Shown one piece after another: positions 1 through 64,000 of a stretch of 64,000 nt of DNA (its first letter is position 1; every line of letters begins with the position of its first letter). The DNA lies in contig BEHR01000002.1 of the NCBI GenBank assembly GCA_002898555.1, positions 62,001 through 126,000 of the forward strand, read 5' to 3'. This stretch comes from a bacterium HR15 (GTDB taxonomy: Bacteria; Armatimonadota; Fimbriimonadia; Fimbriimonadales; GBS-DC). The notes under the pieces are model-generated. The model was not told the origin of the DNA, searched no databases, and saw nothing but the letters and a program-made list of their open reading frames with translations. Made by a program: the position numbers and the translations under genes.

Positions 1-324
1 GAAGCGTGGCAGGCAAGCCTCAGTCGACTGCGCACGGTGCCTATTCGCCAGCTTGCATTGACCCACTTTGGCGTCTTTGAGGATGTGAAGCGCCATCTCG
101 ATGAGTTAGAGCAGCGACTGCTCGACTGGGGCCATTTCACGCGGCAGCTGGTTGAGCATGGGCGAAGCGATGAGGAGATCATTCGCGCGCTCCAAGAATA
201 CGGGAACGCCGAGATGCAGGCACAGGGTGTGGACCCCTCCAGCTACGACCTCGGCGCGGGCTATCAACTCATCGCGATGGGCTATGCCCGCTACTGGCGC
301 AAGAAGTTGGGAGCGTCGCCATGA
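1..324 (+). CDS. Metallo-beta-lactamase-fold hydrolase, C-terminal part
   Basis: The reading frame is open from the first base, so the gene starts upstream of the window and only about 107 C-terminal residues are present. They include LTHFGVFEDV followed by a helical stretch and end in YARYWRKKLGASP. A histidine in a THFG-type motif followed by a helical tail is typical of the C-terminal region of MBL-fold metallohydrolases of the beta-lactamase/glyoxalase II type. The HxHxDH core lies outside the window, so the substrate cannot be judged. The stop overlaps the start of the next gene by four bases (ATGA), which suggests cotranscription and translational coupling with the ABC ATPase. Confidence 0.6.
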   Translation, partial: EAWQASLSRLRTVPIRQLALTHFGVFEDVKRHLDELEQRLLDWGHFTRQLVEHGRSDEEIIRALQEYGNAEMQAQGVDPSSYDLGAGYQLIAMGYARYWRKKLGASP

Positions 325-1478
325 GCGCGTTCGCCGTGCGGTTCGAAAATGTCACCAAGCGGTTCGGCAACATCGTCGCGCTGAACCGGCTGAATCTGGA
401 GGTGCAACCCGGTGAGTTCATGGTGCTGGTGGGACCGTCGGGTTGCGGCAAGACAACCGCGTTGCGCCTCTTGGCAGGGTTAGAGGAGCCGACCGAAGGC
501 AAGCTTTATATTGGCGAGCGTTGTGTGAACGAGATCTCGCCGCGCGACCGCGATGTGGCGATGGTGTTCCAGAACTACGCGCTCTATCCCCATATGCGCG
601 TGTACGACAACATCGCCTTCGGACTGCGCCTGCGCGAGCTGAAAGGCTTCTGGTGGCAACTGCTGCATTACCAGCAGGCGCGAACGATTCGGCAGCAGAT
701 CGATCAGCGTGTGCGCCACGCCGCCCAGCTGCTGGGCATCGAGAACTTGTTGTTCCGTCTACCAGGTGAACTCTCTGGTGGGCAGCGTCAGCGTGTCGCG
801 CTCGCTCGCGCAATCGTGCGCCAGCCGAAAGTGTTCCTGATGGACGAACCACTTTCGAATCTGGACGCCCAGCTGCGCGACCAGACCCGTGCGGAACTCA
901 AAAAACTGCAGGAACGGCTGGGCATCACCACGCTCTATGTAACCCATGACCAAAAGGAGGCGATGACGCTCGGCTCGCGCATTGCCATCCTCAAAGACGG
1001 CATCCTCCAACAGGTCGGCACACCCGAAGCGGTCTATTATTGCCCGCACAATGTGTTTGTAGCGACCTTTATTGGCACGCCACCGATGAACCTGCTGGAA
1101 GTGCAGGTCGTGGAGGAGAATGGAAAGCCCATGCTGAAACTCGGCTCTTTCCACCTGTCCTTGTTGCAGGGGCAGCAGTCGCTGCTAAAAGCGCGAATCG
1201 GGCAAACGGTGCTGCTCGGTGTTCGCCCACAGGATATTTACACCCCCTCCACCGCCCCCCCTGATGCAATCCTTTCAGAGCCGTTGCACGGGCTGCTGGA
1301 TGTGGTGGAACCGCAAGGTGACCGCAACGATTGCCATATTCTCCTCGACGGGGAACGAGTGATTGCCCAGCTCAGTGCGCGGGTGAAGGTCCAGGAGGGT
1401 GAACGGCTCGATCTGTGTCTCCACCTGGAGCATCTGCATCTGTTCGACCCAGCAACGGGCGTGCGCCTGCAGAGTTGA
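321..1478 (+). CDS. ABC transporter ATP-binding protein, MalK/UgpC type
   Basis: This is the nucleotide-binding subunit of an importer, most like the sugar/polyol (CUT1) MalK-UgpC group. Walker A GPSGCGKT is at residues 38-45, the Q-loop glutamine near 84, the signature LSGGQ at 151-155, Walker B VFLMDEP at 171-177 and the H-loop histidine near 209. A TOBE-like C-terminal region contains LGVRPQDIY. Residues about 107-130 form a longer helical insert (WWQLLHYQQA) than usual in MalK. Total length is 385 residues, normal for the family. No permease or binding-protein gene is adjacent, so it may serve transporters encoded elsewhere, as MsiK does in actinomycetes. The start is fixed by the ATGA overlap with the upstream gene. 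Its last 107 bp are antisense to the end of the M20 peptidase gene. Confidence 0.9.
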   Translation: MSAFAVRFENVTKRFGNIVALNRLNLEVQPGEFMVLVGPSGCGKTTALRLLAGLEEPTEGKLYIGERCVNEISPRDRDVAMVFQNYALYPHMRVYDNIAFGLRLRELKGFWWQLLHYQQARTIRQQIDQRVRHAAQLLGIENLLFRLPGELSGGQRQRVALARAIVRQPKVFLMDEPLSNLDAQLRDQTRAELKKLQERLGITTLYVTHDQKEAMTLGSRIAILKDGILQQVGTPEAVYYCPHNVFVATFIGTPPMNLLEVQVVEENGKPMLKLGSFHLSLLQGQQSLLKARIGQTVLLGVRPQDIYTPSTAPPDAILSEPLHGLLDVVEPQGDRNDCHILLDGERVIAQLSARVKVQEGERLDLCLHLEHLHLFDPATGVRLQS

Positions 1479-2700
1479 CCTTCTCTGAGTGGGTCCACAT
1501 CATCACGGTCCGCAGCACGGCTTCACCACAGGTATAGAAGTGGGGCAGCAGTAGGCGTTCCTGGGGGGTGTGGATGGCGTCCGCCCCTGTGGGGAACACA
1601 AGGCACTGAATCCCGTGGGTGCTGAAGGCGTTGGCATCGGAGCCGCCTCCAGTGCGGGTGAGCTTCGCGTCGATGCCCAGCTCCTTCAGTGCGGCGACGG
1701 CTGCCTTCACGATGGGCGCGTCGGGCGACACACGCACCGCATCGAAAGTTTTGCTGAAGGTCACTTCCACCTTGCCCTCATGCGCCTGCGCCACACGCTC
1801 GCAAATCTCGCGCCAGCGGTTCGCCAGCGATTCCACTCGCTTCGGGTCGAAGCTACGGAACTCGCCTATAAGTTTGACTCGGTCTGGCACGATATTCATC
1901 GCTTGCCCCCCTTCAATGGTGCCGATGTTCGCGGTGGTCTCCTCGTCGAGGCGTCCCCACTCCATCTGCGCAATCGCCTTCGCTGCCATCTGGATCGCGT
2001 TGCGTCCCTTTTCAGGTTCCGCGCCTGCGTGCGCTGCGCGTCCATGAAAGACCACTTCGAATTTCCAGTGCGTGGGTGACTGCACGAAAACTTCATCGGG
2101 CACTTCTCTGCCATCGACCACCAACCCGTAGCGGGCTTTCAGCAGGCGGGCGTCGAAGGCTTTTGCGCCCAGCAAACCCTTTTCCTCACGGATACTGAAC
2201 ACCACCTCCAGCGGCGGATGGGGCAGGTTGCGCTCCTTGAGAGTTTGCAGCACCTCCAAGATGATGGCGACCCCTGCTTTATCGTCCGCGCCCAAGATGG
2301 TGCGTCCATCGGTTTTTATCTCCTCTTTGGTACGCACGATTTGAATCCCTTTGGTGCTGGAAACGGTGTCCAGATGGGCGTTCAGCAACAGGGGAGGCGC
2401 ACTGACCGTGCCTTTGAAACGCGCGAACACATTGCCGCCTGTGCCACCCAGTTGCTTGCTGGCGTCGTCGATATGCACGCTGTCCGCGCCCAGTTGACGC
2501 AGCTTTTCCGCCACAAATTGACAAATGGCAGCCTCGTTTTCCGCGCCGCTGTCGATTTGCACAAGCTGAATGAACAGCTCCGTCATGCGCTCGTGATTCA
2601 GCATCGGCTGGTGAGGTTGCGCCCCTGCATCTGAACAACCTATTGCCCAGCCGATAATCACCCCTATCAGCCACATGATCACCACCTTGTCGTGTCTCAT
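1372..2700 (-). CDS. M20-family metallopeptidase (peptidase T-like), exported
   Basis: This is a zinc-dependent aminopeptidase/carboxypeptidase-family enzyme. Metal and catalytic motifs are visible: NAHLDTV (His109, Asp111), GADDKAG near 138-143, REEKG near 171-175 (Glu pair), and a C-terminal IHTPQE histidine. The start at 2700 is preferred over an in-frame codon at 2718 because AAGGAGGTGA lies just upstream of it. The N-terminus MRHDKVVIMW followed by a hydrophobic run ending WAIGC (Cys22) looks like a lipoprotein or Sec signal. The recognisable domain ends near VLRTVMMW; the last 30 or so residues read antisense through the 3' end of the ABC ATPase gene and look like an acquired extension after loss of a stop. 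Peptide substrate is unknown. Confidence 0.85.
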   Translation of the reverse strand: MRHDKVVIMWLIGVIIGWAIGCSDAGAQPHQPMLNHERMTELFIQLVQIDSGAENEAAICQFVAEKLRQLGADSVHIDDASKQLGGTGGNVFARFKGTVSAPPLLLNAHLDTVSSTKGIQIVRTKEEIKTDGRTILGADDKAGVAIILEVLQTLKERNLPHPPLEVVFSIREEKGLLGAKAFDARLLKARYGLVVDGREVPDEVFVQSPTHWKFEVVFHGRAAHAGAEPEKGRNAIQMAAKAIAQMEWGRLDEETTANIGTIEGGQAMNIVPDRVKLIGEFRSFDPKRVESLANRWREICERVAQAHEGKVEVTFSKTFDAVRVSPDAPIVKAAVAALKELGIDAKLTRTGGGSDANAFSTHGIQCLVFPTGADAIHTPQERLLLPHFYTCGEAVLRTVMMWTHSEKVNSAGARPLLGRTDADAPGGDTDRAVHPPGPSPAH

Positions 2701-2718
2701 TGGTTCACCTCCTTGCAT

Positions 2719-2991
2719 ATAGGATTTGTCTCTTTTAGTATCCTGAAATTTTTTCTCTGACCCAGCTTCGCTGAGTACCCCAGAGAAAAAATTTCACCTG
2801 AACTTGCTCTCCCGTGGACACACCTGAAATTTTTTCTCTGACCCCACTGCGCGGAGTACCCCAGAGAAAAAATTTTTCCTGAAATTTTTTCTCTGACCCC
2901 ACTGCGCGGAGTACCCCAGAGAAAAAATTTTTCCTGAAATTTTTTCTCTGACCCAGCTTCGCTGAGTACCCCAGAGAAAAAATTTCACTCG
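2719..2991. repeat. Tandem array of four palindromic elements
   Basis: Four near-identical elements of about 51-53 bp lie at 2745-2795, 2826-2878, 2881-2933 and 2936-2986. Each has a left arm GAAATTTTTTCTCTG, a loop beginning GACCC and ending GTACCCC, and a right arm CAGAGAAAAAATTTC or a one-base variant. Copies one and four share the loop core AGCTTCGCTGA. Copies two and three share ACTGCGCGGA. A 30-bp unrelated spacer separates copies one and two; the others are 2-3 bp apart. The array fills the gap between the starts of the M20 gene and the end of nusB. A 64-codon open frame through it is only the repeat translated. Confidence 0.95.
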
Positions 2992-3441
2992 CTATTCGCT
3001 GCTCGCCTCGTCGCGGATCGCTTGGGCTGCGGTGCGCAGCACACCGTTTACGAAGCGACCCGACTGCGCTGTGCTGTATCTCTTGGCTAACTCCACCGCT
3101 TCGTTGACAATCACGCGTGCAGGCACTTCAGGTTGATAACGCAACTCATAAAGAGCCATTCGAAGGATGTTGCGGTCGATGACGGGCATTCGGTCTAAGG
3201 TCCAGCCCGATGCGAACTGCTCAATCAGTGGGTCTAACTCGGTGGCTTGATGGCTTAGCACCCCGTTCACCAGTTGGCGCATATATCGAGCGATGCCGGG
3301 TTCCAGTTGAGCGACCTCTAATGCCTCTTCGACGACCTCTTGGGGGTCGCGTTGTCCCACCTCAATCTGGTAGAGGGCGCGCAGTGCCCATTCGCGGGCG
3401 AGTCGTCGGGGTGAGACCTCGCGGGGTGGGTCGGGGTTCAT
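2992..3441 (-). CDS. nusB: Transcription antitermination factor NusB
   Basis: This is the small all-helical RNA-binding protein that forms the boxA-binding heterodimer with NusE (ribosomal protein S10) in rRNA antitermination. The 149 residues match the family in length. Recognisable features are an early RRLAREWALRALYQIEVGQ segment and the conserved C-terminal half with MPVIDRNILRMALYELRY and VIVNEAVELAKRYS...RFVNGVL. Its start overlaps the accC stop by four bases (ATGA), so the two are probably cotranscribed in the order accC-nusB. The gene ends directly against the palindromic array, and its last codons share GCGAATAGCGAGTG with another dispersed repeat. Confidence 0.95.
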   Translation of the reverse strand: MNPDPPREVSPRRLAREWALRALYQIEVGQRDPQEVVEEALEVAQLEPGIARYMRQLVNGVLSHQATELDPLIEQFASGWTLDRMPVIDRNILRMALYELRYQPEVPARVIVNEAVELAKRYSTAQSGRFVNGVLRTAAQAIRDEASSE

Positions 3442-4811
3442 TGGACAACACCTCCGATGGGCGCATAGCCACGCAAGAAGCGTGGCACGAACGGTGTCGA
3501 TACGCGCCCCTGCAGGAATTCGGGCGTCTGCACCAGGCGCAGCAAGAAGTCGCGCGTGGTCTGCACGCCCTCGATGCGCACCTCATGCAGCGCACGGGTC
3601 AAACGCGCGACCGCCTCCTCACGGCTGGGCGCATAGGCGATAATCTTCGCCAGCAGCGGGTCATAGTAGGGCGGGATGCTATAGCCTGTGTAGAGATGGC
3701 TGTCCACGCGGATCCCTGGACCGCCCGGTGGCGTCCATTCGCTCAATCGCCCGGTAGAGGGAGTAAAGTCATGTTCGGGGATTTCGGCAGTCAGGCGCAC
3801 CTCGATGGCATGTCCGCTCAACCGAATGTCGCTCTGCTTGAACGGCAGTCGTTCGCCCGCCGCGATGCGTATCTGCCACTGCACGATGTCGATGCCCGTC
3901 ACCTGCTCCGTCACAGGATGTTCGACTTGCAGGCGAGTGTTCATCTCGATAAAGTAGAAGTTGCCGTTGCTGTCCATCAGGAACTCGACGGTGCCAGCGT
4001 TCTGGTAGCCCACAGCACGGGCCACTTTGATGGCAGCCTCACCTAATGCGCGGCGTGTCACCTCATCTACATGGGGGGCAGGAGCCTCCTCTACCATTTT
4101 CTGATGGCGCGGGGTCTGTAAAGAGCACTCTCGCTCAAAGAGGTGCAACACATTCCCATGCGAATCGGCAAGCACTTGCACTTCGATATGGCGCGGTTCG
4201 GGAATATACTTTTCCAGGTAGACATCGGGCGAGCCGAATGCAGCCTGCGCTTCGGACTGGGCGATGCGCAGGGCGGGCAGCAACTCCTCCTCGGTGTTCA
4301 CACGCCGAATTCCTCGTCCGCCTCCGCCTGCTGCCGCTTTAATCAACAGCGGGAAACCAATTTGGGAGGCGGCACGCAGTGCTTCCTCTTCTGAACGGAT
4401 GGCGTCGGGCGTGCCAGGCAGTACGGGCACGCCTGCCTGCTGCGCGATTTTGCGGGCGAGTGCCTTATCGCCCATCTGGGCAATCGCACTGTGGGGTGGG
4501 CCGATGAAGCGGATGCCCTGCGACTCGCATGCCTCGGCGAAGCTGCTGCACTCCGATAGATAGCCATAGCCCGGATGGATGGCTTCCGCTTCGGTGATGA
4601 GCGCCGCCATCAGAATATGAGGAATATTTAGATAACTTTCGCTACTGGGCGGCGGACCGATGCAAACCGCCTCATCCGCCCAGTGCACATGCAGGGCATC
4701 CCGATCGGCTTCCGAATAGACCGCGACCGTGCGAATGCCCATCTCGCGGCACGCGCGGATGATGCGCACCGCTATCTCGCCCCGATTCGCTATCAGGATT
4801 TTGTTGAACAT
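3438..4811 (-). CDS. accC: Biotin carboxylase subunit of acetyl-CoA carboxylase
   Basis: This ATP-grasp enzyme carboxylates biotin on the carrier protein AccB using bicarbonate and ATP, the first step of malonyl-CoA synthesis. The N-terminus MFNKILIANRGEIAVRI is diagnostic. The glycine-rich ATP-grasp loop AAGGGGRGIR and the conserved EMNTRLQVEHPVTE segment with the catalytic Arg/Glu residues are present, followed by a biotin-carboxylase C-terminal domain. An open frame extends 27 codons further upstream, but homology fixes the start at 4811, giving 457 residues. A GGGGTACACT extended -10 lies about 12 bp before the start, implying a very short leader. accB is not adjacent, which is less common than an accB-accC pair. 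Confidence 0.95.
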   Translation of the reverse strand: MFNKILIANRGEIAVRIIRACREMGIRTVAVYSEADRDALHVHWADEAVCIGPPPSSESYLNIPHILMAALITEAEAIHPGYGYLSECSSFAEACESQGIRFIGPPHSAIAQMGDKALARKIAQQAGVPVLPGTPDAIRSEEEALRAASQIGFPLLIKAAAGGGGRGIRRVNTEEELLPALRIAQSEAQAAFGSPDVYLEKYIPEPRHIEVQVLADSHGNVLHLFERECSLQTPRHQKMVEEAPAPHVDEVTRRALGEAAIKVARAVGYQNAGTVEFLMDSNGNFYFIEMNTRLQVEHPVTEQVTGIDIVQWQIRIAAGERLPFKQSDIRLSGHAIEVRLTAEIPEHDFTPSTGRLSEWTPPGGPGIRVDSHLYTGYSIPPYYDPLLAKIIAYAPSREEAVARLTRALHEVRIEGVQTTRDFLLRLVQTPEFLQGRVSTPFVPRFLRGYAPIGGVVQ

Positions 4812-4823
4812 AACCCGTCCTGA

Positions 4824-4832
4824 AGTGTACCC
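4824..4832 (-). promoter_or_regulatory. Extended -10 promoter element for accC-nusB
   Basis: Read on the minus strand the sequence is GGGTACACT, with the hexamer TACACT at 4829-4824 preceded by GGG. It matches the GGTATAMT motif repeated upstream of many genes in this window. Only 12 bp separate it from the accC ATG, so the transcript would start a few bases before the start codon. Confidence 0.45.
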
Positions 4833-5117
4833 CAGAAGATAGGAGGTTCTCCCCTCTACAATATGGCTCTTCCTCTGTGTAAAGTGTCTCACGGCGCAAT
4901 GCTTCGGTAGGCGGTGCCTCGTTGGTTGCGTATCTTTCAGCCCATCGCAGCAAGCACGCGCTTGCTCATTGTCCTTATGGAGGTGTGACGGTTCACTTAT
5001 GGATAGTCAAAGTGTGTCAACAATCACAGGCACAATGTCTTGCGTAGCAAGGCTTCCACCGATGGGGAGCATTCAGGCAAGTATACCCCAACCAAGTTTT
5101 CCCCATCAGGTGTGCCG
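4833..5117. other. Gap between accC and a pseudopilin-like gene
   Basis: No supported gene was found in this stretch on either strand. On the minus strand a GGGGTATACT motif lies at about 5083-5092, about 270 bp upstream of accC, and could be a second, distal promoter for the accC-nusB unit. The short open frames here lack family features. Confidence 0.5.
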
Positions 5118-5468
5118 CTAATAGCTCCTATGTCCTGGTGTGGAACATCGCACCGTACCCGTGTTCGGGTCGTACTGATAAGGCTGACCCGATTCGGGGC
5201 AGACCAGCATTTGGTCGGGCAACCCCAGCTCCTTGAGTGTGGCAGGTAACCCTTCTTCAGAACCCTGCCGCATTTGGATGGCGGTACGAATCTGGTTCAA
5301 GTTATTGCGGCATTCTACGCCGCGTGCCGCTTGCTTGGTCTCCGTGACACGGCTGACAGGCGGTGCCCCAGGCATAGTACCCGCCTGTCTTCCTGTGCCA
5401 TAATAGAGCCATACCACCACTAAAATCGCCAATATCGCCACTGCTGCCAGTACACCCACTAATCGCAT
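5118..5468 (-). CDS. Small pseudopilin-like membrane protein
   Basis: A 116-residue protein with an N-terminal hydrophobic helix (LAAVAILAILVVVWLYY) and a periplasmic part beginning with a CRNNLNQI segment, as in pseudopilins after the pilin helix. It ends in CPESGQPYQYDPNTGTVRC, a motif seen in short secretion-associated pseudopilin-like proteins. It lacks a clear GFTLIE prepilin cleavage site, so it may be anchored rather than processed. The ATG at 5468 is chosen because GAGGAG lies six bases upstream; the ATG at 5474 would abut the same ribosome binding site. It is alone between accC and the aldehyde dehydrogenase. Assignment to a pilus system is inference. Confidence 0.6.
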   Translation of the reverse strand: MRLVGVLAAVAILAILVVVWLYYGTGRQAGTMPGAPPVSRVTETKQAARGVECRNNLNQIRTAIQMRQGSEEGLPATLKELGLPDQMLVCPESGQPYQYDPNTGTVRCSTPGHRSY

Positions 5469-5501
5469 GCTCATCTCCTCGTGAGGCGAGTCGTTTTTTG
5501 G

Positions 5502-5537
5502 GCGAGTGGCGGGTAGTGAGTAGAATCTACTCGCTAT

Positions 5538-5555
<18 letters not shown>
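5502..5555. repeat. Imperfect palindrome of the GCGAGTGG family
   Basis: The outer arms GCGAGTGGCG and CGCCACTCGC are perfectly complementary, and an inner hairpin GAGTAGA/TCTACTC lies within. Related sequences occur at 7568-7593 and 53544-53583, with shorter matches at the nusB end and at the znuC start. The element covers the last codons and stop of the aldehyde dehydrogenase gene. Confidence 0.8.
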
Positions 5556-9691
<4,136 letters not shown>

Positions 9692-9713
9692 ACCGATGCT
9701 CGAAACTCATACT

Positions 9714-9841
9714 GGAGGGCGAGCGTCCCCGCGAGCCGACATGCGTGACGAAGACAATCCTGTCTTAGTGCGGCGTCGGTTGGAATGGCTCGGCGGGAAC
9801 CTCGCCCTCCAGATTCGGCTCGGCGGGAGCCTCGCCCTCCA
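9714..9841. repeat. GGCTCGGCGGGAGCC repeat cluster, locus 1
   Basis: Two direct copies of a 25-bp unit, GGCTCGGCGGGAGCC followed by TCGCCCTCCA, lie at 9787-9811 and 9817-9841 with a 30-bp period. An inverted, diverged copy lies at 9714-9738. Each unit contains a small hairpin (GGCTC/GAGCC). The same layout of one inverted copy followed by direct copies recurs at 31353-31503. Confidence 0.9.
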
Positions 9842-9897
9842 AAATGCCCAAGCGTGAATGCCTACCCATCTCCTTGAACTCCAGTTTTTAAACAGCT

Positions 9898-9917
9898 GGG
9901 TCAGAGAAAAAATTTCA
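9898..9917. repeat. Half palindromic element
   Basis: GGGTCAGAGAAAAAATTTC is exactly the right arm and loop edge of the elements at 2745-2986, with no left arm. It lies between ligA and the acetyltransferase gene and may be a decayed copy or a remnant of a broken insertion. Confidence 0.75.
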
Positions 9918-9958
9918 TGACGGAAGAACCTCTCACGCGACGCGAGAGGCTTAGGGCG

Positions 9959-11254
9959 TTAAAAATAGTCCATTGGGCGCAAGCAGGGAGAGCGAGCGGG
10001 GAACAGTTGATCCAGAGTGTCTATCAAAGCAGGGGGCGCATCCAGCAGCTCACGCACTGCGAGTTCGCTTGCACTGAAAGTGCCCATCGTGAGCAGTGCG
10101 AGCGAGCGCATATTGAGGCGCACGATGGGCAAGCCCTCATGCCCTCCCCGCGCCACATGCCAGCCCTTTGAATCCGCAAACACCGTGTACACCCCTGTGT
10201 TTGCCTCAATCTGGGGATCGTGAACCGCCATGCAGAAGGGCTGCACTCCCTCGGTAGGGCATGCCCTCAACAGCCGCTGCAACAGGTCATGTGGATGCAC
10301 CACGCGCCACATGAAGCCGGGCATTATCTCCCATCGCAGGAACGGCTCTCCCGGATCGCGGTGTGTGGGTGTCCAGCCCGTCAGTTGCAGCGATGCCAGT
10401 TCATCAGGTGTTCCGCTAAACTCGACCTGACGCACATGTTCCTCGTTCGCCGCGAGCCAGCCTATCAACGCATGCCGTGCCCGCTCCGTAAGCCAAAGCA
10501 TCTCACGCACACGGAGCACCCAGCCCGCTTCGACAAAGTCGTAAATCAAATAACCTTCCAGCGCCCCGTTATGGCAATAAACGAGCTTGTGGCGAAAGTT
10601 CCACAACAGATAGCTCCAGCGCAACTCGTCGCGCAGCAGGCGTCCGGTGGCAGGGCGCACTCGCTGTTCGTACAGATGGCGGATGGCAGGATAGTCCGTT
10701 TCAAGGGCACGCCGCACCCCCTCAGGTGGGAAAGGCGGCAGCAGCAGGGGAGCTACGCGCACGCGCATCAGGCTTCCCACCACCTCCCAGCCCAGCGGAC
10801 GATAGAAATCGAGATCGAACGCTTGCAGCGCTGCTCCCGGGATGCCCTGCGTATGGAGCGCGTTCAGCACGGCGGTCAGGAGGCGGCGCGCATAGCCGCG
10901 CCGACGGTATTGCGGGTGGGTCGCTACCCCAGCGATGCCCACACAGGGAACCAACTGCTCGCCGATCCACATCTGCAAGGGGATAACGGTCAGAATAGAA
11001 ACCAGCGTTCGAGATGCTCCCTCACCTACCCACAACCCCCACCGCTGATTGTGGGGATAATAAGGGTCGTTGTAGAAATAAGGGCGTGCCGTTGCCAGAT
11101 CAAAGCCAAAGCATTGACAGAGCAGGCGCAAAAACGCCTCCTCATCCTCCAGGATTTTCTTCTCCGACCCAGACGGGTACCCCGGAGAAGAAAATCCTGC
11201 TGGCGAGATCATCTCAATTTGCACGGGCAGTCGCCGCAGTTTTAACAGGTTCAT
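9959..11254 (-). CDS. GNAT-family N-acetyltransferase, Eis-like
   Basis: A 431-residue protein with the layout of Eis-type acetyltransferases: an N-terminal GNAT domain with the acetyl-CoA loop GVATHPQYRRRGYARRLL near 107-124, a second degenerate GNAT domain and a C-terminal sterol-carrier-like domain. The target is unknown; the family modifies aminoglycosides, lysines or small molecules. Start is the ATG at 11254 with GGAGAAGG upstream. Residues about 18-35 (SPAGFSSPGYPSGSEKKIL) are encoded by a complete palindromic element at 11150-11199 inserted in frame between QIEM and EDEEAFLRLL, where homologs normally run straight on. The reading frame is intact, so the protein probably tolerates the insert. 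Confidence 0.8.
   Translation of the reverse strand: MNLLKLRRLPVQIEMISPAGFSSPGYPSGSEKKILEDEEAFLRLLCQCFGFDLATARPYFYNDPYYPHNQRWGLWVGEGASRTLVSILTVIPLQMWIGEQLVPCVGIAGVATHPQYRRRGYARRLLTAVLNALHTQGIPGAALQAFDLDFYRPLGWEVVGSLMRVRVAPLLLPPFPPEGVRRALETDYPAIRHLYEQRVRPATGRLLRDELRWSYLLWNFRHKLVYCHNGALEGYLIYDFVEAGWVLRVREMLWLTERARHALIGWLAANEEHVRQVEFSGTPDELASLQLTGWTPTHRDPGEPFLRWEIMPGFMWRVVHPHDLLQRLLRACPTEGVQPFCMAVHDPQIEANTGVYTVFADSKGWHVARGGHEGLPIVRLNMRSLALLTMGTFSASELAVRELLDAPPALIDTLDQLFPARSPCLRPMDYF
11150..11199. repeat. Palindromic element inside the acetyltransferase gene
   Basis: The arms CAGGATTTTCTTCTCCG and CGGAGAAGAAAATCCTG form a perfect 17-bp stem around ACCCAGACGGGTACCC. The loop matches the intergenic elements while the arms differ from theirs in both strands together. 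It lies within the first 35 codons of the gene and keeps the frame. Confidence 0.93.
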
Positions 11255-11323
11255 CAACCTTCTCCAAGATTTTTTTTTTTTTCGACAGAGGGATGGCTAT
11301 TCCTGTGATGTCGGAGGATGAAC

Positions 11324-11366
11324 CAAAATTTTTTCTCTGGGGTACTGGGTCAGAGAAAAAATTTTG
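11324..11366. repeat. Compact palindromic element between genes
   Basis: CAAAATTTTTTCTCTG and CAGAGAAAAAATTTTG form a perfect 16-bp stem with an 11-nt loop, GGGTACTGGGT, which is the shared loop in the opposite orientation and shortened. A run of 13 T residues lies 40 bp upstream at 11270-11282. No gene is supported across this gap. Confidence 0.9.
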
Positions 11367-11451
11367 CGTCGAGAGGGAATTCCCGAAAAGATTCTCCCGC
11401 AGTTCAGATGCCCGTCAGGCAGGTGTAGGTTCACGGCATAATGTCCCGGCC

Positions 11452-11883
11452 CTAATGCCTAAAAATCTGCGCAAAGCCCAGCGCGCCCAGTATCAGCAGC
11501 ACGAGAATCACCAGCATGACCAACCAGCCCACAAACCGATGCCATCGGCTGAGACGGCGCCGCTCGAAGGGCACCGATTGATCTTGCTGGCGACGGTCGC
11601 GCCCGAACAGAAACACGAAGTAGTAGTGCCCGAAAAAGAAGGGGATTGTACCGCGCACATCTATCAGATGGCGACGATGATAGTGATAGAGTGCCTCTTT
11701 CAGCTGGCGATATTGGTCAGGCGTGAGCGATGCAATCAGTTCGGGTGGCAAGGCATTTAGCAGGTGCTGAATGTAGAGGTCGCGCGGTTGCTCCAAGGGG
11801 GCATCGCCTGCAAACGCCTCTTGTATCAGGCGTAGGGGCGGACGCTCCTCGAACGCCTCGCGCTGCGGCTCCGGTAGTGCCAT
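11452..11883 (-). CDS. Hypothetical protein with one C-terminal membrane helix
   Basis: A 143-residue protein with no recognised family. The N-terminal two thirds are soluble and helical, with aromatic and charged residues (YHYHRRHLID) and an aromatic patch (FFFGHYYFVFLFG). A single strong transmembrane helix (FVGWLVMLVILVLLILGALG) ends the protein, suggesting a tail-anchored or bitopic topology. The ATG at 11883 is the first plausible start; the open frame extends upstream into the divergent promoter region. No strong ribosome binding site is visible. It is transcribed divergently from the HAF/dockerin gene. Confidence 0.6.
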   Translation of the reverse strand: MALPEPQREAFEERPPLRLIQEAFAGDAPLEQPRDLYIQHLLNALPPELIASLTPDQYRQLKEALYHYHRRHLIDVRGTIPFFFGHYYFVFLFGRDRRQQDQSVPFERRRLSRWHRFVGWLVMLVILVLLILGALGFAQIFRH

Positions 11884-11943
11884 CCTATAGACTATTTTCG
11901 GCAGAATGGACCACGGAACCGCAGGGATTGGAGATTCCGCAGT

Positions 11944-11971
11944 TTGCAGGGCGCGGCAATGAGGATATAAT
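11944..11971 (+). promoter_or_regulatory. Promoter for the HAF/dockerin gene
   Basis: TTGCAG at 11944-11949 and TATAAT at 11966-11971 are separated by 16 bp. The hexamer ends 16 bp before the ATG at 11988, so the leader would be about ten bases, with no Shine-Dalgarno sequence. Confidence 0.55.
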
Positions 11972-11987
11972 ATTCGATGGTGCACCC

Positions 11988-13196
11988 ATGAGAACGCTTT
12001 ATAGCTTACTGGTCAGCCTCATCCTGCTAATGGGTGGGAGCGAAGGGCAACAGCTGATCTGGCTGGGCACGCTGGGCGGCTCGGAGAGCGCAGCTTGCAG
12101 TATCTCGGCAGATGGCTCAGTGGTGGTCGGGTTGGCAGTCGCTGCGGATGGCTATTATCATGCTTTTCGCTGGACAGCGGCAGGTGGCATGCAGGATTTG
12201 GGCACGCTCCATGGAGGCAACTACAGTGAGGCACTGGGTGTGTCGCCCGAAGGCACCGTCGTGGTGGGTATGTCCAACACAGCCGAAGGGGCTTCCCACG
12301 CTTTCCGCTGGGTAGAGGGGGTCGGCATGCAGGATTTGGGCACGCTGTTAGGAGGTGAATACAGTAAGGCGCATAGCGTCTCGCAAGAAGGCATGGTGAT
12401 AGCAGGCGTGGCGATAAATGCTTCTGGTTTCTACCGCGCTTTCCGCTGGGTGGTGAACAGGGGTATGCAAGATTTAGGCACGCTGGGAGGCGAGTGGAGC
12501 GAGGCGTACGGCGTTTCAACCGATGGCTCTGTCATAGTGGGCAGGGCACAAGATAGCCAGTCCCGCTGGCGGGCGTTTCGCTGGACAGCCGAGAGGGATA
12601 TGCAGGATTTGGGCACGCTGGGAGGTGAATGGAGCGAGGCGCGTGGCGTCTCAGCCGATGGCTCTGTCATAGCAGGCAGGGCACAAGATAACGAGGGACG
12701 CTGGCGCGCCTTCCGATGGACAGCAACAACTAACATGCAGAACCTGGAGGTGTTACCTGGTGGGTACGAAAGCGAAGCGTTCGGTATCTCGGCAGATGGG
12801 CGAGTGGTCGTCGGGCGATCAGAAGATAGGAACTACTGCTGGCGCGCTTTTCGGTGGCGTGCAGATAAGGGGATAGAGGATTTGAACACGCTTTTTGCGC
12901 AACTCCTGACAGACGGTTCGCGCCTCGATGTGGCGTATGCCACCTCCGCCGATGGACGCTATATTGTCGGTAAAGGCTTTAACGCTGCCACTGGACGCAC
13001 CGAGGGGTATCTGCTGGATACCAGTATCACAGGCGATGTGGATAGTGACGGCTGCGTCGATGATGCCGATCTACTCGCTGTGTTGTTCAACTTCGGGCAG
13101 ACGGGGTTCAACCTGCCAGCGGATGTGAACGGCGACCGCATCGTGGACGATGCGGATCTACTGCTTGTGCTACTTAACTTCGGGAACGGCTGCTAA
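11988..13196 (+). CDS. Secreted HAF-repeat protein with dockerin-like C-terminus
   Basis: A 402-residue exported protein. A signal peptide (MRTLYSLLVSLILLMGGSEG) precedes about six repeats of the HAF type, each with a DLGTLGG motif, an S.DGSV.VG motif and an AFRW motif, a layout expected to form a beta-propeller-like fold. The last 55 residues form two calcium-loop motifs, GDVDSDGCVDDADLL and ADVNGDRIVDDADLL, and the protein ends NFGNGC. This tail is like type I dockerin and is shared with three other proteins in the window. No cohesin is seen here, so a role in surface attachment is inference. Start is the ATG at 11988 because the signal peptide begins there. Confidence 0.8.
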   Translation: MRTLYSLLVSLILLMGGSEGQQLIWLGTLGGSESAACSISADGSVVVGLAVAADGYYHAFRWTAAGGMQDLGTLHGGNYSEALGVSPEGTVVVGMSNTAEGASHAFRWVEGVGMQDLGTLLGGEYSKAHSVSQEGMVIAGVAINASGFYRAFRWVVNRGMQDLGTLGGEWSEAYGVSTDGSVIVGRAQDSQSRWRAFRWTAERDMQDLGTLGGEWSEARGVSADGSVIAGRAQDNEGRWRAFRWTATTNMQNLEVLPGGYESEAFGISADGRVVVGRSEDRNYCWRAFRWRADKGIEDLNTLFAQLLTDGSRLDVAYATSADGRYIVGKGFNAATGRTEGYLLDTSITGDVDSDGCVDDADLLAVLFNFGQTGFNLPADVNGDRIVDDADLLLVLLNFGNGC

Positions 13197-13238
13197 ACAG
13201 CAGCAGGAACAACGGCTCCAGGCGCGAAAGAAGTATTT

Positions 13239-14570
13239 ATGCGAATCCTGCTCGGCTTGATCGGGCTTGCCACGATACTGGGTTTCACTTGGGCGCAGTT
13301 AACGCGCGAGGAGCGGCGCGAGGGCTTCCGCCCTTTGCTCAACGGTAAAGATCTACGCGGCTGGAAGGTCTACGCCGGACCCGACTGGCGCATCGAAAGC
13401 CGCGAAAAGGAAATTCTACTGGTTGGACCTACTCAAGGCGCAGGATGGATTGGCACGGAGGCCGAGTACGATAACTTCATTTTGCGCGGAGAATACTGGA
13501 TCGATAAGGGCGAGACCCACGAATCGAACAGTGGCATTTTTATTCGCGCTCAGCGCACCGCCACCCCATGGATCGATGGCTACGAAATCCAGATTAGTCT
13601 GCAAGACCCGAACAATCCGACGGGCAGTATCTATGGACGAGTGCCAACCCATCTGGAGCGCATGCGCGAAATCGCGCCCGAAAAACAGTGGAACCGCTTC
13701 GAGATTCGTGCCTGTGGCAGCCGGATCCAGGTTGTTATTAATGGCGAGATGGTACAGGATGCCGACCTACACGAGTTTTCAAAGGGTGTGATTGGCTTTC
13801 AGCAGCACCATCCGGGCGTGACGGTGCGCTTTCGCAACCTCCGCATCAAACCGCTTAAGGCAAGCGAGTGTGACGAAGGCTGGCAGCCCTTGTTCAATGG
13901 CAAAGACCTCACTGGCTGGTTCGCCACAGGGCTGGCACGCTGGGAGGTCAGAGCAGGATTGTCTTCTCCGACCCAGCAGGCAAAAATTTTTTCTCTGACC
14001 CAGACGGCAAAATTTTCTTTTCCGACCCAGCAGGGTACCCCGGAAAAGAAAATTTTGGGTACCTCAGAGGAAAAATTTCGGAGTGCCCCGGAGAAGGAAA
14101 TTATAGAGGGCGTTCTTGTTGGGCAGGGTGGCATGGGACACCTTTTTACTGAGCGCACATTCCGCGATTTCGAGCTGCGAGCCATGATTCGCATCCGCCC
14201 GTATAAAGACGATTCGCCCTTCAAACCGAATAGTGGCATCTACTTCCGCGCGAAGCCCAACCCGGAAAACCCGAATAATTGGCCTATTGGTTATGAAGCG
14301 CAAGTGTACAACCATATGGAGGCACAACCCTTCACCGGCTCGCTGTACAATCGGGCACGCGCCAGCCGCCTGCTCACCCGCGATGGGGCATGGTTCTCCA
14401 TGCGCATCGTGGCGAAGGGCGACCATATCCAGATCTTTGTGAACGGTCAGAAGGTGGTGGATGCACGGGATAGCGAATTTCGCGAGGGACATATCGCCAT
14501 TCAGTGCCACGACCCCTTCACCATCATCGAGATACGGGACATTTATTGGCGAGCGGTCCGTGATAAGTAG
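13239..14570 (+). CDS. Secreted protein with two DUF1080 domains and an in-frame repeat insert
   Basis: A 443-residue exported protein (signal peptide [20 protein letters not shown]) with two DUF1080 (3-keto-disaccharide hydrolase-like, concanavalin-type) domains. Each starts with an F.PL.NGKDL.GW motif ([13 protein letters not shown], then [13 protein letters not shown]) and carries an [10 protein letters not shown] or PNSGIYFRA motif. These domains are common in glycan-degrading proteins of planctomycetes and related phyla. In domain two, about 50 codons (13955-14104) between WEVRAG and [11 protein letters not shown] come from three nested palindromic elements. The flanking sequence is collinear with domain one, so the insert appears to be an addition and not a replacement. 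The frame stays open. Whether domain two still folds is unknown. Confidence 0.8.
13955..14104. repeat. Three nested palindromic elements inside a coding gene
   Basis: The inner element has perfect 17-bp arms CAAAATTTTCTTTTCCG (14008-14024) and CGGAAAAGAAAATTTTG (14041-14057). It sits in the loop of a middle element with left arm 13981-13997 and right arm about 14065-14080. That in turn sits in the loop of an outer element with left arm 13955-13970 and right arm about 14089-14104. Each left arm is followed by ACCCAG, and each right arm is preceded by a GGTACCC-like or TGCCC stretch. Arm decay increases from inner to outer, which implies the order of insertion. Confidence 0.93.
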
Positions 14571-14600
14571 AAGCACGACGGCGTCTTGTCCCTCCCCTCG

Positions 14601-14608
14601 GGTATACT
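14601..14608 (+). promoter_or_regulatory. Extended -10 element upstream of metK
   Basis: GGTATACT ends 35 bp before the metK ATG. It matches the recurrent GGTATAMT motif of this window. No -35 hexamer is at the proper distance. Confidence 0.5.
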
Positions 14609-14643
14609 TCCTTACCGATAACGGAAGTAGAAGGAGGAGACCA

Positions 14644-15780
14644 ATGCTGCAACTGTTCACTTCAGAGAGTGTGACGGAAGGGCATCCTGACAAGCTGGCG
14701 GATCAGATCAGCGACGCAGTGCTGGACGAGTGCTTGGCACAGGATACCCAGTCGCGCGTGGCAGTGGAGACGCTGCTCACGCGTGGCTTGGCAGTGGTGG
14801 CGGGCGAAATCACCACACACGCCTATGTGGAGATTCCTGATGTGGTGCGCCGTGTGATCAATGAAGTGGGTTACACAAAAAGTGAGTATGGCTTTGAGGG
14901 CGACACTTGCGGCGTGATGGTCGCCATTCAGGAGCAGTCGCCCAATATCGGGCAGGGTGTTGATATTGGGGGTGCGGGCGACCAGGGCATGATGTTCGGC
15001 TTTGCCTGCACGGAGACCACCGAGCTGATGCCGTTGCCCATTACCATTGCCCACGCACTTACGCGCCAGCTGGCGGAGGTACGCCGTGCCCACCCCGAAC
15101 TGGGTTTCCGACCCGATGGCAAGTCGCAGGTCACTGTTGTCTATGAGAAAGGCGTGCCCAAAGCCATCGAAACGGTGGTCATCTCCGCTCAGCATGACCC
15201 CGACCTCACGCAGGCGGAGGTGCGCGAGCGCGTCATCGAGCATGTTATCAAACCTGTGCTGAACCGGTTTGCGGACCGCGTGGACATCAATGTAAGGAAC
15301 TACTATGTGAACCCGACAGGTATCTTCGTGATTGGTGGTCCGCAGGCAGACACGGGCGTCACGGGGCGGAAGATTATTGTGGATACCTATGGTGGCTACT
15401 GCCGGCACGGTGGCGGCGCCTTTTCTGGCAAGGATCCCACGAAAGTGGACCGCTCCGCCACCTATATGGCACGCTATCTGGCAAAAAACATCGTCGCAGC
15501 AGGGCTTTGCGAGAAGGTGGAACTGCAGATTTCCTATGCGATTGGTGTCCCGCAACCCGTGTCGCTGATGATCGAGACCTTCGGCACCCATCGAGTAGAC
15601 CCGCAAAAGATTGCCCAACGCATTCGGGAGGCGTTCGATCTCAGCCCGCGCGGGATTATCCAGTTTCTGGATCTACAGAAACCACAATATCTGCCAACAG
15701 CGAAGAACGGGCACTTTGGCAATCCCGCCTTCCGGTGGGAGCAACGCGATTCGGTGCAGGTGTTTGCCGACCTGCTGTGA
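14644..15780 (+). CDS. metK: S-adenosylmethionine synthetase
   Basis: MetK makes S-adenosylmethionine from methionine and ATP. The 378-residue product begins [20 protein letters not shown], the methionine/ATP-binding signature. It contains [16 protein letters not shown] near 108-123 and the phosphate-binding loop [16 protein letters not shown], both family hallmarks. The start at 14644 follows AAGGAGGAGA; the open frame extends 61 codons upstream into the promoter without support. No SAM riboswitch structure was seen in the short leader. The TPR gene starts six bases after its stop and may be cotranscribed. Confidence 0.97.
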
Positions 15781-15785
15781 GATGA

Positions 15786-16442
15786 ATGCGTGATCCAGGG
15801 GAGATCGGGCGCGAGCTATTTTATCAGCGACGCTATGCGGACGCGCTGCCATTTCTGGAACGCGCCTTGCGGGCGAACCCGCGCGATGGGCATCTGCACC
15901 TGTGCATGGCAATTGCCTTGGCGTCGCAGGGTGATACCACGCGCGCGGAGCAGCACTTTTTAGACGCGCTCAAGTATAGCCCGACCGACCCCTACGCCTT
16001 CTATAACTGGGGCGCGTTTCTGCATCAGCAAGGGCGGTATGCGGAGGCGATTCGGGCATATGAACATGCGGCCCAGTTGGACCCGACGCTGGTGGCGGCG
16101 CGCACGGCGGCGGACGGCTTGCGTCGGGCGATGGGTCAGCCCGTTGTCAGTCCCTCGGTGCCACCTGCCGGCATGCCTTCCCCCGCTGCGCCACCGCCTG
16201 TGAATGTCGCCATTCCGCCTCCCACAACCAGCAACGGCACAGGTTGGGTGGTAATAGGACTGCTGCTGGCGGTGTTAGGTGGTCTGTGTCCACCGTGCCT
16301 GGCGCCGTTGGCGTTCCTGTGTGGCGTGGCGGCGATCGTGCGCGGTTCGGTGATTGGCGGCGTGGTGGTAATCGCGCTTGCCCTGCTGTTCGGAATCGGC
16401 GGGCTGATGCTGCTCACACAGTCAGGTATGCCGAAACCCTAA
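15786..16442 (+). CDS. TPR-repeat membrane protein
   Basis: A 218-residue protein. The N-terminal 115 residues contain tandem tetratricopeptide repeats (ELFYQRRYADALPFLERAL, NPRDGHLHLCMAIALASQGD, AFYNWGAFLHQQGRYAEAI), a protein-protein interaction fold. A proline-rich linker follows, then two predicted transmembrane helices (WVVIGLLLAVLGGLCPPCLA and a GGVVVIALALLFGIGGLMLL region) with the DUF4190-like pattern of small membrane proteins. The ATG at 15786 lies five bases after the metK stop; no good Shine-Dalgarno site is visible, so translational coupling is likely. Function unknown. Confidence 0.7.
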   Translation: MRDPGEIGRELFYQRRYADALPFLERALRANPRDGHLHLCMAIALASQGDTTRAEQHFLDALKYSPTDPYAFYNWGAFLHQQGRYAEAIRAYEHAAQLDPTLVAARTAADGLRRAMGQPVVSPSVPPAGMPSPAAPPPVNVAIPPPTTSNGTGWVVIGLLLAVLGGLCPPCLAPLAFLCGVAAIVRGSVIGGVVVIALALLFGIGGLMLLTQSGMPKP

Positions 16443-16446
16443 CTGA

Positions 16447-16454
16447 GGTATAAT
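16447..16454 (+). promoter_or_regulatory. Extended -10 element upstream of hutI
   Basis: GGTATAAT at 16447-16454 lies about 85 bp before the hutI start and directly after the TPR gene stop. It matches the recurrent motif. Confidence 0.45.
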
Positions 16455-16538
16455 AAAAAACGGTGATACCCATGGCAAACCTGCCAAAACCGCAGTGCAG
16501 AGGCTGTTTCATCAGGTTGAAGCACGCAAGTGAACCCC

Positions 16539-17780
16539 ATGCCAACCCATGCGGACAAACTCTTTATTAACATCGCCCAGCTGGTGACCCCGTTGCGTTT
16601 GGGAATGCACCGTGGAGGGGAGATGGCACAGGTGCGGGTCATTCCCGACGCTGCACTGGCGGTACGGTCGGGCGAAGTTGTCTGGGTGGGCACACGCCAG
16701 GACTGGCGGGGGCAAGTCAGCGAGGTGATTGACCTGGATGGGCGCGCCGTGGTGCCCAGCTTAATTGACCCCCACACGCATGCCATCTGGGCAGGCGAGC
16801 GGTTGGACGATTTCGAGGCGCGGGCGCAGGGCGCCTCTTACGAGGAAATTCTGGCGCGTGGGGGTGGGATTTATCACACGATTCGCTGCACGGCGCAAGC
16901 CAGCGTTGAAGAACTGGTTGCCCTTGCATGCCCCCGTATCTTGCATCTTATGCGCTCTGGGGCAACCACTATCGAGGTTAAGTCTGGCTATGGACTAACC
17001 CCCGAAGCCGAACTCAAGATTCTGGAAGCTATCGCGCAGCTGCCCGCCGCCATTGCGCGTCAAGGAGGCGTACCTACGGATATTGTGCCAACCCTGCTTA
17101 TTCATGTGCCGCCGCGCGAGGGGCGCGAGGACTATCTCCGGGCGGTGTGCCATGCGCTGATCCCCGAGGTGGCGCGGCGCAGGCTGGCGCGAGCAGTGGA
17201 TATTTTTATCGAGCGCGAGGCGTTCTCTGTTCAGGAAGCGGAGCAGGTGTTGCGTGCTGCAAAGGCGCATGGGCTGGACATTAAAGTGCATGCGGACCAA
17301 TTCCACGCGATTGGCGGGGTGGAGCTGGCGGTGCGGTTGGGTGCGCGCTCGGTGGATCATTTAGAGGCGTCAGGCGAAGTGCAGATACGCATGCTGGCAA
17401 GTAGTTCGACCGTCGCCACCATCCTACCGGGGGTGAGCTTGCATCTGGGCTTGCCGCCTGCGCCTGCTCGCGCACTGATCGAGGCAGGGGCTGCCGTCGC
17501 GCTCGGCACCGATTTGAACCCCGGCTCCAGTCCGCTCTTCTCGACGCAGCTCGCTATGGCGCTCGCTGTACGCCTGAATCGGCTGACACCTGCCGAAGTC
17601 CTGGTTGCCAGCACGGCGAATGCGGCTGCTGCGCTGGGACTGATCGATCGGGGCGCGTTGGTACCCGGCGCACGCGCCGATTTTCTGGTGCTCTCCAGCC
17701 CCGACTGGCGCGACCTGCCCTACACGCTGGGTGGGCAAATCGTGGACGCGGTTTATCTCTCCGGCGAGCGTGCCGTTTAG
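16539..17780 (+). CDS. hutI: Imidazolonepropionase
   Basis: HutI hydrolyses 4-imidazolone-5-propionate to N-formimino-L-glutamate in histidine degradation. This amidohydrolase of 413 residues has the metal motif DPHTHAIWAGERLDDFEARA, the family segment GASYEEILARGGGI, a KVHADQF histidine, and the terminal metal-aspartate region GTDLNPGSSP. Start may be ATG at 16539 or GTG at 16530; neither has a strong ribosome binding site. The other hut genes are not in the window. Its stop overlaps the stop of the convergent DUF4139 gene by four bases. Confidence 0.95.
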   Translation: MPTHADKLFINIAQLVTPLRLGMHRGGEMAQVRVIPDAALAVRSGEVVWVGTRQDWRGQVSEVIDLDGRAVVPSLIDPHTHAIWAGERLDDFEARAQGASYEEILARGGGIYHTIRCTAQASVEELVALACPRILHLMRSGATTIEVKSGYGLTPEAELKILEAIAQLPAAIARQGGVPTDIVPTLLIHVPPREGREDYLRAVCHALIPEVARRRLARAVDIFIEREAFSVQEAEQVLRAAKAHGLDIKVHADQFHAIGGVELAVRLGARSVDHLEASGEVQIRMLASSSTVATILPGVSLHLGLPPAPARALIEAGAAVALGTDLNPGSSPLFSTQLAMALAVRLNRLTPAEVLVASTANAAAALGLIDRGALVPGARADFLVLSSPDWRDLPYTLGGQIVDAVYLSGERAV

Positions 17781-19285
17781 AGCGAACGCACCTCCACGGT
17801 GAAACGCAAGCGCGCCGTTCCGCCCGCCGGCGCCTTCAGAACCCACTGGGCTGCGGTGGCAGAGAGCCGCTCATAGGGATGGCTCGCGCTGAGAATCTGC
17901 CAGCTACCCTTGAAGGGCTGAATGACATGGATCTCCGCCGGCTGTCCCTTCGCGTTGTGCAGCGTAATCTGCACCTCGTAGCGCGTCACGCCCCGCCGAA
18001 CCGCTGTTTGACGCAGCGGCTGCCACTCGCCAAAGAGATCGAAGGCCTGCCCGAAGCTCAGCGTGACTTTGCGGTTTACAGGCGTTGCAGGCAGCTCGGC
18101 GGTTCCCAGATAGCGTGGTACAGCCGCGCGGTCCAGCTCATAGATGCGCACGCTGCCGCGGGGCAAGGGCAACCCCAGCCCATGCTCCTTGCGATTTTCG
18201 AAAATCAGCGCGATCTCCACCTGGCTGCGTTGCGGCTCCTTGCCAGTGAAGGGCGTACCACTGGCACTCAGTGTGGGTGCACGGTAAGTATAGCGTTTCT
18301 TAGCGGGTACCCGGCTTGCCTCGTGGAGCAGCAGGCGGCTCTGCTGGGCGTCGCCGATCGACACCGTTCGCCGAATCGGATAGGCGTAGAGTTCACCCAA
18401 CGGCTGGGGTGCTACCTGTCCCGCGCCCCCCAATTCCATCTCTCGCTCCACCGGAAAACGCGCTCTGTAAGCCAGCCCTGCCGCCATCGCTATCTGGGCT
18501 CTGAAAGGCGATGGCGCACCCGTTACCAGGCTCACCCGCGCATCAGGGAATGCCAGCCCAGTCTGATTGGTCAGGGTCGCCCAGCACGCCAGATGCAGAG
18601 TGTTCCCCTCACGCAAAGTCGCCACATAATCGGCGCTCCAGCCCAGTCCGCTGGTCAGATAACTCAGCTGCAGAGCCGCTTCACCTGCCTCAGGGGCATG
18701 GATCTGCACGCGCAGTGTTGGCACCGTTGAAGCGCCCGACTCCATCGGCAGCAGCAGGGTGCCCTCCGGATTGACATAGATGCCCTGCGACAAAGGGCGT
18801 GAGCTCATATCTATGGAGCGGAATTCGGTGGCTGCCAGCACGATGCCCTCTTCATTTGCGCTCAGCAAGGTACCTTGCAGGATGGACGCGGGTTGCCCAT
18901 CCTGACCGTAACGAATGACCTGCACCGTTTTGCCGATATAGCGGCGGAGCAACGAGTCCGCCTCCTGAACCCCCAGGTCGTAAGTATGGGCGACGATATC
19001 GGGACGCAGCGAGGAACGGTCATCCCATGTGAGCAACAGCGACCGGGTATCCAACAGCGGCGAAATTGTCAGCAACTTCACTTCGTTCACGCCCGGCTGG
19101 AACGAAAGCGGACGCCTCTCGCTGACCAGGGCGAAATTCTGATCGTAGATAGTCAGGGTAATCTGCTCGCGCACGGTGGAAGTTATGGAGACGGGGTCGG
19201 AACGGTCCTCTGCCCATACGGATACTGCCAGAAGGCTCAGCATAAGGCTACCACACAGCCTGCGTACTTGCTCACTTGAAAGCAT
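17777..19285 (-). CDS. Exported DUF4139-type protein
   Basis: A 502-residue exported protein with a signal peptide (LCGSLMLSLLAVSVWAE) and an all-beta body. The segment LQLSYLTSGLGWSADYVATL and the conserved W/NQTG region resemble DUF4139 proteins, which are secreted or periplasmic and of unknown function. The start at 19285 is well supported by AAGGAGGTGA a few bases upstream. It is monocistronic and convergent with hutI. No catalytic residues can be proposed. Confidence 0.75.
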   Translation of the reverse strand: MLSSEQVRRLCGSLMLSLLAVSVWAEDRSDPVSITSTVREQITLTIYDQNFALVSERRPLSFQPGVNEVKLLTISPLLDTRSLLLTWDDRSSLRPDIVAHTYDLGVQEADSLLRRYIGKTVQVIRYGQDGQPASILQGTLLSANEEGIVLAATEFRSIDMSSRPLSQGIYVNPEGTLLLPMESGASTVPTLRVQIHAPEAGEAALQLSYLTSGLGWSADYVATLREGNTLHLACWATLTNQTGLAFPDARVSLVTGAPSPFRAQIAMAAGLAYRARFPVEREMELGGAGQVAPQPLGELYAYPIRRTVSIGDAQQSRLLLHEASRVPAKKRYTYRAPTLSASGTPFTGKEPQRSQVEIALIFENRKEHGLGLPLPRGSVRIYELDRAAVPRYLGTAELPATPVNRKVTLSFGQAFDLFGEWQPLRQTAVRRGVTRYEVQITLHNAKGQPAEIHVIQPFKGSWQILSASHPYERLSATAAQWVLKAPAGGTARLRFTVEVRSL

Positions 19286-19420
19286 CCCTGTTCACCTCCT
19301 TCAAATAATACGACTCGATATTCTCTCTGGTTTCGGGACTTTACCGAATACAGATCCTGTGAAGGTAGCACAGCGAGGGCAGTAGCAGGACAAGACTCAC
19401 TCTGCGCGAATCAAGTGTAT

Positions 19421-20230
19421 ATGCTCTATCAGAACACGCAGTCGCTTTCTCGCAAGCAACAGGTGCTGCAGAGACTTTTTACGCAGTGCCTGCGAAGTAG
19501 ATCGATGGTGTTCAGCAACAAAGATGTCAAGCAGGTCGCGGCGCAGGTTGGTTTTGGAAACCCTTTTGATGTGACGAAGGTGGACACTCGAGAGATCTTG
19601 CCTCCTTCAATCATCCGACGAGGCTTCTGCCTTGCCCATCTTGGGCAAGGCAAGCATTGCTTTATCCGCGAGCTGAAGCACTGGTATCACGATTTCGAAC
19701 CTATTGGAGCGGACGAGACCTTTGAGTGGCGTTATCGTAAAAGCCTGCTCAACGACCTCGACAGAGGTGAAGCAAGTACACTTTCTCTTGTGCTAAATCA
19801 GCGCGTCTTGCATGACTTCATCTACGAGGATGTGGTCGCCTCACCCAAAGTTTACATTCCCGGACGGACGCGCACCGACCTGGGATATTGGGTGGGTAAG
19901 ACATTCCTTACAGCCAAGAACCAGCAGCTGGAGATGGATCTGGTGCTGGAATACCAGGGTACGGTCACGGTACTGGAAGCAAAGAACAGGTTCGTTTCGA
20001 ATTTTGCAATCTATTAGATATTCCATCCTGTTAAGTACTATCTCAATCATGCCAGGCAAAAGCAGATCGAGATCCCGCATATCAATGCCTGCTATATTCT
20101 GAAGCAGGTCCAGCGTGGGCGTAATCAAACCACTCGCATTCGGCTGTACCTGTATCAATTTGACGACCCCGATCGGTTAGACTCTATAAGGCTTATGCGG
20201 AAAGCAGAATACATACTTCGCCAGAGGTAG
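19421..20230 (+). pseudogene. Type II restriction endonuclease, interrupted by an amber codon
   Basis: The frame starts MLYQNTQSLSRKQQVL and runs for 198 codons to TAG at 20015-20017. It continues in the same frame without any shift for about 70 more codons (IFHPVKYYLNHARQKQIEI, then LYLYQFDDPDRL) to TAG at 20228-20230. A PD-(D/E)XK-like core is visible just before the break: MDLVLEYQGTVTVLEAKNRF. A single CAG-to-TAG change would restore a normal reading through AIYQIFHP, the pattern seen after this core in type II nucleases. The methyltransferase begins ten bases later, the usual arrangement of a restriction-modification operon. The product is probably inactive unless the codon is suppressed or is a sequencing error. 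GTG at 19415 is an alternative start. Confidence 0.75.
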
Positions 20231-20239
20231 GGAGCGACG

Positions 20240-21070
20240 ATGGAGATTCTTGAACACCTGATAGACACGGTGTACTTGGGGGATGTAATGGAGCTCATGA
20301 GAAAGCTGCCCGATGGGTGCGTGGACATGGTTTTCAGCGACCCTGACTACAATGTTGGCGTCAAATACAACGGCAAATCCTACACGCGCTCGTTCGAGGA
20401 GTATCTCGAATGGTACATTGAGCTGGCGCGCGAATCGCTCCGTGTGCTCAAAGAGGACGGCAACATGTTCTTTATCAACTATCCTAAGCAGAACGCCTAC
20501 CTGCGCGTGCGCTACCTTGATGAGGCGTGCTATGATGTGCAGGACTATGTGTGGATTTATAATACCAATGTGGGACACAGCCCGAAACGGTTCACCACGG
20601 CCCATCGGAGCATTCTTCACTGCCGAAAGAGCGCGAACAACAAGTTTTTCAAAGATCAGGTAGCCCAGCCGTATCAGAACCCGACAGACAGACGCATTCG
20701 GCAACGCATCGCACAAGGTCATAAAGGACGCATGCCGTACAGCTGGTTTTACTTCGATCTCGTAAAAAATGTCAGCCGCGAAAAGACATTCCATGCATGC
20801 CAGATTCCGCAAAAGTTGTCGGAGATGCTGATTTTGAGTTGCACCCAACCAGGGGATATTGTGTTGGTCCATTTCGGAGGGAGTGGGGCAGAATTGGAAG
20901 TGTGTCAGCGTTTAGGCAGGCACTTTCTCACAGCGGAAATCGACCCGAAGTATCACGAAATGATTCTGAATCGCCTACGCACAGGACGAATACACGAGGA
21001 GTATCGATTAAGAAAAGGCGCGGTGCGTTCTCATAAATTGAGGTTGCAACCCACCTTGTGGGGTGAATAG
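20240..21070 (+). CDS. Type II DNA methyltransferase (N4/N6 amino type)
   Basis: A 276-residue DNA methyltransferase of the beta-type order. It has an N-terminal segment VYLGDVMELMRKLPDG, catalytic motif IV FSDPDYNVGVKY near residues 33-44, and a C-terminal motif I region PGDIVLVHFGGSGAELEVC with the acidic follow-up TAEIDPKYHEMI. Motif IV reads DPDY where the family usually has DPPY or SPPY, an unusual change. GGGAG precedes the ATG by six bases. Paired with the interrupted nuclease, it would protect a site no longer cut, acting as an orphan methylase. The R-M pair looks less GC-rich than its neighbours, consistent with transfer. Confidence 0.85.
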   Translation: MEILEHLIDTVYLGDVMELMRKLPDGCVDMVFSDPDYNVGVKYNGKSYTRSFEEYLEWYIELARESLRVLKEDGNMFFINYPKQNAYLRVRYLDEACYDVQDYVWIYNTNVGHSPKRFTTAHRSILHCRKSANNKFFKDQVAQPYQNPTDRRIRQRIAQGHKGRMPYSWFYFDLVKNVSREKTFHACQIPQKLSEMLILSCTQPGDIVLVHFGGSGAELEVCQRLGRHFLTAEIDPKYHEMILNRLRTGRIHEEYRLRKGAVRSHKLRLQPTLWGE

Positions 21071-21102
21071 TAGGAAGAACCGCCCATGAGAGGGGGAGAA
21101 TA

Positions 21103-21111
21103 GGGTACAAT
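21103..21111 (+). promoter_or_regulatory. Extended -10 element upstream of hppD
   Basis: AGGGTACAAT (TACAAT at 21106-21111) lies 52 bp before the hppD start and matches the recurrent motif. Confidence 0.45.
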
Positions 21112-21117
21112 TCCCAC

Positions 21118-21137
21118 GGCGCTCATAGCCGAGCGCC
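21118..21137 (+). promoter_or_regulatory. Hairpin in the hppD leader
   Basis: GGCGCTC, ATAGCC, GAGCGCC form a perfect 7-bp stem between the predicted -10 and the ribosome binding site. It may stabilise the mRNA or act in regulation. Confidence 0.5.
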
Positions 21138-21163
21138 ATATACAGACCGAGGAGGTGACGCAG

Positions 21164-22246
21164 ATGGATTTTATGCCGATTCGACGGATTGACCATGTGC
21201 GCTTCTTCGTGAGCAACGCGAAGCAAGCCGCATATTTCTACCGCACCATGTTCGGCTTCGATGTGGTGGCTTACGCGGGACTGGAGACTGGTGTCCGACA
21301 CGAGGCTTCCTATGTGCTGCAGCAAAACGAGATTCGCTTTGTCATCACCGCGCCTTACAAAGGCGACCACCCCAAAGCTGACTGGCTGGTCCAACATGGC
21401 GACGGCGTGTGCGATATCGCTTTTGAGGTGGATGATGTGGTTCGCGCCTATAGCGAGGCGGTGCGGCGCGGCGCGCGCGGCTGCCAGGAACCCACGGTGA
21501 TTAAAGACGATGACGGCGAGGTGCATCTGGCTTCTATCCACACCTATGGCGATGTGGTTCATACCTTCATCAATCGCGACCGCTATAAGGGTGTCTTTAT
21601 GCCTGGCTTCAAGGAGATGTACGAACCGGGCGAACCCATCGGTGTGAAAGAGATTGACCATATCGTCGGCAATGTGGAACTGGGCAAAATGAACTACTGG
21701 GTCGACTTCTATCGCGAGGTGATGGGATTCGAACTGCTGGTCCACTTCTCCGATGAGGACATCAGCACCGAATATTCCGCCCTGATGTCGAAGGTGGTGC
21801 AGGATGGACGGGGCAAGATTAAGCTGCCTATCAATGAGCCTGCCGAAGGGCGCCGCAAATCGCAAATCGAGGAGTACCTCGAATACAATGCGGGTCCTGG
21901 CGTACAGCATATTGCCCTGCTGACCGACAACATTCTGGAAACGATGCGCCACCTGCGCGCCCGTGGAATGAAGTTCATCTATGTGCCATCCACCTACTAT
22001 GAAGACCTACCGGGGCGTGTGGGCACGATCGATGAGGACCTGAGGGCGTTAGCCGAGCTGGGCATCCTGGTCGACCGCGACGAGGAGGGCTATCTGCTGC
22101 AAACCTTCACCAAGACGGTGCAGGATCGCCCGACGCTCTTTTTCGAGATTATCCAGCGCAAGGGTTCGCGCGGCTTTGGCAAGGGCAACTTCAAGGCGCT
22201 GTTCGAAGCCATCGAGCGCGAGCAGGCGATGCGCGGGAATCTATAA
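21164..22246 (+). CDS. hppD: 4-hydroxyphenylpyruvate dioxygenase
   Basis: This Fe(II) enzyme converts 4-hydroxyphenylpyruvate to homogentisate in tyrosine breakdown. The 360-residue product has two vicinal-oxygen-chelate domains. The iron ligands are visible in the C-terminal half: His166 in KEIDHIVGNV, His249 in PGVQHIALL, and Glu328 in TLFFEIIQRKG. GAGGAGGTGA lies properly before the ATG at 21164, and the GTG at 21155 is part of that site. It is preceded by its own extended -10 and a leader hairpin. No homogentisate dioxygenase gene lies nearby. Its end overlaps the end of rnhB by six bases. Confidence 0.96.
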   Translation: MDFMPIRRIDHVRFFVSNAKQAAYFYRTMFGFDVVAYAGLETGVRHEASYVLQQNEIRFVITAPYKGDHPKADWLVQHGDGVCDIAFEVDDVVRAYSEAVRRGARGCQEPTVIKDDDGEVHLASIHTYGDVVHTFINRDRYKGVFMPGFKEMYEPGEPIGVKEIDHIVGNVELGKMNYWVDFYREVMGFELLVHFSDEDISTEYSALMSKVVQDGRGKIKLPINEPAEGRRKSQIEEYLEYNAGPGVQHIALLTDNILETMRHLRARGMKFIYVPSTYYEDLPGRVGTIDEDLRALAELGILVDRDEEGYLLQTFTKTVQDRPTLFFEIIQRKGSRGFGKGNFKALFEAIEREQAMRGNL

Positions 22247-22846
22247 GGCAAGTTGCGCCATCAAACTAACAATCGGTTCGAAAGTACGGCGGTGGATGGG
22301 CGAGGGACCTAACCGCTGCAGCTGGCGCAGGTGGAACGGGGTGGCGTAGCCCTTGTGCTGCGCGAAGCCATAGCCCGGATAGAGGCGATCGTACTCGCGC
22401 ATCAGGCGGTCGCGCACCACTTTTGCCACGATAGACGCCGCCGCGATGCGCTCATCCAGTGCGTCCCCATCGATAAGCGTCTGCTGAGGCAACGGGCAAT
22501 CGGGAACAGCATGGCGCCCGTCGATCAATAAGCCTTCGGGCAGGATGGGCAGCTGCTCTATTGCGCGGCGCATGGCTAACAGGCTGGCGCGTAGAATGTT
22601 CAGCTGTTCGATCTCGCGTGGGGTGGCGATGCCCACCGACCAAGCGATTGCCTCGCGCCGTATGGCGTCGAAGAGCTGCTCACGCATTGGCTCACTAAGC
22701 CGCTTGCTGTCCTGGATGCCACAGATCGAATGGCATGGGGGCAAGAGCACACACGCGGCAACCACCGGGCCTGCCAGCGGACCACGCCCTGCCTCATCCA
22801 CACCAGCGATGAGCTTCCCTGCCACCATCGAGCGTCGAGATTCCAT
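22241..22846 (-). CDS. rnhB: Ribonuclease HII
   Basis: RNase HII cleaves RNA in RNA-DNA hybrids and removes single ribonucleotides from DNA. The 201-residue protein shows the active-site motif AGVDEAGRGPLAGPVVAA with Asp17-Glu18, the DSKRLSE motif, and the later acidic residues in LIDGRH and DALDERIAAASIVAKV. YPGYGFAQHKGYAT is the typical C-terminal signature. MESRRSM or the internal MVAGKL could be the start. The gene is convergent with hppD. Confidence 0.96.
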   Translation of the reverse strand: MESRRSMVAGKLIAGVDEAGRGPLAGPVVAACVLLPPCHSICGIQDSKRLSEPMREQLFDAIRREAIAWSVGIATPREIEQLNILRASLLAMRRAIEQLPILPEGLLIDGRHAVPDCPLPQQTLIDGDALDERIAAASIVAKVVRDRLMREYDRLYPGYGFAQHKGYATPFHLRQLQRLGPSPIHRRTFEPIVSLMAQLAL

Positions 22847-22878
22847 GCGACCGCATCATTCTCCTACCTTTCAACAAG

Positions 22879-23058
22879 GTGGGTCCACAGAGCGGGCGGA
22901 CAGGCGATGCCTTGAAAAATCTGGACGAGACGCAAGCCTACCGCGCGGCGTTCACAGGCAGTGAGGGCGTCTATCGCAGCCGTGAGTTGCCGGGCTTTTG
23001 GCTGCGCGTGGAGTGGCTCTGGAAGCAACCGTCCCTTTTTGAAGTGCTGCGCGAATAG
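22879..23058 (+). pseudogene. Possible C-terminal remnant of a Uma2-family endonuclease gene
   Basis: One frame between rnhB and tdk encodes a run ending YRSRELPGFWLRVEWLWKQP then SLFEVLRE and a stop at 23058. This looks like the C-terminus of Uma2 (DUF820) restriction-endonuclease-fold proteins, which end in a LPGF.L....W pattern. No start codon or N-terminal core is present, so it would be a decayed fragment. The rest of the 343-bp gap holds nothing I can support. Confidence 0.35.
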
Positions 23059-23189
23059 GGGCTACACACCCCCTGAGAGCTTCCTCGCTGTGGCAAGATT
23101 TGTCGTCGGCCTCCCCAAGAGGGCATTCAAAAAAAACCATTGGCATAACAGGAGCAGCCCTGCATGGCGCGAATCTCTGTCTTGGGGAC

Positions 23190-23840
23190 ATGAGACCGCT
23201 GGGACAGTTGACGGTGATTTGCGGCAGCATGTTCGCGGGCAAGTCGGAGGAGTTGATTCGGCTGGTGCGACGCGCGATGTATGCCCGCAAGAAGGTGCAG
23301 GTGTTCAAGCACGCGCTGGACGACCGTTTTGACCGCACAGCCGTTGCCACCCATAATGGCGTGCAGCTCTCCGCGGTGCCTGTCCGCAATAGTCAGGAGT
23401 TAGCCGCGTTGATTGAACCCGACACCGACCTGATTGCCATCGAGGAGGCACAGTTTTTCGATGAGGGACTGATAGACCTGTGTGTGCAGCTGGCAGATGT
23501 GGGCAAGACGGTCATTGTGGCGGGACTGGACCAGGATTTCCGCAGGCAGCCGTTCGGCATCATGCCAACCCTGATGGCGCTGGCGGACGAGGTGGTCAAG
23601 TTGCGGGCGATTTGCGTGGTGTGCGGTCGCCCTGCCAGCCACACGCAGCGTTTGGTGGACGGTCGCCCCGCAGCGTGGGATGAGCCAACCATTTTGGTAG
23701 GCGCGGCAGACCACTATGAGGCACGCTGCCGCAACTGCCACCAAGTGCGCAAAGTGCCCCCTGCTTATCGCAACCGCCTGACTCTGCACAAGTTTCCGGG
23801 CAACGCCCGCCAGTCCCGCGTGAAGGAGCAAAGCCAATGA
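23190..23840 (+). CDS. tdk: Thymidine kinase, type II
   Basis: Tdk phosphorylates thymidine in the salvage of dTMP. The start at 23190 gives 216 residues, the usual length, beginning [20 protein letters not shown] with the P-loop SMFAGKS. The Walker B-like region is [14 protein letters not shown], and the lasso and zinc-binding cysteines occur as CVVCG and CRNCH. GGGG precedes the ATG weakly. An upstream frame of 30 codons is unsupported. Its stop overlaps the next gene by ATGA. Confidence 0.96.
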
Positions 23841-24388
23841 TCCTGCGATGGTCGGGAGCGGTCGCTTATGATGATGAGCAAGCGCGCCAGCGGTTGCAAA
23901 GTTATTTGGAAACCATCGGCTACCGTTGCGTGCAGCGTGAGCCGGAACTGTTGATGCGGCGTGGCTCGCTCTGGCGCGGGTTCGTCAGCGCGTCGCCACG
24001 CCAGATCTTGACGGGCATCGTTGCTCGCACCCAGCCGTGGGGGGCGCATACGCTCGTGGATGTGGATCTGTATATCTTTCAGCGGGGACGCAGCTGGCGC
24101 GAGTCGGATGCCGAGCTGCTGGTGGAGGAGGCACGCGAGATGATACGCTACCTGCAGGAGGGCGACGCCGACTTCGAACGGCTTAACCAGATCGAACGCC
24201 GCGCTGTGCGCCAAGCTCAGCGAGCCGCGCTCCTGACCCTTGCCCTCGTGGCGGTGCTCTCCCTCCTTGTGGGGGGAGCACTGGTTGCCCTGCAGATGCC
24301 GTTCCCACTTGCCGCTGTGGTGGGCGGCTTGATTGGGGGAGTGGCTGCGGGCTTCTTTTTTAGCCTCCTCACGCGCCACCGTGGATAG
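23837..24388 (+). CDS. Small membrane protein of unknown function
   Basis: A 183-residue protein with a soluble N-terminal half of mixed alpha/beta appearance and two C-terminal transmembrane helices ([20 protein letters not shown] and a [18 protein letters not shown] run). An amphipathic, charged stretch ([20 protein letters not shown]) precedes the helices. It is translationally coupled to tdk by a four-base overlap. I do not recognise the family. Confidence 0.65.
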
Positions 24389-24421
24389 ATCCCAGCCAAG
24401 CAGGAAACGCGGAGGATGCCC

Positions 24422-24429
24422 CGTATAAT
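24422..24429 (+). promoter_or_regulatory. -10 element upstream of a dockerin gene
   Basis: CGTATAAT with TATAAT at 24424-24429 lies about 70 bp before the start at 24500. Confidence 0.35.
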
Positions 24430-24499
24430 TTTGCATGCTCGGACAAGTCCGCCATGTCAGGCAGGTTGGACACACTGCAAAAAGAGGAGGCTACTTGCT

Positions 24500-26191
24500 A
24501 TGCGAAACGGCTTGTGGCTTGTGGTGACCCTTGTAGTGGCAGCTGCCTTCGGGCAGCGGCTTGAAGGCTGGGATGTGCGTACCGATAGCGGTACTCGCTT
24601 CGATGCGCTTATTGGCAGCGGGCTGAACTCGTTCCAGTGGGGGCAGCTCCGTGGTCAAGAGAATGTGCCGCCGCGCTTCGCTCGCCACGCCTACATTCGG
24701 AACATTCGCGTTATCGATGGGGGCGACCCATTTGGGCGTGTTGCGATCCTCTGGAGCGGCTGGGAAGGCAACGGCACCGACCGCACCGAATACTGGATTC
24801 GCGACGGCTATAAAGCTCCCCCTGTCTACGAAGCCGCCCAAGTCGGACGCATCTGGAGCAGCAACGACCTGTTCCGTATCCGCATGTGGAACGAGCAATA
24901 TTTCAGCTGGCAGCCGCGTAGCGTGGTGGTCAGCGTCTATGCGGCGAATGCTCCCACACCGACTATCGCCTCCATGACCACGCCCAGCTGGACCGACCTG
25001 AGCGGTTTGGACCTGCTTCCGAACCGCCCTGGCATCCAGATCGACCCAGGGCAGACGCCCAGCGTCGATATGGCGGTGCTGTTCGGTTCCTATACAGTGC
25101 GTCGCGCATGGGTGCAGGGGCTGAAACGAGTGCGGCAGCTGGATCAGTACGAAACCGAGAGCCGCCCCTCCCCGTTTCGCGACCAGGTGCGGCTGCAAGC
25201 ATCGTTCAGCACACGCATTAATGGTGAGCCGAGCGAGCCAAGCGCTACCGCTGACCACTTGCTGGACTGGGCGCCGTTGGATGGTGTGGTTGATCGTCCC
25301 ATCCCCGCCTATGGCGGCAGCTGGACGATCCCGCTGGCAGGTCTACCGCGCGGCACGGTCATCAGTTTCGACATGAATGTGGCGGTGCGTCACCTGCCGT
25401 TTGACCAGAACGGTCAGCCGATACCCCCTGCGCCGCGTCGCCCAGTGGACGACCTGCGCGAGTCGGATCGGGTCTACTTTGACTTGCGCGGGCTAACCTA
25501 TAGCTACTCGGGTGCGATTAGTGGGGGAGGCGTCGTCTCCGATGAAGATGCACCGCCCGTCTGTATCCCGAAGCAGCCCGGCACTTTAGACATCACGCTG
25601 AACCTGCAAGATTTCGGCTTGCCTTATAACATTAGTATCACGCTGGCGGGGCGCGCTCTCAGCGATGATGTGGTGGAATGGTCCACCGACTTCTACCCCA
25701 ACCTCTGCATCACGGTGGAGGGCGTGCAGGTCAAAGTCAAGCGCATCTGGGGCAAGCTTACAGCTCGGCTAACGCGCCGTCCCTACTTTGTGGAGCCGCT
25801 TTGCGGGCGCACTTTCAATTTGACCATTGTGCCGTTCGGGGGTGACAGTGGCAATTGGCTCAACGGCGAGTTCTATGCCCTGTGCCAGGAGTACGACTTC
25901 ACGCGCGTGAATGCGCAGGTACGCTCGATAGACTACTATGCCACCAGCGGCATCGACTATGAACCACCCGACCCACGCCTGCTGTATCAGCGGACACGCT
26001 CGCAATGGCTGGAGCTGATTCTGCAGGGCGATGTGAACGGCGACGGTTGCGTGGATGATGCCGAGCTTTTGCGAGTGCTGTTCGCCTTCGGGCAAAGTGG
26101 TTCGAATCTGCCAGAGGATTTGAATGGCGACAATATGGTCGACGATGCCGACCTGCTGATTGCGCTGTTCAACTTTGGACGGTGCTACTAA
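24500..26191 (+). CDS. Exported protein with dockerin-like C-terminus
   Basis: A 563-residue secreted protein. The signal peptide is MRNGLWLVVTLVVAAAFGQ. The body is beta-rich with many aromatic residues and no recognised catalytic domain. The C-terminal 55 residues hold two calcium loops, GDVNGDGCVDDAELL and EDLNGDNMVDDADLL, ending NFGRCY. Cys occurs in the first loop and near the end, as in the other dockerin proteins here. The start at 24500 is preceded by AGGAGG at 12 bases; the open frame continues 28 codons upstream. It lies 24 bp upstream of folE2. Confidence 0.7.
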   Translation: MRNGLWLVVTLVVAAAFGQRLEGWDVRTDSGTRFDALIGSGLNSFQWGQLRGQENVPPRFARHAYIRNIRVIDGGDPFGRVAILWSGWEGNGTDRTEYWIRDGYKAPPVYEAAQVGRIWSSNDLFRIRMWNEQYFSWQPRSVVVSVYAANAPTPTIASMTTPSWTDLSGLDLLPNRPGIQIDPGQTPSVDMAVLFGSYTVRRAWVQGLKRVRQLDQYETESRPSPFRDQVRLQASFSTRINGEPSEPSATADHLLDWAPLDGVVDRPIPAYGGSWTIPLAGLPRGTVISFDMNVAVRHLPFDQNGQPIPPAPRRPVDDLRESDRVYFDLRGLTYSYSGAISGGGVVSDEDAPPVCIPKQPGTLDITLNLQDFGLPYNISITLAGRALSDDVVEWSTDFYPNLCITVEGVQVKVKRIWGKLTARLTRRPYFVEPLCGRTFNLTIVPFGGDSGNWLNGEFYALCQEYDFTRVNAQVRSIDYYATSGIDYEPPDPRLLYQRTRSQWLELILQGDVNGDGCVDDAELLRVLFAFGQSGSNLPEDLNGDNMVDDADLLIALFNFGRCY

Positions 26192-26198
26192 GCAGGTG

Positions 26199-26206
26199 GG
26201 TATCAT
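26199..26206 (+). promoter_or_regulatory. Extended -10 element for the folE2-znuCB cluster
   Basis: GGTATCAT with TATCAT at 26201-26206 ends nine bp before the folE2 ATG, so the transcript would be leaderless or nearly so. No clear Zur operator was found. Confidence 0.4.
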
Positions 26207-26215
26207 ATAGGCGAT

Positions 26216-27022
26216 ATGCGATCGGTGTTTGAACAGTTGCCCGATGTGGCGATGGAGATGGACTCGCGCGGCGTCGCGCTTCAAGCGGTGGGCATTCGGG
26301 AACTACGCCTTCCGTTGAGGCTTCTCACACCCACAGGTGCGGAACAGGCAGTCGTTGCCAGCGTGGAATTGAGCGTCGATATCGAGGCAAATCAACGCGG
26401 TACGCACATGAGCCGTCTGGTGGAGACACTTTATGAATGGACCGCTCAGCCTCTGTCACCGGCGGATGTGCGCACGCTGTTGCAACTCACCCAGGAGCGG
26501 CTGGGAAGTCGTCGTGCCCATCTGCGCATGCGTTTTCCCTACTTTCTGCCCCTTGCTGCCCCCGTTACCGGCGCGCCAGGGTTGCTCGATGTAGAAGTAG
26601 AGTGGGATGCGCAGTTGAATAACGGCGCGTCGTGCAGCACCACCTCCTTTGAGGTGCCCGCGCTGACGCTCTGCCCGTGCAGCAAAGCGATTGCCGATTT
26701 TGGGGCACACAATCAGCGTGCGCTGGTGCGCCTCTGGCTGCAGACGAAAGAGCGCACACTGCTACTACCCGATGATTACCTCCCGCTGATTGAGCAGTCC
26801 GTCAGCGCACTGGTCTATCCTGTGTTGAAGCGTCCCGATGAGAAGTTCGTTACCGAGAAGACCTACGAGACACCGCGCTTTGTGGAAGATGTGGTGCGCG
26901 AGCTGGTGCTGCGCTTGCAGGGGCGTGAGGAGCTGCGTTGGTTCCGCGTCGAATGCGAATCGATCGAGTCGATTCATAACCATAACGCTTTCGCGGTTTA
27001 CGAGGAGCCGCGCCCGAAATAG
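26216..27022 (+). CDS. folE2: GTP cyclohydrolase FolE2 (type IB)
   Basis: FolE2 makes 7,8-dihydroneopterin triphosphate from GTP, the first step of folate and queuosine precursor synthesis. The 268-residue protein has the family motifs RGTHMSR near 62-68, the cysteine motif LCPCSK near 157-162, and ESIHNHNAFA near the C-terminus. In other bacteria this enzyme replaces zinc-dependent FolE when zinc is scarce. Placement directly before znuC-znuB supports that role here. A short promoter overlaps the gap to the upstream dockerin gene, so the unit probably starts here. Confidence 0.95.
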   Translation: MRSVFEQLPDVAMEMDSRGVALQAVGIRELRLPLRLLTPTGAEQAVVASVELSVDIEANQRGTHMSRLVETLYEWTAQPLSPADVRTLLQLTQERLGSRRAHLRMRFPYFLPLAAPVTGAPGLLDVEVEWDAQLNNGASCSTTSFEVPALTLCPCSKAIADFGAHNQRALVRLWLQTKERTLLLPDDYLPLIEQSVSALVYPVLKRPDEKFVTEKTYETPRFVEDVVRELVLRLQGREELRWFRVECESIESIHNHNAFAVYEEPRPK

Positions 27023-27032
27023 TGCATAGCGA

Positions 27033-27758
27033 ATGGTGAATCTGCTGGAAGTGCGGGATTTGAGCGTTTCGCTGGGCGGACGCTGGGTGTTGGAGGGTGT
27101 CTCGCTGAGTGTGGGCGAGGGCGAGCTGGTCGCTCTTATCGGTCCAAACGGCGCAGGCAAAACGACCCTACTGCGTGTGGCGTTGGGATTAATCCCCTAT
27201 CAGCGAGGCGAGGTGCGCGTGCTGGGCAAGCCACCTGCAAAACTCACGCCTGCCGATCGCGCCCGCATCGGCTATGTACCTCAAGCGCTGCAATTTGATC
27301 GCTCGATGCCGCTTTTGGTCTCTGAACTGCTGCGAGCAATGCTGGGTGAGGCATTTGCCCGCCGCGCGCTGCTGCAACATGTGTTGCAGGCGGTGGATGC
27401 GGAACATCTGCTGGACAGGGAGGTGCGCGCCCTTTCGGGAGGCGAGCTGCAGCGGGTGGTGGTCGCTGCCGCGCTGGCGCTGGAGCCGCGCCTATTGCTA
27501 TTGGATGAGCCAGCCACCGGCATCGATGTGGGCGTGCGACTGCAGTTCTATGACCTGATCGAGGAGCAGCGCAAGCAGCGGAGCATCGGGGCACTGGTCG
27601 TATCACACGATTTAAGCATCGTGAGCCGCTATGCGACGCGTGTCGTGTGCATTCACCACCGCTTGCTCTGTACAGGCACGCCCCAAGAGGTGCTCCAAGT
27701 GCCTATTATAGAAGAACTATATGGGCATCCCGTGTCGGTGTACCACCATGAGCACTGA
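27033..27758 (+). CDS. znuC: Zinc/manganese ABC transporter ATP-binding protein
   Basis: The ATPase of an ABC-type metal importer (241 residues). Walker A IGPNGAGKTT is near 36-45, the signature LSGGELQRV is near 135-143 and Walker B LLLLDEPATGID near 153-164. This pattern matches the ZnuC/MntB/TroB group. It begins ten bases after the folE2 stop. The bases around its ATG (AGCGAATGGTGAAT) match one of the dispersed repeats. The metal specificity is inferred from the folE2 neighbour. The binding protein ZnuA is not in this window. Confidence 0.85.
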   Translation: MVNLLEVRDLSVSLGGRWVLEGVSLSVGEGELVALIGPNGAGKTTLLRVALGLIPYQRGEVRVLGKPPAKLTPADRARIGYVPQALQFDRSMPLLVSELLRAMLGEAFARRALLQHVLQAVDAEHLLDREVRALSGGELQRVVVAAALALEPRLLLLDEPATGIDVGVRLQFYDLIEEQRKQRSIGALVVSHDLSIVSRYATRVVCIHHRLLCTGTPQEVLQVPIIEELYGHPVSVYHHEH

Positions 27759-27795
27759 ATCGGGATGTTCGACCACTTTACTAGGAGCTATTAAC

Positions 27796-28608
27796 ATGCT
27801 GGATTGGTTCGCCTTTGATTTTGTGCGGAATGCGCTGCTGGCAATGGTGCTGCTGGCAGTGTTTTATCCGTTAATGGGCGTTTATGTAGTGGGTCAGCGT
27901 GTGGCGTATTTTGGCGATGCGGTGGCGCATTCGGCATTTGCGGGGGCAGCGCTGGCAGCAATACTGGACTGGCAGATGGGCGTGGTACTTCTCATCACCG
28001 CGCCGTTGTTCGCGCTGTTAATTGCCTGGTTCCAATGGCGCACGAACTTGCCAACCGATGTGCTGTTGGTAGTCGTCATCACAAGCGTTTCGGCAGCGGG
28101 GATTGCCCTGGTGAGCCTGTTGGAAACGCCCCTATCGCTTGGCGCGTTGCTGTTCGGTGATCTCTTAGCGATTGAGCGCAGCGATTTGTGGCGATTGCTG
28201 GCAGTGGATTGCTTCGGGGTAGCGATGTTGCTGTGGCTCACTCGCCCACTGATTCGGATTGGGTTCCATCGCGAGCTGGCGCAAGCGCAAGGGGTGCCCG
28301 TGCGCGCCGTGGAGACCCTGTTTCTGGTTGGGCTGGCGTTGGTGGTCGCCGTGGGCATTCGGGCGGTGGGTATCCTGCCCATGAGTGCGCTGCTGGTGCT
28401 GCCTGCTGCCGCGGCACGCGCGATGAGTCGGAGTTTTCGTGGCATGCTGTTTATCAGTGCCATCATAGGTTGGCTCTGCCTGATCCTGGGGTTTGGGCTG
28501 GCACTCTGGCAGCCGATTCCGCCGGGCGCAGCGGTTGCACTGGTTGCCTCAATAGTGTTCGTTCTGACGGCAGGCGTCGCCCCCTCGCGAAAGGAGCGTG
28601 GATGGTGA
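27796..28608 (+). CDS. znuB: Zinc/manganese ABC transporter permease
   Basis: An ABC-3 family permease of 270 residues with about eight hydrophobic segments. The YVVGQRVAYFGDAVAHSAFA stretch is the typical family signature, followed by GVPVRAVETLFLVGLALVVA near the coupling helix. GGAG precedes the ATG at 27796; an open frame of 25 further codons upstream overlaps the znuC end but lacks the family pattern. It is the membrane partner of the preceding ATPase. Confidence 0.9.
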   Translation: MLDWFAFDFVRNALLAMVLLAVFYPLMGVYVVGQRVAYFGDAVAHSAFAGAALAAILDWQMGVVLLITAPLFALLIAWFQWRTNLPTDVLLVVVITSVSAAGIALVSLLETPLSLGALLFGDLLAIERSDLWRLLAVDCFGVAMLLWLTRPLIRIGFHRELAQAQGVPVRAVETLFLVGLALVVAVGIRAVGILPMSALLVLPAAAARAMSRSFRGMLFISAIIGWLCLILGFGLALWQPIPPGAAVALVASIVFVLTAGVAPSRKERGW

Positions 28609-29057
28609 GGATGAAACGCGCCGTGCCGATCCTCTGCTGGTTGCTCTGGATGGGATTGATTTTTCATTTCTCATCGGTGGACTGGAGCGGGGCACGCACT
28701 GCCTCGCTGCTGGAGGCGATTTTGGCAAGCTGGTGTCCTACTCTTGCGCGCACCCTCACCGAGAGTCAAGTGGAGGCGTTGAACTTTGTCATGCGTAAAA
28801 TAGCGCATTTTACCGAGTATGGGATGCTCATGTTGTTGGGCTATTGGGCATTGCGGCGCGGGCTGGGCTATGCGCCTCAACCCGCGCGTCGCGGGGCAAT
28901 CTGGACCAGCATCGCCTACGCCATGCTGGATGAGCTGCATCAGCGGTTCGTGCCCGGTCGCACGGGCAACGGAATGGATGTGCTGATTGATGCGGCGGGC
29001 GTGCTGTTTGTTGCATGGCTCATTAAACGGCGATGGTCTCGCCCGGACGCATCGTGA
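28602..29057 (+). CDS. VanZ-family membrane protein
   Basis: A 151-residue membrane protein with an N-terminal helix (RAVPILCWLLWMGLIFHFSS) and the VanZ signature: a histidine in RKIAHFTEYGMLMLLGYWAL, then YAMLDELHQRFVPGRTGNGM and DVLIDAAGVL. VanZ-type proteins are linked to envelope functions including teicoplanin resistance, but most are uncharacterised. AAAGGAG precedes the ATG at 28602; the start overlaps the znuB stop, suggesting cotranscription with the zinc cluster. Its 3' end overlaps the convergent hydrolase by 35 bp. Confidence 0.85.
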   Translation: MVRMKRAVPILCWLLWMGLIFHFSSVDWSGARTASLLEAILASWCPTLARTLTESQVEALNFVMRKIAHFTEYGMLMLLGYWALRRGLGYAPQPARRGAIWTSIAYAMLDELHQRFVPGRTGNGMDVLIDAAGVLFVAWLIKRRWSRPDAS

Positions 29058-29727
29058 TAATCTCCAGCCCTTCGATGTCGCGTGTCTCCTCACGCAGCTG
29101 CTCCGGTGTACCGGTCAGTAGTGGGAAAGTGCCCCAGTGCATCGGGATCACGCGCTTCACACCAAGCAGCCGAATGGCATAGGCTGCCTCGCGCGGCCCC
29201 ATCGTGAACAGGTCGCCAATCGGGAGCATTGCCAAGTCGGGGCGGTAGAGTTCCCCGATGAGCCGCATATCACCAAACAGGCATGTGTCGCCTGCATGAT
29301 AAAGGGTGAAGCCATCCTCCAGCCGAATGACGAACCCGACAGGCTCGCCCGCATAATGGAGCTGCCCCCCATCATCCAGTCCGCCACTGTGGAAAGCGTT
29401 CACCATCGTGACCGCGATACCCTCGTAATAGGCTGTACCACCCTTGTTCATCGGTTGCACCTTCTGGACCCCATGCCGATTCAGGTGCAAGTAAATCTCG
29501 TAGATTGCCATAATGGTCGGTGAGAACTGCTTCGCAATGCGCACGGCATCCCCGAAGTGGTCAGAGTGCCCATGGGTGATGAGCATGAGGTCCACTTTAG
29601 GCAGCGTCTTCTCGCTTTCGGGGCAGGCAGGATTACCGTAGACCCACGGGTCAATCAGAATGTGCTTGCCCTGAGGTGATTCCACCAGAAAGGTCGCGTG
29701 TCCAAACCACTTGATGCGCGTAGCCAT
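29023..29727 (-). CDS. Metal-dependent hydrolase, UPF0173 type
   Basis: A 234-residue metallo-beta-lactamase-fold protein beginning MATRIKWFGHATFLVES, the UPF0173 signature. Metal motifs include ITHGHSDHFGDAV (HxHxDH), AFHSGG, a DTCLFGDM aspartate and PMHWGTFPLL. Start at 29727 is fixed by AGGAGGTGA; the GTG at 29736 overlaps that site. Substrate unknown. It is convergent with the VanZ gene. Confidence 0.9.
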   Translation of the reverse strand: MATRIKWFGHATFLVESPQGKHILIDPWVYGNPACPESEKTLPKVDLMLITHGHSDHFGDAVRIAKQFSPTIMAIYEIYLHLNRHGVQKVQPMNKGGTAYYEGIAVTMVNAFHSGGLDDGGQLHYAGEPVGFVIRLEDGFTLYHAGDTCLFGDMRLIGELYRPDLAMLPIGDLFTMGPREAAYAIRLLGVKRVIPMHWGTFPLLTGTPEQLREETRDIEGLEIITMRPGETIAV

Positions 29728-29739
29728 GTGATTCACCTC

Positions 29740-30080
29740 CTGTGGAATAGATTTTACCCGACAAAAAGCGGTCCATCCTCAAAAAGGGCATAGCTCCTTC
29801 GCTGCACTCAGAATGAAAAAGCAGCCCCACCCTTCCTTGAGAGGCTGTTTAATAAAGCAGATGGGTCGATTTCGAGAATCAGCCCCACCCGGCGCTGGAT
29901 CGTGCCGGGCATGTCTATATAGGTTGCCTCGCCGACTGGAGCAATACCGATTAGACGAGGGCAGGCACAGGCTCGCCCTGCGCTATGCGCAACCGTTCCT
30001 CGATGCCGCGCGCCGCCACCATGGCAGCGCGATCCGCGACCCCATCATAGAACAGCAGTCGCCCGTCACCTATTTTTTGT
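29740..30080. other. Gap before sucC with short repeats and a possible remnant
   Basis: No intact gene was found. The sequence CTTCGCTGCACTCAGAATGA (29797-29816) is one of a dispersed trio of repeats. The phrase CAGCCCCACCC occurs twice, about 60 bp apart. A minus-strand frame, 29951 to about 30075, encodes RLLFYDGVADRAAMVAARG and a further helical stretch with a stop, but without a start or recognised family; it may be a gene remnant. Confidence 0.3.
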
Positions 30081-30087
30081 TTCCTCA

Positions 30088-30095
30088 GGTATAAT
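30088..30095 (+). promoter_or_regulatory. Extended -10 element upstream of sucC
   Basis: GGTATAAT ends 21 bp before the sucC ATG. There is no matching -35 hexamer. Confidence 0.55.
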
Positions 30096-30116
30096 CCCCG
30101 CGTAAGGAGCTAAAGG

Positions 30117-31277
30117 ATGAAGCTGCACGAGTATCAGGCGAAGCAAATACTGCACGATGTGGGGCTGCCCGTGCCGCAAGGCGAGGTGACCAGCAGTCCT
30201 GAAGGGGTGAGGGCAATTGCCGAGCGACTGGGCAGGCGGGTGGTGATTAAAGCACAGGTGCTGATGGGTGGACGCGGCAAAGCGGGCGGCATCCAACTGG
30301 CAAACACGCCCGACGAAGCCGAACAAATCGTTCGTAATCTCCTCGGCAAACGGCTCATCTCACCCCAGAATCCGCAGGGCATGGTCGTCGAGAAGGTGCT
30401 GGTCGAGGAAGCCATCGATATCGCCAAAGAGTTCTATATCGGTATCACCGTAGACCGCACAAGCCAGCGGAATGCCTTGATGGTCAGCCAGTACGGCGGC
30501 ATGGATATCGAGGAGGTCGCCGCCACTCATCCCGACGCCATCGCGACGGTGGATATTGATCCCTGTATAGGGCTGACCGACTATAAGGCACGCGAAGTGT
30601 TGTACGCGGCAGGTTTCGATTCGGCATTGATACGCCCGCTCGCGCCCATTCTGCACGGACTGTATCGTGCCTATCTTGCCTGCGACGCGAATCTCGCAGA
30701 GATCAACCCCTGCGCACTGACCACCGATGGGCAACTTATGGTGGCAGATGCCAAAATGACCATCGACGACAACGCGCTGTTTCGCCAGAAGCGGTTAGCT
30801 GCCTATCGCGAGGAGAGCGCGGAAGACCCCATCGAAGCCGAGGCACAGCAGCGCGGGGTCGCCTATGTGCGCCTGGGTGGCAATATCGGCATTATTGGCA
30901 ACGGGGCAGGACTGGTGATGTGTACCGTGGATGAGGTGGCACGCGCGGGAGGCAAACCTGCCAACTTTCTCGATATCGGCGGCGGCGCCAAAGCGGAGCA
31001 GGTACGGCAAGCCGTCGAGATCGTGCTGATGGACCCGAATGTGAAGGGCTTGCTGTTCAATATCTTTGGCGGCATCACGCGCGGGGACGAGGTGGCCCAG
31101 GGCATCCTCGACGCGCTCCAGACGATGGACATCCGTATCCCAATTGTGGTGCGCTTGGCAGGCACCCATGCCGAAGAGGGACTTGCTCTGCTGCGGGGCA
31201 CACCGCTTATCCCTGCTGAGACGATGCAAGAGGCTGCCCGCCGCATCGTATCGCTGGTTCAGGCTTCAGCCACATAG
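30117..31277 (+). CDS. sucC: Succinyl-CoA synthetase beta subunit, ADP-forming
   Basis: This ATP-grasp subunit of the TCA-cycle enzyme interconverts succinyl-CoA and succinate with nucleotide triphosphate synthesis. The 386-residue product begins MKLHEYQAKQILHDVGLPVP and has KAQVLMGGRGKAGGI, the metal-binding LAEINPCALTTDGQLMVADA and the GNGAGLVMCTVD / NIFGGITRGDEVA phosphate-loop regions. AAGGAG precedes the ATG. The partner sucD does not follow, which is unusual because the two are normally adjacent. Confidence 0.96.
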   Translation: MKLHEYQAKQILHDVGLPVPQGEVTSSPEGVRAIAERLGRRVVIKAQVLMGGRGKAGGIQLANTPDEAEQIVRNLLGKRLISPQNPQGMVVEKVLVEEAIDIAKEFYIGITVDRTSQRNALMVSQYGGMDIEEVAATHPDAIATVDIDPCIGLTDYKAREVLYAAGFDSALIRPLAPILHGLYRAYLACDANLAEINPCALTTDGQLMVADAKMTIDDNALFRQKRLAAYREESAEDPIEAEAQQRGVAYVRLGGNIGIIGNGAGLVMCTVDEVARAGGKPANFLDIGGGAKAEQVRQAVEIVLMDPNVKGLLFNIFGGITRGDEVAQGILDALQTMDIRIPIVVRLAGTHAEEGLALLRGTPLIPAETMQEAARRIVSLVQASAT

Positions 31278-31352
31278 CGAAGCCACTATTGCGCTGTCCG
31301 GGTTGGAAAAAGTGGACGCTTGGAAGCGACATCCTGTGCCATTGCTCACTTT

Positions 31353-31503
31353 TGGAGGGGGCTTCCTGCCGAGCCGTTAGTTGTCTGCTCTTCAAAACCT
31401 CTGCCAATATTCTTTAACGGCTCGGCAGGAGCCTCGCCCTCCAATCTCGGCTCGGCGGGAGCCTCGCCCTCCAATCTCGGCTCGGCGGGAGCCTCACCTT
31501 CCA
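31353..31503. repeat. GGCTCGGCGGGAGCC repeat cluster, locus 2
   Basis: Three direct copies at 31419-31443, 31449-31473 and 31479-31503 with a 30-bp period follow an inverted copy at 31353-31376. The unit contains the hairpin GGCTC/GAGCC. In one frame it translates as SAGASPSNLG repeats, but there is no start or family support for a protein. It fills most of the 327-bp gap after sucC; nothing else is supported there apart from the promoter downstream. Confidence 0.9.
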
Positions 31504-31562
31504 GCGAACCGCATGAATTTCCGAACACCCTCCGACCCGATTGACTTTCCAGCCACTGAGCA

Positions 31563-31570
31563 GGTATACT
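31563..31570 (+). promoter_or_regulatory. Extended -10 element upstream of the lipoprotein gene
   Basis: GGTATACT lies 34 bp before the TTG start at 31605 and matches the recurrent motif. Confidence 0.5.
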
Positions 31571-31604
31571 TCGGACAGTAAACTTACAGCCCATTTGGGA
31601 GGGA

Positions 31605-32399
31605 TTGGCCTTGCAAAAGAAGCAAAACGGTTCTGATGCGGAAGAGATTCTGATGTTCGCGCTGATTGGGGGGGTGCTGATGTCGCTCAGTGGTTGTGGC
31701 GGCTCCAGCAACCCTGCGCCACTGCAAGCTGACCTCGCCCTGACCAGCATGGACGAAACCCTCAACGCGACCCGCTTACGCAGCCTCTACACCTATCTCA
31801 GTGAACGCGCACGATCCATGCAGAACGAACGCCTGACCGCCTCGCAACCCTTCCATATTCAGATTGAGACCCGCGAGGGGACGGAGGTTCTGAGTTTTCA
31901 GCTAACACGCAACGAGGCAGCGAACTACCCGCACCTGCGCGTTGCCCGCCCCAAAACGGGCGAGCATGCGAACTTCCTTTTTGGTGGTTCACTCTCCAAT
32001 GGCATCACGCTTCGTCTGACCGACGACCGCGGGCAAACGCTTCGCAAGAATGGGCAACTGCTGGAGTTCAGCCTGTTCCATACGCGCATGCGCACCCGTG
32101 CCCCGCAAGACTGGATTGCGACGGGCATCAAAATCGCGGCGCTGGCGTTTCTCATTTGGCTTGGAGCCATCATCACGCGCGGCATCGCGGCAGCGGTCGG
32201 CTTCGTGGCGTTCAATTTTATCATCTTAGGACTGCTCGCTGTGGCTGCAGGTGTCACGCTGCCCATCTTACGCTGGTTCCTCGATACCAGCGGGCTGGAT
32301 TGGGAAAGCGTGCAGCGATTCATCGAGCAGACACTGGAGACATTGATTGCCTTGCTGCGCGAAGTGATGGACTGGCTCGCGCACCAGCGAGCGTGGTAG
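31605..32399 (+). CDS. Predicted lipoprotein with C-terminal membrane helices
   Basis: A 264-residue protein with a hydrophobic segment and the lipobox-like LMSLSGCGG (Cys near 31), followed by a soluble domain and a membrane region of two or three helices (KIAALAFLIWLGAIITRGIA and a FIILGLLAVAAGVTLPI run). I do not recognise the family. TTG at 31605 after GGGAGG is the likely start; TTG at 31611 or internal ATGs remain possible. The acidic n-region before the hydrophobic run is unusual for a signal peptide. It precedes the slipin gene by 50 bp, which has its own promoter. Confidence 0.6.
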   Translation: MALQKKQNGSDAEEILMFALIGGVLMSLSGCGGSSNPAPLQADLALTSMDETLNATRLRSLYTYLSERARSMQNERLTASQPFHIQIETREGTEVLSFQLTRNEAANYPHLRVARPKTGEHANFLFGGSLSNGITLRLTDDRGQTLRKNGQLLEFSLFHTRMRTRAPQDWIATGIKIAALAFLIWLGAIITRGIAAAVGFVAFNFIILGLLAVAAGVTLPILRWFLDTSGLDWESVQRFIEQTLETLIALLREVMDWLAHQRAW

Positions 32400-32402
32400 T
32401 CG

Positions 32403-32410
32403 GGTATACT
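32403..32410 (+). promoter_or_regulatory. Extended -10 element upstream of the slipin gene
   Basis: GGTATACT lies 39 bp before the ATG at 32450, directly after the lipoprotein gene. Confidence 0.5.
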
Positions 32411-32449
32411 TTCCCTGTGCCCGAATAGCGCGGGACGGGAGGCAAACGG

Positions 32450-33253
32450 ATGGAACAGCTATTTGAGAACCCGACAGCAACGGTGGTCGTGGCGGTTGCG
32501 CTTTTTGTTATCGTCTTGCTACGCGCATCGCTGCGCGTGCTGCCAGAGTGGGAGCGTGCCGTCGTGCTACGGCTGGGGCGATTTCAAGCCGTCAAAGGAC
32601 CGGGCTTAATCTTCCTCATTCCCATTATCGATGTGGCGCGGATTGTCGACACGCGCATCGTCACAATGAATGTGCCCCGCCAGGAAGCCGTGACCAAAGA
32701 CAATGTGTCAGTGACGGTGGATGCTGTGGTGCTTTTCAAAGTGGTCAACCCCAAGGACGCCGTGGTGCAAATTACTGACTACATCCAGACCTCCAGCCTG
32801 ATTGCGCAGACCACCTTGCGCAGCGTGATCGGTCAGGCGGAGCTGGACGACCTGCTGGCACGCCGCGATAAGATTAATCAGCAGTTGCAGAGCATTATCG
32901 ATGAACAGACCGAAGCGTTTGGGGTGAAGGTCACCAGTGTGGAGGTGCGCGATGTGACGCTGCCGGAGGAGATGAAGCGGGCGCTGGCGAAACAGGCGGA
33001 GAGCGAGCGTGAGCGGCGTGCCAAAGTCATCGCGGCGGAAGGTGAGTACCAGGCAGCCGAGCGACTGGTACAAGCCGCTGAACGCATCGCGCAGCAGCCC
33101 GCCGCGCTGCAGCTGCGCTACCTGCAGACGCTGGTGGAAATCGCCAGCGAGCGCAATTCAACAGTGGTGTTTCCCATCCCCATCGAGCTGATCCGTCCGC
33201 TGCTGGACAGCACGACGCAACACAACGCATCACAGGCACCGTCTAAATCCTAA
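32450..33253 (+). CDS. Slipin, SPFH/band 7 domain membrane protein
   Basis: A 267-residue stomatin-like protein: one N-terminal transmembrane helix (ATVVVAVALFVIVLLRA), then the SPFH domain from VLPEWERAVVLRLGRFQAVK through the TKDNVSVTVDAVVLFKV region, with a coiled-coil C-terminal part rich in Glu, Arg and Ala (KQAESERERRAKVIAAEGEY). Such proteins organise membrane microdomains and often pair with NfeD; no nfeD-like gene is recognised here, though the upstream lipoprotein could be a partner. GGGAGG precedes the ATG. Confidence 0.9.
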   Translation: MEQLFENPTATVVVAVALFVIVLLRASLRVLPEWERAVVLRLGRFQAVKGPGLIFLIPIIDVARIVDTRIVTMNVPRQEAVTKDNVSVTVDAVVLFKVVNPKDAVVQITDYIQTSSLIAQTTLRSVIGQAELDDLLARRDKINQQLQSIIDEQTEAFGVKVTSVEVRDVTLPEEMKRALAKQAESERERRAKVIAAEGEYQAAERLVQAAERIAQQPAALQLRYLQTLVEIASERNSTVVFPIPIELIRPLLDSTTQHNASQAPSKS

Positions 33254-33289
33254 GTGACGGGATGGCATCACTGGGAACCCAGAATGTGC

Positions 33290-33295
33290 TATAAT
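33290..33295 (+). promoter_or_regulatory. -10 element upstream of the histidine kinase gene
   Basis: TATAAT preceded by GTGC lies 72 bp before the start at 33368. A GC-rich stretch with GGGCGAGC and GCTCGCCC (33308-33331) between them can form an 8-bp stem. Confidence 0.4.
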
Positions 33296-33367
33296 AGACC
33301 TATAGCATGGGCGAGCCGTGCGCTCGCCCATCAAACACTCTAAACCAGGATCGGATGAGGAGAAGCG

Positions 33368-35086
33368 ATGAACTGGGAGCAAGCCTATCGGGAACTACTG
33401 AAGCAATACAACCAGCTTAAAGCGGAATGTGAACAGGCGCAGACGAGGCTGCGCGAACTGGAGAGCCAGCTGAAAAACGGGGGTAAAACCGCCGAAGTGG
33501 TCGCGGCGGAGGTCGCCAGCCCCGCTAACTATGAAGCGACGCTGCGCCGATTGGTGCGCCAGATCGGCGCGATTTTGCAAGCCGAGAAGGTCGTCTTCAT
33601 GCTCTATGATCCCGAAGAGGGCGAGTTGCGCGCCTATCCGCCCGCCTATGGCATCGGTGACGAGGAGCTACGCCTGCTGCGCGTGCGCGCCACCCAGGGC
33701 GTCTCCGGCGAGGTGTTCCGCGAAGGAAAACCGATTATCGTGCATGACGCCATCAGCGATCCGCGCACCGTCAAGGAGAATGTGGCCCTGTTCCATATCC
33801 GCAACCTCGTGTGCGTGCCGCTCATCTTGGAAAAGCGCGACGAGGAGAACCGCGTGATCGATCGCCAAACGATTGGCGTGCTGCACGCTTTCAACAAGAT
33901 GCGCGGCGGGCACTTCATCGACGAGGATGTACGCCTGCTGGAGCGAATGGCACGCAACGCCGCCGCCGTGATCGCAGGCATGCGCCTCTATCAAGCCATC
34001 CTCGAAGAGAAAGAGGAGCTGGTGCATACTATCGAGAGCCTGCGTGCAGGGCTACTGCTGGTGAATCAAAACGGGCGCATCAACCAGATGAACGCCGCTG
34101 CCCGCCTTATCTTCGGGCTGGGACCCGATGTGCTGGGCAAGCCCTATCAAGAGATCATCCCCAACGAAACGGTGCGCAACATGGTGCGCGCCGCCCTGGA
34201 AGAAGAGCGGGAGGGCGAACTGGTCGAACTCACTGTGCATCTGGATGGCAAGGAGCATATCTATCAGGTGCAGAACGCCATCGTGCGCGGCGAGGACCAA
34301 AAACCGATGGGCACGGTGATGATTTTCAACGACATCACCGAGATCCGCAATCTGGAGCGCATGAAGTCGGCGTTCGTGGCAACCGTCTCGCACGAGTTAC
34401 GCACGCCACTTACCGCGATCAAGGGATTCATCTCCACCCTGCTGATGGATCCCGAAGACGCCTTCTCACCCGAAGAGCGGCGCGAGTTCTACACGATTAT
34501 CGATCAGGAGACCGATCGCTTGACCCGCCTGATTAACGACCTACTGAACATCGCCCGAATTGAGGCGGGTGAATCGCTCAAGCCTGTCTATAAAGAGGTG
34601 GACTTCTACAAGCTCTCGCAGAAGGTGGTCACCATTCAGCGAGCTGCCACCACCAAGCATACAATTATTCACGATGTGCCCCCCGATCTGCCACACATTA
34701 TTGCTGACGAGGACAAGCTGGATCAAATCCTCACGAACCTGCTCAGTAATGCAATTAAATACTCACCGAACGGGGGCGAGATCCGCGTCAAAGCATGGGA
34801 AGAAGACCCAGACCATATCATCTTCTATGTGTCCGACCAAGGGATGGGTATCCCGAAGGAGCATCTGGGCAAAATCTTCGAGAAGTTCCATCGAGTGGAT
34901 ACCAGCGACACGCGCAAGCAGTATGGCACGGGGCTGGGTCTCTATCTGGTGAAGCACTTGGTGGAGGTCATTCATGGTGGGCAGATCTGGGTGGAGAGCG
35001 AGGTAGGCGTCGGCTCTACCTTCTATGTGCGCTTGCCCAAAATCCCGCCCGCCGTGAAAGAGGGCAAAGAGCAGGTTGAGAAGTAG
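33368..35086 (+). CDS. Sensor histidine kinase with GAF and PAS domains
   Basis: A 572-residue soluble kinase with no transmembrane helix. Order: N-terminal coiled coil (residues 1-40), GAF domain (about 55-205), PAS domain (about 222-330), HisKA with phosphoacceptor His342 in ATVSHELRTPLTAIKG, then a HATPase domain with N box LLSNAIKYSPNGGE, G1 DQGMGIPKE and G2 YGTGLGLYLVK. It probably senses a cytoplasmic signal. No response regulator gene is adjacent. AGGAG precedes the ATG. It may be cotranscribed with dut, which starts four bases after the stop. Confidence 0.93.
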   Translation: MNWEQAYRELLKQYNQLKAECEQAQTRLRELESQLKNGGKTAEVVAAEVASPANYEATLRRLVRQIGAILQAEKVVFMLYDPEEGELRAYPPAYGIGDEELRLLRVRATQGVSGEVFREGKPIIVHDAISDPRTVKENVALFHIRNLVCVPLILEKRDEENRVIDRQTIGVLHAFNKMRGGHFIDEDVRLLERMARNAAAVIAGMRLYQAILEEKEELVHTIESLRAGLLLVNQNGRINQMNAAARLIFGLGPDVLGKPYQEIIPNETVRNMVRAALEEEREGELVELTVHLDGKEHIYQVQNAIVRGEDQKPMGTVMIFNDITEIRNLERMKSAFVATVSHELRTPLTAIKGFISTLLMDPEDAFSPEERREFYTIIDQETDRLTRLINDLLNIARIEAGESLKPVYKEVDFYKLSQKVVTIQRAATTKHTIIHDVPPDLPHIIADEDKLDQILTNLLSNAIKYSPNGGEIRVKAWEEDPDHIIFYVSDQGMGIPKEHLGKIFEKFHRVDTSDTRKQYGTGLGLYLVKHLVEVIHGGQIWVESEVGVGSTFYVRLPKIPPAVKEGKEQVEK

Positions 35087-35089
35087 CGC

Positions 35090-35569
35090 ATGGCAAACGA
35101 TGAGTGGCAAGTAGGGCGCAATCTTCGTGTTCGTGTCGCTATCTGGCGTGAGCCAGAAGCGCGCGACCTACCCCTGCCGAGTTATCGCACCTCCGGCTCG
35201 GCGGGGGTAGATTTATACGCCGCGGTGAAGGAACCCGTCGTGCTGCCACCAGGCGAGCGACGCCTAATCCCCACCGGCATCCGCATCGCTTTACCGCCCG
35301 GCTATGAAGCGCAGATCCGTCCCCGCAGTGGGCTTGCCCTGCAGCACGGCATCGGCATGGTGAACAGCCCCGGCACGATCGACAGCGACTATCGGGGCGA
35401 AATCCGCGTAATCTTGATTAACTGGGGCACTGAGCCCTTTATCATTCACCGAGGCGACCGAATCGCCCAGCTGGTGGTCGCGCCCGTCGCCCAGATTGAA
35501 TGGGATGAACGGGAACAGCTGCCCGAATCGGAACGGGGCGAGGGCGGTTTCGGACACACGGGGCGTTAG
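35090..35569 (+). CDS. dut: dUTP diphosphatase
   Basis: Dut hydrolyses dUTP to dUMP, preventing uracil in DNA and supplying dTMP synthesis. The five trimeric dUTPase motifs are all present: [17 protein letters not shown], the [11 protein letters not shown] motif, RGDRIAQLV and the terminal [12 protein letters not shown]. At 159 residues it is slightly longer at the N-terminus than usual, with no ribosome binding site of note, so coupling to the kinase gene is likely. Confidence 0.96.
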
Positions 35570-35578
35570 ACCACCCGC

Positions 35579-35818
35579 CTAATCCTCTACCCCCAGGATC
35601 TGAGTGTAGGTCACATGCTGAGGATGGACATCCACGATGCCACGCGCACCCAGCTCGCTGGAGCCAGAGTGGCGCACATAGCAGACGCCAGGCAGACGCA
35701 CCAGATCTTCCGAAGTGCGCAACTGGTTCAACACCTGTTCCGCCGCCTCGCGCGAATCGATAGGGCAGTCGATCTCCAGCCCATTCGTCAGCCCGATTAA
35801 CAAAGTTACCCGTGCCAT
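35579..35818 (-). CDS. Small conserved-looking protein of unknown function
   Basis: A 79-residue protein beginning MARVTLLIGLTNGLEIDCPI, with no membrane helix. The start at 35818 is supported by GGAGG seven bases upstream. The open frame continues upstream but without a ribosome binding site. It is convergent with dut. Function unknown. Confidence 0.55.
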   Translation of the reverse strand: MARVTLLIGLTNGLEIDCPIDSREAAEQVLNQLRTSEDLVRLPGVCYVRHSGSSELGARGIVDVHPQHVTYTQILGVED

Positions 35819-36010
35819 CGCATTGCCTCCGTTGGAATGAGATTCATCGCTCGCCGTGCCTTTCCTGCTACATGGGGGGTTATACCCCCAGAATTTCTTC
35901 CAAGAGGAAGGATGAGGCGTTTCAGCGCATGCAGCGCCCAAAAATTGTTTCGCGATTCATCATCAGCACCTCTGGGATTCGGTCCGATTGCAGCGTCCAA
36001 GATCGATACA
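35819..36010. other. Gap between a small gene and greA
   Basis: No gene was found in this 192-bp gap; it would contain the promoter of the small gene on the minus strand. Confidence 0.4.
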
Positions 36011-36478
36011 TTATTCCACCGCCTCGATTCGGTAGCGCACGATGCCTTTGGGCGTCTGTACCTCCACTTCGTCGCCTGCCGACTTGCCTAACAGCGCTTC
36101 ACCCAGCGGCGAGACGATGGAGATGCGATCTTGCAAGGGGTCCGCTTCAAAGGAGCCAACCAGCGTAATCGCGCGCTCGCGTCCGCTATCTAAGTCACGC
36201 AAACGCACCCGCGAGCCGAGATGCACCACCTCGCCCGCATGGTCAGGGCGATCCACCACACGCGCCCGCTGTAGTACATGCTCCAGGTCGCGAATGCGCC
36301 CTTCCAGCATCGCCTGCTGGCGACGCGCGTCCTGATAATCGAAGTTCTCACTCAGGTCGCCCAGCGAGCGCGCATGGCGTAGTCGCTCCGCTATTTCGCG
36401 TCGCTTGACCGTCTTCAACTCCTCCAACTCTTTTTTCAGTCGCTCATAGCCCTCGCGCGTCATCAGGATCTCTGGCAT
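36011..36478 (-). CDS. greA: Transcription elongation factor GreA
   Basis: GreA rescues backtracked RNA polymerase by stimulating transcript cleavage. The 155-residue protein has the N-terminal coiled coil (YERLKKELEELKTVKRREIA) with the tip acidic motif in SLGDLSENFDYQDARRQQA, and a C-terminal FKBP-like domain ending in QTPKGIVRYRIEAVE. Start at 36478 is the family start; upstream extension is unsupported. There is no ribosome binding site, and a GGGTATATA promoter lies only 11 bp upstream, so a near-leaderless transcript is likely. Confidence 0.95.
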   Translation of the reverse strand: MPEILMTREGYERLKKELEELKTVKRREIAERLRHARSLGDLSENFDYQDARRQQAMLEGRIRDLEHVLQRARVVDRPDHAGEVVHLGSRVRLRDLDSGRERAITLVGSFEADPLQDRISIVSPLGEALLGKSAGDEVEVQTPKGIVRYRIEAVE

Positions 36479-36489
36479 GGTAATCTCTA

Positions 36490-36498
36490 TATATACCC
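36490..36498 (-). promoter_or_regulatory. Extended -10 element for greA
   Basis: On the minus strand the sequence is GGGTATATA, with TATATA at 36495-36490. The hexamer is followed by 11 bases and the greA ATG. Confidence 0.5.
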
Positions 36499-36523
36499 CA
36501 TCAGGGGAACGGAGGGAACAACG

Positions 36524-37801
36524 ATGCGACAAACGCTCCTATGGCTTGGAATTCTGATCGGGATGGCCATCGGCACAGCGGCCGATTTGCCTGGCTATGT
36601 GAAGTCCGATTCGCCCTACGACTGGAGCAAAACGGTGGAGGGCAAGGTGCTGAACAGCCAGTTCGTGGAGATCACGATGATTTCGCAAAAATGGCGCGAA
36701 TTCACTTGGCGTCACCGCCTGCGCATCGTGAAGCCGCCTGCACTGCGCCACCCTGAAACGGCGATTCTCTACATTACGGGTAGTGGCGATGGGCGTAGCG
36801 AGCTGCAACTCATCGCGCGGGCTGCCGAGCGCGTGGGCGCGATTGCCGCCGTGCTGCACGATGTGCCGAACCAGCCCCTTATCCGACCCGACCTCGTGGA
36901 AGACAACCTCATCGCGCACACCTTTGTGCAGTATGCCGACACAGGCGATGAGACCTGGCCGCTGCTCTTTCCGATGGTCAAAGCTGCCGTGCGCGCGATG
37001 GACACCATCCAAGCGTTCGCCCAAAAGGAGTGGGGCGTTCGAATCAAAAATTTCACAGTGACGGGCGCATCCAAGCGCGGCTGGACCACATGGCTGACGG
37101 CTGCCGTCGACAAACGCGTGCGTGCCATCGCCCCGATGGTGTTCGATAACCTCAACTTTTTCGCCCAGATGCCCCACCAGCTCAAAACTTGGGGCAAATA
37201 CAGCGAGCAAATCTCCGAATATTCGGAGCGCAATCTGATGGAGATGATGAACACCGAGCGCGGACGCAAGCTGGTCTCGATGGTCGATCCCTACTTCTAC
37301 CGCGAGCGGTACACGATGCCGATTCTTATCATTAACGGCGCGAATGACCCCTACTGGGTCATCGACGCGGCGCAGTTCTATTTCAACGACCTGCCTTCCA
37401 CACGCAAATACGCGCTCTATGTGCCCAACGGCGGGCATGGGTTAGGCGATTACGAGCGCGTGCTGAACAGCATGACAGCGTTCTATCTATCAGTGGTTGG
37501 CGAGCTGGAGTTCCCGCGCCGTATCGAGGGCAAAGCCGCACGCGAGAATAATCGTGTGCGCTACACGGTTCGGACGGACCGCCCTCCGGAGAAAGTGCAG
37601 GTGTGGGTGGCGCATTCCAACACGCTGGACTTCCGCCCGTCGCGCTGGGAGCCGGTGGAGGCGAGCCGAGAAGGGCGCGAATGGGTGGCGACCATCGAAC
37701 TGCCGCAAGATGCGAACCTCGCCCTCTTTGCCGAGCTAACCTATCGCGCTGGCGACTCGACCTTCACCCTCTGCACCATCCCAACGGTGATCGGGCGATA
37801 A
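36524..37801 (+). CDS. PhoPQ-activated pathogenicity-related (PqaA-like) exported hydrolase
   Basis: A 425-residue exported alpha/beta-hydrolase-like protein. The signal peptide is MRQTLLWLGILIGMAIGTAA. The nucleophile-elbow-like motif GASKRGWTTW has Ser183, and PILIINGANDPYW and a YVPNGGHGL histidine near 298 complete a plausible catalytic triad. The family was named from Salmonella PqaA, but its reaction is not known. GGAGGG precedes the ATG. The FAD oxidoreductase starts four bases after its stop, so the two are likely one operon. Confidence 0.88.
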   Translation: MRQTLLWLGILIGMAIGTAADLPGYVKSDSPYDWSKTVEGKVLNSQFVEITMISQKWREFTWRHRLRIVKPPALRHPETAILYITGSGDGRSELQLIARAAERVGAIAAVLHDVPNQPLIRPDLVEDNLIAHTFVQYADTGDETWPLLFPMVKAAVRAMDTIQAFAQKEWGVRIKNFTVTGASKRGWTTWLTAAVDKRVRAIAPMVFDNLNFFAQMPHQLKTWGKYSEQISEYSERNLMEMMNTERGRKLVSMVDPYFYRERYTMPILIINGANDPYWVIDAAQFYFNDLPSTRKYALYVPNGGHGLGDYERVLNSMTAFYLSVVGELEFPRRIEGKAARENNRVRYTVRTDRPPEKVQVWVAHSNTLDFRPSRWEPVEASREGREWVATIELPQDANLALFAELTYRAGDSTFTLCTIPTVIGR

Positions 37802-37805
37802 GTGC

Positions 37806-39365
37806 ATGCCTGAGCTTCGCACAAGCCTTCTCATCGTCGGCGGGGGGTTGGGGGGATGTGCGGCGGCGATGGCGGCGTCGTCGCTGCGCATCCCCACCAT
37901 CCTCACCGAAGAGAGCGACTGGCTTGGCGGACAGCTCACGGTGCAAGCGGTGCCGCCCGACGAGCATCGCTGGATCGAACAACAGGGCTGCACGCGTCGC
38001 TACCGCGCCTTTCGAGAGGCGGTGCGCGACCACTACCGACGCTACTACCCCTTGACCAACGCCGCGCGGGCCGACCCTCATTTGAACCCCGGCGGTGGGT
38101 GGGTCAGCCGCCTGTGCCATGAGCCGAAGGTCGCCCTTGCCGTGCTGAACGCGATGCTCGCCTATCCCCAGATGGCAGGCTGGCTGAAAGTGTGGCACCA
38201 TATGCACCCTGTCGAAGTGTTGACCGAAGGCGATTTTGTTCGGGCGGTGCGGTTCCAATGGGCGGAGGGAAACACAGAGGTTGTTATCTATGCCGACTAT
38301 ATTCTGGATGCGACGGAGACGGGCGAGCTATTGCCGCTGGGGGGTGTGGAGTATGTCACAGGGGCTGAATCGCAGCGTGAAACGGGTGAACCCCACGCCA
38401 AGCCTGAACCTCAACCGCTCAATATGCAGGCGGTCACCTGGTGCTTCGCGATGGCGTATGACCCAAAAGGCAACCACACGATTGCCAAGCCCGCCCGCTA
38501 TGCATGGTGGCGCACCTTTCAACCCCCTTTCTGGCCAGGTCCGCTGCTTGGTTGGGTCGATATCCACCCCATCACGGGGCAGCCGCGTCGCTGGAGCCTT
38601 TTTGGCGAGGAGGGCACGCCTGCCTTGTTCAGCTATCGGCAGATTGTGAACCCGACGCTTTATCCTTCGGAAATCGCGCCGTTGCCCGTGACTATCGTGA
38701 ACTGCCCCCAAAATGATTACTTTCTGGGTCCGCTGTTTGAGGTGTCGGCACAGGAAGCGTTGCAGCACTGGCAGGGTGCGCGCGAGCTATCCGAGTGCCT
38801 GCTGTACTGGTTGCAGACGGAAGCGCCGCGCCCCGACGGTGGGGTGGGCTATCCGGGACTGTACCTGCGCCCCGATATAACGGGCACGCCCGACGGCTTC
38901 GCGAAGATGCCATATATCCGCGAATCGCGCCGAATCAGAGCACGATTCACTATTTGTGAGCCCCATGTGTGCGCGGACTGTCGCCCAGGCGAAAAACTTG
39001 CGGAGCCATTTGCCGATAGCGTCGGCATCGGGCACTACCGCATCGACCTGCACCCCAGCACTGGAGGCGACCCCTATCTGGACATCGACGCGCTGCCGTT
39101 CCAGATACCGTTAGGTGCGCTGCTCCCCGTACGGGTGCGCAATCTGTTGCCTGCTTGCAAAAACATCGGCACGACCCACATCACCAACGGCTGCTATCGA
39201 CTGCACCCGGTGGAATGGAATATCGGCGAGTCGGCAGGTTTGCTAACGGCGTTCTGTTTGCTGCGTGGAGTGGAGCCGCATCAAGTGTATGAAACCCCCG
39301 CGCTGCTGAGCGAGTATCAAGCCCTGCTGCGTTCCCAGGGCATCCCGCTGGTATGGGAACTTTAG
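37806..39365 (+). CDS. FAD-dependent oxidoreductase
   Basis: A 519-residue flavoprotein of the FAD_oxidored family found in planctomycetes and related groups. The nucleotide-binding motif LLIVGGGLGGCAAAMAA is at residues 8-24, then GGQLTVQAVP, and a conserved ILDATETGELLPL segment near 166-178. The C-terminal part includes [20 protein letters not shown]. It follows the PqaA-like gene by four bases. Codons from base 38649 onward belong to the first copy of the 4,066-bp tandem duplication; this copy is intact. Substrate unknown. Confidence 0.88.
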   Translation: MPELRTSLLIVGGGLGGCAAAMAASSLRIPTILTEESDWLGGQLTVQAVPPDEHRWIEQQGCTRRYRAFREAVRDHYRRYYPLTNAARADPHLNPGGGWVSRLCHEPKVALAVLNAMLAYPQMAGWLKVWHHMHPVEVLTEGDFVRAVRFQWAEGNTEVVIYADYILDATETGELLPLGGVEYVTGAESQRETGEPHAKPEPQPLNMQAVTWCFAMAYDPKGNHTIAKPARYAWWRTFQPPFWPGPLLGWVDIHPITGQPRRWSLFGEEGTPALFSYRQIVNPTLYPSEIAPLPVTIVNCPQNDYFLGPLFEVSAQEALQHWQGARELSECLLYWLQTEAPRPDGGVGYPGLYLRPDITGTPDGFAKMPYIRESRRIRARFTICEPHVCADCRPGEKLAEPFADSVGIGHYRIDLHPSTGGDPYLDIDALPFQIPLGALLPVRVRNLLPACKNIGTTHITNGCYRLHPVEWNIGESAGLLTAFCLLRGVEPHQVYETPALLSEYQALLRSQGIPLVWEL

Positions 39366-39403
39366 GCTCAAGCCCCCCTGGCGAACGCAGGTGGAATGTT
39401 TGG

Positions 39404-39411
39404 GGTATAAT
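39404..39411 (+). promoter_or_regulatory. Extended -10 element, dockerin gene copy 1
   Basis: GGTATAAT lies 42 bp before the GTG start at 39454, in the context TGGGGTATAATAG. Confidence 0.55.
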
Positions 39412-39453
39412 AGTCATGGACGCGATCACAACGGCGTCCAAAGGAGAAAAACG

Positions 39454-42081
39454 GTGAACTATCGCATGCAGTGTGGTCGTGCGCTCCTAACGAGTGCGCT
39501 GGTAGTTTGTAGCATTGCGATGCATGGTCTTGCTGATCAGAAGGGAGAAATCCGTTCTGCTGATGGCGAGCGCCAACTGATTGATCTGCCGCCCGCGGCG
39601 TTTGCGGGCATTCCGCATGACCCGTCCCGGCAAGGTGGTTCTCCTGGATGGGTGATGCCTCTCCGCGTGTCTACCGAGTGGTTCCCGGCGCAGCCGCCGC
39701 TGCGTGAACCGTTTCGTCAGCGTGAAGCACCTCGCCACGAGGTAGAAACAGAGCGCATCCCCGGCGATTCGACCGCCGCGCAAATCTTTCAGCCCTCCAT
39801 CAGCGACTTCTACCCACAAGCCTTGGATGCCTTCCGCTGGTTCGATGCCATCGGTCCGAACGACCTCACTCCACCCGATACGAACATTGCGGTGGGTCCA
39901 AGCCATGTGGTCATGGTGACCAACGACGACTGGGCGATCTACGACCGCAACGGCAACCAACAGTATCGGGTGGACATCCAGACCTTTCTGAACACCACCG
40001 ATTTCATGTTCGACCCACGCGCAGTGTATGACCCTTGGAACGGGCGGTTCCTGATCCTTTACCTGCGCTCGCGAGGTTCCAACAGTTCGCAGGGTTCCTG
40101 GTGGACGCTCATGATTTCCGACGATGCGAATCCCCATGGCACCTGGTGGGTTTACAACTTCAACGCACGCCTCGATGGCAGCACCGACAGGAATCAGTGG
40201 GTGGACTTTCCGCATCTGGGCTATGACAACGAGGCGGTCTACCTTGCTGGGAATATGTACAATGTGGGCGGCGGCTTCCGCTACGCGAAGGTGCGTATCC
40301 TCTGGAAGGACCAGATCTACAGTGGTGCGAATGCTGCTTGGTACGATTTCTGGGACCTGCCCCCCACAGTGGCGCCAGCCCAGGGCTATCGGGTGCTGGT
40401 AACTCCTCGCCAGCACTACTGGGCGCAGATTCCTGGTGGAGGCGGCAACTATGTGCGTGTGTATCGCATCGAGAACCCGACAGCATGGCATCGGGGCACA
40501 GGCACGCCCAACTTAGTTCTTCAGGCGGATATCGGGGTTGGTTCCTATTCGCCCCCGCCTGATGCCCGTGAGCCAGGCAGAGGACGGGTACTGTGGACAG
40601 TAGATTGCCGTATCACCGACAAATCGCGCCTGAACTATCCCTATCTCTACACCTGCCACCATGTGGGCGTGTCTTCTGGCTCTGCAGTCGGCTCCAAGTA
40701 CTATCGCCTCGATGTGTCGAACAACACGGCACTACGCGACGCCCTACTGTGGTTCGGGGTCGCTTACGACGGTTTCTTCCCCACGCTGGAAGCGACGCGC
40801 GATGAGGACATGGCGTTGGGACTGAACATTTCCAACGGGGATGCCGGCAGTCCCTACTATGTGACCTTCGCGGTCTACGAGTGGCTGAACAGCAGTGGTA
40901 GTATCGGACCAAGCATTGGCTTGCGCTTTGGTAGCGGAGTAGCAGGGCAAGGCTCCACCGCCAATCGCTGGGGCGACTACTCTGGCTCGCAGTTAGACCC
41001 CTGTGACTTTCGCACGGTCTGGTTAGCGGGTGAACATGCGCGCCCTGGCACATGGATGACCTCCGCACATGAGATCACGCTGAACAAGGTGCGCAGCGCG
41101 CTCAGCTGCGCCAATGCTGCTGAGCGGCGCGGAATGCCCGTCACGCTCAGCGCAACGCTTACTCGCACCGACACCAACGCCGGCATCGCCAACGCCCCCG
41201 TCGACTTCTATGTGGACGGCAACTATGTGGGCAGTGCGACCACCAACAGCTCCGGCGTCGCCCAACTCAACTACACCATCCCGAATAGCTTCAGCCCGGG
41301 TAGCAATCACCCTATTACTGTCGAGTTCAACTATTGCCCCTCAAACGACCAGTTCAGTTGGAGCCGTTCGGAATGCACGCTGCATGTGCTGTTGGAGATA
41401 GGCGATGCAGGCGACCTGCCAGAGACTTCCCAATCCACGCCGAGCGGCACCCTGTCGGTGATCGACGGCGTGTTGGGCGACAACGATGTCGATATGTATG
41501 CCATCTACTTGCCCAACCCTGCAGCGTTCACCGCGACGACTGTGGGGGGCGCAAGCTTTGACACCCAGCTCTGGCTGTTTGGTCCCGATGGCAAGGGTGT
41601 GGCATTCAACGACGACTCAAGCGGCACCCTCTCGACTATCGACAACTCATCAGGTTGTCTAACGGGGCGTCCTGCGGGCGTCTATTATCTGGCAATCAGT
41701 CGCTATAATCGAGACGCGCTGGGCTGTCGGAATCAGACAATCTGGAACAACACGCCCTTCAATACCGTGCGCTGCCCCGATGGACCAGACGCTGCCTATC
41801 GAGTGAATGGCTGGATAGGTTCGACAGCAGCGGGTGGTATCTATACTATCACGCTGACCAATGCACAGGGTGCGAACCGCGGTGATCCTGCGGACTGCTG
41901 CGTTGCCCATAACGGCGATGTGGACAACAACGGCTGCGTGGATGATGCTGACCTCTTAGCCGTGCTGTTCGCCTTTGGGCAAACGGGCGACAACTTGGGT
42001 CGCGTGGATGTGAACTGTGACCGAGTGGTGGACGACGGTGACCTGCTGCTGGTGCTGTTCAACTTCGGCAGCGGGTGTTAA
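39454..42081 (+). CDS. Large secreted protein with PPC and dockerin-like domains, copy 1
   Basis: An 875-residue exported protein. GTG at 39454 is the start because GGAG lies seven bases upstream; the next ATG at 39466 is too far. The signal-like segment is ALLTSALVVCSIAMHGLA. A long N-terminal region (about 100-500) with repeated aromatic motifs may be a beta-propeller, a bacterial Ig-like domain follows near 575-630 (GMPVTLSATLTRTDTNAGI), then a pre-peptidase C-terminal (PPC) domain near 655-760, and a dockerin-like tail with GCVDDADLLAVLFAF and RVVDDGDLLLVLFNF ending NFGSGC. No protease domain is visible. An identical second copy lies at 43520-46147. Confidence 0.8.
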   Translation: MNYRMQCGRALLTSALVVCSIAMHGLADQKGEIRSADGERQLIDLPPAAFAGIPHDPSRQGGSPGWVMPLRVSTEWFPAQPPLREPFRQREAPRHEVETERIPGDSTAAQIFQPSISDFYPQALDAFRWFDAIGPNDLTPPDTNIAVGPSHVVMVTNDDWAIYDRNGNQQYRVDIQTFLNTTDFMFDPRAVYDPWNGRFLILYLRSRGSNSSQGSWWTLMISDDANPHGTWWVYNFNARLDGSTDRNQWVDFPHLGYDNEAVYLAGNMYNVGGGFRYAKVRILWKDQIYSGANAAWYDFWDLPPTVAPAQGYRVLVTPRQHYWAQIPGGGGNYVRVYRIENPTAWHRGTGTPNLVLQADIGVGSYSPPPDAREPGRGRVLWTVDCRITDKSRLNYPYLYTCHHVGVSSGSAVGSKYYRLDVSNNTALRDALLWFGVAYDGFFPTLEATRDEDMALGLNISNGDAGSPYYVTFAVYEWLNSSGSIGPSIGLRFGSGVAGQGSTANRWGDYSGSQLDPCDFRTVWLAGEHARPGTWMTSAHEITLNKVRSALSCANAAERRGMPVTLSATLTRTDTNAGIANAPVDFYVDGNYVGSATTNSSGVAQLNYTIPNSFSPGSNHPITVEFNYCPSNDQFSWSRSECTLHVLLEIGDAGDLPETSQSTPSGTLSVIDGVLGDNDVDMYAIYLPNPAAFTATTVGGASFDTQLWLFGPDGKGVAFNDDSSGTLSTIDNSSGCLTGRPAGVYYLAISRYNRDALGCRNQTIWNNTPFNTVRCPDGPDAAYRVNGWIGSTAAGGIYTITLTNAQGANRGDPADCCVAHNGDVDNNGCVDDADLLAVLFAFGQTGDNLGRVDVNCDRVVDDGDLLLVLFNFGSGC

Positions 42082-42094
42082 AAAGCCTGTAGTC

Positions 42095-42120
42095 GGGAGC
42101 AGACCTATGTGTCTGCCCGA
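42095..42120. repeat. GCAGACC/TCTGCCC short palindrome, copy 1
   Basis: GGGAGCAGACC and GTCTGCCC form a hairpin just after the dockerin gene stop. Related sequence recurs at 60182-60239. Confidence 0.55.
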
Positions 42121-42138
42121 ACCAGTGTGTCTATCGAG

Positions 42139-42163
42139 GAGGGGCGCGGTTGCCGCGCCCCTC
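42139..42163 (+). terminator. Strong hairpin after the dockerin gene, copy 1
   Basis: GAGGGGCGCGG and CCGCGCCCCTC form a perfect 11-bp stem with the loop TTG. There is no long U tract, so it may act as an mRNA-end stabiliser or a Rho-linked terminator. Confidence 0.55.
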
Positions 42164-42207
42164 TCATCGAGCTGAGAGGATGGGATGCCCACGCCACAGC
42201 AGATATG

Positions 42208-42215
42208 GGTATACT
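42208..42215 (+). promoter_or_regulatory. Extended -10 element, PqqC-like gene copy 1
   Basis: GGTATACT lies 26 bp before the ATG at 42242. Confidence 0.5.
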
Positions 42216-42241
42216 CCTTGCCACATGGAGGGACGAGACCG

Positions 42242-42757
42242 ATGACGATCAAGGAGCAACTGGATCAGGTGATAGCCCGGTGGAACTTGCTGGAGCATCC
42301 GTTCTATCAGGCATGGAATGGGGGCACGCTGCCCATAGACGCGCTGCGCGATTACGCCCGTGAATATGGCGCGTTTATCTGCGAGCTACCTGCAGGCTGG
42401 CGCATCCAGCAGGACGAGGAGACTGCCCATGAGGAAGAGGAGCATATCGAACTGTGGGCGCAGTTTGCTATATCGCTGGGCGTGACGGTTGGCATGCCAC
42501 AACGCTCTGCCGTGCACCATCTGGTGATGACCGCACGCGAGCTGTTCGCGGAGCCAGCCACTGCGCTGGGCGCGCTCTACGCCTTCGAAGCGCAGCAACC
42601 CGCCACCGCCCAATCCAAGCTGGAGGGGCTAACGCGCCATTATGCACTGCCTGACGGTGTGCGCCCCTATTTTGAGGTGCATGCCGCCAATCACCACGAG
42701 GCGGAAAAACTACTAACCCGACGCTTTATCCTTCGGAAATCGCGCCGTTGCCCGTGA
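42242..42757 (+). pseudogene. PqqC/TENA-like gene, truncated by the duplication junction
   Basis: This copy matches the intact gene at 46308-46898 for about 159 codons. The frame then crosses the duplication junction at 42715 into the oxidoreductase sequence out of frame (ending [11 protein letters not shown]). The last helix of the heme-oxygenase-like bundle is therefore lost, and the product is probably not functional. Confidence 0.85.
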
Positions 42758-43431
42758 CTATCGTGAACTGCCCCCAAAATGATTACTTTCTGGGTCCGCT
42801 GTTTGAGGTGTCGGCACAGGAAGCGTTGCAGCACTGGCAGGGTGCGCGCGAGCTATCCGAGTGCCTGCTGTACTGGTTGCAGACGGAAGCGCCGCGCCCC
42901 GACGGTGGGGTGGGCTATCCGGGACTGTACCTGCGCCCCGATATAACGGGCACGCCCGACGGCTTCGCGAAGATGCCATATATCCGCGAATCGCGCCGAA
43001 TCAGAGCACGATTCACTATTTGTGAGCCCCATGTGTGCGCGGACTGTCGCCCAGGCGAAAAACTTGCGGAGCCATTTGCCGATAGCGTCGGCATCGGGCA
43101 CTACCGCATCGACCTGCACCCCAGCACTGGAGGCGACCCCTATCTGGACATCGACGCGCTGCCGTTCCAGATACCGTTAGGTGCGCTGCTCCCCGTACGG
43201 GTGCGCAATCTGTTGCCTGCTTGCAAAAACATCGGCACGACCCACATCACCAACGGCTGCTATCGACTGCACCCGGTGGAATGGAATATCGGCGAGTCGG
43301 CAGGTTTGCTAACGGCGTTCTGTTTGCTGCGTGGAGTGGAGCCGCATCAAGTGTATGAAACCCCCGCGCTGCTGAGCGAGTATCAAGCCCTGCTGCGTTC
43401 CCAGGGCATCCCGCTGGTATGGGAACTTTAG
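42715..43431 (+). pseudogene. 5'-truncated fragment of the FAD oxidoreductase gene
   Basis: This repeats the last 239 codons of the 37806-39365 gene, starting at the junction. The FAD-binding N-terminus is absent, and the first possible start (TTG at 42748) lacks promoter and ribosome binding site. It is a by-product of the tandem duplication. Confidence 0.9.
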
Positions 43432-43469
43432 GCTCAAGCCCCCCTGGCGAACGCAGGTGGAATGTTTGG

Positions 43470-43477
43470 GGTATAAT
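43470..43477 (+). promoter_or_regulatory. Extended -10 element, dockerin gene copy 2
   Basis: This is the duplicate of the GGTATAAT motif at 39404-39411, at the same distance before the GTG at 43520. Confidence 0.55.
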
Positions 43478-43519
43478 AGTCATGGACGCGATCACAACGG
43501 CGTCCAAAGGAGAAAAACG

Positions 43520-46147
43520 GTGAACTATCGCATGCAGTGTGGTCGTGCGCTCCTAACGAGTGCGCTGGTAGTTTGTAGCATTGCGATGCATGGTCTTGCT
43601 GATCAGAAGGGAGAAATCCGTTCTGCTGATGGCGAGCGCCAACTGATTGATCTGCCGCCCGCGGCGTTTGCGGGCATTCCGCATGACCCGTCCCGGCAAG
43701 GTGGTTCTCCTGGATGGGTGATGCCTCTCCGCGTGTCTACCGAGTGGTTCCCGGCGCAGCCGCCGCTGCGTGAACCGTTTCGTCAGCGTGAAGCACCTCG
43801 CCACGAGGTAGAAACAGAGCGCATCCCCGGCGATTCGACCGCCGCGCAAATCTTTCAGCCCTCCATCAGCGACTTCTACCCACAAGCCTTGGATGCCTTC
43901 CGCTGGTTCGATGCCATCGGTCCGAACGACCTCACTCCACCCGATACGAACATTGCGGTGGGTCCAAGCCATGTGGTCATGGTGACCAACGACGACTGGG
44001 CGATCTACGACCGCAACGGCAACCAACAGTATCGGGTGGACATCCAGACCTTTCTGAACACCACCGATTTCATGTTCGACCCACGCGCAGTGTATGACCC
44101 TTGGAACGGGCGGTTCCTGATCCTTTACCTGCGCTCGCGAGGTTCCAACAGTTCGCAGGGTTCCTGGTGGACGCTCATGATTTCCGACGATGCGAATCCC
44201 CATGGCACCTGGTGGGTTTACAACTTCAACGCACGCCTCGATGGCAGCACCGACAGGAATCAGTGGGTGGACTTTCCGCATCTGGGCTATGACAACGAGG
44301 CGGTCTACCTTGCTGGGAATATGTACAATGTGGGCGGCGGCTTCCGCTACGCGAAGGTGCGTATCCTCTGGAAGGACCAGATCTACAGTGGTGCGAATGC
44401 TGCTTGGTACGATTTCTGGGACCTGCCCCCCACAGTGGCGCCAGCCCAGGGCTATCGGGTGCTGGTAACTCCTCGCCAGCACTACTGGGCGCAGATTCCT
44501 GGTGGAGGCGGCAACTATGTGCGTGTGTATCGCATCGAGAACCCGACAGCATGGCATCGGGGCACAGGCACGCCCAACTTAGTTCTTCAGGCGGATATCG
44601 GGGTTGGTTCCTATTCGCCCCCGCCTGATGCCCGTGAGCCAGGCAGAGGACGGGTACTGTGGACAGTAGATTGCCGTATCACCGACAAATCGCGCCTGAA
44701 CTATCCCTATCTCTACACCTGCCACCATGTGGGCGTGTCTTCTGGCTCTGCAGTCGGCTCCAAGTACTATCGCCTCGATGTGTCGAACAACACGGCACTA
44801 CGCGACGCCCTACTGTGGTTCGGGGTCGCTTACGACGGTTTCTTCCCCACGCTGGAAGCGACGCGCGATGAGGACATGGCGTTGGGACTGAACATTTCCA
44901 ACGGGGATGCCGGCAGTCCCTACTATGTGACCTTCGCGGTCTACGAGTGGCTGAACAGCAGTGGTAGTATCGGACCAAGCATTGGCTTGCGCTTTGGTAG
45001 CGGAGTAGCAGGGCAAGGCTCCACCGCCAATCGCTGGGGCGACTACTCTGGCTCGCAGTTAGACCCCTGTGACTTTCGCACGGTCTGGTTAGCGGGTGAA
45101 CATGCGCGCCCTGGCACATGGATGACCTCCGCACATGAGATCACGCTGAACAAGGTGCGCAGCGCGCTCAGCTGCGCCAATGCTGCTGAGCGGCGCGGAA
45201 TGCCCGTCACGCTCAGCGCAACGCTTACTCGCACCGACACCAACGCCGGCATCGCCAACGCCCCCGTCGACTTCTATGTGGACGGCAACTATGTGGGCAG
45301 TGCGACCACCAACAGCTCCGGCGTCGCCCAACTCAACTACACCATCCCGAATAGCTTCAGCCCGGGTAGCAATCACCCTATTACTGTCGAGTTCAACTAT
45401 TGCCCCTCAAACGACCAGTTCAGTTGGAGCCGTTCGGAATGCACGCTGCATGTGCTGTTGGAGATAGGCGATGCAGGCGACCTGCCAGAGACTTCCCAAT
45501 CCACGCCGAGCGGCACCCTGTCGGTGATCGACGGCGTGTTGGGCGACAACGATGTCGATATGTATGCCATCTACTTGCCCAACCCTGCAGCGTTCACCGC
45601 GACGACTGTGGGGGGCGCAAGCTTTGACACCCAGCTCTGGCTGTTTGGTCCCGATGGCAAGGGTGTGGCATTCAACGACGACTCAAGCGGCACCCTCTCG
45701 ACTATCGACAACTCATCAGGTTGTCTAACGGGGCGTCCTGCGGGCGTCTATTATCTGGCAATCAGTCGCTATAATCGAGACGCGCTGGGCTGTCGGAATC
45801 AGACAATCTGGAACAACACGCCCTTCAATACCGTGCGCTGCCCCGATGGACCAGACGCTGCCTATCGAGTGAATGGCTGGATAGGTTCGACAGCAGCGGG
45901 TGGTATCTATACTATCACGCTGACCAATGCACAGGGTGCGAACCGCGGTGATCCTGCGGACTGCTGCGTTGCCCATAACGGCGATGTGGACAACAACGGC
46001 TGCGTGGATGATGCTGACCTCTTAGCCGTGCTGTTCGCCTTTGGGCAAACGGGCGACAACTTGGGTCGCGTGGATGTGAACTGTGACCGAGTGGTGGACG
46101 ACGGTGACCTGCTGCTGGTGCTGTTCAACTTCGGCAGCGGGTGTTAA
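43520..46147 (+). CDS. Large secreted protein with PPC and dockerin-like domains, copy 2
   Basis: An identical duplicate of the gene at 39454-42081, with its promoter and downstream hairpin preserved, so both copies can be expressed. The gene doubles the dose of this exported protein. Domain order and start choice are as for copy 1. Confidence 0.8.
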   Translation: MNYRMQCGRALLTSALVVCSIAMHGLADQKGEIRSADGERQLIDLPPAAFAGIPHDPSRQGGSPGWVMPLRVSTEWFPAQPPLREPFRQREAPRHEVETERIPGDSTAAQIFQPSISDFYPQALDAFRWFDAIGPNDLTPPDTNIAVGPSHVVMVTNDDWAIYDRNGNQQYRVDIQTFLNTTDFMFDPRAVYDPWNGRFLILYLRSRGSNSSQGSWWTLMISDDANPHGTWWVYNFNARLDGSTDRNQWVDFPHLGYDNEAVYLAGNMYNVGGGFRYAKVRILWKDQIYSGANAAWYDFWDLPPTVAPAQGYRVLVTPRQHYWAQIPGGGGNYVRVYRIENPTAWHRGTGTPNLVLQADIGVGSYSPPPDAREPGRGRVLWTVDCRITDKSRLNYPYLYTCHHVGVSSGSAVGSKYYRLDVSNNTALRDALLWFGVAYDGFFPTLEATRDEDMALGLNISNGDAGSPYYVTFAVYEWLNSSGSIGPSIGLRFGSGVAGQGSTANRWGDYSGSQLDPCDFRTVWLAGEHARPGTWMTSAHEITLNKVRSALSCANAAERRGMPVTLSATLTRTDTNAGIANAPVDFYVDGNYVGSATTNSSGVAQLNYTIPNSFSPGSNHPITVEFNYCPSNDQFSWSRSECTLHVLLEIGDAGDLPETSQSTPSGTLSVIDGVLGDNDVDMYAIYLPNPAAFTATTVGGASFDTQLWLFGPDGKGVAFNDDSSGTLSTIDNSSGCLTGRPAGVYYLAISRYNRDALGCRNQTIWNNTPFNTVRCPDGPDAAYRVNGWIGSTAAGGIYTITLTNAQGANRGDPADCCVAHNGDVDNNGCVDDADLLAVLFAFGQTGDNLGRVDVNCDRVVDDGDLLLVLFNFGSGC

Positions 46148-46160
46148 AAAGCCTGTAGTC

Positions 46161-46186
46161 GGGAGCAGACCTATGTGTCTGCCCGA
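46161..46186. repeat. GCAGACC/TCTGCCC short palindrome, copy 2
   Basis: Duplicate of the palindrome at 42095-42120. Confidence 0.55.
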
Positions 46187-46204
46187 ACCAGTGTGTCTAT
46201 CGAG

Positions 46205-46229
46205 GAGGGGCGCGGTTGCCGCGCCCCTC
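46205..46229 (+). terminator. Strong hairpin after the dockerin gene, copy 2
   Basis: Duplicate of the 11-bp GC-rich stem-loop at 42139-42163. Confidence 0.55.
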
Positions 46230-46273
46230 TCATCGAGCTGAGAGGATGGGATGCCCACGCCACAGCAGATATG

Positions 46274-46281
46274 GGTATACT
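46274..46281 (+). promoter_or_regulatory. Extended -10 element, intact PqqC-like gene
   Basis: Duplicate of the GGTATACT motif at 42208-42215, 26 bp before the ATG at 46308. Confidence 0.5.
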
Positions 46282-46307
46282 CCTTGCCACATGGAGGGAC
46301 GAGACCG

Positions 46308-46898
46308 ATGACGATCAAGGAGCAACTGGATCAGGTGATAGCCCGGTGGAACTTGCTGGAGCATCCGTTCTATCAGGCATGGAATGGGGGCACGCTGCCC
46401 ATAGACGCGCTGCGCGATTACGCCCGTGAATATGGCGCGTTTATCTGCGAGCTACCTGCAGGCTGGCGCATCCAGCAGGACGAGGAGACTGCCCATGAGG
46501 AAGAGGAGCATATCGAACTGTGGGCGCAGTTTGCTATATCGCTGGGCGTGACGGTTGGCATGCCACAACGCTCTGCCGTGCACCATCTGGTGATGACCGC
46601 ACGCGAGCTGTTCGCGGAGCCAGCCACTGCGCTGGGCGCGCTCTACGCCTTCGAAGCGCAGCAACCCGCCACCGCCCAATCCAAGCTGGAGGGGCTAACG
46701 CGCCATTATGCACTGCCTGACGGTGTGCGCCCCTATTTTGAGGTGCATGCCGCCAATCACCACGAGGCGGAAAAACTACTAACACGTCTCGACCAGCTTA
46801 GCCCCGAGGGGCAGGCACGAGCGCGGTGGGCATGCGAACAGATGTGCCGCGCCCTGTGGGACGCGCTCACCGACCTGATGCCAGCCCCGCTGCGCTGA
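46308..46898 (+). CDS. PqqC/TENA-like iron-containing enzyme
   Basis: A 196-residue, all-helical protein of the heme-oxygenase-like (TENA/THI-4/PqqC) superfamily. Candidate metal or catalytic residues are in ETAHEEEEHIELW and in [12 protein letters not shown] near the C-terminus. Members include PqqC, TenA and CADD-like diiron oxygenases; the E/H pattern favours the iron-containing redox group, but this is inference. GGAGG precedes the ATG. This is the only intact copy; its first 473 bases are duplicated upstream. Confidence 0.75.
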   Translation: MTIKEQLDQVIARWNLLEHPFYQAWNGGTLPIDALRDYAREYGAFICELPAGWRIQQDEETAHEEEEHIELWAQFAISLGVTVGMPQRSAVHHLVMTARELFAEPATALGALYAFEAQQPATAQSKLEGLTRHYALPDGVRPYFEVHAANHHEAEKLLTRLDQLSPEGQARARWACEQMCRALWDALTDLMPAPLR

Positions 46899-47708
46899 TT
46901 ATTGCCAGCGCTCCCATAGTTCAGGGTAGCGGTTAGGATCCAGGTTGATGCGGGAGCAGTAGGTGAAGTCGTCGCGCTCGCACTCCTTCTCTGGCAGCCC
47001 GTAGAGCTGTTCAAACGGCGTCGCTTTGCTGTGTCCATCGGCATAGGTGACCACCACGAGCTTCATATGTCGCCCGTGTGGACGCTGATGGAACGCGGCG
47101 CCCACCTGGAGCCCCTGCGCAGCAGGGAAAGGCGAATAGACCACATTCATGTAGTAGCCGTAATCGCGCCAGAGAGGGTAGCTGGAGGTGCCCGACGGGA
47201 TGCCGTCCATCACATAGACATGGCTGGCAGGCTTATCCAAGGCTGCCAGCGACTTGCTGGACACTACCCATGGCGAGCCACATGCCCACAGGTAGCCTGC
47301 AGGCGACGGATAAGCAGCACCATAGCCTACACGCCCCTCACACAACAGGCGCCGACCCGTCGCGGTTGAATCGGTCACCTGCTTCGTGCTGGGACAGCGC
47401 GAATAGAGATTGCTCTTGGAATAGGGTTGCAACCAATACAGGAAGCCGATGGAGGTACAGCCGGAATAGCCTCCGCCACAGAAGCCAGGAGGCGGCTCCA
47501 TCGCGATCTCTGCGAAGGGAAAAACCTCATCGTAGTCCTGAATGTACATCATCGCGGCGATACCCACCTGCTTGTTGTTGCTCAAGCACATGGTCTGACG
47601 CGCCTTCTCACGCGCTTGTGCAAACACGGGAAACAGGATCGCCGCCAAAATCGCGATAATAGCGATTACCACCAGCAGCTCTATCAAGGTAAATCCTCGT
47701 CGATTCAT
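46899..47708 (-). CDS. Type II secretion/pilin-like protein, DUF1559 family
   Basis: A 269-residue pseudopilin-like protein. It has a prepilin peptidase site in [18 protein letters not shown] with cleavage expected after Gly5, an N-terminal pilin helix continuing [15 protein letters not shown], and a C-terminal head that includes [10 protein letters not shown], the DG region of the H-X9-DG signature family. GGAGGAG five bases upstream supports the start. It is probably exported by the system encoded at 53.6-62 kb, though it is not in that operon. It has its own promoter. Confidence 0.9.
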
Positions 47709-47729
47709 CGTCGCTCCTCCGATATAACC

Positions 47730-47738
47730 ATTATACCC
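47730..47738 (-). promoter_or_regulatory. Extended -10 element for the pseudopilin gene
   Basis: On the minus strand the sequence is GGGGTATAATGG, with TATAAT at 47735-47730, 21 bp before the ATG. Confidence 0.55.
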
Positions 47739-47839
47739 CATTTGAAAGGGCTATTGGCACCGCCCATCTCCATCGAAGATACCGAGCAGCTCCACTTGAC
47801 ACACAGGGACTTCATCGGCATCGAGCATGAATGCCGCAT

Positions 47840-47847
47840 GGTATAAC
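47840..47847 (+). promoter_or_regulatory. Extended -10 element for the coiled-coil membrane protein gene
   Basis: GGTATAAC ends 19 bp before the ATG at 47867 and matches the recurrent motif with one change. Confidence 0.4.
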
Positions 47848-47866
47848 ACTGCTGGGGTGGTCTGGA

Positions 47867-49453
47867 ATGATGGATGCCTCTGGTGAATCTGGACAAAGCG
47901 ATGTGCCGTGGCACGCCGACGAAGGATGGCTTGCGGAGCCTGTCTTCGATGATGTGCCCTTTGAGCAGAGTGGCTGGAAACCGATCGTAGAGGTGCTGGA
48001 GCGGGTTAATTTGGCAAAGGCACGCCTCCTGATTTCTATCTACGAGGCACAGGTGCGTTGCGCCTACCAGCGATATCGGGCGATTCGCGAGGAGGAGTTC
48101 GAGCGTTTCCATGCCGAACGACGCGAAGCGGAACAGCGCAACGATGCTCTTCGCGCCCAAATTCGCGAGGTAGAGCGTGCGATGGAACAGATACGCGCCC
48201 GCTGGCAGCCGAAGATAAACGAGCTAAGTGAGCAGCTCTATCCTGCATGGCAGGATGCCTACACAAAGGCTGCCCAGGCGGGCATCAACTTGCGTGGCGA
48301 CCCGCTAATGGACGACACCAGCGAACCCTCCCCGGGCAGCCCAACGATACCTACTACTGAGTTGCTGTCTTCCGCCGGTCCCGCGGAACAGAGCCTGCCC
48401 ACCATGTCAGCAGTATCCGCTCGACAGCCCCCTCCTCTCACGCCTGCCGAGGTCATGCACGCTCAGAATCTGCCCAGCTATCAGGGCTATCTTATTCCCA
48501 AACCCGTTTGGGCGGTGCTGGTGGTGTTTGTCGGGCTGGGATTGGGATTTATTTTGTCGCTCACGACTGGGTTGATTGTGCCCGGTCAACCGCTGCGCGA
48601 GCCGTTGCCGGTCGTGCTCGCTTTGGTGGCCGGTGTGGCACTGACCTACCTCTGGGTACGCGCTTTGTGGGGCGCAACGGCGACCATTGCGGAGCTGTAC
48701 CACCTGTTTGGTTGGCACGAAGGCAAAGCACATCGCGCCGCATGGAGCATAGGAACAGGGCTAATGCTGCTCATTCTTACGGCGGGTCTCTGGGGCTGGC
48801 TGCTACTGGGCATAGGGCGAGCCTCCGTCTCATCAAGCGGATGGATGCAGCTTGGTTTATGGGCGATTGCGCTACTGATGTTGCCCCTGCTCGCCTGCGC
48901 TATGCTGGAAGGCTTTTTGGAAGGGCGATATAAGCCCATCGGGCACTGGGTCGCCGCGTGCATCACACAACAGGAGCGCGAGCAGTTCCAGCGTGCGAGC
49001 GAAACTGAGAGTCGAAGCACGGAAGCGGGCGACTCCAACCTGCAGAACGCTGCCCGCATGGAGGAACCGCTGCCTACTTCAGCCGCATCTCCTGCACTTG
49101 CTGAAGCGGAGCGAGAGGCGTGGGTGTCGATCCGACGCTATCAAGCCCTCTCCCGTCAGTGTAACTACCTGAAAAGTGAGATGGAACAGGAGCTGATGCC
49201 CTATCGCGAGCAGATCGAACAACTCAAAGCGGAGATGCGCCCGCGCTATCCCACACTCCCTCCGCATAGCCGCAACCGAATTGCTCTTGCGTATTGCCAA
49301 TGGTTTCGGATGTATCGCCTGTATCTGCATCATCTTGCGAACGCGCTACGCGAGTGTCAAGGCGGTGAGGAGCTGGCAGCCATTGTGCTGGAGCATCTGC
49401 GTCATCTTGCGAACACACCACGCCAGTGTCAAGGCGGTGAGGAGATAGCTTGA
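47867..49453 (+). CDS. Coiled-coil membrane protein of unknown function
   Basis: A 528-residue protein. The N-terminal 130 residues are charged and helical (RAIREEEFERFHAERREAEQ), a likely coiled coil. A Pro/Ser/Thr-rich linker follows, then four hydrophobic segments at about 205-350 (WAVLVVFVGLGLGFILSLTT, LPVVLALVAGVALTYLWV, and two more), then a second charged helical region. The C-terminus repeats a unit, HLANALRECQGGEELA then HLANTPRQCQGGEEIA. No family is recognised. Start could be ATG at 47867 or 47870. The stop lies three bases from the stop of convergent holB. Confidence 0.65.
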   Translation: MMDASGESGQSDVPWHADEGWLAEPVFDDVPFEQSGWKPIVEVLERVNLAKARLLISIYEAQVRCAYQRYRAIREEEFERFHAERREAEQRNDALRAQIREVERAMEQIRARWQPKINELSEQLYPAWQDAYTKAAQAGINLRGDPLMDDTSEPSPGSPTIPTTELLSSAGPAEQSLPTMSAVSARQPPPLTPAEVMHAQNLPSYQGYLIPKPVWAVLVVFVGLGLGFILSLTTGLIVPGQPLREPLPVVLALVAGVALTYLWVRALWGATATIAELYHLFGWHEGKAHRAAWSIGTGLMLLILTAGLWGWLLLGIGRASVSSSGWMQLGLWAIALLMLPLLACAMLEGFLEGRYKPIGHWVAACITQQEREQFQRASETESRSTEAGDSNLQNAARMEEPLPTSAASPALAEAEREAWVSIRRYQALSRQCNYLKSEMEQELMPYREQIEQLKAEMRPRYPTLPPHSRNRIALAYCQWFRMYRLYLHHLANALRECQGGEELAAIVLEHLRHLANTPRQCQGGEEIA

Positions 49454-49455
49454 TC

Positions 49456-50517
49456 CTATGGCTCGCTGAGCAGCTGGATAAACAGCGTTTCGGTGATAAG
49501 CTGCAAGTTCGCGTTGCGCAAAATGGCGCGCCGTGCCTCAATCAGCTGCGAGAGGTCTTGCAAGCGTTTGGCAGGTGGGAAACGGCGAGCGAGTTGAAGC
49601 AACGGCTCCCGATATGCTTGGAACCGCAACGAATCGCCTTTCAGCTCCACAGCGAGGCTGTCGCGATACCAGCGCAGTAGATAGTCCAGTCCCATCGCAA
49701 GTGCGCCCCGTGCAGACCGATCGGGTGCGCTTGCCTCCAGCCGCTTGCACAGTTCCCGGAACTGCTCAGCAAGGCGCAAAGCGTCTTCCAGCGGCGCGTG
49801 CCCCAGCTGCGCAAAGAGAGCCAGCAACGCTTCCAACGCCTGCAGCTCACCATTTACCTCTCGCCCCACATTCGTTGCCATCCCCTGTGCCCAACGGAGG
49901 GCGTGTCCGGGCGCGCCCTCGGCAAGCTCGGCAAGCCGATGTGCCTGTTCAGGTTCCAGGCCGAAACGCGCCTGCAAGCGCGATGCCAACCCATCCACGG
50001 GCAGCGTCGCCAATCGCACGATGCGGCAGCGCGAGCGAATGGTGGGCAGCAACCAATCGGTGGCGGGGGCGGTGAGCAGGAAACTGGCGTACGGAGGTGG
50101 CTCCTCCAGCGTTTTGAGCAGCGCGTTCGCCGCGGCGGGGTTCAACTTGTGTGCTTCTTCCAGAATCACGAAGCGACACGGCGCAACAGTAGGGGCAAAG
50201 CCCAGCCACGAGCGCGTCTCGCGAACGGCATCGATCTTAATCTGGTCGGGATCGGGCTGTAAAGTGCGCAGGTCAGGATGTTGACCCTCGTCCGACCAGA
50301 GCAGGCAGACCGCACAGGCGTTGCAATGCCCGGCAGAGGTGTGGTTCGGACACATCCATGCGGCTGCCAAAGAGCGCGCCAGTGTGCGCTTGCCTACCCC
50401 CTCCACGCCCACAATCAGCAGCGCATGCGGTGGCGCAGGGCGATGCAGCAAACGCTGCAGCCCCTCTACTGTCGCCTCAGGTGCCAGCCACAACTCTGTT
50501 AGCGGAATCGGTCGCAT
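49456..50517 (-). CDS. holB: DNA polymerase III delta' subunit
   Basis: Delta' is part of the clamp loader. The 353-residue AAA+ protein has the Walker A-like loop VEGVGKRT near 37-44, a four-cysteine zinc module between CPNHT and CAVCLLW, the Walker B-like FVILEEAHKL, the sensor region ANALLKTLEEPP and the SRC motif in TIRSRCRIVRL. The C-terminal collar domain follows. It is convergent with the coiled-coil protein gene. Confidence 0.93.
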   Translation of the reverse strand: MRPIPLTELWLAPEATVEGLQRLLHRPAPPHALLIVGVEGVGKRTLARSLAAAWMCPNHTSAGHCNACAVCLLWSDEGQHPDLRTLQPDPDQIKIDAVRETRSWLGFAPTVAPCRFVILEEAHKLNPAAANALLKTLEEPPPYASFLLTAPATDWLLPTIRSRCRIVRLATLPVDGLASRLQARFGLEPEQAHRLAELAEGAPGHALRWAQGMATNVGREVNGELQALEALLALFAQLGHAPLEDALRLAEQFRELCKRLEASAPDRSARGALAMGLDYLLRWYRDSLAVELKGDSLRFQAYREPLLQLARRFPPAKRLQDLSQLIEARRAILRNANLQLITETLFIQLLSEP

Positions 50518-50675
50518 CCTCTTGCCTGTAGCAGAACTAAATGCCCTGCCTTATTCAGAAGCCTGCTATGCCCGTTAGCAGCGATGCGATCATCACCTCT
50601 CTACCCTGGCGTAGCACACGGAGAAATTGTACCCGCATGGCTAAGCGGGGATCTAACAGGTTCGATGGCGCGGGA
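50518..50675. other. Divergent gap between holB and pncB
   Basis: A promoter region with no gene and no repeat that I can recognise. holB would be read from one side and pncB from the other. Confidence 0.4.
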
Positions 50676-50683
50676 GGTATAAT
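50676..50683 (+). promoter_or_regulatory. Extended -10 element for pncB
   Basis: GGTATAAT at 50676-50683 is followed by CTTTTTTTG and the ATG at 50693, so only nine bases separate the hexamer and the start. The mRNA is predicted to be leaderless. Confidence 0.6.
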
Positions 50684-50692
50684 CTTTTTTTG

Positions 50693-52063
50693 ATGTCCCG
50701 ATTTGACGGCAGGCGATTAGAAGCAGCGGGGCTGGGCTTTCTTGATTGGGATGGATTGCGACAGGCTAACTATTCAGACCGCTATTTCTGGAACGGTGCA
50801 CGCATTTTGAGCGTGCTATCACAGGAAGGCTATCGCTTTGCGGGCTACTCGGCTCGCCTCGCTGCGATGGGACGCGCTCCTACTCCCCATGTGCCCACAG
50901 GCGACCTGCGCGTGGAGATGCAATGGTTTCCCCGACGCCAACCGTTTACCGTGGTCGCAGGCGTGGATGTTGCACTGGCGATCTTGCAACAATGCACAGG
51001 CTACTGGGTGGATGAGCACACCTTCATTAACACGGCACACGAACTGGAAGTTGAAGCGGTTCACGACGGTGACATCGCTCCCTACGAGGGCAACCCACTG
51101 CAGGTATCGCCTGTGCTGCGCGTGCGCGGACGCTATCGCGACTTCGCTGTGCTGGAGACGCCGACGCTGGGGGTGTTGACCCGTGCCAGTCGCATCGCGA
51201 CGAACACCTATCGCATGATGGAAGCATCCCAGGGGAAGCCAATTCTCTTTTTCCCTGCCCGCTTCGACCTGCCCGCCACGCAAGCCATCGACGGCTACGC
51301 CTATTATATCGGGGTGCAACGCTATAACGCGGATACTGGGCAGCAGGCTCCTGCCATTGTATCCACTCCTGCGCAAGCATCGCTATGGAACGGTCGTGCG
51401 GGCGGCACAGTGGCACACGCGATGATTGCCACCTTTCTGGGTGACACGGTGGAATTGATGTTGCAGTTTGCCCGCATCCTGCCGCCCGATGTGCCTCGTA
51501 TTGCCCTGGTGGACTTCGATAACGACTGTATCCCCACCGCTTTAGCGGTGGCACGCGCCTTCTTTGAGCGGTATCGGCAGGCGGTGGAACGCAAGGATGA
51601 GGAGAGCGCACGGCGCTACCTCCTCTATGGTGTCCGTGTCGATACAGCTGCCGAGCTACGCGACAAGAGCCTGCAGCACCTGCCCGATTCGCCCGACCTC
51701 TATGGGGTCAATCCACGCTTGATGTTCACGCTGCGCGAGGCCCTGGATAGGGCGTGGCAATCGTGGGGGTTGCCGCCCGAATGGCGTATGCGGGCTGCTG
51801 AATGGTGTCGGCAAATTAAAATCGTCGCGACGGGCGGATTCAACGAGCGGCGCATCCGCGAGTTCGAAGCACAGGGCGCACCCGTCGACATCTATGGTGT
51901 CGGCTCCGCCTTTTTCAGCAACAGTAGCATAGAGGGCACGAACACCGACTACACCGCCGATGTGGTGCGCGTGGAGATCGAGGGTGAATGGCTCCCGCTC
52001 GCCAAAGAGGGGCGCGCCCCCAGCAACAACCCCCTGCTGGAACCTGTTCACTGGGAGCCTTAG
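50693..52063 (+). CDS. pncB: Nicotinate phosphoribosyltransferase
   Basis: This NAD-salvage enzyme couples nicotinate and phosphoribosyl pyrophosphate, usually with ATP hydrolysis. The 456-residue product resembles the longer NAPRTase group, with ASRIATNTYRM near 165-175, a phosphate-binding region IALVDFDNDCIPTAL near 270, and VATGGFNERRIREFEAQ and VDIYGVGSAFF near 380-405. The ATG at 50693 follows the -10 hexamer by nine bases, without a ribosome binding site. A Rho-independent terminator follows the gene. Confidence 0.9.
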   Translation: MSRFDGRRLEAAGLGFLDWDGLRQANYSDRYFWNGARILSVLSQEGYRFAGYSARLAAMGRAPTPHVPTGDLRVEMQWFPRRQPFTVVAGVDVALAILQQCTGYWVDEHTFINTAHELEVEAVHDGDIAPYEGNPLQVSPVLRVRGRYRDFAVLETPTLGVLTRASRIATNTYRMMEASQGKPILFFPARFDLPATQAIDGYAYYIGVQRYNADTGQQAPAIVSTPAQASLWNGRAGGTVAHAMIATFLGDTVELMLQFARILPPDVPRIALVDFDNDCIPTALAVARAFFERYRQAVERKDEESARRYLLYGVRVDTAAELRDKSLQHLPDSPDLYGVNPRLMFTLREALDRAWQSWGLPPEWRMRAAEWCRQIKIVATGGFNERRIREFEAQGAPVDIYGVGSAFFSNSSIEGTNTDYTADVVRVEIEGEWLPLAKEGRAPSNNPLLEPVHWEP

Positions 52064-52112
52064 GAAACTAAGAGGGATTTAGATAATCACCGTATACAAT
52101 CACCAGCCAGAT

Positions 52113-52148
52113 GTTAGCACACTCAGACCCTGAGTGTGATGTGCTAAC
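52113..52148. repeat. Imperfect inverted repeat after pncB
   Basis: GTTAGCACACTCAG and CTGAGTGTGATGTGCTAAC are complementary except for a five-base bulge in the right arm. It lies 50 bp after the pncB stop and may form an mRNA 3'-end structure. Confidence 0.6.
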
Positions 52149-52152
52149 CAAT

Positions 52153-52173
52153 GCCTCCCGTGAGGGCGTTTTT
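52153..52173 (+). terminator. Rho-independent terminator after pncB
   Basis: GCCTC, CCGT, GAGGGC form a short stem with one bulged base, followed by GTTTTT. Confidence 0.5.
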
Positions 52174-52202
52174 AGCGAAGGTTTTCGCCCATCCGATAGA
52201 GG

Positions 52203-52224
52203 CTCTTCGTTGCGCTCAGAATGA
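52203..52224. repeat. CTTCGTTGCGCTCAGAATGA dispersed repeat
   Basis: Also seen with small changes at 29795-29816 and, inverted, at 55989-56012. It lies in the gap between pncB and the ceramidase-like gene. Confidence 0.6.
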
Positions 52225-52229
52225 TAGGC

Positions 52230-53525
52230 TTAGCGACTTTCAGGTCGCTTCATGGCGCGCGCTCCCTTCTGCACGCCCGCCATGATGGTTTCACCCAGCT
52301 CCGCGCCGTTGAAAGAGACGGTTGCCTCGTAGCCACCCTTTTCATACTCCTCGCGCGTGAGGATGTAGCCGATCCACTCGTTGACCAGCGCGACTGGGGC
52401 AACATACCGAAAACCCTGTGCCTGCCCGATGCGTCGCGCCTCCAGCCCCAGCGCGGTGATGGGTTCCCCTGGAAAGCCGACCAGCAGCAGCTCGCCCAGT
52501 GCAAGTAACGACACAGGCGCTTGTGGCGGTACAATCTGGCGCACCAGCTCGTTCAGCAGGCTTTCGGGCACTTTGTATTCACGCCCGGCCGATTGCTGGA
52601 ACTCTGGGTGCGGGCGCGGTGGTGGCAGCGTCACCATCTGCTGGTGAGCCAAGAGGCGTGGCTTGGTCGGTTTCACGCTTTGCAACAGGCGCAACGCGTC
52701 ATTCTTCAAGCGGTTGCCGTAGCGCTGTACGCGCTCGTGCTCTGTTTTGCCCTCATCGGCAACGGGCGACACATCGCCCTGCGCCCCGTTCAGATAGAGC
52801 GCCACTGCCTCATTGCCCAGTACGGCTTCCAGCCCGTTCTGCAGCACGCCAGGAAACTCAGCCGATACCTCCATCATGGTGTGGGAATAGATGGTGGGGT
52901 GTGCCGCATAGACGACCAGCACGGCGATCGGCTTGTTCGTCGGGGTGTTAATCCGCGCGACGGTCATCGTGGGGTCGGTGATATTGCGCCCGCGCCGATT
53001 GCGGTTCAGCCCTGGGAGAGGCTCGGCATAGAGAGCAAGGCGTGCCGGTTGCATGCGTGCCTGTGCTTGCCGAATCGCTTCGCTTACTCGTGCCGCCGTG
53101 AAGCGCAAAAACTCCGGCACAAAGGTCGCCACCCCCGGAATAGGGAAGCGCATTCGCTCGTTCATGCCCATCGCGTCGGGGGCACAGTGTGTGTGGCTGG
53201 CAGCCAGAAAGAGTTGGTGCGGTTGCAAACCCGTCGCCTTCAGCACCTCACGGGTCAAACTCCCGGGCACAAGGAGGTGATCCAGCGCGACGATGACCGC
53301 CTGTTGGCTGCCCACTTGCAACGCCAACGCACGGGCATAGAGAGGGTCATGCACGCCGGTCGGCGGCATATTGAGCCGCGCACCATACCCACCCAACTGC
53401 ACCCGAATTCTCTGGATGTCGGGCGTGATGTCTATCTTTGCTGCACCTGCCTGCCAAGTCGACTGCCGCTGCACAAAGAGATATATTAGGCGCAGCAGGG
53501 TCCTTTCCTGCAAAATCCCCGCCAT
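52230..53525 (-). CDS. Neutral/alkaline ceramidase-like protein
   Basis: A 431-residue protein with the N-terminal neutral ceramidase domain pattern: WQAGAAKIDITPDI, then GVHDPLYARALAL, a metal-binding-like SHTHCAPDAMG, AAHPTIYSH, and LNGAQGDVSPV. These match zinc-ceramidase motifs, but many bacterial homologs have other or unknown hydrolase roles. The start is uncertain. Homology suggests MAGILQERTLLRLIY at 53525, which contains a weak signal-like helix, but no ribosome binding site is seen; the frame is open to 53684. The upstream gap holds a dispersed palindrome. Confidence 0.75.
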   Translation of the reverse strand: MAGILQERTLLRLIYLFVQRQSTWQAGAAKIDITPDIQRIRVQLGGYGARLNMPPTGVHDPLYARALALQVGSQQAVIVALDHLLVPGSLTREVLKATGLQPHQLFLAASHTHCAPDAMGMNERMRFPIPGVATFVPEFLRFTAARVSEAIRQAQARMQPARLALYAEPLPGLNRNRRGRNITDPTMTVARINTPTNKPIAVLVVYAAHPTIYSHTMMEVSAEFPGVLQNGLEAVLGNEAVALYLNGAQGDVSPVADEGKTEHERVQRYGNRLKNDALRLLQSVKPTKPRLLAHQQMVTLPPPRPHPEFQQSAGREYKVPESLLNELVRQIVPPQAPVSLLALGELLLVGFPGEPITALGLEARRIGQAQGFRYVAPVALVNEWIGYILTREEYEKGGYEATVSFNGAELGETIMAGVQKGARAMKRPESR

Positions 53526-53543
53526 TTTGCCGATAATCAAAGC

Positions 53544-53583
53544 GCGAACGGTGAGTAGCGCGTGGCAGTCAGTTCTACTCGCC
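53544..53583. repeat. Palindrome of the GCGAGTGG family
   Basis: GCGAACGGTGAGTAGCGCG and TTCTACTCGCC repeat features of the copies at 5502-5555 and 7568-7593. It lies between the divergent ceramidase-like gene and the pilus operon. Confidence 0.6.
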
Positions 53584-53607
53584 AGGTAAGACAGGGAGGC
53601 AGAGCGC

Positions 53608-54423
53608 ATGTATGAGGCGTATTGGGGTTTAGTGGAGCCACCGTTCACGCTCACGCCCGATCCGCGTTTCCTGTACATGAGCAAGGAACACGAGGACGCG
53701 CTGGTGATGCTGCATTACACCATTACGCGCAATCGGGGCGCGGGCATGTTGGTGGGCGATATTGGGCTGGGCAAGACCACGCTCAGCCGCAAACTGCTGG
53801 AACTGCTCGACCCAGTGGAGTATAAAATCGTGCTGATTGTGAACCCCGTGCTGACCCCCATCCAGTTGCTGCAGGAAATTTTGCATCAGCTGGGCATCCC
53901 CACCCAGAATCGCAATCGGCAGGTGTTGGTGCAGAACCTTTTCGATCACCTGATTCAGCTCTATGAGCATGGGCAGCGGGTGGTGCTGATTGTGGACGAG
54001 GCACATCTCATCCGTTCACCCGCTACCTTTGAGGAGCTGCGCCTGCTACTCAACTGTCAGATGAATGACCAGTTTTTAATGAGCTTGTTGCTACTGGGTC
54101 AACTGGAGCTGCGCAAAAAGATTGAGCGCGTTCCTGCCCTCAAGCAGCGGCTGGCGGTACGCCATCAATTGAAGCCGTTAGACCAGCAGGAGACCGCCGC
54201 GATGATCGAGTTTCGCTTGCGCACGGCGGGCTATGCGGGCGAGCGTATCCCCTTCACGCCCGACGCCCTGTATGAACTCTACCAATACACGGGGGGCTAC
54301 CCGCGCTTGATCTGCCAACTCGCCGATAACGCGCTGATGATTGGAATGGCGGAGCGAGCCAACCAGATCGACGGCTTCCTGATGCACAGCGTGATTATGG
54401 ACTTCGAAGGCAAGGAGTGGTGA
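53608..54423 (+). CDS. ExeA/GspA-like AAA ATPase
   Basis: A 271-residue ATPase of the ExeA family, which assists secretin assembly through the cell wall in type II secretion. The N-terminus MYEAYWGLVEPPFTLTPDPR is typical. Walker A GDIGLGKTT is near 49-57, Walker B VVLIVDEAHLI near 127-137, and a sensor arginine lies in the KQRLAVRHQL region. GGGAGG precedes the ATG. It lacks the C-terminal peptidoglycan-binding domain of full ExeA. It leads a consecutive operon with the HTH gene and pilM-pilB. Confidence 0.88.
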   Translation: MYEAYWGLVEPPFTLTPDPRFLYMSKEHEDALVMLHYTITRNRGAGMLVGDIGLGKTTLSRKLLELLDPVEYKIVLIVNPVLTPIQLLQEILHQLGIPTQNRNRQVLVQNLFDHLIQLYEHGQRVVLIVDEAHLIRSPATFEELRLLLNCQMNDQFLMSLLLLGQLELRKKIERVPALKQRLAVRHQLKPLDQQETAAMIEFRLRTAGYAGERIPFTPDALYELYQYTGGYPRLICQLADNALMIGMAERANQIDGFLMHSVIMDFEGKEW

Positions 54424-54424
54424 T

Positions 54425-54856
54425 ATGAATCTGGTCGATGCCATTCGGAAAGCCTCACAGCAGCCGCGTGCGTCGCAGCCAGAGCGACGGGTAGTATCCT
54501 ACTCGCTCGGCGATGAGTCCATTTCAGACAAAGCGGGGGCAACGCCCGACGCCCAGCAGCTGCAAACGGTACATTTCGAAGTGCGGCTCACCAACCAGCA
54601 GCTTCATGATTTACTTGGCTGGCTGGCACGCACCATTCACCCCGTGATGACCCTGCAAGAGGCAGCGCACTACCTGCGCTTGCGCAAGGCGGAGCTGGAG
54701 GTGTTGGCTGAACAGGGTGTGATCCCTGCGTTTAAGGTTGATGGGCGGTGGCGGTTCCTGAAAAATGCGCTGGACGAATGGATGTTGCTTCAAAAAGCCA
54801 GTGAGTTCAGCAGCCACCATTCAGAGCCCCAGAAGGAGGAGAGTCATGCCGCGTAG
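54425..54856 (+). CDS. Excisionase-type helix-turn-helix protein in the pilus operon
   Basis: A 143-residue protein with a disordered N-terminus and an HTH_17 (excisionase/MerR-like) domain at about 77-125: MTLQEAAHYLRLRKAELEVL, then EQGVIPAFKVDGRWRFLKNA. This domain usually binds DNA. It starts one base after the ATPase stop and overlaps the pilM start by 11 bases. Such a gene in a pil operon suggests local regulation, but this is not shown. Confidence 0.75.
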   Translation: MNLVDAIRKASQQPRASQPERRVVSYSLGDESISDKAGATPDAQQLQTVHFEVRLTNQQLHDLLGWLARTIHPVMTLQEAAHYLRLRKAELEVLAEQGVIPAFKVDGRWRFLKNALDEWMLLQKASEFSSHHSEPQKEESHAA

Positions 54857-55973
54857 GAACAAACCGATTCTGGCAATGGATATGGGCAGCACAAGCCTGA
54901 AGCTCTGTATTGGAACGCTCACCCCGAGCGGGTTTACGGTGGAGCGTCTCCTCGAAGTACCCTTGCCACCCAATGCCCTCCGTGAAGGGTTAGTGTTGGA
55001 ACCCGATACAGTGGCGCGTGCCTTGCGCACGGCACTTCATCAGGCAGGCGTGCGTCCGCGATCGGCACTCGTCGCGGTGGGTGGTCCGCAGACCACAGCG
55101 CGTCCCGTGCGTTTACCGCCGATGACCCCTGAGGTACTGCGCAAGTCGATACAGTTCGAGGCGGCACGCTACTTGCCCTCCGCCACGGAAGAGCATCTCA
55201 TCGGCTTCGAAATCCTGCACAGCGCAGAAGATTACTTAGAAGTGTTGCTGGTCGCTGCGCCGCGCTCCACGGTGGACAGCGTGATGAGCACGATCGAGCA
55301 CGCAGGCGTGGAGGTGGAACTGGTCGAGATTCAGCCGTTTGCCAGCTTGCGCACAGTGCATGCTCTGTGGCAGGATCGCATGCCTTATGTATTCGCGCTG
55401 CTGGATATTGGGGGCAACCATACCCAAATCAGCGTGGTGCGACGCGGCACCCTTGCCCTTACGCGCTATATCCCCATCGCGGGCGAGACACTAACCGCCG
55501 CATTGAAAGGCTACTTCCACTTCTCGGATGAGGAAGTGAACCATGTTAAGCGTGCCCTCCATCTGGAAGAGTTGCTGCAGACTGGCACACCGCAGGAAAA
55601 CCCGCCGCTCCGACTGGTGCAACCGATTTTGGACGAACTTATTCGTGAGATTCGCCGCTCGCTGAACTACTATCAATCGCAGGTGCAGGCGAAGAACGCG
55701 CATGAGGGGCGCATCGAGACACTGGTCTTAACGGGTGGCGGTGCGCTGATGCGGGGTATCGCACCCTACTTCGAGCATCGATTGGGTATCCCCACCCAGT
55801 TGTTCAACCCATTCGAACAGGATTCGGTCTACCTGCAAGCGGAGCAGGTTCATCCTGACCAGCGCGAGCAGGGCGCCCAGTGGGTCGTGGCGCTGGGCAC
55901 CGCTCTTGCTCCCCTGGAGCAACAATACCCATTTGCCCTGACCGAGGCGCCCCTCGAAACCCAGGCGGCTTGA
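54846..55973 (+). CDS. pilM: Type IV pilus assembly protein PilM
   Basis: A 375-residue actin-like protein that binds the PilN cytoplasmic tail. It has the phosphate-1 motif LAMDMGSTSLKLC near 10-22, a phosphate-2-like ALLDIGGNHTQISVV near 180-195 and the adenosine motif LVLTGGGALMRGIAPY near 305-320. AAGGAGGAGA precedes the ATG at 54846. An open frame continues upstream within the HTH gene but lacks the family start. Confidence 0.93.
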   Translation: MPRRNKPILAMDMGSTSLKLCIGTLTPSGFTVERLLEVPLPPNALREGLVLEPDTVARALRTALHQAGVRPRSALVAVGGPQTTARPVRLPPMTPEVLRKSIQFEAARYLPSATEEHLIGFEILHSAEDYLEVLLVAAPRSTVDSVMSTIEHAGVEVELVEIQPFASLRTVHALWQDRMPYVFALLDIGGNHTQISVVRRGTLALTRYIPIAGETLTAALKGYFHFSDEEVNHVKRALHLEELLQTGTPQENPPLRLVQPILDELIREIRRSLNYYQSQVQAKNAHEGRIETLVLTGGGALMRGIAPYFEHRLGIPTQLFNPFEQDSVYLQAEQVHPDQREQGAQWVVALGTALAPLEQQYPFALTEAPLETQAA

Positions 55974-55988
55974 ACCTGTCGCAGGGGG

Positions 55989-56012
55989 TTATTCTGAGCG
56001 GAGCGAGGAATC
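55989..56012. repeat. Dispersed repeat, inverted copy
   Basis: ATTCTGAGCGGAGCGAGGAAT, close to the reverse complement of the sequences at 29795-29816 and 52203-52224, lies in the pilM-pilN gap. Confidence 0.55.
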
Positions 56013-56027
56013 GCTGGAGGTGATTTG

Positions 56028-56633
56028 ATGCCGGTTATTAATCTCATCGAGCAGGAACTTCAGCATCGCCGGAGGCTGGAAAGGCGTATCCGGCTGCTGG
56101 GGCTGGTCTGGTTCGGATTGATTGCCATGGCAGCCGGTGGCTGGGGCGCACTCATCCTCTATACGGGCTACCTGCAAATGCAGAGCGCACGCATGCAGGA
56201 GGAGCTGGTGCGCTTGACCCCTGCGATGCATGCGGTACAGCAGACGCAACAGGAGCTGAGCGCGTTGCAACCTCAAATCAGCACGCTGCAGACCGCCCGC
56301 AAGGAGACCGGACGCTGGCAACAACTGTTACAACACCTCAGCCTACACACTCCTCCAGCCTGCTACCTGACCAGTGTGGAGTTTGGCAAGCGCAACGACC
56401 CCAAAAAGCCGATGGAGGTCGTCATCAAAGGCATCGCCTCCAGCCAGCAGGCGGTAGGCGATTTGATGTTGCGCCTCAATCAGCAAGCCGACCTCGAAAA
56501 TATACGCCTCGATTACACCCAGGAGCGCATGCTGGACGAGGAGGGCAGCACCGTGGAGTTCCAGATTACCGCCCAGGTCAAAGGCACCGCGGCTCCCCAA
56601 TCCCCTTCAGGAGGTGGCACCAGTGGCTCTTAG
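56028..56633 (+). CDS. pilN: Type IV pilus assembly protein PilN
   Basis: A 201-residue bitopic membrane protein: the short cytoplasmic N-terminus MPVINLIEQEL contains the PilM-binding INL motif, followed by a transmembrane helix (LLGLVWFGLIAMAAGGWGAL), a periplasmic coiled coil and a ferredoxin-like domain. GGAGGTG precedes the ATG at 56028. The gene partly overlaps pilO. Confidence 0.92.
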   Translation: MPVINLIEQELQHRRRLERRIRLLGLVWFGLIAMAAGGWGALILYTGYLQMQSARMQEELVRLTPAMHAVQQTQQELSALQPQISTLQTARKETGRWQQLLQHLSLHTPPACYLTSVEFGKRNDPKKPMEVVIKGIASSQQAVGDLMLRLNQQADLENIRLDYTQERMLDEEGSTVEFQITAQVKGTAAPQSPSGGGTSGS

Positions 56634-57321
56634 TCGACGCACTCAGCGCTTCGAACAAGTTGCCCGGCTGCTTAGTATGGGGCTGCTCGTCCTGCTGGTC
56701 GTCAGCGTCGGCAGCATCTACTTGCCGTTCAGCTTCCTGCAGGAGACGCAGCGGCAGATGGCGGAACGCCAGAAACAGTTGGAACAGGCGCGTCAGGCAC
56801 CCCAACAACTGCGCCTGTTGCAGCAGCAGCTGGAGAACGCCCAACGCGAACTGCACTTTCTGGAAGAGGGTGTTTCGCAAGCCGCTTATATCCCTACCAT
56901 GCTCAAACAGGTCGAGCAGACCGCCCGGCGACTCGAGATGAAAATCGTCGCCATCCGCCCGCAGCAAAACAACCAGAACACACAGGCAACACAGAACCAA
57001 TCCAATCAGCAGGCGAATAACCAGCCGCCTGCTAAAAAAGCCTATGAGGAGCAGCTCATCGAAATCAACTTGCAAGGCAAGTTCTGGTCGCTGATGAGTT
57101 TTCTCAAGCAGCTCGATGAGTTCCCTAAAATCTTGGCGGTGCAGACGCTCAACGCGCAGGCGAAACTCAAGCCCGAACAGCAAAATGCGAACCCCGATCT
57201 GGATATTCGGATGACCGTGAAGGCGTTCATCTTTCCGCAAGGTGCTGTGCCGCCGCGTCTGACCCCACCTGACATGCCCGACTCTCTAAACAGGAGGCAG
57301 GAACATGGAAAAAACCCATGA
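56623..57321 (+). CDS. pilO: Type IV pilus assembly protein PilO
   Basis: A 232-residue bitopic membrane protein with a transmembrane helix (LLSMGLLVLLVVSVGSIYL), a coiled coil (LQETQRQMAERQKQLEQARQ) and a periplasmic fold ending near VKAFIFPQ. A Gln/Asn-rich linker of about 25 residues (QQNNQNTQATQNQSNQQANN) interrupts the fold, longer than usual. Start is GTG at 56623 with AGGAGG eight bases upstream; GTG at 56614 is an alternative. It overlaps the pilN stop by 11 bases. Confidence 0.9.
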   Translation: MALSRRTQRFEQVARLLSMGLLVLLVVSVGSIYLPFSFLQETQRQMAERQKQLEQARQAPQQLRLLQQQLENAQRELHFLEEGVSQAAYIPTMLKQVEQTARRLEMKIVAIRPQQNNQNTQATQNQSNQQANNQPPAKKAYEEQLIEINLQGKFWSLMSFLKQLDEFPKILAVQTLNAQAKLKPEQQNANPDLDIRMTVKAFIFPQGAVPPRLTPPDMPDSLNRRQEHGKNP

Positions 57322-57976
57322 AGTGAAAACGAACCAGCTCAGCCCCAAGCAAGGAGTTGCGATTGGCGTGCTAAGCCTGATTCTGGTGAGTGTGGGGGTC
57401 TGGCAATGGCGGTCGATGAGCGGTCACAAGCCCTCAGCGCGCCCTGGCAGTACTGCCCCGTCAGGTCAGGTGCGGAACACCCCTGCGTCAACGACTCCTT
57501 CGGGTCAAGCGGAAGTGAGCGCGTCGTTCGCGCCGTTCCCCGCGCGCGATCCATTTCGTCCCACCGTTGCCGTGATGAACATACCGAACCGAGTTGCCCA
57601 GCCCGCGAAAACAAGTGCCAAGTCGCCGGTGCGGGCAATCACGGGCACGCCGCCTGTGCCACCCCTCGCTCTACCCGCGCCCGGCGGACTGGAAGTCAAG
57701 CAGGTAGAGAAGCCCGAGCCACCCCCTGTGCCCAACTGGACACTGGTCGGCGTCGTGCAGGGACCACGCACGATTGCCATCCTCAAAGATTCGGAAGGCA
57801 ACCGACGCTTCGTACAAATGGGCGATAAATTGGAGGACGGATGGCGCATTCGGCGCATCGAGCGCGGCAAACTAACACTGCAAAACGGGCAGCGGACGAT
57901 TTCCATCCATGTCGGCGGCTCGACCGCAGAGAGTAAGGTTCCGCCAGACTATTCAACAGGAGGGATGCAACAATGA
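57305..57976 (+). CDS. PilP-like pilus assembly protein
   Basis: A 223-residue protein with an N-terminal membrane anchor (GVAIGVLSLILVSVGVWQW), a long Pro/Ser/Thr-rich linker and a small C-terminal beta domain (NWTLVGVVQGPRTIAIL, then GDKLEDGWRIRRIERGKLTL). Position between pilO and pilQ and the beta domain suit PilP, the secretin-linking protein, but there is no lipobox Cys as in classical PilP. AGGAGG occurs before the start within the pilO end. It overlaps pilO and the pilQ start. Confidence 0.75.
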   Translation: MEKTHEVKTNQLSPKQGVAIGVLSLILVSVGVWQWRSMSGHKPSARPGSTAPSGQVRNTPASTTPSGQAEVSASFAPFPARDPFRPTVAVMNIPNRVAQPAKTSAKSPVRAITGTPPVPPLALPAPGGLEVKQVEKPEPPPVPNWTLVGVVQGPRTIAILKDSEGNRRFVQMGDKLEDGWRIRRIERGKLTLQNGQRTISIHVGGSTAESKVPPDYSTGGMQQ

Positions 57977-60171
57977 GAAGCCCCCAGCGATCAGAATGGG
58001 TAGCGATATTCGCCCTGCTCACTTTGATACCCTTATGGGGTCAGCAAATCAAGGCTGTTAAGGCGTTCGAACAAGACGGGCAGGCGATTGTGCAGGTGCG
58101 TGGTGAGCAAGTGCCGCGTCCCAGCGTCTCCACCTGGCAGGGACGCTATCTGGTGCTGGATTTTAAGGCGCGCCTCGGCACGCGCCGTCAGGAAACGCGC
58201 TTCACTACGCCCGTCACCACCTATCTACGCTATGGCTGGTTCAGCAACAACCCACCGCGTGTGCGCGTGGTCGTCACCATGCGCGGCAGGCAGCCCTATC
58301 AGGTCGAGGCGATCGAGGGTGGCTGGCAGGTGCGAATTGGTCAGGTCTCGGCTCAACAGGGGGCTCGCCCGACAGAGGCAAAGCGCGCAATTCCGGAGAA
58401 GGACAAAGCTTCCTCCAATCGGCTTGTCTCTATCCGAATCGAGTGTGAGCCACCGCAGGAACGCGATAGCCGTGAATCTGTGCACCATGTCAACGAGGGA
58501 AGTTCACGGGCACAAATCGCCCAGCGCGACGGCACAACCCTGCCCCCGCCTCAATGGCGTCATGCGGGCGAGGAACCGCGTCCGCGCCAGCCGGTGGCAA
58601 TGAATCCAGCGGACGCTCTCCCGCGCGAAGCGATGGTCTCGCTCGACTTCGTGGGCGCGGAGATCGGGGATGTGCTGAAGGCACTCGCCATTCAGTCGGG
58701 GGCGAATATTGTCACCGCACCCGATGTGAAGGGCACTATCACCATCAGCTTGAACCGCGTCTCGGTGGAAGAGGCGCTCAACCTCATCACACGCCTGAGC
58801 GGCTACCGCTACGAGCGCATCGAGAACACCTATATCGTCGGCACACCGAAGTCCATCGCGGAGTTCAAGGGCAGCGAAACGAAGTCCGAATCGTCGCGCA
58901 TCGTGGAGGTGCTAACCCTGAAACAGGCAAAAGCGTCCGATGTGGCTGCCTTCCTGAACGCAGCTTTTCCAGGGATCAAAGTGACGCCCTCCACTGAAAA
59001 AGACTCCAACTATGTGCTGATCGAAGGCGAGCCGAATACTGTCGCCGCGGCGAAAGAGGCGGTCAACCGTTTTGAAACTGCCATCGGCACAGGTGAGGAG
59101 ATTGTGACCGAAATTTACCGTGTGCGCTTTGCCGATGCACGCGATTTAATGCGCATTCTCAACCAGCTGGTGCCGACGGTCAGTGTCGCGCTGGGTCCAG
59201 ACGCGATGCTCAGCCCCGCGCGCTCTGGTGGCAGCAGCGCAGCACCTGGCATGTCCAGTGGCGATGCCCCCAGCGCGACTGCCCAGCAGATGGGCGCCGC
59301 AATGCCAGCAGGAGCAAGCACCAGCACAGGCATGGACAAGCAACCACCGAACCTGCTGGTACTAATGGGAGCACCACGCGAGGTCCAACGCGCCCTCGAG
59401 GTGCTGCAGAAAGTGGATATCAAGCAGCCACAGGTGCTTATTGAAGCGCGTGTGATGGATCTCTCTGAAGCCAGCCTGAAATCGCTGGGGCTGTCATGGA
59501 GCATGTTCCAGTCGAGTAGCATCAACATGCTGGATCGCACCCAGCAGCCTCCTTTCCCGACAGGCGAAACGACCACGCCCAACCAGCAAGGCGTGCGCTT
59601 CAATAAAGACGGGCAGCTCGGTATCGACTTCACCATCGTCAAGCAGCCTGTCGATTTCAGTGCGACTTTGAACGCGCTCGCTCAGGATCAGCGCAACCGC
59701 CTGTTGGCAAGCCCGCGCATCGCTACCCTCGATGGACGCTCCGCCCGAATCTTCATCGGCGACGAAATCAACTATGTCAAGCTCATCCAGCAAACGCAGC
59801 AGGGTGCGAATGTACAGACCGACTCGGTGCAAGCAGGCATCATTCTGGAGGTATTGCCGCGTGTACACGAGGACCATTCCATCACCCTGCAGATTAGACC
59901 CGAAGTGAGCGTTATCACGGGCTTCCTACAAGTGCCTGGGGGTGGCTCACTGCCTCAACTTGCTCGCCGCAATGCCGAGACGACCATCCGCCTAAACAAC
60001 GGGGAAACACTGGTCATCGGTGGGCTTATCCGAGAAAGCGACATCAAAACGATTCAGAAAGTGCCCCTGCTGGGGGATCTGCCCTTCTTTGGCTACCTGT
60101 TCCGTAAAACGAACACCCAGCGGGACCGTTCAGAGGTTGTTATCACGCTGACGGTGCGCGTTATGGAATAA
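57973..60171 (+). CDS. pilQ: Type IV pilus secretin PilQ
   Basis: A 732-residue secretin with a signal peptide (WVAIFALLTLIPLWGQ). Order: AMIN domain (about 20-125), linker, N0-type STN domain near 215-300 (VSLDFVGAEIGDVLKALAIQ), secretin N domains, and the C-terminal secretin core with LEVLPRVHEDHSITLQIRPE and RLNNGETLVIGGLIRES. A Ser/Gly/Ala-rich low-complexity insert lies near 415-455. The start overlaps the previous stop by ATGA. It forms the outer-membrane pore, which suggests a diderm cell. Confidence 0.94.
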   Translation: MRSPQRSEWVAIFALLTLIPLWGQQIKAVKAFEQDGQAIVQVRGEQVPRPSVSTWQGRYLVLDFKARLGTRRQETRFTTPVTTYLRYGWFSNNPPRVRVVVTMRGRQPYQVEAIEGGWQVRIGQVSAQQGARPTEAKRAIPEKDKASSNRLVSIRIECEPPQERDSRESVHHVNEGSSRAQIAQRDGTTLPPPQWRHAGEEPRPRQPVAMNPADALPREAMVSLDFVGAEIGDVLKALAIQSGANIVTAPDVKGTITISLNRVSVEEALNLITRLSGYRYERIENTYIVGTPKSIAEFKGSETKSESSRIVEVLTLKQAKASDVAAFLNAAFPGIKVTPSTEKDSNYVLIEGEPNTVAAAKEAVNRFETAIGTGEEIVTEIYRVRFADARDLMRILNQLVPTVSVALGPDAMLSPARSGGSSAAPGMSSGDAPSATAQQMGAAMPAGASTSTGMDKQPPNLLVLMGAPREVQRALEVLQKVDIKQPQVLIEARVMDLSEASLKSLGLSWSMFQSSSINMLDRTQQPPFPTGETTTPNQQGVRFNKDGQLGIDFTIVKQPVDFSATLNALAQDQRNRLLASPRIATLDGRSARIFIGDEINYVKLIQQTQQGANVQTDSVQAGIILEVLPRVHEDHSITLQIRPEVSVITGFLQVPGGGSLPQLARRNAETTIRLNNGETLVIGGLIRESDIKTIQKVPLLGDLPFFGYLFRKTNTQRDRSEVVITLTVRVME

Positions 60172-60181
60172 ACCTTGTGAG

Positions 60182-60239
60182 GGGCAGACCTGAGGTCTGT
60201 CCATCCAAACAGTGCCGAGGCAGACCTCGTGTCTGCCCA
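60182..60239. repeat. GGGCAGACC/TCTGCCC short palindromes
   Basis: Two hairpin-forming copies, GGGCAGACCTGAGGTCTGTCC at 60182-60202 and a GAGGCAGACCTCGTGTCTGCC copy at 60215-60239, fill the 91-bp gap between pilQ and pilB. Related sequence lies at 42095 and 46161. Confidence 0.75.
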
Positions 60240-60262
60240 TAATCTGGCGTGTATAGGTCGGA

Positions 60263-61981
60263 ATGAATCTGGGCGTGAATCTGGGCGAGCTATTTGTGCA
60301 GGCAGGTCTGGTCAGCCAAGAGCAGTTGCAGGATGCCCTCCAGAAACAGCAGGAGGGCATCCCGCTGCCGTTGGATCGTCTGCTCGTCCAGCTCGGCTAC
60401 ATCAACGAGAAAGACCGCGTGCGTATTCTGAGTCAGCACTGGGGCATCCACTTTGTGGACTTAGTGGAGACTCCGCCGGATCCCACCTTGGTATCGCTGA
60501 TCCCTGCCGAGATGGCAAAGCGTTATCGCGCTGTGCCCCTCGCCCAGCACAACGGGAAGCTCACCGTCGCCTTAGCCGACCCGCTCGATATCTTCGCCAT
60601 CGACGAAATCCGCCAGCAGACCAAACGGGAGATCGAGGTGGTTATCGCCACCGAGGACGACATCCAAAATGCATTGCGCAACCTGTACCGCACCAGCGCA
60701 GCGGTCACCGAAGCGGTGCAGGAGCTGATGCGCGACATCGGAGAGGCGCAAATCCAGAGCGCGTCACCTGAAGAAGAGGAACTCTCCGCCGAGGAGCTGC
60801 GCGAGATTGCCGACGACGCGCCCGTCGTGCGCCTCGCCAACATGATTATCACACAGGCGATCAATGATGGCGCAAGCGATATCCATATCGAACCAGCGCG
60901 CGATTGTGTGAAGGTGCGGTATCGCATCGATGGGGTCATGCTCGACGCACTGGTGCTACCCAAACGAGTGCAGGCGTCGCTCACTTCCCGCTTCAAAATC
61001 ATGGCAGATATGGATATCGCCGAGAAGCGCGTGCCTCAGGACAACCGCATCAGCGCGACCATCGATGGGCGCGAATACGATTTCCGCGTCTCCACGCTGC
61101 CATGTATCTATGGCGAGAAAATCGTGATGCGCGTGCTGGACAAGTCCAGTGTGCGTGTCGGACTGGACAAGCTTGGCTTCCTGCCTGACACGCTCGCCCT
61201 GTTGGAGGAGGTCATCAGCCGGTCCTATGGCATCATTTTGGTGACGGGTCCGACTGGTTCGGGCAAGTCCACCACACTCTATTCGATTCTGTCGCGCTTG
61301 AACACGGGGTTGGTGAACATCATCACGGCGGAGGACCCCGTGGAGTATGAGTTGCCGGGCATCAACCAGGTGCAGGTGAATCCGAAGGCAGGGCTGACCT
61401 TTGCCTCCGCGCTGCGGGCGATGCTACGCCAAGATCCCGACATTATTATGGTAGGTGAGATGCGCGATACCGAGACCGCCACGATCGCCATCGAAGCCGC
61501 CTTAACAGGGCACCTGGTGCTGTCCACCTTGCACACGAACGACGCCTCCAGCGCGCCTCCGCGCCTGATCGAGATGGGCGTGGAACCCTTCATGATTGCC
61601 TCGTCGCTGATCGCGGTGTTGGCGCAGCGATTGGTGCGCACGCTCTGCCCCCGCTGCAAGCAGCCCTATCGCCCGACCGAAACGGACTTCCTGCGCTACG
61701 GCTTTACCCCGCCTGCAAATCTCCACGAGCTGGAGATATATCGTGCCAAAGGCTGCGACTATTGCAAAAACACGGGCTACAAAGGGCGTACAGGCATCCA
61801 CGAACTCCTTGTGCTCAACGACGCGGTTCGCGACCTGATTTTGCAGCATGCTGCCGCCTATGCGATTCAGAAGGTGGCGGTGGAACATGGGCTGCGCCTG
61901 CTCAAAGAGGACGCGCTCCAGAAAGTGTTGCTCGGACGCACCAGCATCGAGGAGGTCGTGCGCGTGATTTACAGCGGCTAA
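60263..61981 (+). CDS. pilB: Type IV pilus assembly ATPase PilB/GspE
   Basis: A 572-residue traffic ATPase. The N-terminal MshEN/T2SSE_N domains run to about 160, followed by the ATPase core: Walker A TGPTGSGKST near 328-337, Asp box, Walker B-like DPDIIMVGEMRD near 392-403, His box STLHTNDA near 418-425, and a tetracysteine motif (CPRCKQPY and CDYCKNTGYKG). It powers pilus extension or pseudopilus assembly. No strong ribosome binding site is seen. pilT, pilC and pilD are not in the window. Confidence 0.94.
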   Translation: MNLGVNLGELFVQAGLVSQEQLQDALQKQQEGIPLPLDRLLVQLGYINEKDRVRILSQHWGIHFVDLVETPPDPTLVSLIPAEMAKRYRAVPLAQHNGKLTVALADPLDIFAIDEIRQQTKREIEVVIATEDDIQNALRNLYRTSAAVTEAVQELMRDIGEAQIQSASPEEEELSAEELREIADDAPVVRLANMIITQAINDGASDIHIEPARDCVKVRYRIDGVMLDALVLPKRVQASLTSRFKIMADMDIAEKRVPQDNRISATIDGREYDFRVSTLPCIYGEKIVMRVLDKSSVRVGLDKLGFLPDTLALLEEVISRSYGIILVTGPTGSGKSTTLYSILSRLNTGLVNIITAEDPVEYELPGINQVQVNPKAGLTFASALRAMLRQDPDIIMVGEMRDTETATIAIEAALTGHLVLSTLHTNDASSAPPRLIEMGVEPFMIASSLIAVLAQRLVRTLCPRCKQPYRPTETDFLRYGFTPPANLHELEIYRAKGCDYCKNTGYKGRTGIHELLVLNDAVRDLILQHAAAYAIQKVAVEHGLRLLKEDALQKVLLGRTSIEEVVRVIYSG

Positions 61982-62044
61982 ACACAGCCCAACCGTCCGA
62001 CCAGTCATGCGTGTCGGACCTAAAAACGATGGAGGAGAACACCC

Positions 62045-62896
62045 ATGTCCGCTCAAACCGAGGCAATCTTGCAGAAGGTCAAGGAACTGGCGGTGCTGCC
62101 ACAGGTGGTGCATCAGGTATTGGAGCTGACCAACAACCCCAACGCGAATGCCCGCGACCTGGAACGGGTTATCAGCATCGATCAGGGCATGTCAGCGCGT
62201 GTGCTGAACACGGTCAACTCTGCTTACTACGGCTTGCCGCGTAAAATCGCCTCTATCAAAGACGCAGTGGTCTTGCTCGGCTTTAAAACCATTCGCAACT
62301 TAGCGATGACCGCCAGCATGTTCGATCTCTTCGTTGGGAAGACCGACCGCCAGAATCTGCGGCGTGGTAAGTGGTGGCGACACGCCATCGATACGGGGCT
62401 ATGCGCACGACTGATCGCCTCGCAAGTGGATGGGGTCTCACCCGACGAAGCATATACAGCAGGACTGCTGCACGACATCGGTAAGCCGCTGCTGGATCGC
62501 TATGGGGGCGCACCTTACGAACAGGTGGAAGAGTGGGTGCATCAAGGGATTTCAGAGCTGGAAGCGGAGCGCGAAGTGTTCGGCTGCGACCATACGGAGG
62601 TGGGGCGCGAAGTCGGCTTGCACTGGGGCTTCCCCGAGAAGCTTGTGGAGGCGATTGGCGAGCATCACGCGGAGGAGCAGGGCGCGTGGCAGGATGCAAG
62701 GCTGGTCGCCGTCGTCATTCTGGCAAATCGTCTGGCGCATATACTCCGCCAGTCGAATGTTCCCGACGACTGGTGGTTCTACTTACCTGGGTGGCTGCTG
62801 GAAACACTGCACCTGACCCCGCAGCAGTTGCACTCGCTTTACTTGGGTTGCGAGGCGGAGATCCACTCTTCTCCCATAGCCACTTTAGGGCGTTAA
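62045..62896 (+). CDS. HDOD-domain signalling protein
   Basis: A 283-residue protein with an HDOD domain (about 15-210): LAVLPQVVHQVLELTNNPNA, VISIDQGMSARVLNTVNSAY, KIASIKDAVVLLGFKTIRNL, and an HD-like LHDIGKPLLD region followed by LHWGFPEKLVEAIGEHH. HDOD proteins take part in signalling, often with two-component systems or motility; no enzymatic role is established. GGAGGAG precedes the ATG. It may be cotranscribed with pilB. Confidence 0.88.
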   Translation: MSAQTEAILQKVKELAVLPQVVHQVLELTNNPNANARDLERVISIDQGMSARVLNTVNSAYYGLPRKIASIKDAVVLLGFKTIRNLAMTASMFDLFVGKTDRQNLRRGKWWRHAIDTGLCARLIASQVDGVSPDEAYTAGLLHDIGKPLLDRYGGAPYEQVEEWVHQGISELEAEREVFGCDHTEVGREVGLHWGFPEKLVEAIGEHHAEEQGAWQDARLVAVVILANRLAHILRQSNVPDDWWFYLPGWLLETLHLTPQQLHSLYLGCEAEIHSSPIATLGR

Positions 62897-62949
62897 AGCA
62901 GCGCGAGGCTGTGAATTTGGAACTTGAGGCGTGGCTCCTTCCCGGAAGG

Positions 62950-62957
62950 GGTATAAT
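62950..62957 (+). promoter_or_regulatory. Extended -10 element upstream of the acyl-CoA dehydrogenase gene
   Basis: GGTATAAT lies 54 bp before the ATG at 63012. A short inverted repeat CGGTT, TATT, AACCG at 62969-62982 lies just downstream and could be an operator. Confidence 0.5.
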
Positions 62958-63011
62958 CCCCTGCGCGACGGTTTATTAACCGACGAGTCAAACGGAAGGA
63001 GGCAACGAACG

Positions 63012-64000
63012 ATGTTGAACGAACATTCGACCACAGGCAAAGCAGCCGTTTTGGGCGCGGGCACGATGGGCGCACAAATCGCGGCACATCTCGCCAACAT
63101 CGGCTGGCAGGTGTTGTTGCTGGATATCGTTCCCACCCGACTCACACCCGAGGAGGAGGCACAGGGGCTGACCCTGCAGCACAGAGAGGTGCGCAATCGC
63201 ATTGCCCGTGCTGGGCTGGAGCGTGTGAGCAAGCTCAAACCCGCGCCGTTTTATCTGCCTGAACTCGCCCGCCGCATCGAAATCGGCAATTTCGAGGATG
63301 ATCTGCCCCGCCTCAAAGAAGCCGACTGGGTCATCGAAGCAGTGGTAGAAGACCCCGCTATCAAGCGCGAACTCTGGACGCGCGTGCAGGATTATGTGAA
63401 CCCGAACGCGATTCTCTCCACCAACACCAGCGGGTTGTCCATCCATGAGATGAGCGAAGACTGCCGCGACGACATCAAGCGGCGCTTCATGGGCACGCAC
63501 TTTTTCAATCCGCCCCGCTACCTGAAGCTGCTGGAGATTATCCCCCGCCGGGAAACGGATCCCGACCTTCTGGAGGGGATGGTGCGCTTTGCCGAGCGTG
63601 TGCTGGGCAAGCGCGTGGTGATCGCGCGCGATACGCCAGGCTTCATCGCCAATCGGCTCGGCATCCACAGTATGATGATTGTGTTCCCATTAATGCAGGA
63701 GTTCGGGCTGAGCATCGAGGAAGTGGACGCGCTTACCGGCCCGCTGATTGGGCATCCGCGCAGTGCTACCTTCCGCCTTGCCGATATTGTGGGGCTCGAT
63801 GTGATGGCAAGCGTTGCCCAAAACCTGCATGAGCGACTGACCACGCCCGAAGAGAAAGCTGTCTTCACCCTCCCCGCAGTGGTGCAGCGCATGCTGGCTG
63901 AAGGCAAACTGGGCGAGAAAACGGGCGCAGGTTTCTATCGACGGCTACCCGACGGCACCATCGAGACACTGGACCTCGCCACTTTCGAGTACCGCCCACG
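63012..64000 (+). CDS. 3-hydroxyacyl-CoA dehydrogenase, N-terminal part
   Basis: The frame is open from ATG at 63012 to the end of the window (about 329 codons), with AAGGAGG before the start. The Rossmann motif AAVLGAGTMGAQIAAHLANI is near 11-30, LSTNTSGLSIHEM and the catalytic-region MGTHFFNPPRYLKLLEIIP follow, and TPGFIANRLG near 210 is a family hallmark. It oxidises 3-hydroxyacyl-CoA in fatty acid beta-oxidation. Later residues may include a fused enoyl-CoA hydratase domain, which is outside the window. Confidence 0.93.
   Translation, partial: MLNEHSTTGKAAVLGAGTMGAQIAAHLANIGWQVLLLDIVPTRLTPEEEAQGLTLQHREVRNRIARAGLERVSKLKPAPFYLPELARRIEIGNFEDDLPRLKEADWVIEAVVEDPAIKRELWTRVQDYVNPNAILSTNTSGLSIHEMSEDCRDDIKRRFMGTHFFNPPRYLKLLEIIPRRETDPDLLEGMVRFAERVLGKRVVIARDTPGFIANRLGIHSMMIVFPLMQEFGLSIEEVDALTGPLIGHPRSATFRLADIVGLDVMASVAQNLHERLTTPEEKAVFTLPAVVQRMLAEGKLGEKTGAGFYRRLPDGTIETLDLATFEYRP

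Follow-up and report, generated by a model that had tools for sequence, protein, structure and literature searches.

Heterotypic nesting of short palindromic elements in a DUF1080 gene and across a Fimbriimonadales genome

A protein-coding gene of bacterium HR15, a relative of hot-spring Armatimonadota, contains three palindromic elements lying one inside another, and all three belong to a family that is dispersed through the same genome. We consider it probable that this family is a lineage-specific, non-autonomous mobile palindrome of ~50 bp that homes to hairpin loops, and that selection retains only in-frame copies where it enters genes. The genome (3.04 Mb, 72 contigs) is metagenome-derived. 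The window, i.e. the whole stretch of 64,000 nucleotides analyzed here, corresponds to positions 62001-126000 of contig C2.

The nested insert in the DUF1080 gene

The host gene (13239..14570, + strand; assigned from the ORF, PF06439 and orthologs) encodes a two-domain DUF1080 / 3-keto-disaccharide hydrolase protein of 443 amino acids with a signal-like N-terminus. PF06439 matches the protein in two stretches (E 6e-74). Its orthologs are 59-76% identical, and its closest named relatives come from Armatimonadota, Fimbriimonadales assemblies. Protein alignment with 15 orthologs and direct reading of the sequence delimit an insert of 153 nt, corresponding to 51 codons, at 13954..14106 on the + strand. 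Exactly these 51 residues are missing in 15 of 15 orthologs from the same family, the gap being located between W-x-V-[RK] and the glycine of GVL. Cutting out the insert joins GTCAGAG to AGGGC and yields V-R-E-G, where nearly all orthologs have V-K/R-D/E-G. Since excision of 13954-14106 restores this conserved motif, no target-site duplication is required at the DUF1080 site. The original prediction placed the feature at 13955-14104 with about 50 extra codons and an intact frame. The ORF 13239-14570 is indeed open throughout the insert, whereas the limits and the codon number had to be adjusted to the values above. The homolog alignment it had suggested revealed no homolog with the same residues.

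Three co-axial inverted repeats were found within the second DUF1080 domain. The arms of the inner repeat (14008-14024/14041-14057) pair at 17 of 17 positions, those of the middle repeat (13984-13998/14064-14078) at 93% over 15 and those of the outer repeat (13958-13970/14089-14101) at 85% over 13. The longest perfect arm is 17 at the insert but at most 13 in 200 shuffles, and the predicted fold of 13930-14130 (-76.6 kcal/mol, z -3.5) was equalled by none of 200 dinucleotide shuffles. Both the predicted triple nesting and the perfect 17-bp inner arms are thus confirmed, with complementarity far above that of shuffled sequence. The arm match also falls from the inside outwards as predicted, but not to about half in the outer repeat: its core pairs at 85% and only its outer ends are poor.

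Left halves follow one another in steps of 27 nt and right halves in steps of 24 nt, so that each nesting level gains 51 nt. All parts were assigned on the + strand. The outer element is of subtype B; its left half, CAGGATTGTCTTCTCCGACCCAGCAGG, occupies 13954..13980 and its right half, GTGCCCCGGAGAAGGAAATTATAG, 14082..14106 (boundary ±1-2 nt), each with 2 mismatches to the subtype arm. Within its loop lies the middle element of subtype D, with its left half at 13981..14007 (0 mismatches) and its right half at 14058..14081 (2 mismatches). The inner element (14008..14057, subtype C), identified from its inverted repeat and its copies, is intact, with 50 bp and perfect 17-bp arms, and entered the middle loop between ACCCAGACGG and GG. 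Copies identical to it exist elsewhere in the genome.

In an AlphaFold2 model of the DUF1080 protein, residues 242-288 have low confidence and lie between two confident strands, while the remaining fold is confident. We therefore propose that the insert may form a disordered loop; the protein carrying it is presumably made and working. It is conceivable that the 51 residues are an ancestral or functional part of DUF1080 that was lost in other lineages, as the insert preserves the frame and reads through as a hydrophilic stretch without stops. We regard this as highly improbable, given the empty orthologs, the occurrence of the same DNA at more than 100 unrelated places and the lack of confident structure in the model. 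Equally improbable is an artefact of assembly. The metagenome-derived genome is split into 72 contigs, several of which end in these repeats, but the 153-nt insert lies in the middle of a 158-kb contig with its frame intact and arms that pair across it, and dozens of copies have unique flanks.

The element family and its insertion points

The exact core GACCCA..GTACCCC has 73 matches in the genome, compared with 1 and 3 (4 in all) for the reversed control. A covariance model gave 144 matches on both strands of the source genome and none in 25 relatives, and a tighter pattern 60 matches as opposed to none in 112 further members of the class. Loop and arm patterns, for which the original prediction had recommended a search of related genomes, are thus absent from these 112, and insertion points were recorded in the source genome. 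An exact-pattern scan of 84,980 species genomes, a collection from which the source genome itself was possibly left out, detected 0 other carriers. No match to the palindrome family was obtained in IMG/VR viral contigs, in phage and plasmid records or in Rfam. The best explanation is a lineage-specific family that expanded recently.

Parsing of 429 kb around the matches yielded at least 117 clusters with 156 arm-paired elements and 55 unpaired arms. These copy numbers cover the stretches around matches and are lower bounds; the true numbers are probably higher, since several contigs end in these repeats. The element is almost fully palindromic, with 50 bp and 17-bp arms at both ends. Most units measure 48-53 bp, and one copy with a short loop measures 43 bp. 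The arms fall into three recurrent subtypes, B (TTTTCTTCTCCG), C (TTTTCTTTTCCG) and D (TTTTTTCTCTG), and the loop of D often has 12 nt. Changes that distinguish subtypes and variants are matched between the two arms, which indicates that the palindrome itself is preserved. The clusters are mostly intergenic, with about a dozen of the at least 117 located in genes.

Further copies are present in the window. The minus-strand gene at 9959-11257, which encodes an Eis-like GNAT protein (ORF and domain match), carries near its predicted N-terminus, putatively inside the coding start, one in-frame element of subtype B (11150..11199, - strand) whose arms show compensatory changes (CAGGATTTT/AAAATCCTG). 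Upstream of this gene, a subtype-D hairpin with a shortened loop (GACCCAGTACCCC), to which no strand is assigned, lies at 11324..11366. By arm parsing, four subtype-D hairpins with 12-nt loops of the AGCTTCGCTGAG type stand head-to-tail in an intergenic region (2744..2987, + strand), and a lone D arm, i.e. a half element without partner, was located at 9894..9920 (- strand).

The genome contains 39 intact nested pairs, in all of which the inner unit occupies a single point of the outer loop. Long D loops carry a net insert of exactly 50 nt between AGCTGCGCT and GAG, C loops 48 nt between AGCAG and GGG, and short D loops 50 nt between AGACGG and GG; in loops other than long D the net length is 49-52. 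With the hairpins drawn by eye, this point appears to be the 3' edge of the loop and not its centre. The loop was predicted to be a constant target of nesting, which held in 39 of 39 intact pairs, although the position within the loop is shifted to this edge. The empty orthologs, the recurrence of one loop point in dozens of nested copies and the self-pairing heterotypic modules likewise support the predicted serial insertion into a preferred loop. At least three intact levels were found in four clusters, one of which (C26:51342) has four.

Beyond the original prediction, which described a single locus, the data reveal more than 100 family copies, a strictly heterotypic nesting and a second palindrome family as a target. 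Homotypic nests account for 0 of the 39 pairs, whereas 13.5 are expected by permutation and the minimum in 20,000 permutations was 3. Probably they are lost by slippage between their identical direct repeats of ~27 nt, which would explain their absence. Stacks that have lost a half, e.g. (C D) C), occur frequently. The proposed order of ages, with a perfect inner and a decayed outer element, applies to the DUF1080 locus but was rejected as a genome-wide rule, because the more diverged member is the outer one in 11 pairs and the inner one in 8, with 20 ties.

The nests may have arisen on a few occasions only; whole composites would then have spread when the outermost repeat recombined or transposed, and the apparent loop targeting would reflect copying. 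Identical [D (B B) D] units in tandem on C1 and C32, with more copies on C34 and C67, point in this direction, as do the C-type elements in the GGGGCAGAC palindrome, whose copies often have longer flanks in common. Certain composites, namely D elements containing B and the second palindrome containing C, may have been copied as units, and nested events are hence not all independent. As a general account this is nevertheless unlikely, albeit deserving serious consideration. The nested pairs comprise several loop variants and both orientations of the inner unit, C or B is found inside D, D inside C or B, and C inside B at unrelated flanks, and the DUF1080 and ArgC nests are located at unique coding sites.

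Outside the family itself, a second, unrelated palindromic repeat was also entered, between GGGGCAGACCTGCGTG and TCTGCCC, at ~20 of 103 outermost sites. This palindrome also occurs empty, both in the source genome and in relatives without the element family, and the insertions into it can be explained without target duplication. At C12:7050 its loop holds just CAAAATTTTG, which corresponds to two element ends joined and resembles a footprint. Such a remnant is expected of a deletion between the AAAATTTT repeats at the element ends. At the remaining 83 outermost sites palindromic flanks are not above chance (8 versus 7.4 expected, stems of at least 5), which suggests a strong preference for hairpin loops but no strict requirement. 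Insertion junctions share no common AG duplication.

Copies in frame within genes

About ten genes carry copies in frame. In argC the insert has 78 nt, composed of one C unit and a half unit, and is absent from 11 orthologs. An FAD oxidoreductase gene has a net in-frame insert of 51 nt where orthologs have an empty site. Domain coverage points to further in-frame hosts, among them MtaB, an amidase, a DinG/YoaA-like helicase, an AAA ATPase and an MctB-domain protein. The AAA ATPase (L215:2119-3294, + strand) resembles the methylation-associated defence ATPase MADS3, with a score below the curated cut-off. In the model of ArgC, the insert (residues 112-132) likewise has low confidence and is located between helix 97-108 and strand 137-140. 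Such copies in conserved enzymes are clear cases of mobile DNA lengthening proteins.

Outside genes the net lengths of nests range from 49 to 52, while the genic ones that were checked are multiples of three. This difference suggests that frame-keeping is due to selection and is not a property of insertion. Subtypes B and C contain no stop codon in any of the six frames and are therefore able to persist in genes, whereas the long form of D has stop codons in four frames. At nine of 11 intragenic loci the element is translated in one of two ways, ..SPTQTGTPEKK.. or ..PGYPSGSEKK... With two subtypes open in all six frames, one may ask whether the element has been selected for harmlessness in genes.

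Possible mobilization and known systems

Small palindromic repeats are common in genomes, and their movement is rarely explained. Here, movement is suggested by the dispersal of the family together with the empty orthologous sites. A copy would enter a DNA hairpin loop at a set position towards its 3' side, without, or nearly without, target duplication. Targets would be the loop of a sister-subtype element, giving rise to nested stacks, the loop of the second palindrome and also non-palindromic sites. The preference for hairpins suggests that the target may be read as extruded or single-stranded DNA, possibly by an enzyme acting in trans. In genes, the survivors would be those with a net length divisible by three and a tolerable hydrophilic peptide. 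For the DUF1080 gene we assume that B entered first, followed by D and then C, which together contribute 3 x 51 nt, presumably forming a disordered loop; for homotypic nests we suppose a collapse by slippage, as outlined above. With an insertion point defined to the nucleotide by dozens of natural events, plentiful filled and empty sites and sister subtypes as mutual targets, such a mechanism is directly testable.

A mobilizing enzyme linked to the family was not found among the Y1, IS110, DDE_Tnp_1 and RT candidates examined. The genome's one Y1 gene (C10:34510) was rejected as a RAYT partner because no family arm lies within ~1.5 kb and relatives without the family have a similar gene. This single-copy gene (L224:1384-2154, reverse strand, around C10:34510-34848) adjoins the GTPase gene der, and from its sequence the Y1 (IS200/RAYT-type) domain seems to be fused to a C-terminus resembling sigma-70 region 4. 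The occurrence of a similar gene in most relatives of the same family suggests domestication. For IS110/IS1111-type DEDD transposases (PF01548) there was no match in the source genome, for DDE_Tnp_1 (PF01609) two weak ones, and the stretches around matches contain no related full-length transposon. An RNA route receives no support, since the sole RVT_1 belongs to a Cas6-RT-Cas1 fusion beside cas2. This single fusion of ~897 aa (L264:478-3171, - strand, contig C35) and cas2 (L264:200-592) form a reverse-transcriptase CRISPR adaptation module, and RVT_1 is absent from most relatives searched. The unpaired arms were also inspected for a long, gene-carrying element bounded by two half palindromes, and the 2.4-kb case on C22 is not an IS. 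There, a lone D half-element (C22:43020) and a partial stack [B B] D] (45456, L210) are 2.4 kb apart, separated by ordinary genes that read as argH-like and flagellar-like. Homologous integration of an excised circle was rejected because it would place the arms side by side and not nested.

The absent duplication, the palindromic termini and the hairpin targets resemble single-strand chemistry, and both a protein supplied in trans and a repair or template-switch route are possible. Polymerase template switching, which has been proposed to generate palindromes (PMC6649704), or misprimed repair could copy palindromes into stalled hairpin loops without any enzyme. The paired arm changes, insertion into hairpin loops without target duplication, the many half-lost stacks with their 55 unpaired arms and the failure to find a transposase would all fit. 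We judge this route improbable: the units are full-length, family-conserved and sharply ended, they occupy distant loci and non-palindromic sites in genes, and none of this is seen in the 112 class relatives, several of which have the same second palindrome. A far-reaching version of the preferred mobile-palindrome reading is a loop-homing hairpin transposon. This would be a gene-less 50-bp element targeted at a fixed offset to hairpin loops, including those of sister subtypes but never its own. It would move without duplicating its target, by means of an enzyme or a repair pathway of undescribed kind, and two of its subtypes would be built to be translatable in any of six frames. We put this forward as a tentative and rather doubtful extension.

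The behaviour of the family is similar to that of Rickettsia palindromic elements (RPEs) and of yeast mitochondrial GC clusters; the analogy does not imply kinship to either. RPEs (Ogata et al.) have 105-146 bp with 12-bp terminal repeats and occur in frame in genes of conserved proteins, where they are apparently tolerated, as in gmk (PMC2229807). Both families are short, palindromic, dispersed and non-autonomous and are found between genes as well as in frame in conserved protein genes; insertion of the RPE type is seen here in DUF1080, ArgC and FAD oxidoreductase by comparison with orthologs. The present elements differ in size (~50 bp versus 105-146 bp), sequence and phylum as well as in their serial nesting at a single point of the loop, and the word 'nested' is absent from the RPE review PMC2229807. 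The scan of 84,980 genomes likewise gave no carrier that would link the family to RPEs, and it is confined to one Fimbriimonadales genome. GC clusters (GC42; PMC4478555) are mobile palindromes of ~42 nt with several subtypes that merge into larger hairpins, have conserved stems, leave footprints and lack a known enzyme, and their AG target dinucleotide is duplicated. The two are alike as mobile palindromes of ~40-50 nt that merge but differ in the bacterial chromosome, the missing AG duplication and the fixed heterotypic loop point in place of merged clusters; in-frame coding inserts are not described for GC clusters in the passages compared.

Insertion at a specific point of a palindromic repeat is also known from ISPsy8, IS1397 and IS621, which enter REP hairpins, ISPsy8 at the symmetry axis of the predicted hairpin with a 3-bp direct repeat (PMC1525189). 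These IS carry their own transposase, whereas the incoming unit here is a gene-less 50-bp hairpin. REP/BIME hairpins are small, high-copy and thought to be moved in trans by the Y1 protein TnpA-REP (RAYT; PMC2817692, PMC8266576). They share with our family the many short imperfect palindromes in mostly intergenic positions, but the one Y1 gene of this genome has no flanking elements. In Nematomorpha mitochondria long inverted repeats inside ORFs are seemingly actively maintained without a dispersed family (PMC6649704); the location within reading frames is similar, whereas here a dispersed family of inserts is involved. A MITE of a DDE transposon would have terminal inverted repeats and a small non-coding size in common with the element. 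The fixed-length target-site duplication of such a MITE was not found, however, since the long D loops have a net gain of exactly 50 nt and the others 49-52. Literature searches on palindromes in Fimbriimonadales/Armatimonadetes returned nothing relevant. No description of the sequence, the size, the lack of duplication or the heterotypic nesting at a fixed point was found in the literature compared.

Other repeats were noted in the same genome. The hairpin GGGGCAGACCCCTGTGTCTGCCC, a palindrome abundant in several relatives, forms tandem arrays with a period of 33 in L053 (around C35:12600-12760) and L197 (C34:3294-3382). A separate repeat family (GGCTCGGCGGGAGCCTCGCCCTCCA) is found at 9784-9842 and 31416-31504 of the window, and LEGEAPAEP-type stretches in an ORF at C19:4269 look like this repeat read in frame. 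The window also contains a direct duplication (38649-43014 and 41914-46139) with a spacing of 4066 bp, 300 nt of 100% identity and dockerin-like repeats.
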